Translations under genes and position numbers: made by a program
In this document: in pieces, positions 1 through 55,125 of the stretch
How the letters are laid out: each line of letters opens with the position of its first letter
Numbering within the stretch: position 1 is the first letter of the stretch
Assembly: GCA_016278485.1 (NCBI GenBank)
Contig: JADQBT010000021.1
Location: 1-55,125 of the forward strand
DNA: 55,125 bases
Source: Halanaerobiales bacterium
GTDB taxonomy: Bacteria; Bacillota; Halanaerobiia; Halanaerobiales; Halanaerobiaceae
Direction of reading: 5' to 3'
The notes under the pieces: generated by a model
What the model saw: only the letters and a program-made list of their open reading frames with translations
Told to the model about the DNA's origin: nothing
Database searches by the model: none

Positions 1-84
1 ACCATTATGACAGTACGGTTAGATTCTGCTATTTTAAAAAATGGGGAAACTCATTATTTCTTTAAATATTATCAGCCTTTCATT

Positions 85-1194
85 TTAACCTTCCCTTTTA
101 TAAGGAAGTTTAATAACAAAAGTTGTTCCTTCACCAGGTTCGGATTCTACAAACATTTCTCCCTGATGATTTTTAATTATCTTATATGAAATTGGCAAAC
201 CCAAGCCTGATCCTGCCATTTCCTTGTCATCTGATTTTGTGGTAAAAAACGGGGTAAAAATTTTATTTTTAATTTCCTGATCCATGCCAACCCCTGTATC
301 AGAAAATCTGATTACAATCTCATCTTTTTCATTCTTCACAGAAATTTTCATTGTCCCACCATTAGAAAGTTGCAAAGCATGAATAGCATTCATAGATAAA
401 TTCAAAAAAACATGTTCCATTTGTTCTTCATCATAATAAAACTTTTCTATTTCATCATAAATAGTTACTACATTAATATGGTCAATTGTATACTGGTTTT
501 TTTGTAATTCAATTACTCTATCAAGTAGTTCACAGATATTATGTAGTTCTAAATTGAGCTCACTAATTTTACAAAATGACATCATATTCATGATAATCCT
601 TTTAGCCTTATGGCTTTGTTGATTAATCGCAGTTAATTTTTCTTTAACCGAAGCAGGTAGATCAAGTCGATTATGATTGTATTTGTATTCTAAGATCTGA
701 ACATTTCCAATAATAGTCGCCAATATATTCTTAAATTCATGCGCAAAACCTGATGTCAATTCACCAATAGCAGCAATTTTTTCTGCTTGGATAAGCTTAT
801 TTTGCAAAAATATTTTATCAGAAATGTCATGAGCGCTCATAGTAAGACCAGTAATAGAATCATCTCTCCAAATTGGATCAATTTTAAATTTGAAAAAATG
901 CCGCCCATCTTCTAATACAAAAGGTAGATCTATTTGATATGATTCTCCACTTTCCAATGCTTGTTTTTTAACATTATATAAAGCATTAGAACTTTTATTC
1001 CATAATATTTCCAAATCAGTTTTACCCAATATATCTTCTTTTTCAAGCTTATCTGGCAAATTTATAACTTTGCGGTAACGCAAATCACTATCTATTTGGG
1101 CGATAAATATTCCTAAATTTTCTAAAGATTCCCGATAAAAATTTAATTCACTCTCTTCTTTTTTAAAGTTAAGTTTATAATTGTCCATTGTCAT
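85..1194 (-). CDS. PAS-domain sensor histidine kinase (NtrB-like)
   Basis: This is a 369-aa soluble two-component kinase with no membrane segment. An N-terminal PAS domain (about residues 20-130) is followed by a phospho-acceptor H-box (GFAHEFKN, His152) of the HExxN type seen in NtrB/ZraS kinases. A HATPase_c domain with N (LSMNAIHAL), G1 (DTGVGM) and G2 (GSGLGL) motifs completes it. The ATG follows GAGGTGATAG. No response regulator gene lies next to it, so it is an orphan in this window and its partner and signal are unknown. It is transcribed divergently from the XRE regulator across a dyad-rich spacer. The kinase assignment is firm; the pathway is not known. Confidence 0.9.
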   Translation of the reverse strand: MTMDNYKLNFKKEESELNFYRESLENLGIFIAQIDSDLRYRKVINLPDKLEKEDILGKTDLEILWNKSSNALYNVKKQALESGESYQIDLPFVLEDGRHFFKFKIDPIWRDDSITGLTMSAHDISDKIFLQNKLIQAEKIAAIGELTSGFAHEFKNILATIIGNVQILEYKYNHNRLDLPASVKEKLTAINQQSHKAKRIIMNMMSFCKISELNLELHNICELLDRVIELQKNQYTIDHINVVTIYDEIEKFYYDEEQMEHVFLNLSMNAIHALQLSNGGTMKISVKNEKDEIVIRFSDTGVGMDQEIKNKIFTPFFTTKSDDKEMAGSGLGLPISYKIIKNHQGEMFVESEPGEGTTFVIKLPYKREG

Positions 1195-1268
1195 CTATCA
1201 CCTCAAAAAATAGTTTTTGTTGATTTCCTATGTTATATATTACTTTGAAAAATAAAAATATCCTTTTT

Positions 1269-1331
1269 TTGCATAATAATATTTATAAATAGTATAGAAA
1301 AAAATCACTTTTTATACTAAACGTTATGCAA
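1269..1331. repeat. nested inverted repeats between divergent genes
   Basis: Outer arms TTGCATAA (1269-1276) and TTATGCAA (1324-1331) enclose inner arms TAGTATA (1290-1296) and TATACTA (1313-1319). Both pairs are perfect. The element lies in the spacer between the divergent kinase and XRE genes. It may be a regulator binding region or a cruciform-prone site; its function is inferred only from position and symmetry. Confidence 0.5.
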
Positions 1332-1346
1332 ATATCTATAAAACAT

Positions 1347-1392
1347 CATTTCGTGAAATGCTATTAAATAAATTGTAATTTTATGTTAAAAT
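1347..1392 (+). promoter_or_regulatory. candidate operator and promoter of XRE gene
   Basis: The inverted repeat CATTTCGTGAAATG (1347-1360) sits just upstream of an extended -10 element, TG-T-TAAAAT (1384-1392), which precedes the XRE start by about 22 bases. The dyad covers the expected -35 zone, as would fit an autorepressor. No good -35 hexamer is seen. The operator role is inference. Confidence 0.45.
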
Positions 1393-1414
1393 ATATGAGA
1401 AAAGAGGTAGAAAT

Positions 1415-1795
1415 ATGGCTGATGAATTTAAGGATAGATTAAAATATTTAAGAAAAGAAAAAAATTTATATCAGAAAGATCTGGCAAAAATCATTGGGGT
1501 AAGTGATGGAGCAGTAGGTATGTATGAAATTGGCAAGAGAATGCCTGATAAAGAAATTCTCTTAGTAATCGCCAATTACTTTAATGTGTCATTTGATTAT
1601 CTATTGGGTAGGTCCAAGGAAAGGCAAATGGCAGAAGAAATTATTAAGGATCTTGCTGAGAAACCTGAAATTATAAATCTTTCAAGAGAAATAGTTTCCC
1701 GTGACAACTTATATCAGCTTCTCCAGAAATCTCTAAAAATGAATCCTAAAGAATTAAATAAACTAATAAAAATTATTGAAATTTTGGAAGGTTAA
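1415..1795 (+). CDS. XRE-family HTH transcriptional regulator
   Basis: This 126-aa protein has an N-terminal Cro/C1-type helix-turn-helix (about residues 8-62, with the typical YQKDLAKIIGVSDGAVGMYE recognition region and the FDYLLGRS end). A short helical C-terminal part probably serves dimerisation. The ATG has an AAAGAGGT ribosome site. It resembles small host or phage-type repressors, but no phage genes are nearby. It ends at its own terminator and is probably monocistronic. A dyad just upstream suggests autoregulation. Its targets are unknown; the divergent histidine kinase is an obvious candidate. Confidence 0.88.
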   Translation: MADEFKDRLKYLRKEKNLYQKDLAKIIGVSDGAVGMYEIGKRMPDKEILLVIANYFNVSFDYLLGRSKERQMAEEIIKDLAEKPEIINLSREIVSRDNLYQLLQKSLKMNPKELNKLIKIIEILEG

Positions 1796-1803
1796 ATATA
1801 AGG

Positions 1804-1833
1804 CTTAGCCATCTTAATCGGCTAAGTTTTTTT
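1804..1833 (+). terminator. Rho-independent terminator of XRE gene
   Basis: Stem CTTAGCC (1804-1810) pairs with GGCTAAG (1820-1826) and is followed at once by seven T residues. It lies 9 bases after the XRE stop. Confidence 0.85.
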
Positions 1834-1855
1834 AATGTTACATGTTTTTTGAAAA

Positions 1856-1954
1856 TGGCGGGAATGTGTGGGAATCGAACCCACCACAGACAGGTCATCC
1901 TGCCTGCCATTAGATTTGAAGTCTAGGATACCCACCATGGGTACAGCCACTCCC
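1856..1954 (-). tRNA. selC: tRNA-Sec (anticodon TCA)
   Basis: This 99-nt tRNA reads UGA. Reading the minus strand from 1954: 8-nt acceptor strand GGGAGTGG, a 6-bp D stem (GTACCC/GGGTAT), anticodon loop CTTCAAA with TCA, a long variable arm (CAGGCAGG with CCTGTCTG), T arm GTGGG-TTCGATT-CCCAC, and a 3' end ATTCCC-G-CCA with CCA encoded. The long acceptor, 6-bp D stem and long extra arm are hallmarks of bacterial selenocysteine tRNA. The innermost acceptor pair and one pair at the base of the anticodon stem are mismatched. It serves grdA and grdB in this window and is charged through SelA. Confidence 0.95.
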
Positions 1955-1983
1955 CTATTACTTAGCAAATTTCATCATTTATA

Positions 1984-2013
1984 ATTATAACATTAAAAAC
2001 ATATAGTTTACAA
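1984..2013 (-). promoter_or_regulatory. probable selC promoter
   Basis: TTGTAA (2008-2013) and TATAAT (1984-1989) on the minus strand are separated by 18 bases. The -10 ends 29 bases before the mature tRNA-Sec 5' end. It overlaps the 3' end of the upstream membrane protein gene, so tRNA-Sec can be made independently. Confidence 0.55.
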
Positions 2014-2479
2014 ATTTTTTAAATAAATATTGCCAACAAGTTATATATATATAAGCAAATCCTAAATACAGAAAGAGCTTCTCAACAAATGACAAATTTA
2101 TTGTTAGACCTCCAAATAAGGGGATACCTAACACTTCTATTGCAATAATTATACCCATTGTTAAGCCAAGACTAGTTAGAAGAGTTTTGATGAAATAACT
2201 AAAGTTAAGATAATCAGCCAGCCCTAATAATAATCCTATGAGTCCTGTTGCACAGAAAAAAATTGGGGCTTCTAATGGTTGTATAAATATGATCAAAACT
2301 CCAGCAACATTAAATGAAATTATGCCATTTTTCCAGCTTTGTGAAGTTATAATTTGGATTGGTAATGTAGTAAATACACTTAATAAATGGCCAATACCAG
2401 GTATAAAACCTGCAGAAATTTGTAGGATTACAGCCACTGCAGATAATAATCCTGACTTAGCCAAACCATTATTATTCAT
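1985..2479 (-). CDS. small multi-pass membrane protein, function unknown
   Basis: About 164 aa, hydrophobic throughout, with roughly five predicted membrane segments. The N-terminal part (LSAVAVILQISAGFIPGIGH) resembles ECF-transporter S components and DUF2232-type proteins, but I cannot place it securely. The start is uncertain: the frame opens at a TTG (2536) with no usable spacer to a ribosome site. I chose the ATG at 2479, which begins MNNNGLAKSG just before the first hydrophobic stretch; its ribosome site is weak. The gene follows the propeller gene closely and may be coupled to it. It ends just before the selC promoter. Confidence 0.6.
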   Translation of the reverse strand: MNNNGLAKSGLLSAVAVILQISAGFIPGIGHLLSVFTTLPIQIITSQSWKNGIISFNVAGVLIIFIQPLEAPIFFCATGLIGLLLGLADYLNFSYFIKTLLTSLGLTMGIIIAIEVLGIPLFGGLTINLSFVEKLFLYLGFAYIYITCWQYLFKKFVNYMFLML

Positions 2480-2484
2480 GCTAA

Positions 2485-3888
2485 TCAGGCTGGATGAATA
2501 GTCCAAAGCATCCCTGAATTGGCAAATGACATCCAACCACCTTGATTGGAAGCAACATAACCATAATCAAGTACATAAAGCTGATTACCTAAAGGTGAAA
2601 ATTTAACATCTATGGGTCGTTCAATACCTGTACCTTTTCTGCCAGGATTTTTATTAATATAAAAATCACTAATTTCACCTGTTGAAATATCTAATCTAAC
2701 AATCCTAAATCCACGTTGATTACTAATTATTTGATTATTATTTATTTCTTCACTTAGTGGATTAACAAATATATGTGGAGCAGCTCCCCCATACTCAGCA
2801 ATATACATTTCTCCTTTTCTACCAAAATAATTTTCAGGTGAAAAATCAAATTTCATGGGGATCTCACCATGAGGAAATACATAAGTTGGCTCAACAGGTA
2901 TTTCGGGATGTTCTGCTAATAGAAAATCGAGTGGAGGACCATCTGGTGGAGCAAAAAATTGATCAGTGATCGGAACTCCAGCCGCGTAATCTGGCCAGCC
3001 ATACCAGCCTCTTTCATCTACTCTCCATAAAGCACCGGGTGCATTATTAACTGGTCTACTACCCCTTAAATCATAACCTTGATCAATTGTATAAAGCTCA
3101 GCCTCAGGCGAGATACCTAATGCAAAGGGATTTCTAAAACCATCTGCAACCCTTCGCAAATCTTCTCCATTAGTCTTAACAGCATAAATAACACCATTAC
3201 ATTTTAGTTGGCCTTCTATCAATTCTTGCTCAGTTACTGCTTCTCCAAAAGGCTGATATCCACCTGTCGCTACCATGTTTGCTTGATAGGGGGTAAAAAT
3301 ATTAATTGTTCTATAATTTTCTTCTCTTAATATTAGATCACGACAAGGAATATCATGACACTCTGGTCTTACTAATAACCAACCAAGGTTATCCAATCCA
3401 ACTACTCCAGAATTTGTAGCAGTACCAACTCCAAAATATAATTGGTTATTCTCTCCTAAAATCACATCCCCTGTCATATGATCACCACAAGTAGGTAAAT
3501 TATCTACTAAAACAATTCGTTCCCTCCCATCATCACTAACTTTTAAAATTCTGCCTGGATAACCTCCTTCAGCTACATAGAAATATCCTTCAGACCAGGT
3601 TAGGCCAGTTAATGGTGGTCGAAAACCACTCGCTATTTCTTCAATTCTTCCCCTATGATATCTAAGAATTCTGCCTCCCCCTGCCGAATATGCAGGGCCA
3701 TAAGAATAACCAGCTTCTGATAGAAACAGATTACCACGGTCATCAAAGGTAATTCCAGTTGAAAATGTCAAACCAACTATTAATGGTTTTAATTTAAAAC
3801 CCTGTTCTAGATAAAAATCTTCTGGTTTTGCCGGAATTCTAGTAGCAGGTGGTGGTGCATCGACAATATTTCTTCTCCAATTAAACAT
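2485..3888 (-). CDS. PQQ-type sugar/sorbosone dehydrogenase-like beta-propeller protein
   Basis: This 467-aa protein has the repeated blade pattern of the GSDH/sorbosone dehydrogenase and NHL propellers (GITFDDRGNLFLSEAG, GLTWSEGYFYVAEGGYPGRI, GFRNPFALGISPEAELYTID, MYIAEYGG, PIDVKFSPLGNQLYVLDYGY). No signal peptide is visible: it starts MFNWRRNIVDAPPPATR, so it would be cytoplasmic unless exported another way. Family members use PQQ or act as calcium-binding lactonase-like propellers, and whether this one binds PQQ cannot be read from the sequence. No PQQ biosynthesis gene is in the window. The fold is confident, the activity is not. Confidence 0.75.
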   Translation of the reverse strand: MFNWRRNIVDAPPPATRIPAKPEDFYLEQGFKLKPLIVGLTFSTGITFDDRGNLFLSEAGYSYGPAYSAGGGRILRYHRGRIEEIASGFRPPLTGLTWSEGYFYVAEGGYPGRILKVSDDGRERIVLVDNLPTCGDHMTGDVILGENNQLYFGVGTATNSGVVGLDNLGWLLVRPECHDIPCRDLILREENYRTINIFTPYQANMVATGGYQPFGEAVTEQELIEGQLKCNGVIYAVKTNGEDLRRVADGFRNPFALGISPEAELYTIDQGYDLRGSRPVNNAPGALWRVDERGWYGWPDYAAGVPITDQFFAPPDGPPLDFLLAEHPEIPVEPTYVFPHGEIPMKFDFSPENYFGRKGEMYIAEYGGAAPHIFVNPLSEEINNNQIISNQRGFRIVRLDISTGEISDFYINKNPGRKGTGIERPIDVKFSPLGNQLYVLDYGYVASNQGGWMSFANSGMLWTIHPA

Positions 3889-4001
3889 GATAAAACCCCT
3901 TTTTTGTTTTTATTCATCATATTCAACTGGTTGTTATCTTGCTAAATTTTCTTAGCATAATATATACTCAAACTTATTATTCTAATATTATTTTGTTTTT
4001 T

Positions 4002-4031
4002 TTGACAAAAATATAGATTGTCCAATATAAT
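4002..4031 (+). promoter_or_regulatory. sigma-A promoter of fetAB
   Basis: TTGACA (4002-4007), an 18-base spacer and TATAAT (4026-4031) lie 57 bases upstream of the fetA start. Both hexamers match consensus. Confidence 0.8.
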
Positions 4032-4088
4032 TATTATAATCAAAATCAATATTATATTTATAATAATTAATGATTAAAGGAGTTATCT

Positions 4089-4730
4089 ATGTTTAAACTA
4101 ACTGCTGTCAAATATAAAGATATCTTGGACATTAAAGATCTAAAAATTGAAGAAAAGAAAATAACCTGTATTGTTGGCAAAAGTGGTGGTGGTAAGACCA
4201 CATTACTAAAATTACTAAATAATATGGTCTCTTGTGATAGTGGTTTACTAAAATTTAAAGGCCAAAAAATATCAGATTATAATCCAATTCAATTAAGACG
4301 TGAAATTATAATGTTACCACAAAACCCTATTATGTTTTCTACAACTATTAAAGACAACTTTACTAAAACATTAAAATATACAGGAAATGAATTAAGAAGT
4401 GAAAATAACTATGTTAATTTACTTAAAAAATTAGACTTAGAACATAATCTTGCTACAGATACAATTAAATTATCTGGTGGTGAAAAACAGCGTTTAGCCC
4501 TGGCGCGTGTATTATTGCTAAAACCTAAAATCTTATTACTGGATGAACCGTCATCTGCCCTGGATGAAGATACAGAAAAATTCATTATTAAAATGGTAGT
4601 TAATTATATTAAAGAAAACAATGGCACTCTAATTATGGTAACACATTCCAGGAGTATTGCTGATGAATATGGAGATACAATTATTACTTTAAATAATGGA
4701 CAGATTGAAAATGTAGAAAAGAGGAGGTAG
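4089..4730 (+). CDS. fetA: ABC transporter ATP-binding protein, FetA/YbbL type
   Basis: This 213-aa ATPase subunit has Walker A GKSGGGKTTL, a Q-loop (LPQNP), signature LSGGEKQRLALAR, Walker B ILLLDEPSSALD and an H-loop (VTHSR). Its length is typical of stand-alone ABC ATPases. The next gene, 7 bases downstream, is a FetB-family permease, so the pair matches the FetAB (YbbL-YbbM) system, described in E. coli as an iron exporter that helps under oxidative stress. Start ATG follows AAAGGAG. The promoter is consensus. The metal specificity here is inferred from family and pairing. Confidence 0.85.
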   Translation: MFKLTAVKYKDILDIKDLKIEEKKITCIVGKSGGGKTTLLKLLNNMVSCDSGLLKFKGQKISDYNPIQLRREIIMLPQNPIMFSTTIKDNFTKTLKYTGNELRSENNYVNLLKKLDLEHNLATDTIKLSGGEKQRLALARVLLLKPKILLLDEPSSALDEDTEKFIIKMVVNYIKENNGTLIMVTHSRSIADEYGDTIITLNNGQIENVEKRR

Positions 4731-4737
4731 CTAATTT

Positions 4738-5526
4738 ATGGACAATATTATTGATATATCACTTATGCAAATATTTACTGCTTTCATTTTTGTACTTATT
4801 CTCTTGATTATCGTCAAACGGGAACATATTGGTGGTGAATGGGAGATAATATTAGCCAATATTAGAATGACAGTCCAACTAATATTAGTTGGTTATCTTT
4901 TAACCTATATTTTCGCCAACCCTAATCTGGTATTTACCGTAATCATTTTATTATTGATGCAGGGATTTGCTATTCAGAATATCTATGGAAGGATTAATAA
5001 AAGAATTTCAACTGATCTAAAAAAAATAGTTGCCATTGCAATGTTTACAGGAACAACTATTACTATCCTTTATTTTGTTTTAATAGTTATTAATCTTAAA
5101 CCCTGGTTCCAGCCTCAATATTTTATTCCTCTTGCCGGAATGTTAATAGGCAATTCCATGACAGGCATATCTCTGGGAATTGAAGGTCTAATCAATGGTA
5201 TTAAAGATAATCAAGCCATGATTGAGAATGCCTTAATGTTAGGTGGTAAGCCAGAACTAATTACAAAAGATATTACAGGTAGAGCTTTTTATCAAGCCAT
5301 CTTACCTACCATAAATTCCATGATGGGAATGGGGATTGTTTTCTTACCAGGCATGATGACAGGTCAGATTTTAGCCGGAGCCGCACCTTTAACTGCAATA
5401 AAATATCAGATTGTGATTATGCTGGGAATTCTCGGCAGTGTCACACTTACAGTCTATATTATGATTAAATGGGGAGCAAAAACCTTCTTTAATGAGAGAT
5501 CACAAATTTCTATAAGTCAAAATTGA
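4738..5526 (+). CDS. fetB: FetB/UPF0014 family ABC permease
   Basis: This 262-aa integral membrane protein has about seven hydrophobic segments. It shows family motifs NIRMTVQLILVGYLL near the N-terminus, the PLAGMLIGNSMTG segment mid-protein, and GMGIVFLPGMMTGQILAGA near the C-terminus. It forms the exporter with the preceding ATPase. The start has GAGGAGG nine bases upstream. Its last 17 bases overlap the convergent xth gene (5510-5526), so the two transcripts are antisense at their 3' ends. Confidence 0.88.
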   Translation: MDNIIDISLMQIFTAFIFVLILLIIVKREHIGGEWEIILANIRMTVQLILVGYLLTYIFANPNLVFTVIILLLMQGFAIQNIYGRINKRISTDLKKIVAIAMFTGTTITILYFVLIVINLKPWFQPQYFIPLAGMLIGNSMTGISLGIEGLINGIKDNQAMIENALMLGGKPELITKDITGRAFYQAILPTINSMMGMGIVFLPGMMTGQILAGAAPLTAIKYQIVIMLGILGSVTLTVYIMIKWGAKTFFNERSQISISQN

Positions 5527-6274
5527 CCGTAATAGGACAGTGATCAGATCCTAATACATCTGTTAAAATTTCAGCATCTAACAATTTATCTTCTAATCCT
5601 TTGGAAATAAAATGATAATCTATTCTCCAACCTGCATCTCTTTCGCGGGCCCGGGTGCGATAACTCCACCAGGAATAAGTCTCTTTCTCAGGATGGAGAT
5701 ATCGGTAAGTATCAATATAATCATTCTCTTCCAATTTATCAAGCCACTCCCGTTCAATTGGCAAAAAACCCGAAGTATCTTTATTTGCTTCAGGGTTTTT
5801 TAAATCAATAGGATGATGGGCAGTATTATAATCACCACAAATAACAACTTCCTTACCTTGCTTCCTTAATTTTTCACTATAATCGAAAACCTCATCATAA
5901 AAATCTAGCTTATATTGCAAACGTGTGTTACTTCCCTTACCATTAGGGAAATAAATATTTAGTAAAATAAATTCGGGATATTCAGCAGCAATAACTCGTC
6001 CTTCCCTATCAAACTTTTTATTTCCTAATCCATACCAGACATCCAGAGGTTCTTCTTTAGTATAGATTGCCACTCCACTATATCCTTTTTTCTCACCAAA
6101 CGTAAAATATGAATGATAGCCATCAATATTTCTTAATTTATCTTCCAATTGATGATCCTGAATTCTTATTTCCTGTAAACCAAGCACATCCGGCTGTTCA
6201 CTTTCCATCCATTCTAAAAATCCTTTTTTGGCAACTGCTCTAATTCCATTTACATTCCAGGAATATATTTTCAT
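5510..6274 (-). CDS. xth: exodeoxyribonuclease III (AP endonuclease family)
   Basis: A 254-aa member of the ExoA/ExoIII endonuclease-exonuclease-phosphatase fold that acts on abasic and 3'-blocked DNA in base-excision repair. Visible motifs are the start MKIYSWNVNGIRA, metal-binding LQEIRIQ, GDYNTAHHPIDL, YSWWSYRTRARERDAGWRID and the catalytic GSDHCPI near the C-terminus. The length is usual for the Gram-positive ExoA type. It begins directly after the selB stop, so it is probably the last gene of the grd-sel transcript. Its 3' end overlaps fetB on the other strand. A functional link to selenium is not implied. Confidence 0.93.
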   Translation of the reverse strand: MKIYSWNVNGIRAVAKKGFLEWMESEQPDVLGLQEIRIQDHQLEDKLRNIDGYHSYFTFGEKKGYSGVAIYTKEEPLDVWYGLGNKKFDREGRVIAAEYPEFILLNIYFPNGKGSNTRLQYKLDFYDEVFDYSEKLRKQGKEVVICGDYNTAHHPIDLKNPEANKDTSGFLPIEREWLDKLEENDYIDTYRYLHPEKETYSWWSYRTRARERDAGWRIDYHFISKGLEDKLLDAEILTDVLGSDHCPITVNFDL

Positions 6275-8203
6275 TTAGCTAGCCTCCCCTTTTTTACCTA
6301 GCAACCTTAAATCTCCACGTCTTACAGTTAAATTTTGCTGATCAAAATATTCAAGCAATGGTAAAACATACTTACGGGTACTATCTAATAAATCCCTAAA
6401 TTCAGCTAGGCTGATCTCACCGTTTTCAGTTAAATACTCAATTAGCAACTTACTAGCTTTACTGATTGCTGTTCTGGAAAAATAAATTGTTTCAGTTAAA
6501 CGAATAAGTTCTCCTTCTCTCTCCAGTAGGGAAATTAGCTCCTCTACAGTATCAATCTGCTCAAACTCATCTTTTAGATTATTAGTCTCTGGAGGTTTAA
6601 AATAATTATTATTATATAAATTTATTATTTCTTCTTTTAACTTTTTTTGATCTTCAGATAGATTAATTTGGAAATCAGCTAGGCTGATTAAAGCTTTCCT
6701 CTGTTTAATCTTTCCTTCATTACTCCAGATCAATAATAGTTGATTAAATGCTTTACTATCAATTTCAAAATCAAGTTCAGAACGAAGCTGTTCTTTACTA
6801 ATTCCAGGTCGCAATGGATTCATTTGCTGAAAATTAACTAACAACTCTTTTACACTATTCCATAAAATATTAATGGTTTCTTGAGCTAACCAGGCAGGAT
6901 GCTGTTGATTACCCAAATTTATTATTATTTTTTTATTTTCAAGTTGATTTATAATTTCATTTATATATTTAGCATGCAAGCTTGTTCTCTTTTTTAAATA
7001 ATCTAAATCAACTAACTTTCTTCTGCAATTTTTTATTATTAGTTCAATTAATTTCGGCTGGTCTGCTGCTGCAAGTTGTTCTAACTCTTTAATCGTTTCT
7101 TGCTCACCCATTTTATGATAAGGCGGGTCTGCAACTAATATTTTCCCGCCACCAATTGTTTGCATAGGAGAATATCTTCTTAAAATAAACTTCTCGCCTG
7201 TTCTAGCAACTACTTCATTTTCAAGTCTAAATTGGACTAAACCTCTTTCACCAGGTCCTAGTTCTTCTTTATCTAGCAAATAGATGCGTCCAATCACTTC
7301 TCGCGCACCAAGATGTAACCTAATTCGGTCATCATGTTTAACAATCATAGGGCTATTAACTAAAAGTTGCAAAGATGCATCAAAATATTTTGTTGCAATC
7401 AACCGGCCTGGTTCTGCTAAAACATCTCCTCTTTGCAATTGAGCTTTATCCACACCAGTCAAGTTGATACCAACTCTTTGCCCAGATTCAACCTTTTCAA
7501 CCTGATCATTATGTACCTGTAAACTCCTTACTCTCACTGGCAATTTCTGCGGGTAAATCATCAACTGTTGCTCTTTTTGGATTTCTCCTTTAATCAATGT
7601 ACCAGTAACAATTGTTCCCATACCTTGTAATGTAAATACACGGTCAACTGGTAAATAAGGCATCATTTTGTTAGGCTGAACAGGCATTTTCTGCAATAAT
7701 TCCGCTATTTTTTCTTTCAGTTCATTTATTCCTTCTCCAGAAATAGCTGAAACAGGCATGATTGGAGCATTTTCTAAAAAAGTTCCCTCTACCTTATCTC
7801 TTGTATCTAATTCAACAAGCTCTCGCCATTCCTCATCTACTTGATCAATTTTGGTCAGAGCTATTAAACCATGCTTAACTCCTAATAAATCAAGAATTGC
7901 TAAATGTTCATCTGATTGAGGCATCATACCTTCATCTGCTGCCACCACTAGAATTGCAAAATCAACTCCACCAGCACCAGCCAACATATTTTTAATAAAT
8001 TTTTCATGTCCGGGTACATCGATAATGCCTACTTGATCACCATTTGCTAAAGTAAAGCCTGCAAAACCAAGTTCTATCGAAATGCCACGCTGCTTTTCTT
8101 CCTGTAATCGATCTGTTTCTGCACCTGTCAATGCTTTAATTAAAGTTGTTTTCCCATGATCAATATGTCCAGCTGTACCAATAATTATATTATTACCGCT
8201 CAT
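6275..8203 (-). CDS. selB: selenocysteine-specific elongation factor SelB
   Basis: 642 aa. It carries Sec-tRNA to the ribosome at UGA codons marked by a SECIS hairpin. The N-terminal EF-Tu-like GTPase has GHIDHGKT (G1), DVPGHE (G3) and TKID (G4). Beta-barrel domains follow ([18 protein letters not shown]), and the C-terminal third is made of winged-helix repeats that bind SECIS RNA. I chose the ATG at 8203 ([12 protein letters not shown]) because GGAGG lies nine bases upstream; the frame opens nine codons earlier. It overlaps the end of selA by 11 bases, indicating translational coupling. Its clients here are grdA and grdB. Confidence 0.96.
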
Positions 8204-9623
8204 TATTGAATTCCTCCAAACAACTTGCAACCGCTTTCACAATCACTGCAAGCTCATCTTGTTGGACTGTTTTGAGGTCAATTACGACTCGATCCTCAGT
8301 AATGCGACTAAAGATTGGCGTCTGATATGCTCTTAACTGGTCCGCAAATTTATGGGCAGGTATCTGCTTAATTTGCATAAATAGGCCCCAACTAGATATT
8401 TTCTCAAGTGGATAAGCGCCTCCTCCTACTCTGGCCTTTGTCTTTTCGACCTGATAACTTAAATTATCATTATTAGGGAGTAAGGATAGATTTTTAGCTA
8501 GTTCTTCTGCTTTTGTTTGGCAAACTTTATCATTCTCACTTAACATTCTTAAAGTAGGAATCTTATCTCTTGCCCTAACTGGGTCAAGATATAATTTCAA
8601 GGTAGCCTCCAGAGCGGCAAGAGTATATTTATCAACTCTAAACGCTCGCGTCAAAGGATGTTTTGCTAACTTATCTATATATTTTTTCTTTCCTATGATA
8701 ATCCCTGCCTGAGGACCTCCAAGTAGTTTATCTCCACTAAATGTCACTACATCAATTCCAGCTTCAATACTTTCTTGGACTGTTGGTTCATAGCTTAAAC
8801 CATGTTTTGTTAAATCCACTAACATACCACTCCCAAGATCCTCTACTACAGGAAGATGATGCTGATGAGCCACTTTAGTTAAAGCTGCTGCTGAAACATG
8901 TTCTGTAAAACCAACAATACGGTAATTACTAGTATGTACTTTCATAAAGAGAGCAGTATTTTCAGTAATAGCTTCAACATAATCTTTAGCATATACTTTA
9001 TTTGTAGTACCAACTTCCACAAGTTGAGCTCCACTTTGGCGCATTACATCAGGTACTCGAAATGATCCACCTATTTCAACCATCTCACCTCTTGCCATAA
9101 CTACTTCTCTAGCAGAAGCCAATGCACTCAGTACTAGCATAATTGCAGCTGCATTATTATTTACAACAAGTACCGACTCTGCACCTGTTAAATCTGTAAG
9201 CAAACCTCTTACGGCAGCATAACGATCTCCTCGTTCCCCTGTTACAGGATCCATCTCAAGCGTAGAATAATGACCAGCAATAGTATGGATAGCGTCTGCT
9301 GCAGAATCAGCGAGCAAAGAACGACCAAGATTGGTATGTACTATTACACCTGTGCCATTTACAACAGGTTTTAAAACTTTCTCATATTTTTTTTCAATTA
9401 CTTTTTTAACTTTTTCAAGTATATGGGTCGAACTAAAATTTATTTTTTCAGTTTGCTGATTTTTAATATAATTATCTCTTATATCTTGTCGCAATTGATC
9501 AGTAACAATTCTAATAGCTTTTAAAACTTCATCTCTTGCATAATTATCTAAAAGTTCCTGACAAATTTGCTGGGCCAATAGATCATTAACAGCTGGAATT
9601 TTCTTAAAATAATTTTCATGCAT
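8193..9623 (-). CDS. selA: L-seryl-tRNA(Sec) selenium transferase SelA
   Basis: 476 aa. This PLP enzyme converts Ser-tRNA(Sec) to Sec-tRNA(Sec) with selenophosphate. Family landmarks are VNGTGVIVHTNLGRSLL, ERGDRYAAVRGLL, VVNNNAAA and the PLP lysine in VVTFSGDKLLGGPQAG (Lys299). The length is normal. The gene starts inside the last codons of the cysteine desulfurase gene (8-base overlap) and overlaps selB, so all three are coupled. SelD, which makes the selenophosphate substrate, is not encoded in this window. Confidence 0.96.
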   Translation of the reverse strand: MHENYFKKIPAVNDLLAQQICQELLDNYARDEVLKAIRIVTDQLRQDIRDNYIKNQQTEKINFSSTHILEKVKKVIEKKYEKVLKPVVNGTGVIVHTNLGRSLLADSAADAIHTIAGHYSTLEMDPVTGERGDRYAAVRGLLTDLTGAESVLVVNNNAAAIMLVLSALASAREVVMARGEMVEIGGSFRVPDVMRQSGAQLVEVGTTNKVYAKDYVEAITENTALFMKVHTSNYRIVGFTEHVSAAALTKVAHQHHLPVVEDLGSGMLVDLTKHGLSYEPTVQESIEAGIDVVTFSGDKLLGGPQAGIIIGKKKYIDKLAKHPLTRAFRVDKYTLAALEATLKLYLDPVRARDKIPTLRMLSENDKVCQTKAEELAKNLSLLPNNDNLSYQVEKTKARVGGGAYPLEKISSWGLFMQIKQIPAHKFADQLRAYQTPIFSRITEDRVVIDLKTVQQDELAVIVKAVASCLEEFNNER

Positions 9624-10779
9624 TGGTTGATCCTTTCTGCCTAATAAACTTATCTAACACTTCTAGTAAATAAGCAACTTCTTTTTCAGTATTAAAATAA
9701 CCAAAACTAACTCTTACCATCCCCTGTTCATTGGTTTGCATAGCTTGATGTAAATAAGGTGCACAATGCAAGCCACTTCTAACTGTAATCTGATAATCGT
9801 CTTCTAAAGAAAACCCGAGTTCATGTGAACTAATATTAGCTACATTAAAACTAACTACCGGTGCTCTATTTCCAATATTTTCTTGACCATATATCCGTAC
9901 AGATGGAAGCATTTTTAATCCTGTCAATAACTTTTCAGTCAACTTTAATTCATGTTCTCTAATCTTTGCTAATCCTTCATCCAGGATAAAACTTAGACCA
10001 GTTCCCATACCAATAATACCAACTGTATTTGCAGTACCAGCCTCAAACCGATCTGGCATCAGATCTGGCTGACAGGTATTTAAAGAATTAGTCCCTGTTC
10101 CACCTTCTTTTAAACTTGCTACTTCACTATCATTGCGCAAATATAAAGCACCAACTCCTGGTGGTCCATATAAAGATTTATGACCTGCTACAGCCAGAAA
10201 ATCAATCTTCATCTTTTCCACATCAATCGGAAAGACTCCTGCTGTCTGAGCTGCATCAACGAGAAAATAGAGGTTGTTTTTTTCTGCGATATTACCCATT
10301 TTCTCAATATCAACTATTGTCCCTGTCACATTTGAAGCATGTGAGCTTACTAACAGTCTCGTGTTTTCTTTAATCTCATTTTTAATCTGATCATAATGCG
10401 GCTCACCTGTTTGCTGATTAATAGCTAAAAAAGTAATTTCAATATCTCTTTCCTTTTTTAACTTTTCTAAAGGTCTAAGCACAGAATTATGTTCTAACAT
10501 AGTAGTTAAGACATGATCACCAGGTTTAAGCAGACCTTTTAAAATAGTATTTAACGATTCAGTTGCGCCTGAGTTAAAGACAAGATGAGCAGCATCTTTG
10601 ATATTAAAAAAATCTGCTAAACTTTCTCTAACCTCATAAACTGCCAGGCCAGCCTTTTTATTTTCTGTTGCACCTGAACGTCCTGGGTTTCTACCCAGGC
10701 TGCGAAAGAAACTATCCATCCTCTGATATACTATTTCGGGTTTTGGCCAAGTTGTAGCCGCATTATTTAGATAGATCAT
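9616..10779 (-). CDS. class V aminotransferase / cysteine desulfurase family protein
   Basis: 387 aa, PLP fold I. The schiff-base lysine is in VAGHKSLYGPPGVG (Lys201). A candidate persulfide or selenide cysteine lies in RSGLHCAPYLHQ (Cys339), and NNAATTWPKP opens the protein. Related small NifS/CsdB-like enzymes often sit beside selenium genes and are thought to mobilise sulfur or selenium from (seleno)cysteine. Position between grdD and selA, with overlap into selA, supports a selenium-donor role here; this is inference. It starts 3 bases after the grdD stop with only a distant AGGA, so translation probably depends on reinitiation. Confidence 0.87.
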   Translation of the reverse strand: MIYLNNAATTWPKPEIVYQRMDSFFRSLGRNPGRSGATENKKAGLAVYEVRESLADFFNIKDAAHLVFNSGATESLNTILKGLLKPGDHVLTTMLEHNSVLRPLEKLKKERDIEITFLAINQQTGEPHYDQIKNEIKENTRLLVSSHASNVTGTIVDIEKMGNIAEKNNLYFLVDAAQTAGVFPIDVEKMKIDFLAVAGHKSLYGPPGVGALYLRNDSEVASLKEGGTGTNSLNTCQPDLMPDRFEAGTANTVGIIGMGTGLSFILDEGLAKIREHELKLTEKLLTGLKMLPSVRIYGQENIGNRAPVVSFNVANISSHELGFSLEDDYQITVRSGLHCAPYLHQAMQTNEQGMVRVSFGYFNTEKEVAYLLEVLDKFIRQKGSTNA

Positions 10780-10782
10780 TTT

Positions 10783-11925
10783 TTAACTCACAAATCCTTC
10801 CTTTACTAATATTTCTCTGGCTCTTTTTTTATCCTCTTTTGCAATTAAGATAACTGGACCTGTACATCCCATACCTGTCTCTGCATAGATATCTTTCTGC
10901 CAGAGTTTCTGTTGGGCCTGATCAATCTCTAAAATATCAATCCCAGCCAGCTCTTCATTTACTATTTTTTTTGCTGGCGCTTTAATCTCTTTTTCTGCTA
11001 CTGGTCCTTTTGTTGAACCAAGTAATTGATCTAATATTTCTTCTAAACCAGCTTTTTTTGCCTGTTTTTTCTCTTCTTTTACTTTTGCTAATATATTACC
11101 TCTACTTAATTCTGCCATATATTTAATCGCATTAGCTATTACTGGTGCACCTGATGCTCGCGAGATAATCCCCACTAGCCTATCAAAATCTGCACTAATT
11201 CCTGGTCCATAGCCATAACCTACTGCTTCATAACGGCCCCCTGTTGTATAAGCCGAGAATATCTTCATCAACATATTTCCCGTCAGAGTATCTGTTACCA
11301 TTACATCTGGCTCACCTGTCAAAAGATCATTACCACGCATGACTGCGCCTCCATCTGCTCTGACTGAGCCAGCAAAATCTATCTGATAGCCATTAGCTTG
11401 CAACTGTTTTAATGCTTTTTCAACTAATCTTGCTCCATCTAAGTTAAGTATTCCTAAACGCGGTTTCTCATTTCCTAAAGCTTTGGCTGTAGCTAAACCA
11501 TAGATTGCATTTTTAACCATTGCTCTAACTCGATCTGTGTCGGCAGTTCCCGTAGTTGTGGCTAACAACATCTCTTTACCACTACCTGGTGTTACAACTC
11601 TTCCGACTGTAGCTACTCCCAGAGGGAAATTATAGTGTAAGGTCACTGCCGCATCTATTTCATTGCTTTTTAGTTTTTCATCCATCAGCTGATGAGCATC
11701 TGCTAAACAGCTACAACTTTCGTTCTCACAGCCAATCTCTACTACTTCCAGATCACTATTTCTGCTCTCTGCCAGTCTAGCGGCTTCTTTTAACTCGTCT
11801 AAACCATGCTCACTAGCAAGTAATGTTAAACCAATCTTTTTTTTAGTAGCAAAGTTACCTGTCTTTATATCTTTGGCCAATTCTTTCAATACTCCTGCCA
11901 CTTTTTTATTTATTTCTTTTGTCAT
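10783..11925 (-). CDS. grdD: glycine/sarcosine/betaine reductase component C subunit alpha
   Basis: 380 aa. With GrdC it forms component C, which takes the carboxymethyl group from selenoprotein A and releases acetyl phosphate. The protein is related to the PlsX / phosphate acyltransferase fold (GVATVGRVVTPGSGKEML, LGILNLDGARLVEKAL, VMVTDTLTGNMLMKIFSAYTTGGRYEA). It shows a GMGCTGPVILI stretch near the C-terminus; the cysteine of such a stretch is conserved in the family and may carry an acetyl thioester. A Lys/Ala-rich linker (about residues 280-325) separates the catalytic core from the C-terminal domain. Spacing to grdC is 10 bases. Confidence 0.94.
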   Translation of the reverse strand: MTKEINKKVAGVLKELAKDIKTGNFATKKKIGLTLLASEHGLDELKEAARLAESRNSDLEVVEIGCENESCSCLADAHQLMDEKLKSNEIDAAVTLHYNFPLGVATVGRVVTPGSGKEMLLATTTGTADTDRVRAMVKNAIYGLATAKALGNEKPRLGILNLDGARLVEKALKQLQANGYQIDFAGSVRADGGAVMRGNDLLTGEPDVMVTDTLTGNMLMKIFSAYTTGGRYEAVGYGYGPGISADFDRLVGIISRASGAPVIANAIKYMAELSRGNILAKVKEEKKQAKKAGLEEILDQLLGSTKGPVAEKEIKAPAKKIVNEELAGIDILEIDQAQQKLWQKDIYAETGMGCTGPVILIAKEDKKRAREILVKEGFVS

Positions 11926-11935
11926 CTCAGTCCAC

Positions 11936-13477
11936 CTACTCTAACTCTGCCAGAAGATTATCGGCTGTCTTTTGCATTGCTTCTGCCAGTAAGTTTTTTA
12001 TCTCCTGATCAGATAGGCTTTTTTCGGCTTTTTTAAGCCCCGGATTTTTTTCTACTACAAAAGATATTCCATCAAAAAGGTTAGTCATTCTTCCTAAAAA
12101 GAGTGAGCCTTTACCAATAATCATTGCTCTTTTTAGTTCTCCTTTTTTGATTGCTTCCATGGCATGACCTAAATATGGTACTCCAGATGGAATATGTCCC
12201 TGAGTAGGAGCAAATCCTGGCATACCGTGATTTTTAACAAAATTCATTAATTCTTTTCTTTCTAAGTCTCCTCGTTTTACACCTAAAGCTGCAATCATTT
12301 TATAGTTTGATTCTGGTACATTTCCTGCACCTGCTGGTTTTGTTATCTCCGGATTTTGCATCTCTACTGAATATTTATCTATATCTGTAATCTTTAAATC
12401 ATGTTTATCTAATGGATCTGTTACCAATGAACTAATTACTGCCTGTGGTGATGAACCTGTGCCAACTTGATGGCGGCCTATTATATCTGTTCTAATAACT
12501 GGACTTTCACCATCATTTTCTGAAACTAAAACTGCAAAACCTCCCAATGTATCTTCTAAGATTGGCATCTCTTTTTTGACATGATCTTTACCATTCATGC
12601 CAAGTTTTGCTACTGATCCACCTGCTAATACCACTACATTTTTATAGACACCTGCTTTAACTAATGCTGCTGCATTGACTAAGGCATGGGATGGTGCTGC
12701 ACAAAAACTCCTTACATCTGAGCCTGTTGCATTAACACAACCTGCTATTTCACCAATCGCTTTAGCAAAGTTTCCTCCACCTCGCTGATTAATATCTCCA
12801 CAGGCTTCTTCTGAACATTCAAGAATATATTCTACTTCTTTTAAATCTATATCATTTTTTTCTTCTAAATTTTTCAACGCTAAAACTGCTGATGCTTTAG
12901 ATATTAGATTTTCATAGATTACATGTGCATTTAAGTTAATATCTGTATCATGGGCTTGTTTTACACACCCAATCAACTCATTATCTAGTTTTAAAGGAAT
13001 AGCTATCCCCTTGTCTATTAATTCTTCTATCTTTACTACCTTTTCTCCTGCAATATTTAAAGACATCTTGTTTAAGATCGGATGCTTGGCTATTACTTCT
13101 TTACCTGCTTGCGCAAATTCTTCTGTCAGTTTTACTAAATCAAAGACATCTACTGCTTTCACCAGATAGTAGAACTCTCTTTCTGGCATGATCTCTCCCA
13201 TTTTACCTTCTCTTTTTTCTTCTAGTAGATTATCTTTATTATACCAGGGTTGACTTATCTCATTTAGTTGATCTGGTTTAATGTTACCTATATATGCCTG
13301 ATTAGGTCCATAGCCTACTACTTCTGCAAAACTACGCAAGTGTTCATCAATCTTGCTTAAGTATGCATCATCTTTATCTTTTTTTCTTGTTGTTGTCTGA
13401 GTTGAGCCACCTTCTTTTAAAATATCTGGTGTATGTACCAGAATATAGCTTGTGGCTTTAACTACTGCATTTTCCAT
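11936..13477 (-). CDS. grdC: glycine/sarcosine/betaine reductase component C subunit beta
   Basis: 513 aa, the thiolase/KAS-III-like partner of GrdD. The N-terminus (residues 1-130) holds family-typical TSYILVHTPDILKEGGSTQ and VGYGPNQAYIGNI. The ketoacyl-synthase-like core contains ECSEEACGD and SDVRSFCAAPSHALVNAA, which offers the probable active cysteine (SFCAAPSHA). Glycine-rich segments HGMPGFAPTQGHIPSGVPYLGHA follow. Length fits GrdC. Ribosome site GGAGGTGTAAAG precedes the ATG. It lies 20 bases after trxB in the operon. Confidence 0.95.
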   Translation of the reverse strand: MENAVVKATSYILVHTPDILKEGGSTQTTTRKKDKDDAYLSKIDEHLRSFAEVVGYGPNQAYIGNIKPDQLNEISQPWYNKDNLLEEKREGKMGEIMPEREFYYLVKAVDVFDLVKLTEEFAQAGKEVIAKHPILNKMSLNIAGEKVVKIEELIDKGIAIPLKLDNELIGCVKQAHDTDINLNAHVIYENLISKASAVLALKNLEEKNDIDLKEVEYILECSEEACGDINQRGGGNFAKAIGEIAGCVNATGSDVRSFCAAPSHALVNAAALVKAGVYKNVVVLAGGSVAKLGMNGKDHVKKEMPILEDTLGGFAVLVSENDGESPVIRTDIIGRHQVGTGSSPQAVISSLVTDPLDKHDLKITDIDKYSVEMQNPEITKPAGAGNVPESNYKMIAALGVKRGDLERKELMNFVKNHGMPGFAPTQGHIPSGVPYLGHAMEAIKKGELKRAMIIGKGSLFLGRMTNLFDGISFVVEKNPGLKKAEKSLSDQEIKNLLAEAMQKTADNLLAELE

Positions 13478-13497
13478 TCTTTACACCTCCATTATTT

Positions 13498-14709
13498 TTA
13501 GTTATTAATTAAATCTGACAATGAACTTATTTCTGGCTTCACCAATTTTGCCTTTACCTGCCCATCAGCTAACTTTAAAACTGTCGGTATTTCTTCAATA
13601 TCATATTTTCCTGATATCAACCTATTTTTATAGGTATCAATCTTGATCAAACGATAACCTTTTTCTACTAAATCCATTTTTTCTAACTCACCGATCAAAT
13701 CAAGACTTTTTTGATCTGTAACACTCCAAAATGCTGCAATAACTGGTTTATCTGCCTCAACTACATTTGCTTGCCAGTATTCTTCTTCTTCTAAATATTT
13801 TTGTGCCATTACTGCGGCTGTCGCTCCATCTCCAGCTGCTGTAATTACTTGTCTTACTGTCTTTACTCTGACATCTCCAGCTGCATAAATACCAGGTTCT
13901 GAGGTAGCCATATCTTCATCAGCTTTAACATAGCCTTGTTCATTTAACTCTACTTTTCCTTTGAGAAAATCTGTACTTGGTATTCTTCCTACAAAAAAGA
14001 AAATACCATGACATTCTAGATCTGTCAGTTCTCCTGTCTTAATATTTTTCACAACTGCTTTTTCTACTAATCCCTCACCCTTAATCTCTTCTACTACTGA
14101 ATTCCAGACAAATTCAATCTTCTCATTTTCCATTGCTTTTTCCTGCAATATCTTTTCTGCATCCATCACACCTTCATCGTGGATGACAATCATTGTCAAC
14201 TTATTTACAAATTTAGTTAAATATAAGGACTCTTCTACTGCTGAATTACCATTACCAACCACTACAATATCTAAGTCAGTAAAAAGATCAGCATCACAGG
14301 TTGCACAATATGATACTCCTTTACCTTTAAACTCTTCTTCACCTTTAATTCCCAGTTTGCGTGGTTCTGCTCCTGTGGCAATCACTATTGCTTTTGCTCG
14401 ATAAGACTCACCTTTTTTTGTTATGACTTCTTTAGCTAATCCCTCACCTGTAATCTCAGCTACTTCACCCCGGGCAAATTCTGTCCCAAACTTTTCCGCA
14501 TGTGTCCGAAAGTTATCCATTAGTTCTCCAGCGGTAGTTTCTGGTACGCCAGGATAGTTATCCATATCATGATAGGTTGCAGGTTGCCCTCCGGTTTTGC
14601 GTTTAGCTTCCAGTACCAGAGTGTCTAGACGCGAGCGAGAGCCATAAACGGCTGCTGCCATTCCAGCAGGCCCACCTCCAATTATCAGTAGGTCATATAA
14701 TTTACTCAT
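13498..14709 (-). CDS. trxB: thioredoxin reductase with C-terminal cysteine-less thioredoxin-like domain
   Basis: 403 aa, longer than the usual ~310-aa TrxB. Residues 1-312 are a standard reductase: FAD motif GGGPAGMAAA, redox pair CATC (Cys135-Cys138), NAD(P) motif VVGNGNSAVEES, and AAGDVR near the FAD-binding end. Residues about 313-403 form an added thioredoxin-like domain whose active-site segment reads FWSVTDQKS, without cysteines, but keeps the family's EIPTVLKL cis-proline region. The added domain may help dock thioredoxin or GrdA. Position between grdB and grdC shows that it supplies electrons for glycine reduction. Confidence 0.92.
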   Translation of the reverse strand: MSKLYDLLIIGGGPAGMAAAVYGSRSRLDTLVLEAKRKTGGQPATYHDMDNYPGVPETTAGELMDNFRTHAEKFGTEFARGEVAEITGEGLAKEVITKKGESYRAKAIVIATGAEPRKLGIKGEEEFKGKGVSYCATCDADLFTDLDIVVVGNGNSAVEESLYLTKFVNKLTMIVIHDEGVMDAEKILQEKAMENEKIEFVWNSVVEEIKGEGLVEKAVVKNIKTGELTDLECHGIFFFVGRIPSTDFLKGKVELNEQGYVKADEDMATSEPGIYAAGDVRVKTVRQVITAAGDGATAAVMAQKYLEEEEYWQANVVEADKPVIAAFWSVTDQKSLDLIGELEKMDLVEKGYRLIKIDTYKNRLISGKYDIEEIPTVLKLADGQVKAKLVKPEISSLSDLINN

Positions 14710-14734
14710 TTAAATTTGCCTCCTTAGTATAATG

Positions 14735-14765
14735 ATTGTCCTGCAGGTCAATCCTGCAGGACAAT
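14735..14765 (-). other. stable intercistronic hairpin after grdB
   Basis: A 13-bp perfect inverted repeat (arms 14735-14747 and 14753-14765, each containing CCTGCAGG) with a 5-base loop lies between the grdB stop and the trxB ribosome site. No T-run follows, so it is not a normal intrinsic terminator. It may protect upstream grdB/grdA mRNA or mark a processing site. Confidence 0.75.
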
Positions 14766-14779
14766 GCATAATAAATAAT

Positions 14780-16099
14780 TTATTCTTCTCCAAAAACAGT
14801 CTGACAGTCAATCTCTGTCTGTAAAGCATCTAATGCCATTTCAACTATCCTTCTTCTGATATTTTTCTGAGCTTTATCATCTAAAGCTGGATTACCAAGT
14901 GGATGTGGAATAGCAACAGCAGGAACGATACGATTTGCACCTACTGTTTTAGAGATAGGTACTACTGTAGCCACATGTACTACTGGTAAGCCTGCACGTT
15001 CTATTTCTTTCACCATCGTTGCACCGCAACGTGTACAAGTACCTCAAGTAGAAGTTAAAATAACTGCCTGAACACCATCACTTACTAGTTCTGCTGCGAT
15101 TTCCTGAGCATAACTTTTAGCATTAGCAACAGATGTTCCATTACCAACAGTAGAATAATAATAATCGTATAATTTACCGATCTTACCCTCTGATTCCATA
15201 TCACGAAGTACATCTATTGGTAAAACACAATCAGGATCATTATTAGCATAAACTGGGTCATAGCCACCGTGGGCAGTTTCGTAATCAAGGGCAGTTAAAT
15301 CTTTAACCCCTGAAATACTGTACTTACCATATTTGGAAGCACTTGATGATTCAATATGATCAGGATTACCAGTTGGAACAATACCTCCTGAAGTAACTAA
15401 AGCAATTTTAGCATTAGCTAAATCTTTTAATGGAGGAACCGGGTCTACTCTATCAAAGACAGGCATTGGATATTCAGTCACAAAATCATCACCATTAATT
15501 TTAGCAACCAACATTTTTACTGCTCGTAATGAACCTCTTTCTTCAACAAAAATATTATTGCGAATACCCCGCGGAAGATAGCCTGCTTCCTCAGGTCTGC
15601 CTAAATCCCCATCTTTTTCTATATACATTTTAATTAACTTCACCATAGCAGGCAGAGCTTCCCTCATACCAGCTGCAGAATTAGTAGTTTCAACAAAATA
15701 AGCATATTGGTGGTACATATCATAGCCAGGGTTTTCTGGGTAAATACCAGATATTACAGGAATCCCTAATTCACCATTAGCTACTTCTGCTACTGCTCCA
15801 CAAGCCATACCATATCTCCCCGCATTGAATGCCGGGCCAGCAATTACTAGATCTGGCTTAACTTCTATTAGATACTTCTTAATTTCAGCCTTGGCTTCCT
15901 CCAAATTTTCATTAAAATAGGTATCGCCACAAATAATTGTTCTAACTATTTCAGCTGAATCTCCTAATGCATTATTAAATGCCATACCTGCACCTACTGG
16001 TTCATCTTTATAACTAGGCGGTATATTTGCCTTTTCTTCTCCACCAATCTGACCGAAAAACTGGTTTATATAATGAACAACCTTCAATTTATCTTTCAT
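14780..16099 (-). CDS. grdB: glycine reductase component B selenoprotein subunit GrdB
   Basis: 439 aa when the in-frame TGA at 15044-15046 is read as selenocysteine (Sec352). Conceptual translation stops at ILTST and continues after the TGA as GTCTRCGATMVKEIERAGLP. The resulting UGTCTRC motif is the known redox/substrate centre of GrdB-type subunits. GrdB binds the substrate amine with the pyruvoyl subunit from GrdE and passes the carboxymethyl group to GrdA. The start MKDKLKVVHYINQFFGQIGG is family typical and follows AAAGGGGGG. Glycine rather than sarcosine or betaine is inferred from the glycine riboswitch upstream. An apparent short gene at 14780-15016 is only its C-terminus. Confidence 0.96.
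15017..15046 (-). promoter_or_regulatory. SECIS element and Sec codon of grdB
   Basis: The TGA (15044-15046) is followed, 12 bases on, by a hairpin with a perfect 6-bp stem CGTTGC/GCAACG (15031-15026 and 15022-15017) and a GGT loop. A short stem whose loop carries unpaired G residues at this distance matches the bacterial SECIS rule for SelB recognition. It is read as RNA while also coding TRCGATM. Confidence 0.8.
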
Positions 16100-16131
16100 A
16101 TTTGCCCCCCTTTCATCGGGACTTAAATATT

Positions 16132-16599
16132 TTATTTATATTCTGAATATTTTTCCCGATAAGTCTTAACTTCTTCTACGATGGCATCAACATCAAGCAC
16201 CATCTCCATCATGCTTATCTGCTCATCATAGACTTCTGGATCAAACTCTTCTTTTATTTCTGATTCTAAGACATGATAACACGCGAGCCCCAACTGGACT
16301 CCTGCTAAAGGACCTGCAAATGTCGGATCACCATTGGTCACTGTTTCACAAGCTAAGCCAGAAGCTTCTGCTTCTGCTCCACCTAAAATAACCATTAGAT
16401 TTTCCGCTCCATACTCATCAGCGATTTCTTTAATCCGCTTTTGATTTTCCAGATCCATAGCCCCTGCGCTAGTTCATACAAAACATTCGGTTGTAGTAAA
16501 TACTACCTCTGCTTCTGTTGTTTTTAAACATTCTTCAATCGCAGGACCAGGAATGCCATCACGATCTCCAAGAATAGCTACTTTCTTACCTTTAAACAT
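16132..16599 (-). CDS. grdA: glycine reductase selenoprotein A
   Basis: 155 aa when the TGA at 16474-16476 is decoded as selenocysteine (Sec42, motif ECFVU, a CxxU redox pair Cys39-Sec42). The start is ATG at 16599 with GGAGGTGTAAATT upstream, giving [20 protein letters not shown]. After the Sec codon the chain continues [12 protein letters not shown] and matches GrdA to the end. GrdA carries the Se-carboxymethyl intermediate between component B and component C and is re-reduced by thioredoxin. A naive call starts at the internal ATG 16458 and loses the active site. It lies between grdE and grdB, 32 bases from grdB. Confidence 0.97.
16458..16476 (-). promoter_or_regulatory. SECIS-like hairpin and Sec codon of grdA
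   Basis: Directly after the TGA (16474-16476) a short stem TAGC/GCTA (16471-16468 and 16461-16458) closes a loop GCAGGG containing GG. The stem is only 4 bp and starts close to the UGA, unlike the longer E. coli SECIS, so the exact structure is uncertain. The UGA itself is firmly Sec from homology. Confidence 0.6.
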
Positions 16600-16628
16600 A
16601 ATTTACACCTCCATAATTTTAGTTAAAT

Positions 16629-17915
16629 CTAATAACCTCTTGCAGTTAATTTGTGAAACCCTAGTTCATTAGTTGAACCTGTTATTGCTTGAATCTCTAC
16701 TTTAATACTACCATCCTTGTTTAAACTACCATCAAATCCACCAGCAATTACATCTGCCACATTTTGCTGACCTATTACTTTATCCATAGCTGGTAAAACA
16801 ATAGTCTGATTAGCATTACCGGCCGTAACAACTGCATCCCCTAATGGATCAGCATCAGCCAGTGATTGTGAGGCACCATCCCGACCTGCATATTCATCTG
16901 TAATCAACACAGTCTGAATGCCTTTTTTCTCTAATTTAGTACAGTTCATAATTAAATCTGCATCAGGGTTACCAAAACCTTCTTCAGATACTATGACTGC
17001 ATCAAGTCCAAGCATTTCAGCTAACTTAGCGGTATAATTTGAAGACCGTTCTTTATCAGCTAATGTAACATTCTCATTGGTAACTATCATACCTATAAAA
17101 TTGTATTCTTTACCATGATAGCGATAAAGATCCTCAATTACTGGATGATTCTGGTGTACATAGGTGGCGTTTTTATCACAAGCTGATACACAATTACCAC
17201 TAATAACTGCACCATCCATAACCTCAGTTGGTGAGATAAGTGTTGGCAGAATCTGCTTGGCATCTACACCATAGACATATGTATCATGGAGAAGACCTTG
17301 ACTCTGCAACATATAAACATAACCAACCTTTGGTAAATCAGGAAATTCTGCTAAAGCTTCATGATATGGTTTGTGTTCATAGCTATCTACTATATCAGGT
17401 TCAATATTACGACCAGCTTCACCTAGATATTTAGCAGCTTTGAGTCCTGCCATTCTCAAGACCTCTTCATGTTCATGCTGTTTCAACTCTTGATCAACAT
17501 CACAGGTCATAACCAGATTATGCAAAGAGGAAAAGGGTGTATATTCTGCACCAGGGCCAGACATATCTATAATACCCTCTTGAAAGCCAACAATCTTTCC
17601 TGTGGTTACAATTGCAGCTCCTTGCAGGGCATGTGTGCGCCCAGAACCAACCATTTCTTCACTGGCCATAAAACCAGGAAAGACACCTCCAGGTCCTTCT
17701 ACCTTAACCCTAGGTTCTATTACATCTTTTACAGGTATAATCCGAACACTATCACCTGGGTGGACAATCTCCAATTCAATAGATGTAATTCGGTCATCTT
17801 TTTTTAAGATGGAAATAAGTTCATCTTTGTTAACATATAAAACACCCGAATCTACTTTAGTTTCATCAGCAAACTGAAGATCATTAATTTTAATTTTACC
17901 CAATTCTAATTTCAT
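16629..17915 (-). CDS. grdE: glycine reductase component B proprotein GrdE (alpha/beta subunits)
   Basis: 428 aa. GrdE is made as a proprotein that cleaves itself before a cysteine, giving two subunits and a pyruvoyl group that forms the Schiff base with glycine. The processing site is visible as ISGNCVSACDKN, with Asn241-Cys242, the position known in this family. The N-terminal part carries HPGDSVRIIPVKDVIEPRVK and GRTHALQGAA. The C-terminal part ends TGSTNELGFHKLTARGY. An excellent AAGGAGGTG site precedes the ATG. It sits between trxA and grdA, the usual order in clostridial grd operons. Confidence 0.96.
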   Translation of the reverse strand: MKLELGKIKINDLQFADETKVDSGVLYVNKDELISILKKDDRITSIELEIVHPGDSVRIIPVKDVIEPRVKVEGPGGVFPGFMASEEMVGSGRTHALQGAAIVTTGKIVGFQEGIIDMSGPGAEYTPFSSLHNLVMTCDVDQELKQHEHEEVLRMAGLKAAKYLGEAGRNIEPDIVDSYEHKPYHEALAEFPDLPKVGYVYMLQSQGLLHDTYVYGVDAKQILPTLISPTEVMDGAVISGNCVSACDKNATYVHQNHPVIEDLYRYHGKEYNFIGMIVTNENVTLADKERSSNYTAKLAEMLGLDAVIVSEEGFGNPDADLIMNCTKLEKKGIQTVLITDEYAGRDGASQSLADADPLGDAVVTAGNANQTIVLPAMDKVIGQQNVADVIAGGFDGSLNKDGSIKVEIQAITGSTNELGFHKLTARGY

Positions 17916-17936
17916 TCTTTCACCTCCTTAAGGAAC

Positions 17937-18257
17937 TTACTCAATCCTAGCTTTAAGCTCTGCTTCAATATCAGCTAATTCAAGCTCATCACCACTCAAA
18001 TGTTCTGCTTTAACACCATTTACATAAAAAACTATCGCAGGCAAACCAAGCACCTTTTGTCCAATCGCTAATCTTCTATTACCTTTGATATCTAATTTAG
18101 CAAATTTAACTTTCTCACCATACTTTTCCGCTAATTTCTGGTAATCTGGCATAAGTTCCATACATAGGTCACAGCTTTCACTCCAAAAATCTACTACAGC
18201 TAGACCCTCATGATTAATAATTTCTTCTTCAAAATTATCCTTATTAAGCTCTAACAT
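17937..18257 (-). CDS. trxA: thioredoxin of the glycine reductase operon
   Basis: 106 aa from the ATG at 18257 (MLELNKDNFEEEI), chosen because GGGAGGTG lies just upstream. It is a single thioredoxin fold with the atypical active site WSESCDLC (Cys29-Cys32) in place of WCGPC; the cis-proline is in LGLPAIVFY. Thioredoxins encoded in grd operons commonly have non-WCGPC motifs and reduce the selenoprotein GrdA after each turnover. The downstream trxB is its reductase. Spacing to grdE is 21 bases. Confidence 0.93.
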   Translation of the reverse strand: MLELNKDNFEEEIINHEGLAVVDFWSESCDLCMELMPDYQKLAEKYGEKVKFAKLDIKGNRRLAIGQKVLGLPAIVFYVNGVKAEHLSGDELELADIEAELKARIE

Positions 18258-18301
18258 TTTTTCACCTCCCTTCAAGTAATAATTTAACCAGCTATTTCAA
18301 G

Positions 18302-18676
18302 CTATATACTAGCTAATCCACTCTCAATTAAAGATAAATCAATCATTTGATAATCATCTAATATATCTGTTGAATACTGCCTCTCTATATGATCAACAGA
18401 AAATTGTTCAACTTTTCTAAGAGAATTTTCAATGATTTGTAAACTCTGAAATGAAATAACATCATCTTTTTCTATGATAATAGTTCGATAAGGATTCTGA
18501 ACCGGCTTCACACTTCCGGCCAGAGGGTGAGTCGTTAGTCTCCAATTTTGGTGAATATGGTCACGAGTAAACCGATAAACTTCGTGTATGTTATCACAAA
18601 ATAATATATTAAAATCGCTTAGTTTTGCACTTACCAATGGGTTATTAGTAAGAACTTTAAATCTTTTTTTATCCAT
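18302..18676 (-). CDS. grdX: GrdX family protein
   Basis: 124 aa, first gene of the glycine reductase operon. It matches the small GrdX family found at the head of grd operons (start MDKKRFKVLTNNPLVSAKL, central HPLAGSVKPVQNPYRTIIIE). The biochemical function of GrdX is not known. It is probably soluble, with no membrane segment or cysteine cluster. The ATG has TAGGAGGA upstream. The leader between promoter and gene contains the glycine riboswitch, so grdX is the first gene released by glycine. Confidence 0.85.
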   Translation of the reverse strand: MDKKRFKVLTNNPLVSAKLSDFNILFCDNIHEVYRFTRDHIHQNWRLTTHPLAGSVKPVQNPYRTIIIEKDDVISFQSLQIIENSLRKVEQFSVDHIERQYSTDILDDYQMIDLSLIESGLASI

Positions 18677-18728
18677 ATTTTCCTCCTAACAAAAGGAACA
18701 AAATCAATAATTATAATCACCAAGACAT

Positions 18729-18769
18729 TAAAAAGAGTAGCAACGGGAAAATAAACCCATTACTACTCT
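18729..18769 (-). terminator. riboswitch-controlled intrinsic terminator
   Basis: A 14-bp stem with some G-T pairs (arms 18769-18756 and 18747-18734, outer part AGAGTAG/CTACTCT) encloses an 8-base T-rich loop and is followed by T residues. Its 5' arm shares bases 18764-18769 with the P1 helix of the second glycine aptamer, so the two folds exclude each other. Glycine binding should prevent termination. Confidence 0.85.
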
Positions 18770-18944
18770 GTCCTTGTACCTGAGAGATTATCAAAAAGAT
18801 TGCTCCTTCGGTGTTTACTAATCTAAACTTTCCAGAGTACTGTCCAGAGATGGTCCTTTCGCCTGAGAGTTTCTACCAGCAACCATGGCTGTTTGCTAGA
18901 TTTACCCCTTCGGCGGCAAATGAATGCCCTCTCCCATCTCTTTC
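18764..18944 (-). ncRNA. tandem glycine riboswitch
   Basis: Two aptamers lie head to tail. Aptamer I runs from about 18944 to 18845 with P1 AGAGATGG/CCATCTCT and the conserved GCCGAAGGGG and CAGGCGAAAGGACC segments. Aptamer II runs from 18839 to 18764 with P1 TACTCTG/CAGAGTA and the related CACCGAAGGAGCAA and CAGGTACAAGGACAG segments. A short linker joins them, as in cooperative gcvT-type switches. The terminator overlap predicts a glycine-ON switch for the grd operon. Confidence 0.95.
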
Positions 18945-18987
18945 AACCAGTATTTATGATATTTTTTTCACAAAATTTTATAATATA

Positions 18988-19016
18988 ATTATACAAGATA
19001 AAAATAATTCTGTCAA
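18988..19016 (-). promoter_or_regulatory. consensus sigma-A promoter of grd operon
   Basis: TTGACA (19011-19016), exactly 17 bases, then TATAAT (18988-18993), both perfect. Transcription would begin near 18981, about 35 bases before the glycine aptamers. Confidence 0.9.
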
Positions 19017-19049
19017 TATCAAATTTCTGAATCAATTTATAATTAATTT

Positions 19050-20414
19050 TTAGACTTCAAGTAATTTCCACTTTCCTTTTTTAAATTTATATAAAACATA
19101 ACTTCCTCTTGCTATCCAGTCAACAACCATCGCCAACCAGGCACCTGCTAAACCCATTCCTAATGGATGTACTAATAGATAACCAAGCCCCAGTCTAAAA
19201 ACCCAGGTTGATATTGTTGTTCCATAGAATACAGTTTTAGTATCACCTGCTCCTCTTAAAGCACCAGCAAAAATAAAATGGGTGCCCATCGGTAACTGAG
19301 AAAAGGCAATTATCCTTAAATTTAAAGATGCCATTTTTATAATATGTGGATCATCTGTATATAACTTAACAAGTATTTCTGGTATTAATAGAAAGATTAA
19401 GGCCATAACACCCATAATCATCATCCCAATTTTCCATGCTTCAAAAGTAGTTTCTTCCGCCTGATCAGGTTTTTTTGCACCTAAATTCTGACCAACCAAA
19501 GTTGTTGCTGCAACCGCAATTCCGAATCCTGGCATATAGGAAATAGATTCTGCATTAAGGGCAATCTGATGAGCTGCAAATGAAACTGTTCCTAGACTAG
19601 CAATTACTCTTACAAATAAAATCTGAGCAAAGCGGCGAACAGTCTCTTCCATCGCAGTTGGAATACCAATCTTAAGAATTCTTTTGATAAGAGAAATATC
19701 GATGCGAAAAAAACCCTTTCTAGGTATTCTAATAATACTTAATCTAGTAAAGACAATTCCCAATAATACTAATCCTCCTGCACCACGTGCCACTGATGTA
19801 GCTAAAGCAGCTCCATTTAATCCCATTGCTGGTAAACCAAAATGACCAAAAATGAGTAGATAGTTGCCTATTACATTTATTATATTAACCATAATATTTA
19901 CTTTCATCGGTAACTTAGTTTCTCCAGCACCTCTAAGTGAAGCAGACACAATAAACCCAATCATTAAAAAAACATAACCCGGCATCAAAATTTTCATATA
20001 TGAACTACCTAGTTCAACTACATCTGATGCTCCGCCCATAATATTTAAAATTGGACTTGCATTAAAATAAAAAATTAAAGCAGAAAAAAGACTTAATAAG
20101 AATACTACAAATATTGATTGTTTTAATACTTCTCCACTCTGCTCTGGCTCACCTTTACCTACAAACCTGGATACTAGCGCCGTTGCACCAACTCCAATTG
20201 CTGCCCCAAGTGACTGCGCAAAAAAGAGCGGCTGCATCGTTAATCCAATCGAAGTAACAGCCGCTGCTCCTAGCCTACCAACCATCATCATATCAACAAT
20301 CTGTGTAATAGTTGCCAGGGATTGTTCAGCAATAACTGGCCAGGCCAGCTTTAATATTATTTTTTTAGCAGGTAAATCCTGCTCAATAAGTTCTTCTGAC
20401 TTACCTTGTTTCAT
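19050..20414 (-). CDS. MATE family efflux transporter
   Basis: 454 aa with about twelve hydrophobic segments in two related halves. Typical MATE features are LAWPVIAEQSLATITQIVDMMMVGRLG at the start of half one and the matching ILKIGIPTAMEETVRRFAQILFVRVIASLG in half two. It exports organic cations or drugs using sodium or proton gradients; the substrate is not predictable. I chose ATG 20414 (MKQGKSEEL) over a GTG nine bases upstream because GAAGGGTG serves it better. It follows the rseC-like gene with a 32-base gap and lies upstream of the grd promoter. Confidence 0.92.
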   Translation of the reverse strand: MKQGKSEELIEQDLPAKKIILKLAWPVIAEQSLATITQIVDMMMVGRLGAAAVTSIGLTMQPLFFAQSLGAAIGVGATALVSRFVGKGEPEQSGEVLKQSIFVVFLLSLFSALIFYFNASPILNIMGGASDVVELGSSYMKILMPGYVFLMIGFIVSASLRGAGETKLPMKVNIMVNIINVIGNYLLIFGHFGLPAMGLNGAALATSVARGAGGLVLLGIVFTRLSIIRIPRKGFFRIDISLIKRILKIGIPTAMEETVRRFAQILFVRVIASLGTVSFAAHQIALNAESISYMPGFGIAVAATTLVGQNLGAKKPDQAEETTFEAWKIGMMIMGVMALIFLLIPEILVKLYTDDPHIIKMASLNLRIIAFSQLPMGTHFIFAGALRGAGDTKTVFYGTTISTWVFRLGLGYLLVHPLGMGLAGAWLAMVVDWIARGSYVLYKFKKGKWKLLEV

Positions 20415-20446
20415 TTTAGTCACCCTTCAATATTGAATATATTATA

Positions 20447-20881
20447 TTAATGCGAAATAATTCTAGTTATCCTAGGTTTAAATGCGGCGTGTTGGCCCAA
20501 AAAGCCATCCAGCAATTTAACCAGAGCAAAAGAAAAGATTAAACCAATGACAGAACCTAAAATTCCTGCTATTTCGCCACTGTTTAACAAAGCTCCCAAA
20601 AACTCTGATCCTAGAAAATAACCAATAAATAATCCAATAATGGGTACTAAATAAATCAACAAAGAAGCGGTTAAGACAGGCTTTGCTCCCATCTCAAGCA
20701 TCACAGTGCTACCGGGTTGGGAATGAAGCGGGTCATCAACTAATACTTCCAGTTCATCAATTTCATGACTATTATCAGCTAGTCCACATTGACTTTCACA
20801 TTTACTACAGGCAGAAGATTTTTCTATTCTAACAAGAGATTTATCTCCTTTATTTTCAAGCACTTTCGCAAGTTCTTTCAT
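20447..20881 (-). CDS. SoxR-reducing system RseC/MucC family protein
   Basis: About 144 aa. The N-terminal domain has a cysteine cluster CSKCESQCG of the RseC type, possibly a metal or Fe-S site. Two membrane helices follow (LTASLLIYLVPIIGLFIGYFLG and GSVIGLIFSFALVKLLDG). RseC-like proteins often accompany Rnf/Rsx electron-transfer complexes, but no rnf gene is here. ATG 20881 (MKELAKVLENKG) is preferred to a GTG at 20890 because AAAGGG sits about eight bases upstream. It probably forms a unit with the MATE gene. Confidence 0.82.
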   Translation of the reverse strand: MKELAKVLENKGDKSLVRIEKSSACSKCESQCGLADNSHEIDELEVLVDDPLHSQPGSTVMLEMGAKPVLTASLLIYLVPIIGLFIGYFLGSEFLGALLNSGEIAGILGSVIGLIFSFALVKLLDGFLGQHAAFKPRITRIISH

Positions 20882-20948
20882 TACTTTCACCCTTTCTTCC
20901 TATTATTATACTGGGGGTGAACGGTAAAATCAATCATCAAATCATAAT

Positions 20949-21098
20949 TTATTTAAAAATACTACATTTATTACATTCAGAACATTTGGCCAACAGATAA
21001 CTATTACATCTTGGGCATTTGAGGCTGTTAAATTCTTTGATTTTTAAATTACAGACGGGACATGTTATTTCTTTTTCTTTAACTTCTTTGCAATCCAT
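20949..21098 (-). CDS. 49-aa zinc-ribbon protein downstream of feoB
   Basis: A short gene found by translating the gap after feoB. It reads MDCKEVKEKEITCPVCNLKI and continues to residue 49 with CPRCN, CSEC and NKC elements, giving nine cysteines. The CPVC and CPRC knuckles make a zinc-ribbon likely, and CSECNKC could be a second metal site. AGGGAG, nine bases before the ATG, overlaps the feoB stop, so it is coupled to feoB. An in-frame ATG at 21107 is less well placed. Small cysteine-rich proteins are often found after feoB, but I recognise no named family. Confidence 0.75.
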   Translation of the reverse strand: MDCKEVKEKEITCPVCNLKIKEFNSLKCPRCNSYLLAKCSECNKCSIFK

Positions 21099-21111
21099 AA
21101 TTGTCATCTCC

Positions 21112-22968
21112 CTAATTCAAAAAGATATTAACAATACCGCCAGTTAAAAAAGCTGCACCCCAACTACCAAACCAGATCATAATAGATTCTTTTAAATTAC
21201 GTTCTTTAACCATAATCATCATTGCTGCTATACAGGGTACAAATAAGGTTAACGTAATTAATGCAATTGTTGTCTGTCCAGCAGTCAGAACCATAGTGCT
21301 TAAACCAGCTGCACCAAAGTCACGTCTAATTATCCCCATAACAAAAGCTGTCGCTGCTTCAGCAGGCAAACCTAACCAGCCCGTTGTCAATGGTCTAGCA
21401 AATTCTGAAATCATAGTTAATAAGCCAGTCTGCTTCATTAAAGTTATAAGTATAGCTCCCAGCACAAAAATTGGTCCTGCTTCTTTGATAAAAGCAACAC
21501 TCTGCTGATACGTTTTTTTCAAAACATTCCTTGGATCTGGTAAACGCAGTGGAGGTAAGTCAAGTAATAGATCACTTGATTCACCTGGCAATACTTTGTT
21601 TAAAAAAGTCCCAGCGGCAACATAGACTATAAAAATTGTTAGTACATAAATTAATATATATTTATATCCCAGCGGAACTATTAGACCTGCAATTACACCC
21701 AACTGAGCTGAACATGGGATTGCCAGACCAAGCAAAAAGATTGCAATAATCCTTTCTCTTTTTGTACCAAGCAATCTTGTCGTAATCGTTGCCATTGTTA
21801 CACAACCAAACCCGAGTAACATTGGAATAATAGCCCGTCCATTTAAGCCTAATTTCTGCAAAAATCTATCAACTAAAACAGCAATCCGCGGCAAATATCC
21901 GGAATCTTCTAAAATGGCAAGTAATAAGTAAAACCCAGCTACAAGTGGTAATAAAAGGCCAAATGTATAGGTAACTGCCATCGTCAAGATACCAAATTCT
22001 CCACCCAATATTTCACCAAAAAAATTATTAAGTCCAACCGAATTACTAATCAAGGCTCTTATTATAGGCTCATATCTATCTAGAAAAAACCATTCTTCTG
22101 TCCAATAAACAACTGTCTGAGCGACAAAAACACCAATGAATTTATAAATAATATATAAAAGAAGGCCAAGTAAGGGGATACCAGTAATTGGTTTAACCAT
22201 CCAGCTACTTAATTTATTCTTAAAAAGACTCTTACTCTGATTATAATGAACCGTTTCATTGACAATTTCATCTACACGTTGTCTTCTTTTTATGTAGATT
22301 TCTTCCCGAGCACCTACCGCAATATTTCCATATTCAGCAATTTCGTTCTCATCTTCTTCTAAAAGCAACAAAGCATCAGCCCTGTTCCTTGTTTTTTCAG
22401 TAACTATAAAGAGTTTCTCCTTCAGATCAGGGTATTTACTAAATATTGAATTCCCATTAGTAGCCAGTCCAAGTGAAGCTTTAATTTCAGATAATCCTTC
22501 ACCTTTAGAGGCAACAGTAGGGATGACTGGTACTCCAAGTTGATCCTCAAGTTTATTAATATCAATTTCAATATTATTTCTTTTAACCTCGTCCATCATG
22601 TTTAATGCAACCAGTACAGGTTTACCTAGATCAATCAATTGTTGCGTTAAAAATAGATCTCTTTCTAGATGACTGGCATCAATTACATTAACTACGATAT
22701 CAGCAGAGAGAATAAAATCCCGGGCCACTCGTTCTTCATCATTAAGTGAACCTACCCCATAGACTCCAGGTGTATCAAAAACAGCATCATTTTCAAATTT
22801 ACCACTACTAATATCAAGTGTAGTACCTGGGTAATTAGATACACTTACATAAAGACCTGTAAGATAATTAAAAAATATAGATTTACCTACATTAGGATTA
22901 CCAACCAGCACAATATTTCGATCTGCAGCAAAATTATCGTCTAATCTCTCAGGAGCACAACAATCCAT
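21112..22968 (-). CDS. feoB: ferrous iron transport protein B
   Basis: 618 aa. The N-terminal G domain has GNPNVGKSIFFNYLTG (G1), DTPGVY (G3) and ALNMMDE (G4). A helical region precedes a membrane domain with two Gate segments (GFGCVTMATITTRLLGTKRER and FVPCIAAM), each with the cysteine typical of the Fe(II) pore. The N-terminus starts MDCCAPERLDD, an unusual cysteine pair ahead of the G domain. It begins directly after the feoA stop and is controlled by the same Fur-type promoter. It is somewhat shorter than the E. coli protein, as is common in Firmicutes. Confidence 0.95.
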   Translation of the reverse strand: MDCCAPERLDDNFAADRNIVLVGNPNVGKSIFFNYLTGLYVSVSNYPGTTLDISSGKFENDAVFDTPGVYGVGSLNDEERVARDFILSADIVVNVIDASHLERDLFLTQQLIDLGKPVLVALNMMDEVKRNNIEIDINKLEDQLGVPVIPTVASKGEGLSEIKASLGLATNGNSIFSKYPDLKEKLFIVTEKTRNRADALLLLEEDENEIAEYGNIAVGAREEIYIKRRQRVDEIVNETVHYNQSKSLFKNKLSSWMVKPITGIPLLGLLLYIIYKFIGVFVAQTVVYWTEEWFFLDRYEPIIRALISNSVGLNNFFGEILGGEFGILTMAVTYTFGLLLPLVAGFYLLLAILEDSGYLPRIAVLVDRFLQKLGLNGRAIIPMLLGFGCVTMATITTRLLGTKRERIIAIFLLGLAIPCSAQLGVIAGLIVPLGYKYILIYVLTIFIVYVAAGTFLNKVLPGESSDLLLDLPPLRLPDPRNVLKKTYQQSVAFIKEAGPIFVLGAILITLMKQTGLLTMISEFARPLTTGWLGLPAEAATAFVMGIIRRDFGAAGLSTMVLTAGQTTIALITLTLFVPCIAAMMIMVKERNLKESIMIWFGSWGAAFLTGGIVNIFLN

Positions 22969-23196
22969 TTAAACTGCTCCCTTCAATCTCACATTAATTT
23001 TTTCCGCCATCTTACGACCAATGGCAACTTCCTGCAAATTTTTCCTCAAGATAACTGGGCCACCACGCAATATTCCAGCACACTCAACCTCACTACCTTC
23101 ACCAATACCAAAACGCAGTGCCTGCAAGCGCGTCATTTTATCTACTATTTTTTCTATAACTACTTTATTTCCTGATTTTGTATCTGCCAGTGTCAT
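22969..23196 (-). CDS. feoA: ferrous iron transport protein A
   Basis: 75-aa SH3-like FeoA protein (KSGNKVVIEKIVDKMTRLQALRFGIGEGSEVEC, given here only by its ends: KSGNKVV to GSEVEC). It has the family's later VAIGRKMAEKINV motif. FeoA is a cytoplasmic partner needed for FeoB-mediated Fe(II) uptake. ATG 23196 has GGGAGG six bases upstream; the longer frame start at 23217 has no such site. It is the first gene of the feo operon and abuts feoB. Confidence 0.9.
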   Translation of the reverse strand: MTLADTKSGNKVVIEKIVDKMTRLQALRFGIGEGSEVECAGILRGGPVILRKNLQEVAIGRKMAEKINVRLKGAV

Positions 23197-23228
23197 TTTT
23201 AGCCTCCCTAAAATCATTTTCTAATCAT

Positions 23229-23257
23229 ATTATAATGAAAATGATTCTCAATGTCAA
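23229..23257 (-). promoter_or_regulatory. feo promoter with embedded Fur box
   Basis: TTGACA (23252-23257), 17 bases, TATAAT (23229-23234). The spacer is filled by a 7-1-7 dyad TGAGAATCATTTTCA (23236-23250), one base off perfect symmetry and close to the Bacillus Fur box TGATAATNATTATCA. Bound Fur would block RNA polymerase when iron is plentiful. Confidence 0.88.
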
Positions 23258-23281
23258 TCAAAACTAAAAAAAACTAGTAAT

Positions 23282-23890
23282 TTACTCAACTTTATTTTCA
23301 TTTACTTCTAGTATATGATATTCATATGCATTTATGATTTGTGTGTTTTTATAAGTGATTTTTCTTTTTTGTTTACTATATGAAAGATGTTGATGGCCGT
23401 GAATAAAGTATTGAGGCTCATATTTATCAATTAAATAACGAAAAACCTTAAAACCTCGATGAGCAAAGCCTGTCCCATCATGCAGGCCAAAAGGTGGATT
23501 ATGTGTTAAAATAATATCGATATTTTTTTTAAACAATATTTGGGGCCAGACTTTAGTATATTCCCACCACATTTCCCATTCTCGATACTGTACACCTTTG
23601 CCATTATACCAAACAGAACCTTCTAACCCGAGAATAGTCAGGCCCTGAAAATCAATTATTTTACCATGAATATTTTCACACCCTAAAGGTGGATTAATCT
23701 TATAATCATGATCATGATTACCTCTCACATAAAGAACTGGTGCTCCTTTAACCATTGTCACCAGAAAAGAAAGATATTTAGGCTTCAAGTCACCTGCTGA
23801 TAAAATTAAATCAATGTCATTCCATCTTTCTTTATCAAAATAATCATATAAAGTTTTATGAATTTTATCCGCCACCATTAGTATCTTCAT
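23282..23890 (-). CDS. calcineurin-like metallophosphoesterase
   Basis: 202 aa from ATG 23890 (MKILMVADKIHK), chosen for GAGGG seven bases upstream. Metal ligand motifs are VADK near the start, SAGDLK, VRGNHDHD, LTHNPPFG and FIHGHQHL, matching the GD...GNHD...H...GHxH signature of the family. It lacks a signal peptide. Substrate is unknown: related proteins act on cyclic nucleotides, phosphoproteins or nucleic acid ends. It overlaps the ParB-like gene by 26 bases, so the two are translationally coupled and may work together. Confidence 0.85.
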   Translation of the reverse strand: MKILMVADKIHKTLYDYFDKERWNDIDLILSAGDLKPKYLSFLVTMVKGAPVLYVRGNHDHDYKINPPLGCENIHGKIIDFQGLTILGLEGSVWYNGKGVQYREWEMWWEYTKVWPQILFKKNIDIILTHNPPFGLHDGTGFAHRGFKVFRYLIDKYEPQYFIHGHQHLSYSKQKRKITYKNTQIINAYEYHILEVNENKVE

Positions 23891-24488
23891 TATTTTTTCC
23901 CTCATTACTATCTATATTTAATCCCGTAATATAATTATAGTCGACTTCAAAACGACCATCTATTTCATTTTGATTTAATAAAAAAGGCGTAAATTGTTTA
24001 TTATACCAGTAATCAGCTTTTTCAGTAATAGTTTTTATTACTGAACCCAGACCATTATTATCATCTGAATCTTCACCTGGGCATTTTCCACTTCCACATC
24101 TATGCTGAAAATCTTGCTTAACTCGATCTGAAAAATAATACTCTATTACCTCAGCATCAATAAATGCCCGATCAACTTCACGACTAGCCAGGACGCGATG
24201 ATGGCCATCAATTAAGTAGTATTCATCTTTCACTTTATAGACAGAAATCGCCGGCATATGGACTGTTGCATCCTGAAGAGCATCTTTAATTTGCTGAAAT
24301 TTTGTTGATGTTCTTTTTACTTTATTCCAGTATTTATCATCCTGACAGCGACTAACTGTCCCAATAACTTTAGAGACTGGAATTGCTTTAACACCTTTAT
24401 AACTTCTAGAAGCAATCTGTAAATGACCATAGTCTGCTTCAAAGCATCGAAAATGCTTCTTCTTAAATATATCTCTTAAATTCAACAT
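23865..24488 (-). CDS. ParB/sulfiredoxin-fold nuclease-like protein
   Basis: 207 aa from ATG 24488 with GGAGG eight bases upstream. The centre has the ParB/Srx fold: MPAISVYKVKDEYYLIDGHH followed by RVLAS, the GHHR motif that in relatives binds nucleotide phosphate. N- and C-terminal parts are not recognised. A short CGSGKCPGED element after the domain could bind metal. There is no helix-turn-helix of true partitioning ParB proteins, so chromosome segregation is unlikely. It precedes and overlaps the metallophosphoesterase gene. Function unknown. Confidence 0.72.
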   Translation of the reverse strand: MLNLRDIFKKKHFRCFEADYGHLQIASRSYKGVKAIPVSKVIGTVSRCQDDKYWNKVKRTSTKFQQIKDALQDATVHMPAISVYKVKDEYYLIDGHHRVLASREVDRAFIDAEVIEYYFSDRVKQDFQHRCGSGKCPGEDSDDNNGLGSVIKTITEKADYWYNKQFTPFLLNQNEIDGRFEVDYNYITGLNIDSNEGKNNEDTNGGG

Positions 24489-24540
24489 CAAAATTCCTCC
24501 TTATTCTTATAATCTTATTAACTTATTTTCATTATAGAGG

Positions 24541-24568
24541 GAGGGTTCTCTAATTTTAGAGAACCCTC
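24541..24568 (-). terminator. hairpin after leuS, probable weak terminator
   Basis: Perfect 13-base arms (24541-24553 and 24556-24568, each with GAGGGTTCTC or its complement) lie 17 bases beyond the leuS stop. The following minus-strand bases are CCTCTATAATG, with no T-run, so termination may be partial and the downstream ParB-like gene could receive leuS transcripts. Confidence 0.6.
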
Positions 24569-24584
24569 TGTTATAATCTTAATA

Positions 24585-27080
24585 TTATCTTATAACAATA
24601 TTGACCAGTTTACCAGGGACAATTATTGTTTTTATTACTTCTTTACCAGCAAGATATTCCTGGACTCTCTCTCTGTCCATAGCTTTTTCTTCCATATCTG
24701 TTTTACTTATCTTGGCAGGTACATTTAATTTATCTCTTACTTTACCATTAATCTGAACAACTATTGTAATCTCATCTTTCTGCAAGGCTTTTTTATTATA
24801 TTCAGGCCAGCTTGCTCTGTGCACACTTCCCTCTTGACCAAGCTCCTCCCATAGTTCTTCTGTCATATAAGGTGCAAATGGCGCCAACATTAAAACAGTT
24901 TTTTCCATTACATCTTTTAATAATTGATAATTAGTATCTTTACTCTTTCTATCATTAAGATAACTATACACTTCATTAGTCAACTCCATAATTGCACTAA
25001 TTGCCGTGTTAAAATTAAGTCTTTCGCCAACATCTTCTGATACTTTTTTGATTGCTACATGTAAAGCACGGTGTAAACTTTTCTCCTCTTTACTAAAATT
25101 ATCAATCTGATAATCAGCATCAACTTTTTTTAATCCTGCAAGATTATCGCTCACAAGGCGCCAGACTCTATTTAGAAAACGGTCTGCTCCTTCAACCCCT
25201 TTTTCGCTCCATTCCAGATCTTTTTCCGGTGGTGAAGCAAATAATATAAAGAGTCGAGCAGTATCTGCCCCATATTCAGCTAAAATCTCTTCCGGATCAA
25301 CAACATTTCCTTTAGATTTTGACATTTTAGCACCATCTTTGAGCACCATACCTTGGGCTAACCAGTTAGTAAATGGTTCAACTGCATCAGTAAGTTCCAT
25401 ATCATGCACTACTTTGGTAAAAAATCTAGAATATAGCAAGTGTAAAATAGCATGTTCTATTCCACCAATATATTGATCAACTGGAAACCAATTTTTTGAC
25501 TCTTCTTTAGCAAATGGCTCTGCCTCATTATGAGGATCCAGATATCTCAAAAAATACCAGGATGAATCAACAAATGTATCCATTGTATCAGTCTCGCGTT
25601 TTGCAGCTCCCCCACAGGCAGGACAAGTTGTATTTACAAACTCCTCAACGGTTGTTAAAGGTGATTCACCAGTGGGACTAAATTCAACATCATGTGGCAA
25701 TTTTACTGGTAAATCTGCTTCAGGGATTGGTTGCACACCACAATCATCGCAATAAACAATAGGAATAGGTGTACCCCAATAACGCTGGCGAGAAATTAAC
25801 CAATCGCGCAGACGGTAATTTACTTCCAGATTACCAATACCTTTAGCTTCAAAATCTTTCCCCATCTTAGCAAATGCATCAGTGACGGAAAGTCCGTTAT
25901 ATTCTTCTGAGTTAATCAAATAACCATTACCTGTATATGCTTCATCCATATCTGCTGCTGTTAAAATCTCTTCTCTAGCTTCTGGCTGAATAACAACCTT
26001 AATTGGCAGATCATATTTTCTGGCAAAAGAAAAATCTCGTTCATCATGAGCTGGTACAGCCATAATAGCACCTGTTCCATAACTCATCAAAACATAATTA
26101 GCAATCATAATCGGAATTTCTTCTCCATTAACAGGATTAATTGCATAACCACCAGTAAATAATCCCATCTTATCCGATTCTGCAGAGGTTCTTTCCATTT
26201 CTTTTTGTCTTTTTACACGGGCAACAAATTCTTCAACTTTTGACTCCATTTCTGTTCCTTTAGTCAAATCTTTGACTAGTGGATGTTCAGGGGCAAGCAC
26301 CATGTAAGTTGCTCCATAAAGAGTATCAGGTCTTGTTGTAAATACCTCTAGTTCTTCATCAACACCCTTGACTGAAAATTTAATTCGCATACCCTCACTG
26401 CGGCCAATCCAGTTTTTCTGCATTATTTTAACTTTTTCGGGCCAGTTATCTAATAACTTGTGATCTTCCAAAAGTTGTTCTGCATAATCAGTTATCTTAA
26501 AAAACCATTGTTCCAAATCTCTTGACTCCACTTCAGTATCGCAACGTTCACAGGCATTATTAACAACCTGTTCATTTGCTAGTACTGTATCACAACTTGG
26601 GCACCAATTAACTGTAGACTCTTTTTTATATGCCATACCATTATTATACATCTGTACAAAAAACCATTGCGTCCAGCGATAATAATCTTCTTTTGCTGTA
26701 GTAACTTCTCTGTCCCAATCATAACTTAAGCCCATCGCCTTCAACTGTCTTCTCATATTATCAATATTCTTCCAGGTCCATTCCTGAGGATGAATATTTC
26801 CGTGTTTGATAGCAGCATTTTCAGCTGGCAGACCAAACGCATCCCAGCCCATTGGATGAAGGACATTATAGCCTTGCATACGTTTATAACGTGCTATCAC
26901 ATCTCCAATAGAATATACTCGCACATGACCCATATGCAGATTACCGGATGGATAGGGAAACATCTCCAATACATAATAATTCTCTTTATTTGGATCATCA
27001 CCAGTTTTATATAAATTTTCCTCATGCCAGCGAGTGGTCCATTTTTTCTCCACTTCATCAAAATTAAAATATTCCTGCAA
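24585..27080 (-). CDS. leuS: leucyl-tRNA synthetase
   Basis: 831 aa, class Ia synthetase. HIGH motif appears as [16 protein letters not shown] as [13 protein letters not shown]. An editing (CP1) domain lies at about residues 220-420, with [20 protein letters not shown] and [16 protein letters not shown]. Zinc-ribbon cysteine pairs occur at CPSC/CERC and CDDC/CPAC. The start codon is TTG (27080) with GGAG ten bases upstream; no in-frame ATG is better. It is preceded by a T-box leader that adjusts expression to the charging state of tRNA-Leu. Confidence 0.97.
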
Positions 27081-27122
27081 AATATATCATCTCCTTTTAA
27101 TTATGTAAAATATAACAGAACT

Positions 27123-27350
27123 AAAAAAACCCGTCCCTAGAAAAAAAGGGACGAGTTTAAATACCCGTGGTACCACCCTGATTGGTAAAAAATTACCCAC
27201 TCATTGGAAAGTTAACGCCTTTTATACGTAGTCAACTAATTCATTTCATTGACTAGGCTCAGAAATGAGTTCAGTTCGTTCTTTATCGGTTCACAGCAAA
27301 CACCGACTCTCTTAAAAAGAAACTTAAACTTACTAATTTTCTTCATAGCC
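27123..27350 (-). ncRNA. T-box leader of leuS with terminator
   Basis: The conserved T-box GGGTGGTACCACGGG (27178-27164) is followed by a terminator with a 10-bp stem (27156-27147 and 27138-27129) and a T-run. Upstream lies a stem I region with the AGAGAGTCGG and GTGAACCGAT segments. The likely specifier is CTC (27269-27267) in GAACTCATT, a Leu codon. Uncharged tRNA-Leu would stabilise the antiterminator and switch leuS on. The 5' boundary is approximate. Confidence 0.92.
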
Positions 27351-27372
27351 TTTATATATATTATCATTTGTC

Positions 27373-27401
27373 ATTATAAATGTTAATATTTTAATTGTCA
27401 A
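27373..27401 (-). promoter_or_regulatory. consensus promoter of leuS leader
   Basis: TTGACA (27396-27401), 17 bases, TATAAT (27373-27378), both perfect, just upstream of the T-box. It starts 15 bases after the rsfS stop, so leuS has its own promoter. Confidence 0.88.
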
Positions 27402-27415
27402 GATTTTGCAAATGG

Positions 27416-27778
27416 TTATTCTTCAGCAAGTATTTTTTCTGCATCTGCCCAGAGACGTTCTAACTCATAATATTCTCTTTCCTGTCGGTGGAAGATATGG
27501 ACAATTACGTCCGCATAGTCCATTAAAATCCAACGACTATTATCCAAACCTGCAACTTTTTTAGGCTCATAACCTTGTTCACTTAACTCTTCGTCAATCC
27601 CTCTAGAAATAGCTTTTACCTGATTTTCAGAATTACCTGTACAGATTACAAAGTAATCAGCAATCACTGTTAAGCCTTTAACACTTAAAACCTCGATATC
27701 TTCTGCTTTTTTATCATCAGCTGCATTAGCTGCCAAGAGAGCTAGTTCTTTTATTTTCTCATCTGTCTTATCTGTCAT
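27416..27778 (-). CDS. rsfS: ribosomal silencing factor RsfS
   Basis: 120 aa, Iojap/RsfS family. Motifs are VLSVKGLTVIADYFVICTGN, SRWILMDYADVIVHIFH and REYYELERLWADA. It binds ribosomal protein L14 and keeps 30S and 50S subunits apart in starved cells. AGGAGT precedes the ATG. It is the last gene of the nadD-yqeK-LCP-rsfS set, a widely conserved Firmicute order. Confidence 0.95.
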   Translation of the reverse strand: MTDKTDEKIKELALLAANAADDKKAEDIEVLSVKGLTVIADYFVICTGNSENQVKAISRGIDEELSEQGYEPKKVAGLDNSRWILMDYADVIVHIFHRQEREYYELERLWADAEKILAEE

Positions 27779-27783
27779 AAAAA

Positions 27784-28944
27784 TTACTCCTCCTTATTTT
27801 CTTTATCTATATAATCCTGACCAATAATTATCTCTAGATCAGTTTTATCTGCTTCCTTATATTCAACTTTCCCACCAATTAACTCCTGTATACTATTTGC
27901 GACTTTTGCATCTTCTTTATTATAATAAGTGATAATAGTTTGCTGATAATTAAAATAAGCAGCATTCGCAACTTTATTAATTACAAATCCGTATTTTTCA
28001 AGATCTTCAGCTAGATGAGTAGCAACTCCACTAGCACCATTACCATTATATATATCTATCTGATATTCATTATTTTTTATATATTCTTTACTTCTAATTA
28101 AAGTTTCTACAATAATATTAATTTTTTTCGGGACAGGTACCCAATAACTTGCTCCATTTATATACTTAGGTTCTCCTGGTAGCATCACAGACTTAATCTT
28201 ACTAAAATCCACATTTTTAGCTAAAGATAAAAATGGGGTTATATCTTGTACAGGCACATTTGTATTTACAGATTCTCTAAACTCTTTGTATAATGCCGGT
28301 AATTTGGGAATTATACTGGGGGTGGTTACTTTCCTGATAACAGCCTGAATAAACTTCTGTTGTCTTTCAACCCGTCCAATATCACCTGTTACTCCTCGGT
28401 AGCGTACATAATGTAATGCTTCTTTACCATTAAGCACTCTTTCTCCTGCAGGCAAATCAATATATAAGCCACCAGCCTTATCAATATAATGTAATCTTTC
28501 TTTTATATTAATTTTAACGCCACCAAGCAGATTAATTACTCTTTCAAACCCACTAAAATCTGTTTCTACATAATAATCAATTGGCACATCGAGAAAGTTT
28601 TCTAATGTTTCAACAGTTAGTTCTATTCCTCCAAAAGCATGTGATGCATTTATTCTATTAATTCCTTCCCCCGGAATATGCAATCTTGTATCACGAGGTA
28701 TGAACAATAAACCGACCTCATTTGTTTTGATATCAATACTGGACAAAATAATAGTATCAGCTCTCGGCGGCCCATTTACAGTCGAATCATAACCGGCAAT
28801 TAATATATTTACTTTGGAACTTGCAAAAGGATTATTTCTAAGTTTACTAAAACTATCGTTGAAAAAGAATGCTAAAATAATACCAGCACCCAGAAAAAAT
28901 ATTATTAAAAAAGTTAGTTTTGGATTTTTAAAACGCTTCAACAT
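27784..28944 (-). CDS. LytR-CpsA-Psr (LCP) family cell-wall polymer transferase
   Basis: 386 aa from ATG 28944 (MLKRFKNPK), with GGAGG upstream. One N-terminal membrane anchor (LTFLIIFFLGAGIILAFFF) holds an outer-face LCP domain with FIPRDTRLHIPG, RINASHAFGG and HYVRYRGVTGDIGRVERQQK, including the conserved Asp and Arg residues that bind pyrophosphate of lipid-linked glycans. A C-terminal LytR_C domain (about 300-370) follows. LCP enzymes join secondary polymers to peptidoglycan. It overlaps yqeK by 7 bases. Confidence 0.92.
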   Translation of the reverse strand: MLKRFKNPKLTFLIIFFLGAGIILAFFFNDSFSKLRNNPFASSKVNILIAGYDSTVNGPPRADTIILSSIDIKTNEVGLLFIPRDTRLHIPGEGINRINASHAFGGIELTVETLENFLDVPIDYYVETDFSGFERVINLLGGVKINIKERLHYIDKAGGLYIDLPAGERVLNGKEALHYVRYRGVTGDIGRVERQQKFIQAVIRKVTTPSIIPKLPALYKEFRESVNTNVPVQDITPFLSLAKNVDFSKIKSVMLPGEPKYINGASYWVPVPKKINIIVETLIRSKEYIKNNEYQIDIYNGNGASGVATHLAEDLEKYGFVINKVANAAYFNYQQTIITYYNKEDAKVANSIQELIGGKVEYKEADKTDLEIIIGQDYIDKENKEE

Positions 28945-29531
28945 CCAGCAATTTCCTCCTGACATATCAATAATTTATTTCTAAGTTCAATTGTTGTTGG
29001 ATGAATTAATTTGTTTGCTTGCAGGTGATAATATACCATTTCATTACAAATCATAATTAATCCTTTAGTTAGATCTGATGGCAAGATTTCCCTCACCTTT
29101 TCAAGCCGGGAAAATTTACGCCCTGGTTCAATAAAATCTGCTGCAAAAATAATCTTTGCCAAATCTCCCATTTCTGGATGACCAGTAGTATGATATCTAA
29201 CTGCTTCTAAAATATCGGGATCATTAATCTCCCATTTTTCCTGAATAAAACCAACTGCTGCTGGGGCATGAATAATAGCAGGTATTTTCTTTTGACAATC
29301 ATCAAGTTCAATGCCTGCCAGTTTCACATATGCAATTTGTTTTATCAGAGGCATTTCTTTGCTTATATCATGCAACAAAGCAGCTAATCTAGCCTTATTT
29401 TGGTCAATATTATTTGCCAGAGCCAATTTTTCAGCTGTATTAGCAACTTCTAAAGTATGCTTATATCTATATTCACTTAAATTTTCCTCTAAATGTCTAA
29501 TAATTTGATCTATAAATGCTTCTTTATACAT
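28938..29531 (-). CDS. yqeK: YqeK-type HD-domain phosphohydrolase
   Basis: 197 aa. The HD metal site is seen as YKHTLEVANTAEKLA, ALLHDISKEM, IIHAPAAVGF and YHTTGHPEM. The family hydrolyses symmetrical Ap4A to ADP (bis(5'-nucleosyl)-tetraphosphatase). It is placed directly after nadD, as in Bacillus. The ATG has AGAGGT upstream. Confidence 0.92.
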   Translation of the reverse strand: MYKEAFIDQIIRHLEENLSEYRYKHTLEVANTAEKLALANNIDQNKARLAALLHDISKEMPLIKQIAYVKLAGIELDDCQKKIPAIIHAPAAVGFIQEKWEINDPDILEAVRYHTTGHPEMGDLAKIIFAADFIEPGRKFSRLEKVREILPSDLTKGLIMICNEMVYYHLQANKLIHPTTIELRNKLLICQEEIAGC

Positions 29532-29541
29532 AAGATAACCT

Positions 29542-30150
29542 CTATTTATATAATTCCCAGTTATGTATTAAATCAATCACCGGTTCTGGAGTTAAGTACC
29601 TGATAGAAAGTCCTGCCTTAACTTGTTTTCTGATAATAGATGATGATATTTCTACAAATGGTGCCTTTAGTGGGTAAAGATGATCTTGATAATTAGAAAA
29701 TCTAGCCTCATTTAATAAGCTATCAAGATTATAGCCAGGACGATTGCTGACAATCCATTCAGCCTGTCCAAGTAACAATTCCGGTTGATGCCAAGTGAAT
29801 ATATCAGAAAGTGAATCTGCTCCAATTATTAAAAACACTTTTTCAGCATGCAATTGTGGTAAATAATCTGTAATTGTCTCACTAGTATAAGATGCCCGTG
29901 ATCTCTTTAACTCCCAATCTGAAATTTCGAAGTATTGATTATTAGATATAGCCACTTCAAGCATAGCTAGTCTTTTGTCACTTTCTGTTATACTTTTTTC
30001 CATCTTGTGTGGCGGAATTGCTGCAGGCATGAATAAAATTTTATCCAATAAAAAATGATTTCTTGCCTGTTCAGCAATTAAAAGATGACCAAAATGAACC
30101 GGATCAAATGTACCACCAAGTATTGCTAATCTTCTATTTGAATTTTCCAT
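29542..30150 (-). CDS. nadD: nicotinate-nucleotide adenylyltransferase
   Basis: 202 aa from ATG 30150 (MENSNRRLAILGG), chosen for AAAGGAG six bases upstream; the open frame is 20 codons longer but has no site. Nucleotidyltransferase motifs are GGTFDPVHFGHLLIAE and the C-terminal ISSSIIRKQ, with FMPAAIPPHK near the substrate pocket. It makes nicotinate adenine dinucleotide in NAD synthesis. Followed by yqeK after 10 bases. Confidence 0.95.
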   Translation of the reverse strand: MENSNRRLAILGGTFDPVHFGHLLIAEQARNHFLLDKILFMPAAIPPHKMEKSITESDKRLAMLEVAISNNQYFEISDWELKRSRASYTSETITDYLPQLHAEKVFLIIGADSLSDIFTWHQPELLLGQAEWIVSNRPGYNLDSLLNEARFSNYQDHLYPLKAPFVEISSSIIRKQVKAGLSIRYLTPEPVIDLIHNWELYK

Positions 30151-30222
30151 TATTAGCTCCTTTAATATTAGATACATTCTTATTATAATTGATAAGTTAT
30201 CCTCTTGCAAGTAATGGTCTGC

Positions 30223-30591
30223 TTAACCAAGAAAATCTTCACATTTATAGCGTCTAAAATCAAGTTGATCATATTTATTTTTATCAATAAATTCTTTTTG
30301 CTTATTTAATTTTTTTCTGGCTCCATTAAGAACAACCATCATATCTTTTACTTCATCTGTCTCTTCCTTAATAATATCTATTAAAATGCGCTTATCTTCT
30401 TTTTGCGTAACCGCTAAATCTTCAACTTTATCTGTTAATAATTTTAAACTAAAGGAGATATCTTCTGTTCTTTCATTAATATGCCAAAGTAACCATCCAT
30501 AATAACCAAATACAACAACTAATAAACCTAAAAATAACGAACCGCTATTTCCCATTAATAGTTTAATTATATATTCATAAAGAAACATCAT
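30223..30591 (-). CDS. small membrane-anchored coiled-coil protein, unknown
   Basis: 122 aa. One N-terminal membrane helix (SLFLGLLVVVFGYYGWLLW) is followed by a charged helical region, about residues 40-105, with coiled-coil character (ISFSLKLLTDKVEDLAVTQKEDKR in part). No enzyme motif is seen. The start has GGAGGAATAA before two successive ATG codons. It precedes nadD by 72 bases where many relatives carry obgE. I do not recognise a named family. Confidence 0.7.
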   Translation of the reverse strand: MMFLYEYIIKLLMGNSGSLFLGLLVVVFGYYGWLLWHINERTEDISFSLKLLTDKVEDLAVTQKEDKRILIDIIKEETDEVKDMMVVLNGARKKLNKQKEFIDKNKYDQLDFRRYKCEDFLG

Positions 30592-30698
30592 TTATTCCTC
30601 CTTTTGTCTATCATATTAAGGGATCATAATTACTGTGCACCCTAAGGAGGACTTAATTGTTTTTTAGCGAAAGTTTAATAAAAAGGGAGGTTTTTAAG

Positions 30699-31205
30699 AT
30701 GTTATATAAATTTGCAAATAAAAAGCCAACTGTGGCTGATAATGTTTTTATAGCAGATGGGAGCCGTGTTATCGGTGATGTTAAAATCGAGGAATCATCA
30801 AGTGTCTGGTATAATGCAGTTATTAGAGGTGATGAAAATCAGATACTGATTGGTAAATATTCAAATGTACAAGATAACTCCACTTTTCATGTTGATCATA
30901 AACATGATCTTAAAATTGGAGATTATGTAACAATTGGCCATAATGCCGTTATCCACGGCTGTGAGGTTAAAAATAATTGTATTATCGGCATGGGCGCTGT
31001 CTTATTAAATGGTTGTACAATTGGAGAAAACTGTATAATAGGAGCTGGGGCATTAGTTCCTGAAAATAAAGATATTCCTGCTGGTAGCTTGGTAGTTGGT
31101 ATGCCAGGTAAAGTAATTCGCAACCTAAATGAAAAAGAAGTTATCTCTTTAAAAGAGCATGCTCTTTCCTATCATAAATTAGCACTTAATCATCTTGATA
31201 ATTAG
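30699..31205 (+). CDS. gamma-class carbonic anhydrase family protein
   Basis: 168 aa from ATG 30699 (MLYKFANKKPTV) with GGGAGG upstream. A left-handed beta-helix of hexapeptide repeats is visible. Zinc-ligand histidines appear in STFHVDHKHDLKIGDYVTIG followed by HNAVIHGC, the YrdA/PaaY/Cam pattern. Activity may be carbonic anhydrase or an unknown metal-dependent role. An upstream in-frame TTG at 30657 has its own AAGGAGG and would add 14 residues; family alignment favours 30699. Same direction as the next gene, 48 bases apart. Confidence 0.9.
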   Translation: MLYKFANKKPTVADNVFIADGSRVIGDVKIEESSSVWYNAVIRGDENQILIGKYSNVQDNSTFHVDHKHDLKIGDYVTIGHNAVIHGCEVKNNCIIGMGAVLLNGCTIGENCIIGAGALVPENKDIPAGSLVVGMPGKVIRNLNEKEVISLKEHALSYHKLALNHLDN

Positions 31206-31253
31206 GCAAACAAATCGGGAAAGTCTGACTAACTAAATAATAGGAGGTTTATT

Positions 31254-32273
31254 ATGTCAACTCCAAAATTATTTTCACCTTATCATATTCAAGACCTTAC
31301 GTTAAAAAATAGGATTGTCATGTCACCCATGTGTATGTATTCCAGTAATGAGCAAGGCCTGGTTAAGGATTGGCACCTGCTTCATTACTCTACTAGAGCT
31401 GTCGGGCAAGTGGGACTAATTATGCTAGAAGCAACTGCTGTTAACCCCCAGGGAAGAATTACAAACCGAGATCTTGGTATCTGGAATGATGAACAAATTA
31501 ATGGATTAACCAAACTTGTTAACCATGTACATCAGCATGGAGCAAAAATAGGAATTCAATTAGCTCATGCTGGAAGAAAAGCAGAACTTGCTGGAGAAAT
31601 TATTGCACCTTCCGCTATTCGCTATAATCAAGATTATAAAGTACCAGAGAAAATGAGTCTTGATCTAATAAAAAAAACTATTAAAGATTTTCAAGAAGGA
31701 GCAATCAGAGCTAAAAAAGCTGGCTTTGATGTTATTGAAATACACGCAGCCCATGGTTATTTGGTAAATCAATTCCTTACTCCTTTACTTAATAAAAGAG
31801 AAGATTCATATGGTGGTAGTGCAGAAAAAAGATATCAATTTTTAAAACAAATAATTGACAGTGTCAGAGATGTATGGAAAGGGCCACTCTTAGTCAGAAT
31901 TTCAGCAAATGACTATCACTCTGATGGTAATCAACCAAAAGACTTTATTAATTATGCAAAATTAATGCACGAACAAGGTGTTAATTTAATAGATTGTAGC
32001 TCAGGTGGAGTAGTCCCGGCAAAAATTGATGCTTATCCAGGTTATCAAGTAAATTATGCTGAATTAATCAAAAAAAATACAAATATAGCTACTGGAGCTG
32101 TTGGCTTAATTACTACTGCCAAACATGCGGAAGCAATTTTAAAAAACAAAAGAGCAAATTTAGTATTTCTAGGCAGAGAGTTATTGAGAAACCCCTATTG
32201 GCCAAGAACTGCAGCCCAAGAATTGGGCTATGAAATTAATTCTCCAACTCAATATGAAAGAGCTTGGCATTAA
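31254..32273 (+). CDS. NADH:flavin oxidoreductase, old yellow enzyme family (YqjM-like)
   Basis: 339 aa FMN TIM barrel. YqjM-type markers are MSPMCMYSS (the redox-tuning cysteine), [11 protein letters not shown] with the substrate-binding His, and [20 protein letters not shown] followed by REDSYGGS. No C-terminal Fe-S/FAD domain exists, so it is the short ene-reductase class that reduces activated C=C bonds. AGGAGGTTTATT precedes the ATG. It ends at a strong terminator. Confidence 0.94.
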
Positions 32274-32329
32274 ACTTTTTTTTAAATTTAATCACAAATT
32301 TTTTTCTCGCGTTTCCAATCATAACTGAA

Positions 32330-32358
32330 AGGTCTACCATTTTGGTGGACCTTTTTTT
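32330..32358 (+). terminator. terminator after old yellow enzyme gene
   Basis: 10-bp stem AGGTCTACCA (32330-32339) and TGGTGGACCT (32343-32352) with a 3-base loop, running into a T-run to 32358. Confidence 0.9.
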
Positions 32359-32470
32359 GCATTCTCATTCCTAAAAAAAGTATTATTATGTTCATAAATC
32401 ACAGTATAAAAAATATAGATATGATATTTTTATTAACAAATGTTCAAAATGAAGTAATAGGAGTGATGAA

Positions 32471-33697
32471 ATGTCTTCAAAATCTACGAAAACATATGCC
32501 ATTTTTATTTGGCATAGTTTTTTTCTTACCTTAACTATGTCAATGATTGATTTCAACACAGTATTTCCAGCACTAATATCTGAATTGGTCGATTCAACCA
32601 TTCTTTTTGGTTTACTTTATTCAATTATGCTTGGTGTCCCCTTAATATTTAATATCATTTTTAGTCACTTCATGAATTCTTTTCAGTATAGAAAAAAGTT
32701 TTTACTATATGGTTTATATATAAGAGCCTTCTCTTTTTTAGGAATGGCAATTTTTACGTATTACTATGCTAAAGAACAACCCTTGCTTGTAATAGGTAGT
32801 TTTTTCATTTGGGTTTTTATCTTCTCGTTAAGCGGTGGCTTTGCTGGAATTTCTTATAGTGAAATCATTGGTAAATTAATTAAAAAAGGTAAAAGAGGAA
32901 AACTTTTTGCTAGTAAACAGTTTGCAGCAAGTATTGCAGCACTGTTAGGTGGGATAATAGTAAAACATATCTTTGCACCAGGTAAATTTTCATTTCCTAA
33001 TAATTATGCGATAATATTATTCATTGGTTTTTTAGGTCTAATAATTGCAGGCATCGCATTTTGGTTTATTAATGAACCACCTTCTGTCATCAATAAAAAT
33101 AACAAGATCACTTTAAAGGATCACTTCAAAAAAGTACCAGAAATATTTAAAAAAGATAAAAGATTTTCTCAGTTCATTGTAGTAGAAAATTTAGCCAGTT
33201 TCAGTAGAATGATTTTACCTTTTTATATTGTCTATGCTCAACAAAATTTCAATATTGATAATAGCTATGTAGGTAAATATTTATTATATCAAATTTATGG
33301 AACTATTTTATCAAATATAATCTGGGGTTTAATTTCCAACAAACTAGGCTCTAAAATAGTGGTAAGGATATGTATTCTTGCTGGTGGTTTATTGCCAATA
33401 CTGGCTCTTTTAATCTCACCACTTGGTCCAGATTATTATGTAATAATTTTCTTTATAATTGGATTTTTAATCAGTGGTCGCAAAGTTGGCTTTGAACCCT
33501 ATCTTTTAGATATTTCGCCTGAAAATAAACGTACTGATTACTTAGGAGTGAGAGGTTCATTTAACATTTTGGTTGTTTTATTACCTTTTCTTGGTGGAAT
33601 ATTTATAGATTTTCTAGGTTTCACCTTAACTTTTTCTATAGTTTCCATCTTTATGACTACTGCCTTTATAATACTAGGACGCCAACCGAAGAATTAG
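32471..33697 (+). CDS. MFS transporter, substrate unknown
   Basis: 408 aa with about twelve hydrophobic segments and a cytoplasmic mid-loop (NKNNKITLKDHFKKVPEIFK) at the centre, as in the major facilitator superfamily. It starts MSSKSTKTYAIFIWHSFFLT after AGGAGTGATGAA. No sugar, drug or peptide signature is clear to me. It stands alone between a terminator and the convergent GDPD gene, whose stop is nine bases beyond its own. Confidence 0.82.
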   Translation: MSSKSTKTYAIFIWHSFFLTLTMSMIDFNTVFPALISELVDSTILFGLLYSIMLGVPLIFNIIFSHFMNSFQYRKKFLLYGLYIRAFSFLGMAIFTYYYAKEQPLLVIGSFFIWVFIFSLSGGFAGISYSEIIGKLIKKGKRGKLFASKQFAASIAALLGGIIVKHIFAPGKFSFPNNYAIILFIGFLGLIIAGIAFWFINEPPSVINKNNKITLKDHFKKVPEIFKKDKRFSQFIVVENLASFSRMILPFYIVYAQQNFNIDNSYVGKYLLYQIYGTILSNIIWGLISNKLGSKIVVRICILAGGLLPILALLISPLGPDYYVIIFFIIGFLISGRKVGFEPYLLDISPENKRTDYLGVRGSFNILVVLLPFLGGIFIDFLGFTLTFSIVSIFMTTAFIILGRQPKN

Positions 33698-33706
33698 CAT
33701 CTAAAA

Positions 33707-34663
33707 CTAATTAACTATCATCTCCTTTAACTTATTCAGATAGTTAATTATCATTTCGGGATGGTCAGTAATATATCCATCTGCTTTAAAATGAGATAGA
33801 AATTTAAGCTGCCAGGCTTTGTTAATTACATAAGAGTAAACAAATAAATTTCTTTTATGTGCTGCAGTAATATGCCAAGGCCAACTTACAAAACCTTTTG
33901 CACCAATACCATTGACCCGTCCTTCAGCTAAATCAAGCCATTTGCTCCACTTCCTTTTACCAATCATATTATCATTAACCAATAAGAGGCGAGGAACTTC
34001 TGGGGCTATATTTTTTAAACAATCTAAACTATTAATATTAAATGACATGAAAAGAAGTGATTTCTTATTTTCTTGCTGATTATTTAACCATCCTTTTCTT
34101 TCTAAAAGTTCGATTGCTTCTTTCTCTAGCCCAGGGTAAAGATGAGGGTATTTAAATTCTAGACATAATCCTGTCTTATTTTTTCCTTGCTTTAAAATAC
34201 CCAAGAGCTCACTTAAACTGATTATTTGAAGACCTTGATAGCTCTCTTTTGCCTGTTTAGGATATTTCTTATTATACCAACTACCAAAATCTAGCTTTTT
34301 AAGCTCTTGATAAGTGAAATTATTCAATTTGTAGTTTTCTCTTTCAGGAAAAACTTGCTTAACATCAGAGAGCCTTTCTAACTTAAGGTCATGGAATATA
34401 ACCAATTTACCATCTTTGCTACGTTGTAGGTCAACTTCAACATAATCAACCCCATTCCTGCTAGCTATTTTGAATGCCGGAATAGTAGATTCCGGTGCCT
34501 TAAGTGAAGCTCCTCGATGAGCAATCACTGCTGGATATGGAATATTATACTTATGCAATATTTTTTCACCTGCATTAGAAGGATTAATAAAATAATAAAT
34601 AGCATAGGAAAATAGAAATAATAATACTAGCAAAAAAAGACCACTGAACAAATATAAATTCAT
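33707..34663 (-). CDS. membrane-anchored glycerophosphodiester phosphodiesterase
   Basis: 318 aa from ATG 34663 (MNLYLFSGLFLLV), with GAGGAG eleven bases upstream. A single N-terminal helix anchors a GDPD TIM barrel. Catalytic motifs are VIAHRGASLKAPESTIPAF, YVEVDLQRSKDGKLVIFHD, GLCLEFKYP and the C-terminal ADGYITDHPEM. It frees glycerol 3-phosphate from deacylated lipids or teichoic-acid-type polymers outside the membrane. It follows the LTA-synthase-like gene, so both may deal with glycerophosphate. Confidence 0.93.
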   Translation of the reverse strand: MNLYLFSGLFLLVLLFLFSYAIYYFINPSNAGEKILHKYNIPYPAVIAHRGASLKAPESTIPAFKIASRNGVDYVEVDLQRSKDGKLVIFHDLKLERLSDVKQVFPERENYKLNNFTYQELKKLDFGSWYNKKYPKQAKESYQGLQIISLSELLGILKQGKNKTGLCLEFKYPHLYPGLEKEAIELLERKGWLNNQQENKKSLLFMSFNINSLDCLKNIAPEVPRLLLVNDNMIGKRKWSKWLDLAEGRVNGIGAKGFVSWPWHITAAHKRNLFVYSYVINKAWQLKFLSHFKADGYITDHPEMIINYLNKLKEMIVN

Positions 34664-34736
34664 CTTAATTGACACTCCTCGGGTCAAGCCCACGACGTTT
34701 GCGAGCGGAGATTTTAACCTATCATCTCAACAAAAA

Positions 34737-36602
34737 TTATTTTTTAAAAAGAACATTCCTCATATAATAGATTATCTCTCCAATTTCCTTTTTCTCAACA
34801 TTACTTAAATCAACTTCTTTATTTCCACGTTTCTCCAAATAACCAATCTTTTTAAATTGATTATCTTGCCGAACAAACAATTGACCTTGATATAATACCT
34901 GGGGATTCTCATGCATAAATATTAATGGATTTTCCTCATCAGTTAAAAGAGAATTTCCAACAAATTTATTGGGTAACTTTTCTGCACCAAATAAATCCAA
35001 AATTGTCGGAGCAAGATCGGCAATAGTTCCTGGCTTATTAACAATATCTGCTTCAAGAGCTGGATGATATAAAATAAGTGGAATATTTTGTGGTATTTTC
35101 ACATTATGAAATAGCTTAAATTCTCTATTTGAAGAATATTCAAGTCGGTTTATACCAGATTCATGATCAGCATAAATCACTACTAATGTGTTATCAAGTA
35201 ATTTTTGTTTTTTCAAACCTGCAAAAAACATCTCCAAAGATTTATCTAAAAAAGCAATTGACTGAAAGTAATTATGGACTAACAAACTGTTGATATCAGA
35301 AAATTTTCCTTGTTTTTCTGAAGGGGGATAATAATCGAAAGGAGTATGACTAGTCAAAGTAATAAAATAAGAAAAAAATGGTTCATCTACTCTTTTGAGA
35401 TAGTCTAAAGACTGATTAAAAAAATCGTAATCATTAATACCTAATGGATTAGGCAAATCCTTGATTACCATATTTTTTTCAGAAAAATCTTCTAGGCTAA
35501 TAAACTCATCAAAACCCAAGTCAGGAAAAGCCTTTGACCTATAAAAAAACTCTTTGTTATTACCATGAAAGGCCAGAGTTTGATAGCCGTATTTTTTAAA
35601 GTATCGAGCCAACGAATCAAATTTAAGCATATTATTTTCCTGAAATGCATAATTGCTGTTAACCGGATAAACCGAAGTTAAAAAAGAAAGGTCAGCATCA
35701 AAACTACCATTTACTTTTTGTGCATAGAAATTCTCAAAATAAAGACTTTTCTCTTTAAGTTGATTTAAGAAAGGAGTAACTTCACTACCTTGATACTGGT
35801 AATCTATTATCTTTGCATCCAGAGATTCAACTTGAATTACTATTACATTTGTCTGATCAGATATGACCTGTTCACTGTCAAGTTCATCTTCTCTGGTTAA
35901 TTCAGGCACTTTTATAAGTTTTTCTTGTATTTGTTCCTCTTTTACTGCAAATACTCCCTCTTCAGATACCTTTAAAAATTCATAAAAATAGAGTGGTATA
36001 ATTCCATATACATTAACGAACTCTGCAGCTCCTTTTTGATATAGTTTAACCGGTTTAGGATTATCAGAAATTTTATTTGTAACAAAAATTTGTGAAAAAA
36101 GCATGATAATAATAAATGTTATTTTTAAAAAATTATGCTTGCCAATAAACTTAAATCTATAATCTATTGTTTGAGAGCTAACACCAATCAGCAAAGATGA
36201 TAGAATAACCAGATCAAATATAAATATTGCATCATAATATCTAACGATATGTTTAATCAACACATCTAACATCGAAAATTGGCCGACACCTTCACCCATT
36301 ATTAAATCATTAATAGTCACGTAATTACCAAAATAACTATTATACCAGTAATTCGAGATAAAAAACACTGTAAAAACAAAAGAGAGAAATAAAAGTTTCC
36401 TTCTCCCTTTTTTCCTTTTTACCATAGGTTCTAAAAAATAATTAAAAGTAATGATTATCAGAACATTTTTTATTATAAGACTTGTATATGATGGTATGTA
36501 GAAAATTATAAGAAGGAGATAATTATATTTAAATAAAAAACCAGCTAATAATGTGTTTGTAAATAGTTTGTCTTTTCCGCTTAAGTTAATGTTACCTAGC
36601 AT
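34737..36602 (-). CDS. LTA-synthase-family sulfatase/phosphoglycerol transferase
   Basis: 621 aa from ATG 36602 (MLGNINLSGKDKLF), with GGGGG eight bases upstream. About five N-terminal membrane helices (residues 20-180) carry an extracellular sulfatase-fold domain from about residue 250. Metal and active-site motifs include IQVESLD, KVNGSFDADLSFLTSVYP, TLTSHTPFDYY and VIYADHESG. In LtaS the nucleophile is Thr within a GKTSD motif; here the aligned residue appears to be Ser300 (NGSFD). The family moves glycerophosphate from phosphatidylglycerol to polymers or glycans. The exact acceptor is unknown. Confidence 0.88.
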   Translation of the reverse strand: MLGNINLSGKDKLFTNTLLAGFLFKYNYLLLIIFYIPSYTSLIIKNVLIIITFNYFLEPMVKRKKGRRKLLFLSFVFTVFFISNYWYNSYFGNYVTINDLIMGEGVGQFSMLDVLIKHIVRYYDAIFIFDLVILSSLLIGVSSQTIDYRFKFIGKHNFLKITFIIIMLFSQIFVTNKISDNPKPVKLYQKGAAEFVNVYGIIPLYFYEFLKVSEEGVFAVKEEQIQEKLIKVPELTREDELDSEQVISDQTNVIVIQVESLDAKIIDYQYQGSEVTPFLNQLKEKSLYFENFYAQKVNGSFDADLSFLTSVYPVNSNYAFQENNMLKFDSLARYFKKYGYQTLAFHGNNKEFFYRSKAFPDLGFDEFISLEDFSEKNMVIKDLPNPLGINDYDFFNQSLDYLKRVDEPFFSYFITLTSHTPFDYYPPSEKQGKFSDINSLLVHNYFQSIAFLDKSLEMFFAGLKKQKLLDNTLVVIYADHESGINRLEYSSNREFKLFHNVKIPQNIPLILYHPALEADIVNKPGTIADLAPTILDLFGAEKLPNKFVGNSLLTDEENPLIFMHENPQVLYQGQLFVRQDNQFKKIGYLEKRGNKEVDLSNVEKKEIGEIIYYMRNVLFKK

Positions 36603-36678
36603 TAAATTTACCCCCATCTTATATAAATTATTATATCATTTAAAAATATTATTTCAAAAAAATCAATGAGAAGTAAAT

Positions 36679-37599
36679 TTATGAAAGCTTTTTCCCGGCC
36701 AATACATCTATATTAAAATTGAAAATATACTTACTCTCCCAATTTGAAAATTCTGCAGAAAGATCTTTTATATCTATCTCTTGGCCATCCTTTTTTAGCT
36801 TCAATAGTCTTTCTATCTCTTCTATATATTTAAGTTGTAATTTTAATGCTTTCTTACTCGCAACTTGACCATGTCCAGGAATAAAAATGTTAACATCTTC
36901 TCTGAGCATCTGTTTCATAATTTGCTTAAATCTAACCAAATCACCATCTCCTAACCAGGGATGTGTCTGAGCAAATAAAAGATCGCCCATAAAACAAATT
37001 TTTTCTTCAGCCAAATAACCAACTAGATTTCCTGGATAATGACCATTTTCATATGTAATTAATTCTAAAGATCTTGCAGACCCAGTCAAAATTAACTTAT
37101 TAGAAAATGTTATTTTGGGGGGAATAATTTTAACATCCTCTTTAATAAGATTACTTATAAAAACAAATTCATTTTCCAAGGTAGCCTTTTGTAACGAATC
37201 ATTCTCAGCTTCCTTTAATTCTATCAATTCAGCTAATCGGGCCTGATATTCCTCGCGCCCTTCTTCTAACTCTATTTTTTGTTCAGCAATTTTCTTTCTG
37301 ACAGGTTCAGAACTAATGATATGACAATCTGCAAAAACAATATTCCCAACAATATGATCAAAATGTCCGTGACTATTGATTAGATAAGTCGGCTGCTTAT
37401 CTGTTAGTTTAACAGCTACTTCTCTTAATTTACTGGCAGCTTCAATATTTAAAAAACTATCGAAAATTACTGTATAGTCTCCTAAGTCGATAATTCCTCC
37501 ATTACTACCTGCATCTTTTGTACCTATTAAGGCAAAAACTCCATCAGCTAATTTAACTACTTTAAAATATTTATTATTTAATTCTTTCAGTTCATCCAT
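36679..37599 (-). CDS. MBL-fold metallo-hydrolase
   Basis: 306 aa with the metallo-beta-lactamase metal motif NSHGHFDHIVGN (HxHxDH), later ligands in ENGHYPGNLVGYL, CFMGDLLFAQ and FIPGHGQVAS. A helical insertion (about residues 100-150) separates the halves. It resembles the hydroxyacylglutathione-hydrolase-like/QuxX group of unknown substrate. AAGGAGATG precedes the start; it is 2 bases from the GNAT gene start region, reading in the same direction. Confidence 0.88.
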   Translation of the reverse strand: MDELKELNNKYFKVVKLADGVFALIGTKDAGSNGGIIDLGDYTVIFDSFLNIEAASKLREVAVKLTDKQPTYLINSHGHFDHIVGNIVFADCHIISSEPVRKKIAEQKIELEEGREEYQARLAELIELKEAENDSLQKATLENEFVFISNLIKEDVKIIPPKITFSNKLILTGSARSLELITYENGHYPGNLVGYLAEEKICFMGDLLFAQTHPWLGDGDLVRFKQIMKQMLREDVNIFIPGHGQVASKKALKLQLKYIEEIERLLKLKKDGQEIDIKDLSAEFSNWESKYIFNFNIDVLAGKKLS

Positions 37600-37601
37600 A
37601 C

Positions 37602-38150
37602 TTAATTCATCTCCTTAAATTCACTGCACAACATTCCATATATTTGATGATTTACAAACTCACCATTAATCTTCTCTGCCTGTCTAAGCAAACCTTCTTT
37701 TTTAAAACCTAATCTTTCTGCAACTGCTTTGCTCTTTAAATTACCTTCCGCACAATGAATTTCAACTTTATTTAACTTTAATTTAATAAAAGCTGTCTCA
37801 AGTAAAGCTCTGCATGACCGAGTAATTATCCCCTTACCTTGCCAATCACTAGCAAGCCAGTAGCCAATTTCCGCCTTTTGATCAGCCCAGTCGATATCTT
37901 TTAAACCGACTATCCCAACTAACTGTTCTTTGAACCAGATGCCTGACTCAAAACCATTATAGGAAGCATATTTTTCTCTAGCATTTTTAATGAAAGAGTT
38001 AAGATCATCAGGTTTATTAATATTAACTACCCAGGGAAGCCAGAGTTGCAAATAATCACGATTCTTATCTATTAAAACAAATAATTCTTCAACTTCACTT
38101 TTACTCAACAATTTTAAATAAATATCCTTATCAACATGGCATTTAAACAT
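37602..38150 (-). CDS. GNAT N-acetyltransferase, RimJ/RimL type
   Basis: 182 aa. Features of the ribosomal-protein-Ser/Ala acetyltransferase group are LQLWLPWV near residue 35, GIVGLKDIDWADQKAEIGYW, DWQGKGIITRSCRALLETAF (the acetyl-CoA loop) and AVAERLGFKKEG. It could acetylate a protein N-terminus or a small molecule. Ribosome site AAAGGAGG. It precedes the MBL gene by 2 bases. Confidence 0.9.
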   Translation of the reverse strand: MFKCHVDKDIYLKLLSKSEVEELFVLIDKNRDYLQLWLPWVVNINKPDDLNSFIKNAREKYASYNGFESGIWFKEQLVGIVGLKDIDWADQKAEIGYWLASDWQGKGIITRSCRALLETAFIKLKLNKVEIHCAEGNLKSKAVAERLGFKKEGLLRQAEKINGEFVNHQIYGMLCSEFKEMN

Positions 38151-38207
38151 AATTCCTCCTTTGTAATTTAACGAAACTCACACAAAAATAATCTGCTTTT
38201 TCGCACA

Positions 38208-38231
38208 TGAAAACCCACCTATCGGCAGGTT
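38208..38231 (-). terminator. possible weak terminator after deaminase gene
   Basis: Stem AACCTGCC/GGTGGGTT (38231-38224 and 38219-38212) with a GATA loop, then only four T residues. It lies between the deaminase stop and the GNAT start. Confidence 0.5.
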
Positions 38232-38255
38232 TTATGATTAATATATTTAAATATA

Positions 38256-38744
38256 TTAATTATTAGTCCAAAAATTTTTATGCACAACTAAAATTTCCTT
38301 TTCAACTTCAGATATAGGACCAATTACTTCTATATCCTTTTGTCCCTTAGCAAAGACTTCTCTACAAGGTAAATCAAATGTTGGATTTAGCTCATTAGAA
38401 CCAGTTAAAGACAATAATCTCCTTTCACTAATTCCATAAACTACTCTACCAACATTTCCCCAATATATTGCACCAGAACACATCACACAGGGTTCTGCAA
38501 TAGTATATAATGTACAATTCCAGAGAAAATCTTTATCATATTTTTTTGATCCTTTGACCATTAATTGTGTTTCAGCATGACCCGTACAAATTGAGTCAGT
38601 TACTTCTATATTTTCTTGTTCCAATATAATTTCACCATCTTCATTCACTAGTAAAGCTCCAAAAGGCATATTACCTTTTTCTTGAGCATTAATAGATAGT
38701 TCAATACACCTTCTAATATAGGATTCGTTGTTTTTCCAAGTCAT
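38256..38744 (-). CDS. CDA-superfamily nucleoside/base deaminase (guanine-deaminase-like)
   Basis: 162 aa. Zinc motifs TGHAETQL (HAE) and AEPCVMCSGAIYW (PCxxC) identify a cytidine-deaminase-fold enzyme. The GAIYWGNVGRVVYG stretch is like guanine deaminases and unlike tRNA adenosine deaminases, so a purine base is the more likely substrate. It is the last gene of the GntR-Bmp-ABC block, 37 bases after the permease, which suggests it processes an imported purine or nucleoside. Substrate identity is inferred. Confidence 0.82.
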   Translation of the reverse strand: MTWKNNESYIRRCIELSINAQEKGNMPFGALLVNEDGEIILEQENIEVTDSICTGHAETQLMVKGSKKYDKDFLWNCTLYTIAEPCVMCSGAIYWGNVGRVVYGISERRLLSLTGSNELNPTFDLPCREVFAKGQKDIEVIGPISEVEKEILVVHKNFWTNN

Positions 38745-38781
38745 ATATTACTTCCTTTCGATTTTAATAAATATAAAGATT

Positions 38782-39717
38782 TTAACCTTTAAACTCCCTG
38801 TCATAAGGAACAGTTAAAGCAGTAGGTTCTGAAAACTTTTTGTATGAAAAAGCTAATACAACAATAATTAATACATATGGAAATACAACTGTAATTTCAT
38901 ATGGAAAACTAATACCTGATATTTGAAACCAACGTTGAAAGGCGTTTGCTAAACTAAATAATAGAGCACCTTTTAATACACCTAAAGGTTCCCAACGACC
39001 AAAGTAAACTAAGGCTATCGCAATAAAACCTCTACCAGCAATTAAATCATTAGCAAACATATTTGCTTGAGCTACTGATAGAAAAGCTCCTCCTAATCCT
39101 GCTAACATACTACCAATAATAACACATTGATATCTTGTTTTAATAACATTAATTCCCATGGTATCTGCAGCCCGCGGAGTCGTTCCTACGGCTCTTACTT
39201 TAAGCCCCCAAGGAGTTTTATATAAAATATACCATGAAGCAGGAACTAACAACAATGCCAAATAGACCATAATATTATGTTGGAATAATATTTTACCCAA
39301 ATATGGTATCTGACCCAGTATTGGTATCTGCAGATCTTGTAATCCAGATATACTTTGTACTCCTCCTATAAACAATCTAAATAATGTACTTGCTATCCCC
39401 CAGCCTAACATATAAACTCCAATACCACTAATACCTTGATCAGCTTTTAAGGTAATACTTACAATAGCCATCAGTAAACCCATTAAAATTCCAACTACCA
39501 TAGCCATTACTATTCCCAATAATATATTATCATAAGCCCAGGAAAAATAGAATGCTGTAAATGCTCCTAACATCATTATTCCTTCCACACCTAGATTTAA
39601 GACCCCAGATTTTTGAGAAAACATTTCACCAATAGCAGCAAAAATATATGGAGCAGATAAGGCAACAGCAACTGCTAGCATGTTTGTGATAATCTGAAAA
39701 TATGATGCCATAGTCAT
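38782..39717 (-). CDS. nucleoside-type ABC transporter permease (NupQ/YufQ-like)
   Basis: 311 aa, about eight to nine membrane helices, BPD_transp_2 family. EMFSQKSGVLNLGVEGIMMLGAF at the N-terminus and PWGLKVRAVGTTPRAADTMG mid-protein are typical of Bmp-partner permeases. It pairs with the permease encoded 4 bases upstream. The GGAGGTAAAAAAATG start is clear. Confidence 0.9.
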   Translation of the reverse strand: MTMASYFQIITNMLAVAVALSAPYIFAAIGEMFSQKSGVLNLGVEGIMMLGAFTAFYFSWAYDNILLGIVMAMVVGILMGLLMAIVSITLKADQGISGIGVYMLGWGIASTLFRLFIGGVQSISGLQDLQIPILGQIPYLGKILFQHNIMVYLALLLVPASWYILYKTPWGLKVRAVGTTPRAADTMGINVIKTRYQCVIIGSMLAGLGGAFLSVAQANMFANDLIAGRGFIAIALVYFGRWEPLGVLKGALLFSLANAFQRWFQISGISFPYEITVVFPYVLIIVVLAFSYKKFSEPTALTVPYDREFKG

Positions 39718-39721
39718 TTTT

Positions 39722-40819
39722 TTACCTCCAAAATAGTAATTTTTTATTAAAAATTAGTTTTTCGAATTTTTTTCTATATGCAGGATTTCTTAATATAATA
39801 TTACTGGAAACAACAGATAGGATTACTAAACCCTGAATACTTATAACTATTGCAGAAGGAATATCAACAGCTCGTTGCATCATTTCAGCTCCAATTAATA
39901 ATAATCCAAAAAAGAAAGAAGCAGGTATAACTCCGATTGGATGTAGACTACCAAATAAAGCAACAACAATTCCGGTAAAACCATAATTGGCAGATAACCC
40001 TTCTAATACTCTATGATGTACTCCTATAACTTCAACTGATCCTGCTATTCCAGCCAATCCCCCTGATAAAATCATAGCCAACACAAGATATTTATTTACT
40101 TTAATACCAGCATATTTAGCTGCTTTTGGCTCTTCTCCTACAGCTCTTAAACGAAATCCAAAAGAAGTTTTCCATAATAAATAATATACTAAGATTGCTA
40201 TAAGAATAGCAACAAATATTCCGGAATGTATCCTCTGACCTAATATTAACCTATCAAATAAGGCACTATCAGGCATTCTCTGAGTCTGAGGCACGCCTGT
40301 TCCATAGGCTAATTCAGCCGGGTCAATCAATGGACCTCTTATTAAATACAAATATATTTGAAATGCAATATAATTAAGCATTACAGTACTCAAAACTTCA
40401 TTTACAGATAACTTAGCTTTTAACCAGCCTGCTATTCCTCCCCAAAGTCCTCCTGCCATAAAACCTGCAAGTAAGGTTAATGGAATCAAAATAATTTTTG
40501 GTGCTCCTGCAAATGCTAAAGCCATAGCTCCACCAGCAACTGCTCCTAATTGGAGTTGTCCTTCTGCTCCAATATTAATCATTTTAGATCTAAAAGCAAT
40601 TGATATTCCTATCCCTACTAACATTAAGGGTATTGCTCTAACTACTGCTTCTGATAGACCATAAACACTAAATATTGGGTTAATAATCATCGCCTTATAA
40701 GCAAATAATGGATTTACACCTGCTATTAATAAAATAACACTCCCAAGTATTAAAGCAACTAAAAAAGCAAATAGTAAAATAGTAACATTAAAGAGAACTT
40801 TATTAATTACTTTATTCAA
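39722..40819 (-). CDS. nucleoside-type ABC transporter permease (NupP/YufP-like)
   Basis: 365 aa membrane protein with SKMINIGAEGQLQLGAVAGG, LSVNEVLSTVMLNYIAF and SFGFRLRAVGEEPKAAKYAG motifs of the second Bmp-type permease. The start is TTG (40819) with GGAGGGG upstream. It abuts the ATPase gene. With the neighbouring permease it forms the heterodimeric channel. Confidence 0.9.
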   Translation of the reverse strand: MNKVINKVLFNVTILLFAFLVALILGSVILLIAGVNPLFAYKAMIINPIFSVYGLSEAVVRAIPLMLVGIGISIAFRSKMINIGAEGQLQLGAVAGGAMALAFAGAPKIILIPLTLLAGFMAGGLWGGIAGWLKAKLSVNEVLSTVMLNYIAFQIYLYLIRGPLIDPAELAYGTGVPQTQRMPDSALFDRLILGQRIHSGIFVAILIAILVYYLLWKTSFGFRLRAVGEEPKAAKYAGIKVNKYLVLAMILSGGLAGIAGSVEVIGVHHRVLEGLSANYGFTGIVVALFGSLHPIGVIPASFFFGLLLIGAEMMQRAVDIPSAIVISIQGLVILSVVSSNIILRNPAYRKKFEKLIFNKKLLFWR

Positions 40820-40821
40820 AA

Positions 40822-42339
40822 CTACCCCTCCTTTACTCCTGCCATCAACAGTCCTAATTTAGATTTTGTTGCTTTGTCAGCCTCTAGAATATCTAAAATT
40901 TTCCCTTCATATATTACCGCAATTCTATCACTCAAGTTCAATAGTTCTTCTAATTCTTCTGTTATTAACAATATACCAACATCATTATTCCTAGCTTCCA
41001 GTAATTTTTCATGAATATATTCTATCGCCCCAATATCAACTCCTCGAATAGGATATGAAGCAACTAAGGCAACAGGATTTCTTTTTAATTCTCTTGACAA
41101 TATTAATTTTTGAATATTACCACCTGATAAAGCATGAGTTGGTGTATTAATATTTGGACATTTAATATCATATTCATCAACAGTTGTTTTACAATATGAT
41201 TCTATATATTTAGGTTTTAATATAAAATTTTTGCAGAAAGGATATTTTAGATAATCTTTTAAAATTAAGTTCTCCTTAACTTTAAACCCAGGCACTGTCC
41301 CCATATGCAATCTATCTTCTGGGATAAATCCTAACCCTTGGTCTATAATATACTGAATAGATTTATTAACTATATTTTCATCTTTAAAATTTATTTTTCC
41401 TTTATTAACTTTTCTAAAACCTGTAATTACCTCTGCCAACTCTTTTTGGCCATTACCAGAAACTCCAGCTATACCTAAAATTTCACCCTTTTTTAAAGCT
41501 AAAGAGATTCCCTTTAGAGCATCTGTTCCCTTATCACTTTTAGCCCACACATCCTCAACTTTTAAAACAACATCGCCAAATTCATTTTTCTTGTCAACTG
41601 TTGGTAATTCGATATCTCTACCTGCCATTTCTCTTGCAAGCTCATCAACATTAGTTTTATTGGTTTGCACAGAAAATACATTCTTCCCATCTCTTAACAC
41701 TTCAACCTTATCACTTACTTCAGTAACCTCTTTCAGTTTGTGACTAATAAAAATAACTCCCATGTCATCTTTAATAATTTCTCTTATCCATTTTATTAGT
41801 TGATCAGTTTCCTGCGGAGTCAACGCTGCTGTTGGCTCATCTAAAACCAAAAAATTAGCACCATGATATAATGCTTTTATTATTTCAACACGTTGCTGTT
41901 CTCCTACACTCAATTGTGAAATATATGCATTTGGATCTACATTTAAATTATTTTTTTCACCTAGTTTTTTAATTTTATCAGCTACAACTTTTAGATCCAT
42001 TTTAAATTTATTTTTGAAATTTATACCTAATGCAACATTTTCAGTAACTGTTAGTGAAGGAACCAACATAAAATGTTGATGCACCATCCCAATACCTAAA
42101 TCTAAAGCATTTTGCGGTGATCTTATTTTAACTTTTTTTCCATTTATTAATATATCTCCCTCATTCGGATTATATAAACCATATAATATATTCATCAAAG
42201 TTGTTTTACCTGCACCATTTTCACCTAAAAGTGCCATTACTTCACCAGCATTTACTTTAATATTTACATCTTGGTTAGCTATTACCCCAGGAAATCTTTT
42301 TGTAATATTAACCATTTCTAAAGAAAGTATTTTATTCAT
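40822..42339 (-). CDS. nucleoside-type ABC transporter ATPase, duplicated (NupO/YufO-like)
   Basis: 505 aa with two ABC domains fused. Domain one has GENGAGKTTL, LSVGEQQRVEI and FLVLDEPTAAL. Domain two has GVSGNGQKEL, a degenerate Walker A as usual for this class, and LSGGNIQKLILSREL. In domain two the Walker B position reads VALVASYPIRGVD, lacking the DEP glutamate, so only the first site should hydrolyse ATP well. It follows the Bmp gene after a stable hairpin. Confidence 0.92.
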   Translation of the reverse strand: MNKILSLEMVNITKRFPGVIANQDVNIKVNAGEVMALLGENGAGKTTLMNILYGLYNPNEGDILINGKKVKIRSPQNALDLGIGMVHQHFMLVPSLTVTENVALGINFKNKFKMDLKVVADKIKKLGEKNNLNVDPNAYISQLSVGEQQRVEIIKALYHGANFLVLDEPTAALTPQETDQLIKWIREIIKDDMGVIFISHKLKEVTEVSDKVEVLRDGKNVFSVQTNKTNVDELAREMAGRDIELPTVDKKNEFGDVVLKVEDVWAKSDKGTDALKGISLALKKGEILGIAGVSGNGQKELAEVITGFRKVNKGKINFKDENIVNKSIQYIIDQGLGFIPEDRLHMGTVPGFKVKENLILKDYLKYPFCKNFILKPKYIESYCKTTVDEYDIKCPNINTPTHALSGGNIQKLILSRELKRNPVALVASYPIRGVDIGAIEYIHEKLLEARNNDVGILLITEELEELLNLSDRIAVIYEGKILDILEADKATKSKLGLLMAGVKEG

Positions 42340-42375
42340 TAATGAACCCCCTGTAATAAATCAAATCTTTTAATA

Positions 42376-42420
42376 GGCCCCTTTCCTTTAAAATTGATAA
42401 TATTTCTTAGAAAAGGGACC
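42376..42420 (-). other. hairpin between bmp and ATPase genes
   Basis: 12-bp arms (42420-42409 and 42387-42376, GGTCCCTTTTCT with AGGAAAGGGGCC) enclose about 21 bases. No T-run follows. Such hairpins often protect the upstream mRNA and let a binding protein be made in excess over its transporter; that role is inferred. Confidence 0.65.
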
Positions 42421-42458
42421 ATCTAGATTAAATTAATTTATATATTTTAAACAAGGTT

Positions 42459-43433
42459 TTATTCGATTTCAATCTCTAATTCACCACTTTTAAAATCTTC
42501 AATCAATTCATTTACTAGCTGCTCTAATTCTGCATCAATTAGATGTGATAATTCTTCGTTAAATTCATATGCTAAGAATCCATTAGCATAAGTCATAGGA
42601 AGATGTTCGCCACCATAAATACCATCTTTACGTGCTTCAATCATATATCTTACTACTTCTTCAAATTTAAGCACTTGAGAAGCTACAACTGCTTGAGGAG
42701 CTACAATACTTTGATCTATATCAGTTGAAAACCAAAGTTTTCCTTTTTCTGCAGCAGCTCTAATAGCTCCTACAGATTGTTGAGCTGAACCAGTTAATAT
42801 ATCTGCACCTGCATCTATATGTGATTCAGCCATTTGTTTTGCAGCTATGGTATCACCAAAACTACCAGTATAACCAATATTTACTTTTATGTCAGGATTA
42901 ACTGACTTTACTCCTTGTAGAAAACCGCTATTATATTTTATTGCATCCCCAGCCTCAACCGGACCTATAATACCGATAATATTTGTTTCAGTAAGATGAG
43001 CAGCTATAACACCTGAAATATATGCTCCTTCTTCAGCATTAGGATCATAAGCATATACATTATCATGCATTGCATTATAAGATGTTCCAAAAGCAAATGT
43101 TGTATTTGGAAAATCTCTTGCTACATCATCAACAATATTTTGATATTGAGCTCCATGTGCTATAACTATATCATAATTTGGTGCATATTCTCTCAGGGCC
43201 GAGCCTACCTGAACTGCATCATATAAGTTTTCACTATAAGAAATTTTGAGATTGTATTCATCCTCTAATTTAGCCACTCCATCGTACATAGCCTGACTCC
43301 AAGCCATATCATCTATTGTGCTTGGAAAAATCATTGCAATACTAATCTCTTCTTCAGCATATACAGCACCTGTCATTAAGAAACCAAAAGCGAAAATAAT
43401 CAATGTTATTAAAAAACTAATTTTTTTAAACAT
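42459..43433 (-). CDS. Bmp-family substrate-binding protein
   Basis: 324 aa. A signal peptide (FLITLIIFAFGFLMTGAVYA, cleavage before EEEIS) is followed by a type I periplasmic-binding fold with IAMIFPSTIDDMAWSQAMYD, IGIIGPVEAGDAIKYNSGF and DAGADILTGSAQQSVGAIRA. The family binds nucleosides or related ligands. There is no lipobox cysteine, unlike most monoderm Firmicute Bmp lipoproteins, which fits a diderm cell with a true periplasm. Confidence 0.9.
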   Translation of the reverse strand: MFKKISFLITLIIFAFGFLMTGAVYAEEEISIAMIFPSTIDDMAWSQAMYDGVAKLEDEYNLKISYSENLYDAVQVGSALREYAPNYDIVIAHGAQYQNIVDDVARDFPNTTFAFGTSYNAMHDNVYAYDPNAEEGAYISGVIAAHLTETNIIGIIGPVEAGDAIKYNSGFLQGVKSVNPDIKVNIGYTGSFGDTIAAKQMAESHIDAGADILTGSAQQSVGAIRAAAEKGKLWFSTDIDQSIVAPQAVVASQVLKFEEVVRYMIEARKDGIYGGEHLPMTYANGFLAYEFNEELSHLIDAELEQLVNELIEDFKSGELEIEIE

Positions 43434-43531
43434 TTTTACACCCCTTTTAATTTTTAATTATGCGATAATAATTTAACCAATAATTAAACTTATTAACTTC
43501 CTTTTATTATCACCTCCTACATGAATAATTG

Positions 43532-44284
43532 TTAATTGTAAAAGCTGTTTTTTCTAACAAAATTAAACTTAATAAAATCAGTATCAAAATATTCCGTTGC
43601 ATGTAATACCGGATTAAAACTTTTATTATATTTTATACTTTCAAAAACCAAAAGTGGCTTTTGCTTTTCTGCTTCAAAATAATTTTTAATTTTTTGGTTT
43701 TCACCGGCTAACTGCACAAATATCTCTATTAAATCTTGTTCAATCTGTTCACCATTTTGTTTTAATAAAAACTCAAATACAGAATTTTTTAAACTACTTT
43801 CTTCTATTTCTTCATTAACATATATTTTCGCAAATCGATCTATACTGACTATAGCTGGAGAATTATCTGCATAATAAATTTTTTCTACTATAATAATTTT
43901 ATCTTTTTCATTAATTTTTAATTTACTTGAAGTTTTTGCGTTAGATGATGTAATTCTATAGTCAACTAATTTGACAGTTGCTTCATATCCACTATCTCTA
44001 ATAATTTTTTCAAACTCTACTGCTGGAGATAGGTTCACCTCTATTTTTAAGGTTTCTGAATTTACAAAAGTTCCTTTACCATGTTTTCTAATAATAATTC
44101 CTTCTTGAGATAATTGATTTAATGCATTTCTAATTGTTATTCTACTTACACCTAATTGTTCTGCTAATTTTTCTTCGCTGGGAAGTTTCATATTATCATT
44201 TATATCTAATGAATTTATATACTCATTTAAAGAGTTTTTTGCCTGGTCACTTAAAGTTCCTTTTTTAATTTTTGATAAATTCAT
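43532..44284 (-). CDS. GntR/HutC-family transcriptional regulator
   Basis: 250 aa from ATG 44284 (MNLSKIKKGTLSDQ) with GAGGGAGAG upstream; the frame opens 26 codons earlier without a site. N-terminal winged helix (KLPSEEKLAEQLGVSRITIR) and C-terminal UTRA ligand domain (VNLSPAVEFEKIIRDSGYEA and FESIKYNKSFNPVLHATEYF). First gene upstream of bmp and the ABC genes, so it probably senses a purine, nucleoside or phosphosugar and represses the operon. Confidence 0.9.
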   Translation of the reverse strand: MNLSKIKKGTLSDQAKNSLNEYINSLDINDNMKLPSEEKLAEQLGVSRITIRNALNQLSQEGIIIRKHGKGTFVNSETLKIEVNLSPAVEFEKIIRDSGYEATVKLVDYRITSSNAKTSSKLKINEKDKIIIVEKIYYADNSPAIVSIDRFAKIYVNEEIEESSLKNSVFEFLLKQNGEQIEQDLIEIFVQLAGENQKIKNYFEAEKQKPLLVFESIKYNKSFNPVLHATEYFDTDFIKFNFVRKNSFYN

Positions 44285-44323
44285 TATTATCTCTCCCTCT
44301 ATTAAGTCAAGATATGTCGTAAT

Positions 44324-44334
44324 AGGTAATACCT
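44324..44334. promoter_or_regulatory. possible GntR operator dyad
   Basis: AGGTAATACCT is a perfect 5-1-5 palindrome, 40 bases upstream of the GntR start, in the expected promoter-proximal leader. Size and symmetry suit a HutC-type site, but a single copy is weak evidence. Confidence 0.3.
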
Positions 44335-44483
44335 TAATACTATAATTAACTATTAAATACAAAATTCCTGCAAGAAGATTAAAAATATTTAAATAATTAT
44401 TAGTTTTAAAAAAATTGTTACATATTGTATTTTAAAGTTCGCATAACTGATTTCAATTTAATTATAAATTTTCTAAACACATA

Positions 44484-44520
44484 CAAAAAAACAAATTGGC
44501 CATAAGTAAAGACCAATTTG
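44484..44520 (-). terminator. terminator after aldo-keto reductase gene
   Basis: 8-bp stem CAAATTGG/CCAATTTG (44520-44513 and 44499-44492), 13-base loop, then a T-run on the minus strand (44491-44484, mostly T). Confidence 0.82.
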
Positions 44521-44570
44521 CTTTAAGCTACAAAAATATTTATTAGACTAAATTTTCTCCATAATTTTTA

Positions 44571-45530
44571 CTAAGCCAACCTTATTGCAAATTGAGGACA
44601 AACTCGGGTACAATATCCACATATAATACACTTATCATATTCTACTAATACTTTTTCATCTTCAATAGACAAAGCAAAATTAGGACATTCTTCAATACAA
44701 TTACCGCAAAGTTTACATATACTGTTTAAAATTCGTAACTTCTTTAACTTCTTATTAGTCTTCTCTAACAAGTCTTTTGTTAGTTCTTTATCAGAAAATA
44801 TCAATTTATTAACTTCAACTTCTTCTTTTTTGACCATTCCAACTGCAGTTGAATTAATAAAGGGCCTCTGTCTAACAAAATTAATTGCTGAAGTAACACT
44901 ATCTAAGAGATTACCACCAGCTAGTGCTTTCATAGCATATATTCCTTTTCCTTTTTGCTGAGCATAAGCTAGAGCTTCCAGCATATCATTTGGTGTACCA
45001 TCAACAATTCCTCTACCACTCTGATTTATTATTGCAAAGATAACATCAATATCTTCCTGTTCCGCAGCTTCTTTTACTACTTTAACATAATGGGTTGCAA
45101 TTCCAATATACTTAACTAAACCTTTACTTTTGTAATCAACTAAACAATTAAGAGCTTCAGTTCGTTCACTAAACGGATTCTCTTCCCGGGCTGCATGAAG
45201 ATGAAAAATATCAAAATAATCTATTTCTAAATCAGTTAATCCTTTTTCAATATGTTCTTTCATCCCATTATAATCTGCCGCAGGTGATTTTGAAGCTATT
45301 ACTAGATTATCTCTATTTATATCTTTTATCGCTTCTCTAACATATTTATATGTATCATAGACTTCTGCTGTATCAATAAAATTAATTCCTTGTTCAATTG
45401 CATATCTAATAATATCAGCACCAGTTTCTACTGGCAAATTCACCTGACGAGGACCCATAGGAAGTGTACCAAAACATAGTTTCGAGACCAAAGGACCATC
45501 AACACCTACTCTTTCCTTTTTAATTTCCAT
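44571..45530 (-). CDS. aldo-keto reductase with C-terminal 2x[4Fe-4S] ferredoxin domain
   Basis: 319 aa. An AKR TIM barrel (NFIDTAEVYDTYKYV, FDIFHLHAAREEN, AMKALAGGNLLDS) is followed by a ferredoxin domain with CKLCGNCIEECPN and CIICGYCTRVCPQ, together two 4Fe-4S motifs. The catalytic AKR tyrosine is in AEVYDT. The fusion suggests electron exchange between NAD(P)H and a ferredoxin-like chain; the substrate is unknown. GGGGTGG precedes the ATG. Its first 25 bases overlap the upstream membrane-protein gene. Confidence 0.88.
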   Translation of the reverse strand: MEIKKERVGVDGPLVSKLCFGTLPMGPRQVNLPVETGADIIRYAIEQGINFIDTAEVYDTYKYVREAIKDINRDNLVIASKSPAADYNGMKEHIEKGLTDLEIDYFDIFHLHAAREENPFSERTEALNCLVDYKSKGLVKYIGIATHYVKVVKEAAEQEDIDVIFAIINQSGRGIVDGTPNDMLEALAYAQQKGKGIYAMKALAGGNLLDSVTSAINFVRQRPFINSTAVGMVKKEEVEVNKLIFSDKELTKDLLEKTNKKLKKLRILNSICKLCGNCIEECPNFALSIEDEKVLVEYDKCIICGYCTRVCPQFAIRLA

Positions 45531-46441
45531 CCACCCCTTTTTTTAAAAAATAACCAAGAGAAAATTAACATCTGTACAGTAATCTCAATCGGTCCTACAA
45601 TTAATCCAGCCAATGACTTACCAGCAGCAATATTTTCAATAAAAGTTGGTATCAGCTGTGTTACAGCAGTAAAACCATAAATTATTGCAAAAAGTAATAA
45701 ACAACCATTTTCTTTTTTTATAAAAGTATTATAAAACGGTAAAATAAAGAGGGCCAGAATACCTCCTCTTAAGATCTGTATTGGTATTGTAGCTGCTACT
45801 AAAGGATGGTCTAAAGGTCGAAAGAGTTTAAATTGTTCCATTGTTGCAAAGGCATCTTTATAATTCTGTAAATTATAAAATAGTATTCCTATAACAGCAT
45901 AAGTAAGCACGTGAAGTAGGATGAATTTGCTAAAGTATGATTTTTTATTTTTAACTTTTAAAAAAGCAGTTAATTTAGAAGCAGGATTTTTTCTAGCTTC
46001 TCTTCTCTCCCATTTAAGAAATAACCAAGCAAAAATACTTGTACGAATTAATCCGGTTATTAGTACAGAAAAATGTTCAATCATTGTTGTTTCAGTGTAA
46101 ATATAACCTTCTATAGAACCTGGCATCGGCTCTACAGAACCTAGTATAGCCAATCCCCAAAGTGCAGCAATTAAGAGAACAAAGCCTTTATCCTTTTTAA
46201 CAAATAAATTATAAAATGGATAAAGTAATAAAGCTAAAAATAATGCCCGAACAATTTCTATAAATACAGTTAAAAAAGTTGGCAACCCATAAGGTATGAA
46301 GAATTCAAGCGCTTCTCTATTAGCGGCTGGTAATGTATTTTGAAACTTCAAAAAGAAAAAGGCTATTATAAAATAAGATATTAGATGAACAATAGAAAAT
46401 CTGCCCAAATAGCCCCAGAATTTTTTGTTAGCCTTATTCAT
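45506..46441 (-). CDS. duplicated multi-pass membrane protein, unknown
   Basis: 311 aa with about eight membrane segments in two related halves. RALFLALLLYPFYNLFVKKD (first half) matches RGGILALFILPFYNTFIKKE (second half), and FSIVHLISYFIIAFFFLKFQ matches FILLHVLTYAVIGILFYNLQ. The halves therefore arose by internal duplication. No known transport motif is visible. GAGAGGAGG precedes the ATG. Its end overlaps the aldo-keto reductase start by 25 bases, so the two are probably co-translated. Confidence 0.78.
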   Translation of the reverse strand: MNKANKKFWGYLGRFSIVHLISYFIIAFFFLKFQNTLPAANREALEFFIPYGLPTFLTVFIEIVRALFLALLLYPFYNLFVKKDKGFVLLIAALWGLAILGSVEPMPGSIEGYIYTETTMIEHFSVLITGLIRTSIFAWLFLKWERREARKNPASKLTAFLKVKNKKSYFSKFILLHVLTYAVIGILFYNLQNYKDAFATMEQFKLFRPLDHPLVAATIPIQILRGGILALFILPFYNTFIKKENGCLLLFAIIYGFTAVTQLIPTFIENIAAGKSLAGLIVGPIEITVQMLIFSWLFFKKRGGWKLKRKE

Positions 46442-46568
46442 TTAACTTCCTCCTCTCTGCATAGTTATATCTTTATATTTAATTTAGTTATAGATAAGAA
46501 TATTCCTTTTTAATTTTTTTTGAAAAAAATATATTTAATAAGCCCCTCATTAAGAGATATGTAGAAAT

Positions 46569-46611
46569 AAGGCAGCTAACTTATCTCTTATCATGATAAG
46601 CTAACTGCCTT
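46569..46611 (-). terminator. large hairpin after nrdJ
   Basis: 17-bp stem (46611-46595 and 46585-46569, AAGGCAGTTAGCTTATC with GATAAGTTAGCTGCCTT, two G-T pairs) and a 9-base loop, 40 bases past the nrdJ stop. The bases after it on the minus strand are only moderately T-rich (ATTTCT), so it may end transcription or protect the 3' end. Confidence 0.65.
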
Positions 46612-46650
46612 ATAAAAGCTTTTTCTATTTTAATATGATTATTGCTATAA

Positions 46651-49128
46651 TTATCTAACTGGACAAGCTCCATCTTCACAATCTTGTAAACCTTCTTCTC
46701 TCTTTAAGTCAATATCATAGCCACCAAGTTCTCTTTCGTATTTGTTTACTAATGAAGGCTTAAATGGCTTGATTTTACTTAATCTTGCCTGATATTCTTG
46801 CTCATCAATCTCTTCGTATGGCATTAAATCATAAAAACTATCACTATATGAAAGAAAAGATACACCTACTACATCATCCCAATTTTCCCATAACCACTCT
46901 TCCACTAAATTCCATTCATTATCTCTCACGTGAATAGTAGAACTTGCATTGTGATCTACATAGTGTTTCATAAATAATCTATATATTTCTAATTGTTCTA
47001 TGGCATATACATCAGCTTTTACTTTACCTTCTGGAGCCTTAACTGGAAACTCAATTACTGCTGTATTATCTCTATGTGTATCATTAAAAATAGGATAATT
47101 AAGATCTTCTGTAGCTTTTACAAGGGGGTCAGAGTCATTGATTCTCACCCTTCTTACATAATACTCAGAATGTGAAAAATGCAGACCATTAGAAACTGTT
47201 GGCATCTGACTCTGTGTTCCTTCAGGTTTTACTGTAGTTACTAGTAATGGTTCTGGCCCATCTAATTCTTTAGCTATTACTTTAGCCGCCTGTTGCGCAG
47301 TCTCTCTTAATTTTTTCATCAATCCTGCTTGTTTTTGATAGTTTTCTGAGTTTCTAATTTTTCTAGAAATAAGATCTATAAATTCAGCTTCTCTACCTTC
47401 ATAATCAGCCATTAATGTTTCATATTCTTCAGCTTGAGGAATGTCAAAATCACTCCAACCTAATCTGTTCATAGCATCTTGCCAACCAGTAACAGAGGTA
47501 CCAATCAACATATCTCGTTTATTAATAATATCCCATTCATTAAGTTCGAAATCTACAGAAGCCATTCTATAACCAGCCCTAGCTGATAGTTCTTGCGCTC
47601 TTAATAAGTCTGCTAACATTAAATTGTCATTATTATCAATAAATGCACTTACATTAAGGGATGTTAAGTTACAAACACCTTTAGAACTCAATAAAATCTC
47701 AACACAAGGATTAACAACCTCAAAATTTTCTCTTCTTCTGGAAGCTTCCTCTGCATTTATAAACCCAGGTTCTCCAGAAAATCTCATCTGCTTTACATGC
47801 CACTTAAGTTTTTCTCTTGCTGGTTTTTCTTTATAAAAAATACTATTATTACTATTCGTTCTATGTGCAATTTCTGGATTTGTTATCCATTCACCTTCTT
47901 TTTGAATATAAAGATCACTTTTTGCTTGGGCAATATCCTCATCATCTACATCAAATATACCAACCTGTGATGATCTTCTTACACCACCACTCACTACGTT
48001 TTCAGCAATAATATTAGCTATATCTAAAGCATCAATAGGCTTTAATTTAACTTTATCTTCATCTTTTTTCTTTAAAATAATATCAATTTTTTCGAACATT
48101 TTCTTTAGACTTTGATGACCGGACGCAGTCCCACCAAAAGTTTTTAACCTCTCACCTTTACCACGAATATTATCATAATCAAAAATAATATATTCTAAAT
48201 CCCTATAAAAACTACTTGTCAGAAAATCAAGAAAATAATATAACGACTGTACCCACGCTTCTTTTGAATCTCCAACTATGATTGTCGCGATTTTGCCATC
48301 TGTATCAAACTTAAATTCTGTTCTTTCATTTCTTTCAGCTTCATCTACCGGATCATGATATTTATGAGTAACAGTGATGTTTGTTCTAAACTCAGGAAGT
48401 TTTTTAACATCTTCTGGTAGGACTCTAAATCCAGTACCAGAACCAATAAGTAATAAATAGAAGATATCTTCAAAGTCTTTAATATTTTGGATAGTTGTAC
48501 CACTACAATTATAATTACTCATCGGAAACTTTTTACTTGCAGAAGTAGAACCACTCCACAATGTACGACCTGCCACAAAGTTTTTCAGACTATATATATT
48601 CTCAAATAACTCTTCAGCTTCATTTTTAGAAGTTGGAGCTAAAGATGTATTATATTCTACTGCTCTTCTGACAGTCTCCCACCAATACTCTCTTCTCATT
48701 TCTTCTGGGACTAATCTCGAATAGGTTCGATAGTATACATACTCACCCAATTCAGTAGGAAAAGGATTCTGTTTATGTTTATATTGACTTATAAAATTAG
48801 ATGATAACTTATCTTTATCATCATCTAGCTTACGATTTCTATTCCGATTATGCCGATAAATAATATATGATTTACCAATCTCATAATGACCATTTCTAAG
48901 CAGTTCATATTCTACAATATCTTGGACTTTTTCGACTGTAATCTCTTCATATTCTTCTAAGATAAGCTTGTCTACATCATCAGCTACTTCTTTAGCAATT
49001 TTATGCGACTTTTGCTTGTCTCCAGTCTGTTCTATCGCAGCATTATAAATTGCTCGTACAATTTTAGATACTTGATATTCAGCTTCTTCTCCATTTCTTT
49101 TCAACACTTTTATGTAATTTTCTTTCAT
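46651..49128 (-). CDS. nrdJ: adenosylcobalamin-dependent ribonucleoside-triphosphate reductase (class II)
   Basis: 825 aa. An N-terminal ATP-cone (residues about 1-95) precedes an RTPR-type catalytic domain with NYNCSGTTIQN, IGSGTGFRVLP, GERLKTFGGTASGHQSL, and NPCVEILLSSKGVCNLTSL; the latter cysteines, 11 residues apart, match the thiyl and half-site positions of the Lactobacillus enzyme. The C-terminal shuttle pair is DCEDGACPVR. It needs coenzyme B12 and no oxygen, consistent with anaerobic life. ATG 49128 with AGGA is preferred to the ATG three codons upstream. Confidence 0.95.
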   Translation of the reverse strand: MKENYIKVLKRNGEEAEYQVSKIVRAIYNAAIEQTGDKQKSHKIAKEVADDVDKLILEEYEEITVEKVQDIVEYELLRNGHYEIGKSYIIYRHNRNRNRKLDDDKDKLSSNFISQYKHKQNPFPTELGEYVYYRTYSRLVPEEMRREYWWETVRRAVEYNTSLAPTSKNEAEELFENIYSLKNFVAGRTLWSGSTSASKKFPMSNYNCSGTTIQNIKDFEDIFYLLLIGSGTGFRVLPEDVKKLPEFRTNITVTHKYHDPVDEAERNERTEFKFDTDGKIATIIVGDSKEAWVQSLYYFLDFLTSSFYRDLEYIIFDYDNIRGKGERLKTFGGTASGHQSLKKMFEKIDIILKKKDEDKVKLKPIDALDIANIIAENVVSGGVRRSSQVGIFDVDDEDIAQAKSDLYIQKEGEWITNPEIAHRTNSNNSIFYKEKPAREKLKWHVKQMRFSGEPGFINAEEASRRRENFEVVNPCVEILLSSKGVCNLTSLNVSAFIDNNDNLMLADLLRAQELSARAGYRMASVDFELNEWDIINKRDMLIGTSVTGWQDAMNRLGWSDFDIPQAEEYETLMADYEGREAEFIDLISRKIRNSENYQKQAGLMKKLRETAQQAAKVIAKELDGPEPLLVTTVKPEGTQSQMPTVSNGLHFSHSEYYVRRVRINDSDPLVKATEDLNYPIFNDTHRDNTAVIEFPVKAPEGKVKADVYAIEQLEIYRLFMKHYVDHNASSTIHVRDNEWNLVEEWLWENWDDVVGVSFLSYSDSFYDLMPYEEIDEQEYQARLSKIKPFKPSLVNKYERELGGYDIDLKREEGLQDCEDGACPVR

Positions 49129-49242
49129 CTTAACCATCCTAATTAACTATTTTAAAAATTATTCTTAAACTTTATCTATCTTATATTATTCTATAAAATT
49201 GCTTAATACCCTCCTTTATTTTTAAATCAAAAGTACTAAATA

Positions 49243-49256
49243 TTGCATTAGTGCAA
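49243..49256. promoter_or_regulatory. palindrome upstream of nrdJ
   Basis: TTGCATTAGTGCAA, five-base arms TTGCA/TGCAA around a 4-base centre, about 115 bases before the nrdJ start. It could be a regulator site (an NrdR box was considered but does not match). Function unproven. Confidence 0.3.
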
Positions 49257-49273
49257 AAATTAATTACCTAACC

Positions 49274-49303
49274 AAAAAAGGATATCGTCATAAAACGACA
49301 TCC
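49274..49303 (-). terminator. terminator after trkH
   Basis: 9-bp stem GGATGTCGT/ACGATATCC (49303-49295 and 49288-49280) and six T residues on the minus strand, 26 bases past the trkH stop. Confidence 0.88.
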
Positions 49304-49328
49304 TCTTAAAAGTTTATAAATAGTTTTT

Positions 49329-50807
49329 TTATTTTGAAATATACTTTAGGTCTTTTATTATTTTAATAGCTGCAAAAAAGATAATCAAAAACTCTAATCG
49401 ACCTAAAAACATACCAGCAATCTCTGTTATTAAGATGTGGTTAGGTGCCGAAGCTGACGTTATTCCAATTGATAATCCAACAGTTCCCAAGGCAGAACCA
49501 AACTCAAAAAGACTTTCTTGCAATCCATATCCTGATAGTAGAAAGATTGCAACCCCAACTGCAAAAGTTAAGAGATAAAGCATTATGTAATTGGCTATTT
49601 CTTTTATATGTTCCGCATTGATATACTCCTTATTATCACCTTTCCAAATATAATTTTCTTTTACCTGATTTCGAGGTGAAAACTGCTCTTTAATCTCCCA
49701 AAAAATGGATTTAATCATAATATATATTCTATATTGCTTTATACCACCAGCTGTAGAACCAGTTCCTCCACCAATAATCATTAAAATTATTATAATGAAA
49801 TTTGCAAACAATGGCCAAGTATTAAAGTCTATAGTTGAAAAACCAGTTGTTGAAATGGCAGAGACTACTTGAAACAAAGTAATTCGCAAATTCGTACCTA
49901 AACTAGCATAGACCAAGTTTAAACTTGTAAACATCAATAATGGTGTTAAAAACCCAATAATTAATAACATAAAGCGAATCTCACCATTACGAAAAAATGT
50001 TTTTACTTTACCTTGTAAAAGCGTAAAATGACTAGCAAAGTTAATAGTACCTAATAACATTAAGATAATCGTTATTAATTCAATATCAAATTCTGGCCAA
50101 TAACCAATACTTGCAGATTTTGTTGAAAATCCGCCAGTTGACAGAGCGGCCATAGCATGATTAATAGCAGAAAAAAGATCCATACCAACCAGCCAGTATA
50201 AAAAAATACCTGACAGTACAAATCCTCCATATATCCTCATAATCATAGCAGTCGATTTTTTTACGTGTGGCAAAAGTTTGTCATTCCTTGCCTCAGCTCT
50301 ATACAGACCCATGCCGTGAACAGGCAGTAAATAAGATAAAGCAATAACTGCTAAACCTGCTCCTCCTAATAGTTGCATTAGACTTCTCCACAATAAAAAA
50401 ATTGCAGGTGTTGTTTCCACATTCATCACTGAAAGCCCAGTAGTTGTCCAACCACTTACTACTTCAAAAATTGCATGTGTCCAGCTCATTTTCATTCCCC
50501 ACAAAAAAGGAATAGCAGAAAAAAACATTGCTAAAATCCAGGATAACAAAACGATAATACTACCTTCTTTTAATGTCAAATCAACTTGCGAATTATCACT
50601 AGAATGACCATAAAAGTACATTAATCCACCAACAACAAAGGCGAATATTGAAGAATATATAAAATGAATAATATAGTTTGTTTCACCTGGATAAAAAACC
50701 AAAGATAAAAGAGGTAAAATAAGAGCTAGAGCTGTTAATATAACAAGAATGCCAGTATATTTAATAATAAGTCTATATCTGACGGCCAATACTTTTTTGT
50801 AATTCAT
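49329..50807 (-). CDS. trkH: Trk potassium uptake protein TrkH
   Basis: 492 aa ion-channel subunit with four pore repeats. Filter segments are visible as GWTTTGLSVMN, ALSTGGFST, ISTTGFSTID and GTVGLSIG, each with the key glycine. It imports K+ and pairs with TrkA-type regulators. It starts immediately after the TrkA gene and is the last of the operon. In a halophile it would serve osmotic and pH homeostasis; the c-di-AMP riboswitch upstream supports control by K+ status. Confidence 0.94.
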   Translation of the reverse strand: MNYKKVLAVRYRLIIKYTGILVILTALALILPLLSLVFYPGETNYIIHFIYSSIFAFVVGGLMYFYGHSSDNSQVDLTLKEGSIIVLLSWILAMFFSAIPFLWGMKMSWTHAIFEVVSGWTTTGLSVMNVETTPAIFLLWRSLMQLLGGAGLAVIALSYLLPVHGMGLYRAEARNDKLLPHVKKSTAMIMRIYGGFVLSGIFLYWLVGMDLFSAINHAMAALSTGGFSTKSASIGYWPEFDIELITIILMLLGTINFASHFTLLQGKVKTFFRNGEIRFMLLIIGFLTPLLMFTSLNLVYASLGTNLRITLFQVVSAISTTGFSTIDFNTWPLFANFIIIILMIIGGGTGSTAGGIKQYRIYIMIKSIFWEIKEQFSPRNQVKENYIWKGDNKEYINAEHIKEIANYIMLYLLTFAVGVAIFLLSGYGLQESLFEFGSALGTVGLSIGITSASAPNHILITEIAGMFLGRLEFLIIFFAAIKIIKDLKYISK

Positions 50808-51470
50808 TTAATTTTCACCGCCAAGTATTCTAATCGCAAGAGCTTGATCTTCAGGTAAAGATATCACTAATACCTTATCACCAGGTTTAATAACAGTTTC
50901 TCCTCTCGGAATAATTACATTTCCCTCTCTAATTATTCCACCAAGAACTATGCTTAAGGGAAGGTTAATAACCCTAACTTTCTTTCCAGCAGCAGGAGCA
51001 TCTTCAGGTATAATTATTTGAGAAACGCTCAATTTTCCTTCTTCCAATGTAACTAAATTTCTAATATCTTCTGAAACAACATTTTGCTCAATTAAACTGC
51101 TTAAAAGTTCAGTTAAATTAAATATCCCATTGATGCCCATTTTTTTAAACAATGATTCATTATCTGGGTTGTTGACTATAGATGTTGTTCGTTCAATTCC
51201 AAAATATTCTTTTGCCATCTTACAAATAAAAAGATTATCATGATCTTTTTGTGTTAGTGCAACTAAAACATCCGTACGAAACGCACCAGCATCTTCTAAA
51301 ATATCTTTATCAGAAGCTTCACCACATACAATAGTAGCATTTAATTCTCTTGCTAACTCTTTTGTATAAATTTCATCCTTATTAATAACTACAACAAAAT
51401 AACCTTTAGCAATTAATCTTTTAGCAAGGTGATAAACTAATTTTCCACCACCAACCAACATAATTTGCAT
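50808..51470 (-). CDS. trkA: TrkA-type potassium channel regulator (RCK_N + RCK_C)
   Basis: 220 aa. Residues 1-120 form a Rossmann RCK_N domain, and 135-218 an RCK_C domain (LSVSQIIIPEDAPAAGKKVR, IIPRGETVIKPGDKVLVISL). Its dinucleotide loop reads GGGKLVYHLA, where the third glycine of GxGxxG is replaced by Val. RCK_C domains of related KtrA/CabP proteins bind c-di-AMP, which makes direct ligand control of the channel possible here; that is inference. It lies 2 bases from the short TrkA gene. Confidence 0.9.
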   Translation of the reverse strand: MQIMLVGGGKLVYHLAKRLIAKGYFVVVINKDEIYTKELARELNATIVCGEASDKDILEDAGAFRTDVLVALTQKDHDNLFICKMAKEYFGIERTTSIVNNPDNESLFKKMGINGIFNLTELLSSLIEQNVVSEDIRNLVTLEEGKLSVSQIIIPEDAPAAGKKVRVINLPLSIVLGGIIREGNVIIPRGETVIKPGDKVLVISLPEDQALAIRILGGEN

Positions 51471-51472
51471 AC

Positions 51473-51883
51473 TTATCCCTCAATTCTACCAATACTGTCT
51501 AACATTCCTTTTACTAATAAATCATATTGAGAAACTACCTCAATCTGTTTACTATCATTATAAATATGGAGTTTTTTGTGATCAGTCAATCTCACAATGA
51601 TCTTTGGTACTTTAAAAACATGTTCAGCTAATTTTGCCACCATATAATTAACCTTATCATTGCCTGTTATAACAATCACTGTATCTGCTTGATCTACTCT
51701 TGCATTTTTCAAAATATCCTGTTCTAATGCATCTCCCTCAACTTGAAATCCAGAAAAATCAACAGGCAATCGCTTAAAATTCTCTGCTACTTTTTCAACA
51801 ACAACAACCTCATGACCAGAACGGGAAAGCTCACCTGCTAGCATAGATCCTGCTCTCCCATTACCAATAATAACGATAAACAT
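51473..51883 (-). CDS. short TrkA-type NAD-binding (RCK_N) protein
   Basis: 136 aa: only the RCK_N domain, with a good GNGRAGSMLAG dinucleotide loop and the acidic ribose ligand in VVVEK. No RCK_C domain follows. It resembles one half of the classical two-domain TrkA. Together with the full-length neighbour it may build a mixed ring around TrkH. The first base of its ATG is the last base in the response-regulator stop overlap. Confidence 0.88.
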   Translation of the reverse strand: MFIVIIGNGRAGSMLAGELSRSGHEVVVVEKVAENFKRLPVDFSGFQVEGDALEQDILKNARVDQADTVIVITGNDKVNYMVAKLAEHVFKVPKIIVRLTDHKKLHIYNDSKQIEVVSQYDLLVKGMLDSIGRIEG

Positions 51884-52572
51884 TATACTTCTTCATCGCC
51901 CATATTGATTTTCTCTAAATCAATCTTTCCCATTGATTCACCTGCTCGTTGCAGATTCTCTGTTGCCGGACTATAAGCAGGATCAATTGCCAGCGCAGCG
52001 CGGTACATTTTCATTGCTTCAGCCTGATTATGTTTTAACTCATGGATAATACCTAATAAATTAAATGGTTCAGGTTTTTCTGGATTTATCGAAGTTGCTT
52101 TTTTTAATAAATTTCTAGCTTCTTCAAAGTTTCGTTTATTAATTGTTGATTTTGCTAAATTTAAATGATCTGAAAAGCCCTCTACACTATCACTATTTTC
52201 TTCTAATTCATATCTAGCATAAACTTCTTCAACTAATTCTATTATTTCAGTAGGCTTAAATGGTTTACGTAAAAAATCAACAGCTCCTAACTTCATAGCT
52301 TCAACAGCTGTTTCCACATTCCCAAAGCCTGTGATCATAACCACCCTAGTCTGATAATCAAGATCTCTAATTTGTTTCAAAAACTCCATACCACCCATAC
52401 CTGGCATTTTCATATCAAGTAAAATTACAGGGTAGTTAGTATCATTAATTTTTTGCAAACCATCTTCACCATTAACAGCTGTTGAGACAGTAAATCCAGC
52501 CTTTGCAAGAGCTTTTTCTAATGTCATCCTGATATTTTTTTCATCATCAATTATTAATATCTTTTTTTCCAT
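51883..52572 (-). CDS. response regulator with C-terminal TPR domain
   Basis: 229 aa from ATG 52572 (MEKKILIIDDEKN), eight bases after GGAGG. Receiver domain residues 1-120 have acidic pair Asp9-Asp10, phospho-acceptor Asp53 (VILLDMKMPG) and Lys in FLRKPFKP. Residues about 135-215 hold two or more TPR units (FEEARNLLKKATSINPEKPE, AEAMKMYRAALAIDPAYSPA). There is no DNA-binding domain, so output is probably by protein contact. It overlaps the preceding regulator and the next trkA. Confidence 0.88.
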   Translation of the reverse strand: MEKKILIIDDEKNIRMTLEKALAKAGFTVSTAVNGEDGLQKINDTNYPVILLDMKMPGMGGMEFLKQIRDLDYQTRVVMITGFGNVETAVEAMKLGAVDFLRKPFKPTEIIELVEEVYARYELEENSDSVEGFSDHLNLAKSTINKRNFEEARNLLKKATSINPEKPEPFNLLGIIHELKHNQAEAMKMYRAALAIDPAYSPATENLQRAGESMGKIDLEKINMGDEEV

Positions 52573-52945
52573 TTTCATTTCCTCCTTCTAAATATTTCTC
52601 TACAGCATTCAATAAAGTCTTTTGGTCTATTGGCTTAACTAGATAATCGCAAGCACCTAAACTAAAGACCCTTTCAAAATCTTCTTCAGTAGATCTTGCT
52701 GAGATAACAATCACTGGTATATCAGTTGTCTGCTCATCATCCTTGATTGCCTCAAGCACAAGAAAACCATTCATCTTTGGTAATCGCAAGTCTAATAAAA
52801 TTAAGTCAGGATCTTCTTCACCTGCTTTTTCTACAGCTTCCAAACCATCTTTTGCTTTGATAACATCATACCCAGCTATTTCTAAGCTTTTACTAATTAC
52901 TAATAATATATTTTTTTCATCATCAACAACTAAAATTCGTTCCAT
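52547..52945 (-). CDS. single-domain response regulator (receiver only)
   Basis: 132 aa receiver domain with Asp8-Asp9, phospho-acceptor Asp52 (LILLDLRLPKMNG), Ser in VISARS and Lys in YLVKPID. A short polar tail follows and no output domain. Such CheY/Spo0F-like proteins relay phosphate or contact targets directly. It begins after AGGAGG, 15 bases past the kinase stop, and overlaps the TPR regulator by 26 bases. Confidence 0.9.
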   Translation of the reverse strand: MERILVVDDEKNILLVISKSLEIAGYDVIKAKDGLEAVEKAGEEDPDLILLDLRLPKMNGFLVLEAIKDDEQTTDIPVIVISARSTEEDFERVFSLGACDYLVKPIDQKTLLNAVEKYLEGGNENGKKDINN

Positions 52946-52959
52946 TCTAAATAGACCTC

Positions 52960-54765
52960 CTAATAACCATATCTTGGAAGGTAAAAAGTGAACTTAGAGC
53001 CCTTACCTTCCTCACTCTCCAACCAAATTCGACCATGGTGAGCATTAATTATTTCTTTGGAAATTGCTAAGCCAAGACCTGTACCTCCACTATCATCTAA
53101 ATCATTACCTGCTCTAACGAACTTGTCAAATATTTTATTTTGATACTCTTTTGGTATCCCTGATCCATTATCCTCAACATAAACCAATATTTTTTGACCT
53201 TTTATATCTGCTCCAATTTTAATTTCACTTCCTGATGGTGAATAGCGTAATGCATTTCCTACCAAATTAGAGATTACCCAACTTATCTTATTTGCATCAG
53301 CTCTTGCAAAAAGATTATCTTCCAACTCTTCTAAATCTATTTTGATATTATTATCATCCGCCTGTTTTTGAAATGGTTTAACTGTTTTAGTAATAACATG
53401 TTTTATATCAGTTTTTTCAAAATCCATTTCAATTTTACCTGATTCAATCTTTGATAAATCTAATAAATCATTTACTAAATCAGTCAGTCTTTCCACATCT
53501 TCATAAGCTGCTGCAAGTAATTCCTCTTGTTCTTCATTTAAATCTCCGGTATCACCTGATAAAACCATATTTAAACTCATATTCATTGATGTTAAAGGTG
53601 TTCTAAATTCATGAGAAACTGTTGATACAAACTCTGACTTCATATTATCAATCTCTTTTAAGCGAGTAACATCCTCTAAGAGTGTAACTGTAAACTGATA
53701 GTCTTCATCCTCTTCTGTAATTTGATTTGTTGAAACCTTATAATGGAATCTCTTATCTTTATCATCAACTGCTATCACCTTATCTTCTGTAGCTTCGGGA
53801 TTTTGCACAAACTCGAATAATTGTTCATTAGGGATGATTTCAAGAAAATGTTTATTTAAGTCTTCTTTGGTTATTGAAAACAAATCACGTGCTGCTTGAT
53901 TTAATAAAACTATAAAATTATCTTTATCTGTTACAATAATGGGCCCAGATACATTATTGACTATTGCTTCTGATTTTTCTTTTTCAATAACTAATTTCTT
54001 TATATTGATTTTCTCATATTCTTGTAATTTATTAATCATATCATTAAATGAATCTGCTAGTTGACCAATTTCATCCTCTGAATCAACCTTAACTTTTTGC
54101 TGGAAATTCCGGTCTGCTACTTTCTTAATACCAATTTTCAATTCATTGATAGGACTTATAATTTGTCGAGTTAAATAAAAACCTATTAAGAGTACAAAAA
54201 TTACAGCTGCAATTGATACCAAAGCAGTAGATATCATAGCTTGATTTGCCTGGGCATTAGCATTTTCCTGTGCTTTTACCATAGCCTCTCTGTTAAGTTC
54301 TCTTAAATTCCTTATATCCTCTTTAATTTCTATAAATAAAGGAAGCAGTGTTTGATTATATACTTGCCATTTTTCAGATTCAGAACCATAATAAAATGAA
54401 TCAAAACTAGTAATAAATTTATAATATTTTTCATCAATACTTAATAATATATCTGCTTCTCCTTCAATCGTGATATTATCTTCTGCTCTTGCTAGAGAGG
54501 TATAAAATTCTTTTTCATTTCTACGAAATATTTCCTGTCCCTTTTCTGTGGGTCCTCTTAATAATAAGAGTAAGGCACTATCTTGACGTTCTAGTGATTC
54601 GACCATATTTTCACTTGCTTTAATACTGCGATAATTTTCTACCATTATTTCATTAATTGCACCAGCCAAACTCTGAAAATTATAAATACCCCAAACTGCT
54701 ACAGCAGATAAAATTAAAATAACTACGAGATATCCAGTTAATATTTTTATTCTGATACTTTTCAT
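52960..54765 (-). CDS. membrane sensor histidine kinase (4-helix sensor, HAMP, PAS)
   Basis: 601 aa. A first membrane helix (residues 9-30), an extracytoplasmic helical sensor (about 31-170), a second helix (about 178-200), HAMP (about 201-255), PAS (about 265-380), HisKA (STVSHEFRTPLTSM), and HATPase_c with NLVGNALRYSP, EDNGSGIP and GTGLGLAISK. The layout is that of WalK/PnpS-type kinases. Cognates are the two receiver proteins just downstream. Its stimulus is unknown, but co-transcription with Trk genes suggests osmotic or K+ stress. AAAGGAG precedes the ATG. Confidence 0.93.
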   Translation of the reverse strand: MKSIRIKILTGYLVVILILSAVAVWGIYNFQSLAGAINEIMVENYRSIKASENMVESLERQDSALLLLLRGPTEKGQEIFRRNEKEFYTSLARAEDNITIEGEADILLSIDEKYYKFITSFDSFYYGSESEKWQVYNQTLLPLFIEIKEDIRNLRELNREAMVKAQENANAQANQAMISTALVSIAAVIFVLLIGFYLTRQIISPINELKIGIKKVADRNFQQKVKVDSEDEIGQLADSFNDMINKLQEYEKINIKKLVIEKEKSEAIVNNVSGPIIVTDKDNFIVLLNQAARDLFSITKEDLNKHFLEIIPNEQLFEFVQNPEATEDKVIAVDDKDKRFHYKVSTNQITEEDEDYQFTVTLLEDVTRLKEIDNMKSEFVSTVSHEFRTPLTSMNMSLNMVLSGDTGDLNEEQEELLAAAYEDVERLTDLVNDLLDLSKIESGKIEMDFEKTDIKHVITKTVKPFQKQADDNNIKIDLEELEDNLFARADANKISWVISNLVGNALRYSPSGSEIKIGADIKGQKILVYVEDNGSGIPKEYQNKIFDKFVRAGNDLDDSGGTGLGLAISKEIINAHHGRIWLESEEGKGSKFTFYLPRYGY

Positions 54766-54787
54766 CTAATTTCTCCTTTCTTAAAAC

Positions 54788-54817
54788 AAAAAATCCATTA
54801 CAGTTAACTGTAATGGA
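54788..54817 (-). terminator. leader terminator below c-di-AMP riboswitch
   Basis: A perfect 24-base palindrome (54794-54817, arms TCCATTACAGTT and its complement) gives a 9- to 10-bp stem with a TTAA loop. It is followed by T residues (54793-54788). It lies between the riboswitch and the kinase start and is the likely off state. Confidence 0.88.
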
Positions 54818-54874
54818 GCATTAAACATCCCTAATTAATATCTATATCTATAAATATTCTAGGTAATTTAAGTT

Positions 54875-55003
54875 TTCTGCTCCTTTAGGTGTCTACGAGG
54901 TTAGCTGTCGGGCTAGAAGCAAAAGATCTTCTTCCTTAATGGATAAGCCCCAAAAAAATTGGGTCCCCCGCTCTTTATAAATATAAAGATTAGACAACAG
55001 AAA
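54875..55003 (-). ncRNA. cyclic-di-AMP riboswitch (ydaO-yuaA type)
   Basis: Conserved blocks of this class are all present on the minus strand in order: TTGTCTAATC, AGCGGGGGACCC, TTTTTTGGGGCTTATC, CCCGACAGCTAACCTCG and CACCTAAAGGAGC. A P2 hairpin (CTTTATATTTATAAAG) follows the first block, and P1 closes with TTCTG/CAGAA. In Bacillus such switches turn off K+ uptake and wall genes when c-di-AMP rises. A terminator 58 bases downstream fits an OFF switch. Confidence 0.93.
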
Positions 55004-55025
55004 TACGATTTATTTTGTTTACATT

Positions 55026-55054
55026 ATTAAACCACATTTTCAATGTAATGTCAA
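55026..55054 (-). promoter_or_regulatory. promoter of kinase-trk operon
   Basis: TTGACA (55049-55054), 17 bases and TTTAAT (55026-55031) lie just upstream of the c-di-AMP riboswitch. The start site would be about 55019. Confidence 0.8.
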
Positions 55055-55125
55055 CTAGATATGTAAAAAAGATAGTGTCAAGTTACCTTTGGATTTAGAG
55101 AAGACTCCCTTTTTGTAATTATTAA
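55055..55125. other. right-edge sequence, nothing recognised
   Basis: No coding frame or RNA is seen. A second TTGACA (minus strand, near 55080) has no matching -10 at a proper distance. Confidence 0.4.

Follow-up and report, generated by a model that had tools for sequence, protein, structure and literature searches.

Two described systems come closest to the arrangement reported here. In Bacillus thuringiensis, kdpFABC has a ydaO-type switch upstream at which c-di-AMP terminates transcription, and for kdp the switch and an effective KdpDE have been reported to be mutually exclusive (PMC6488665). In KdpDE, the kinase KdpD is a serine/histidine kinase, the potassium pump is under protein-level control by its own kinase, and a c-di-AMP input is known in the short form of KdpD (PMC11018627). 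The locus analysed here lies in a window that is an entire contig of 55,125 bases. As in the B. thuringiensis kdp operon, an RF00379 aptamer and then a terminator precede genes for a potassium importer; however, there the switch substitutes for the two-component system (PMC6488665), whereas here the importer is Trk and the operon under the switch itself includes a kinase and regulator set. As with KdpDE, which offers a precedent for control of an importer at the protein level (PMC11018627), the kinase appears to be dedicated to a potassium importer; unlike KdpD, it contains no KdpD domain, its layout being four-helix bundle, HAMP and PAS, and no KdpE-like DNA-binding regulator accompanies it. 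The TrkAH and KtrAB uptake systems likewise combine a TrkH pore with RCK-domain TrkA proteins, but in the present locus two genes divide TrkA between them, one for an RCK_N-only protein and one for an RCK_N plus RCK_C protein, and these travel with a histidine kinase (HK) and a receiver-TPR regulator (RR-TPR).

Results

All features described below are on the minus strand. The leader opens with a near-consensus sigma-A-type promoter (-35 TTGACA, 17 nt, -10 TTTAAT; 55026..55054), and near-perfect promoters of this kind number five in the 55-kb window against 0.26 expected. Since the window is the whole contig, genes upstream of the promoter are outside view. Nineteen nucleotides separate the end of the promoter from a c-di-AMP aptamer (ydaO/yuaA, RF00379; 54875..55006), a full-length covariance-model match (model positions 1-134) with a score of 74.7 bits, where the gathering threshold is 38, and an E-value of 1.5e-15. 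It is the sole RF00379 match in the 2.86 Mb genome, which also encodes two diadenylate cyclases (DAC) for c-di-AMP synthesis. Downstream follows an intrinsic terminator hairpin and U tract at 54786..54817, of which the 10-bp stem plus T6 take up 54794..54817. Taken by itself, the terminator scan shows no excess (2 hits against 2.2 expected), but a terminator occupies the equivalent place 3' of the aptamer in most relatives. The promoter count, the RF00379 score and the recurrence of the terminator thus bear out the sequence-only reading, which had proposed a promoter, a ydaO-yuaA riboswitch and a terminator.

A candidate antiterminator can be drawn from a 5' strand GGAGCA (54878..54883), which overlaps the P1 extension (UUCUG:CAGAA), and a 3' strand UGCUCC (54815..54820), which overlaps the 5' arm of the terminator. 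This pairing belongs to the minimum free energy structure until the terminator 3' arm is transcribed, after which the terminated state is lower by 2.1 kcal/mol. Like the window, each of the 11 other same-family leaders tested that precede the block has such a candidate at the 3' edge of its aptamer, with single-leader pairing energies that do not beat those of shuffled sequences. GGAGCA:UGCUCC may act as the antiterminator.

Six genes follow the leader, encoding HK, a second response regulator (RR1), RR-TPR, the two TrkA proteins and TrkH, and from HK to trkH every intergenic gap is at most 15 nt or replaced by a gene overlap. This order and spacing agree with the earlier claim of a kinase, two response regulators, TrkA proteins and TrkH following without breaks, and the layout predicts a single transcript from the leader to trkH.

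HK (601 aa; 52960..54765) has two transmembrane helices and an extracytoplasmic four-helix bundle, followed by HAMP, PAS, HisKA and HATPase_c domains. The predicted fold of the sensor resembles that of the KinB sensor (Z 15.2 over 124 residues, 2.1 A) and also those of NarQ and of chemoreceptor (MCP) ligand-binding domains, high Z scores being common among helical bundles. As a sequence relative KinB was rejected, and it is taken as a fold resemblance only, because the profile E-value was no better than 0.1-0.5. Membership of KdpDE was likewise rejected: a domain search of the kinase found no KdpD N-terminal domain (PF02702), and neither regulator is of the KdpE DNA-binding type. RR1 (132 aa; 52547..52945) is a receiver domain alone, with no output domain. 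RR-TPR (231 aa; 51883..52578) joins a receiver to TPR helices, with no DNA-binding domain; its residues D55, T83 and K105 are invariant, and invariance extends, as in the receiver, to many positions of the TPR part. A fold search for a solved full-length receiver-TPR relative returned receiver matches, mostly of about 120 residues.

TrkA1 (136 aa; 51473..51883) contains RCK_N (TrkA_N, PF02254) only and matches the first half of TrkA. TrkA2 (220 aa; 50808..51470) contains RCK_N and RCK_C (PF02254 and PF02080) and has its best match in the second half. The RCK_N and RCK_C domains required of TrkA are both present, divided over two genes, and what had been read as two TrkA proteins is indeed two genes, but together they make up one split TrkA, the first piece having a single domain and the second having two. 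The potassium translocating subunit TrkH (492 aa; 49329..50807) matches PF02386 at 175 bits (cut-off 27) and TIGR00933 at 277 bits, under the cut-off of 331 for that model. Split TrkA and TrkH occur without the kinase at one locus (L231), and the switch with TrkA2 and TrkH occurs without it at another (L085); therefore the kinase is dispensable for Trk function.

In a survey of related genomes, 22 from Halanaerobiia showed the same order downstream of the switch, 10 of them directly and 12 with Ktr-like genes between. The block without a detected switch was found in other Bacillota and in six further phyla: Desulfobacterota, Actinomycetota, Chloroflexota, Omnitrophota, Hydrogenedentota and cyanobacteria. 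Upstream of the non-Halanaerobiia Bacillota blocks (L215, L217-L220, with only 330 nt of upstream sequence at L220) there was no RF00379 match at E <= 1, and a weak switch at these blocks was accordingly rejected; at the gathering threshold none was found at L221, L103-L111 or L080. Among 398 genomes of the Bacillota phylum, full-length RR-TPR is present in 16 and the kinase sensor domain in the same 16, in one copy each per genome at the thresholds used, and in all 16 the two adjoin trk genes. Pairwise distances among the five core proteins correlate at 0.87-0.96, as raw distances that include the species phylogeny. A homologous kinase and regulator also lie beside kdpABC and a short KdpD, and two genomes (G026, G029) keep RR-TPR with no adjoining HK or TrkH.

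Discussion

Of the two elements, the kinase/RR-TPR/Trk block appears to be the older, with the switch mainly a Halanaerobiia addition, because the block without a detected switch spans several phyla and because full-length RR-TPR and the kinase sensor occur together next to trk in each of the 16 Bacillota-phylum genomes, out of 398, that have them. It was probably not the case that a kinase set was inserted into a preexisting c-di-AMP operon; rather, the switch probably joined an existing block in Halanaerobiia. The proposal that kinase and Trk genes are silenced together at high c-di-AMP stands insofar as an attenuator precedes a co-directional operon, but its picture of a signaling set placed inside a switch-controlled transcript has to be recast accordingly.

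We favor, with some reservation, a model in which a c-di-AMP OFF attenuator governs the whole operon while the kinase/RR-TPR pair tunes Trk by protein contact. The transcript would start about 13 nt 5' of the aptamer and run to trkH. At high c-di-AMP, signaling potassium sufficiency, the ligand-stabilized P1 and its extension would block the GGAGCA:UGCUCC pairing, the terminator would form and the operon would be off; at low c-di-AMP the antiterminator would form and the operon would be read. The products would be the Trk importer, in which TrkH is gated by the split TrkA, and a dedicated two-component pair of four-helix-bundle membrane kinase and receiver-TPR regulator, here with RR1 in addition. 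Phosphorylated RR-TPR would contact the TrkA/TrkH gate, and RR1 would be an accessory branch or phosphate sink. Both c-di-AMP as the ligand and the OFF direction are suggested by analogy: ydaO-type switches terminate with c-di-AMP bound, so the kinase genes are expected to go down together with Trk. An output of RR-TPR at the protein level is proposed because there is no DNA-binding regulator and because the kinase/RR-TPR pair has been inherited with trk (or kdp) across phyla. The signal sensed by the kinase may be potassium or osmotic.

Two-component systems mostly end in a DNA-binding regulator, and receiver-only regulators commonly serve as adaptors or phosphate sinks. The kinase could act on distant genes through an unlinked DNA-binding regulator, with RR1 and RR-TPR as sinks or adaptors and the trk linkage reflecting a shared osmotic need, a reading that also accommodates the split TrkA/TrkH loci without a kinase. 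We think this unlikely, for the constant partner of the kinase across phyla is RR-TPR and not a DNA-binding regulator, and in the TPR helices of RR-TPR, as in its receiver, many positions are invariant. The two receivers adjoining one kinase had also been read as a phosphorelay. That claim was rejected because a domain search found no HPt or Spo0B-like phosphotransferase and no hybrid kinase within the operon, and because RR1, although present in most Bacillota members, is absent in other phyla and some Bacillota, being missing at L103-L109, L111, L219 and L221 where HK and RR-TPR are present. A true relay from HK through a Spo0F-like RR1 and an unlinked HPt or Spo0B-like protein to RR-TPR or a further regulator is very improbable, there being no space for RR1 between HK and RR-TPR at L103-L109, L111 and L221.

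Two further alternatives concern the leader. Promoter-like sites are listed within the operon, and if internal promoters or processing uncoupled the kinase from trk expression, the switch would govern only the front of the operon. This we regard as rather improbable: the internal sites are no more than chance would give (37 against 33.7 expected), the genes overlap or abut, and the one other terminator-like site in the interval is located within a gene, with none between genes. The window aptamer has the lowest RF00379 score in its family among switches preceding the kinase-Trk block, and it carries GGGGCUUAU where the consensus has GGGGUGAAU; it might by this drift bind poorly and leave the leader a constitutive partial terminator. 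We give this hardly any credence, in that the score is still 37 bits over the threshold, GGGGCUUAU recurs in another genome (G009) and GGGGCUAAU or GGGGCGAAU in many relatives, and the terminator has been kept.

A literature search returned no description of the kinase/RR-TPR/Trk block, and tables in ydaO or c-di-AMP surveys might list kinase genes behind the switch. The kinase-plus-importer block seems to represent a mode of potassium-uptake control that has yet to be described. We propose tentatively, at somewhat short of even chances, that it is an unrecognized multi-phylum module for potassium uptake whose membrane kinase acts directly on the Trk channel by way of a receiver-TPR protein, bypassing any transcription factor, and that in Halanaerobiia this fast control at the protein level has come under a c-di-AMP riboswitch. 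If so, a second messenger would set both the importer and the gain of the importer's own regulator. A c-di-AMP switch and a kinase pathway, reported as mutually exclusive for kdp (PMC6488665), are here stacked on one potassium importer. Since the kinase output in the operon includes no DNA-binding protein, the idea that a kinase controls a Trk channel directly becomes testable with five or six genes, and the kinase, RR-TPR and split TrkA set of several phyla gains a likely role.

Results

A promoter, a riboswitch, a terminator and an unbroken run of genes from a histidine kinase to trkH, as proposed in the sequence-only reading, are all present on the minus strand. The promoter (TTGACA-17-TTTAAT, 55054-55026), one of five such sites in the window against 0.26 expected, precedes a full-length c-di-AMP (ydaO/yuaA) riboswitch aptamer at 55006-54875, which scores 74.7 bits against the RF00379 threshold of 38; the 2.86 Mb genome has no other RF00379 match. 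The aptamer is followed by a terminator hairpin with a U tail (54817-54794), and a Shine-Dalgarno-like AAGGAGA stands between this hairpin and the first of six genes. The window is the complete contig, and the view ends just upstream of the promoter.

Leader folding (z -3.2 relative to shuffles) gives the aptamer with P1 and a P1 extension, an intermediate hairpin and the terminator. While the terminator 3' arm is still unmade, the minimum free energy structure contains a GGAGCA:UGCUCC pairing that occludes the 5' arm; in the full-length leader, the terminated fold is favored by 2.1 kcal/mol (-60.9 vs -58.8). The best partner of the 5' arm lies at the aptamer 3' edge, both in the window and in the 11 other tested same-family leaders preceding these genes, a position consistent with a model in which ligand-stabilized P1 would free the terminator. 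Duplex energies of this pairing in single leaders are not above those of shuffles, and so the antiterminator mechanism stays a model. That ligand would terminate transcription follows by analogy with the studied kdp switch (PMC6488665).

The six genes overlap or are separated by no more than 15 nt, trkH being the last and ending at 49329, and no terminator-like site was found between them. According to Pfam, they encode a kinase (HK) with HAMP, PAS, HisKA and HATPase_c domains, a receiver-only regulator (RR1), a receiver-TPR regulator (RR-TPR), a 136-aa protein with TrkA_N only (TrkA1), a 220-aa protein with TrkA_N and TrkA_C (TrkA2), and TrkH. Two TrkA-type genes are thus present as had been read, but they are pieces of a split TrkA, since TrkA1 matches mainly the first half of TrkA models and TrkA2 matches the second half best. 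The HK sensor is modeled as an extracytoplasmic four-helix bundle between two transmembrane helices (mean pLDDT 89.8), a predicted fold shared with KinB, NarQ and chemoreceptor sensors, and its motifs ENYRSI..AE.M..LERQDSA and RAEDNIT are kept from Halanaerobiia to Desulfobacterota and cyanobacteria. RR-TPR is modeled as a receiver with TPR helices; D11, D12, D55, T83 and K105 are invariant, as are numerous TPR positions.

The genome has two diadenylate cyclase genes and four TrkH-family genes; the three (G000:C29) besides the operon's trkH are not under RF00379, and no KdpA was detectable. Elsewhere on the contig are a glycine riboswitch aptamer (18758-18845, minus; one RF00504 match above threshold), a T-box leader (27144-27355, minus; 152.5 bits), and a selenocysteine tRNA and SECIS_4 element (1860-1954 and 15006-15043, both minus), so that a selenoprotein gene is probably encoded on the contig.

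Of 38 genomes from the order, 27 contain RF00379 and 28 contain RR-TPR-like regulators. When loci were fetched and ORFs called, the order HK-RR1-RR-TPR-TrkA1-TrkA2-TrkH was found downstream of the switch at 22 Halanaerobiia loci: the window, 11 other same-family genomes, G024, G034, G035, G037, five f8-family genomes and Orenia metallireducens (L101). The kinase directly follows the switch in 10 of these, and KtrB-like and KtrA-like genes intervene in the other 12, together with a permease gene in G308. Many of the relatives are MAGs, and their contigs are short. The G010 contig stops early in trkH, and three further loci (G020, G032, G036) are truncated upstream by contig ends. G012 and L100, which agree in length and coordinates, are apparently one contig. 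A tblastn search restored RR1 genes that had been lost to the ORF filter. RF00379 is also found behind trkH or Ktr-like genes (G016:C22:19516-19645, L064; L063; L075). At L064 and L075 this element lies ahead of kdpA-like genes, so a single genome can have two K+ systems that bear the switch.

The association of kinase and Trk genes is strong; it is not obligatory, because other arrangements exist. In G031 (L085, oriented 3601-5857), the switch directly precedes trkA2 and a trkH that is divided between two ORFs, with no kinase genes at the locus. G026 and G029 have neither HK nor TrkH behind the switch (L078, 8389-10800; L079, 9337-10812); in their place are a protein of 106-111 aa from an unknown family, RR-TPR and a fusion of an amino-acid permease with Usp, and G029 additionally has a KtrA-like protein. 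Locus L231 has split TrkA and TrkH without kinase genes.

In a draw of 398 genomes from the Bacillota phylum, the full-length RR-TPR profile (>200 bits) and the sensor profile (>270 bits) identified the same 16 genomes; at these thresholds both genes are single copy and adjacent, and trk genes flank them in all 16. Beyond Bacillota, the HK-RR-TPR-TrkA1-TrkA2-TrkH block also occurs in MAGs labeled Desulfarculaceae, Desulfobacteraceae, Thermoleophilia, Hydrogenedentota, Caldilineae, Omnitrophota and Xenococcaceae, where it lacks RR1 and detectable RF00379. Antisense ORFs disturbed gene calls at high-GC loci, and L105, L106 and L108 were judged by tblastn placement of RR-TPR between HK and TrkA1. 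In Bacillota that are not Halanaerobiia, the switch is confined to G089; G115 has no RF00379 match at threshold, and five other blocks have none even at E <= 1.

Discussion

This distribution leads us to infer that the block came first and later acquired the switch, as opposed to a loss of the switch in other lineages. Among the five core proteins, pairwise distances show correlations of 0.87-0.96 (595-780 pairs, uncorrected for species history), a pattern consistent with inheritance as a unit.

Control of K+ importers by c-di-AMP riboswitches is already known. For kdp, an effective KdpDE and the switch are reported to exclude each other (PMC6488665). The present importer operon, by contrast, carries both the switch and a kinase set, and its kinase is not KdpD. 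We found no description of the block in a mostly non-subscription literature, the primary surveys of the riboswitch class lying outside its scope. Distant kinase homologs with a receiver regulator adjoin kdpABC and a short KdpD in G121 and G396, and in L113 KdpB, KdpC and a KdpD-domain protein are followed by kinase and regulator; these homologs connect the HK family with K+ uptake more broadly. At L224, L225 and L113, kinases that share the sensor type lie next to kdp genes and short KdpD proteins, together with a receiver regulator.

The pathway had been called a phosphorelay, a label that is not supported; because RR1 is evolutionarily dispensable, an accessory branch describes it better than a relay intermediate does. 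DNA-binding domains are missing from both regulators, and RR-TPR is the one that consistently accompanies the Trk genes; the simplest output would therefore be for phosphorylated RR-TPR to act on the TrkA/TrkH gate by protein contact, and there is precedent in the KdpD kinase, which controls its K+ pump at the protein level (PMC11018627). The level of c-di-AMP rises with K+ (PMC11018627), and the ligand would turn down the whole operon; when K+ is scarce, importer and kinase would be produced together.
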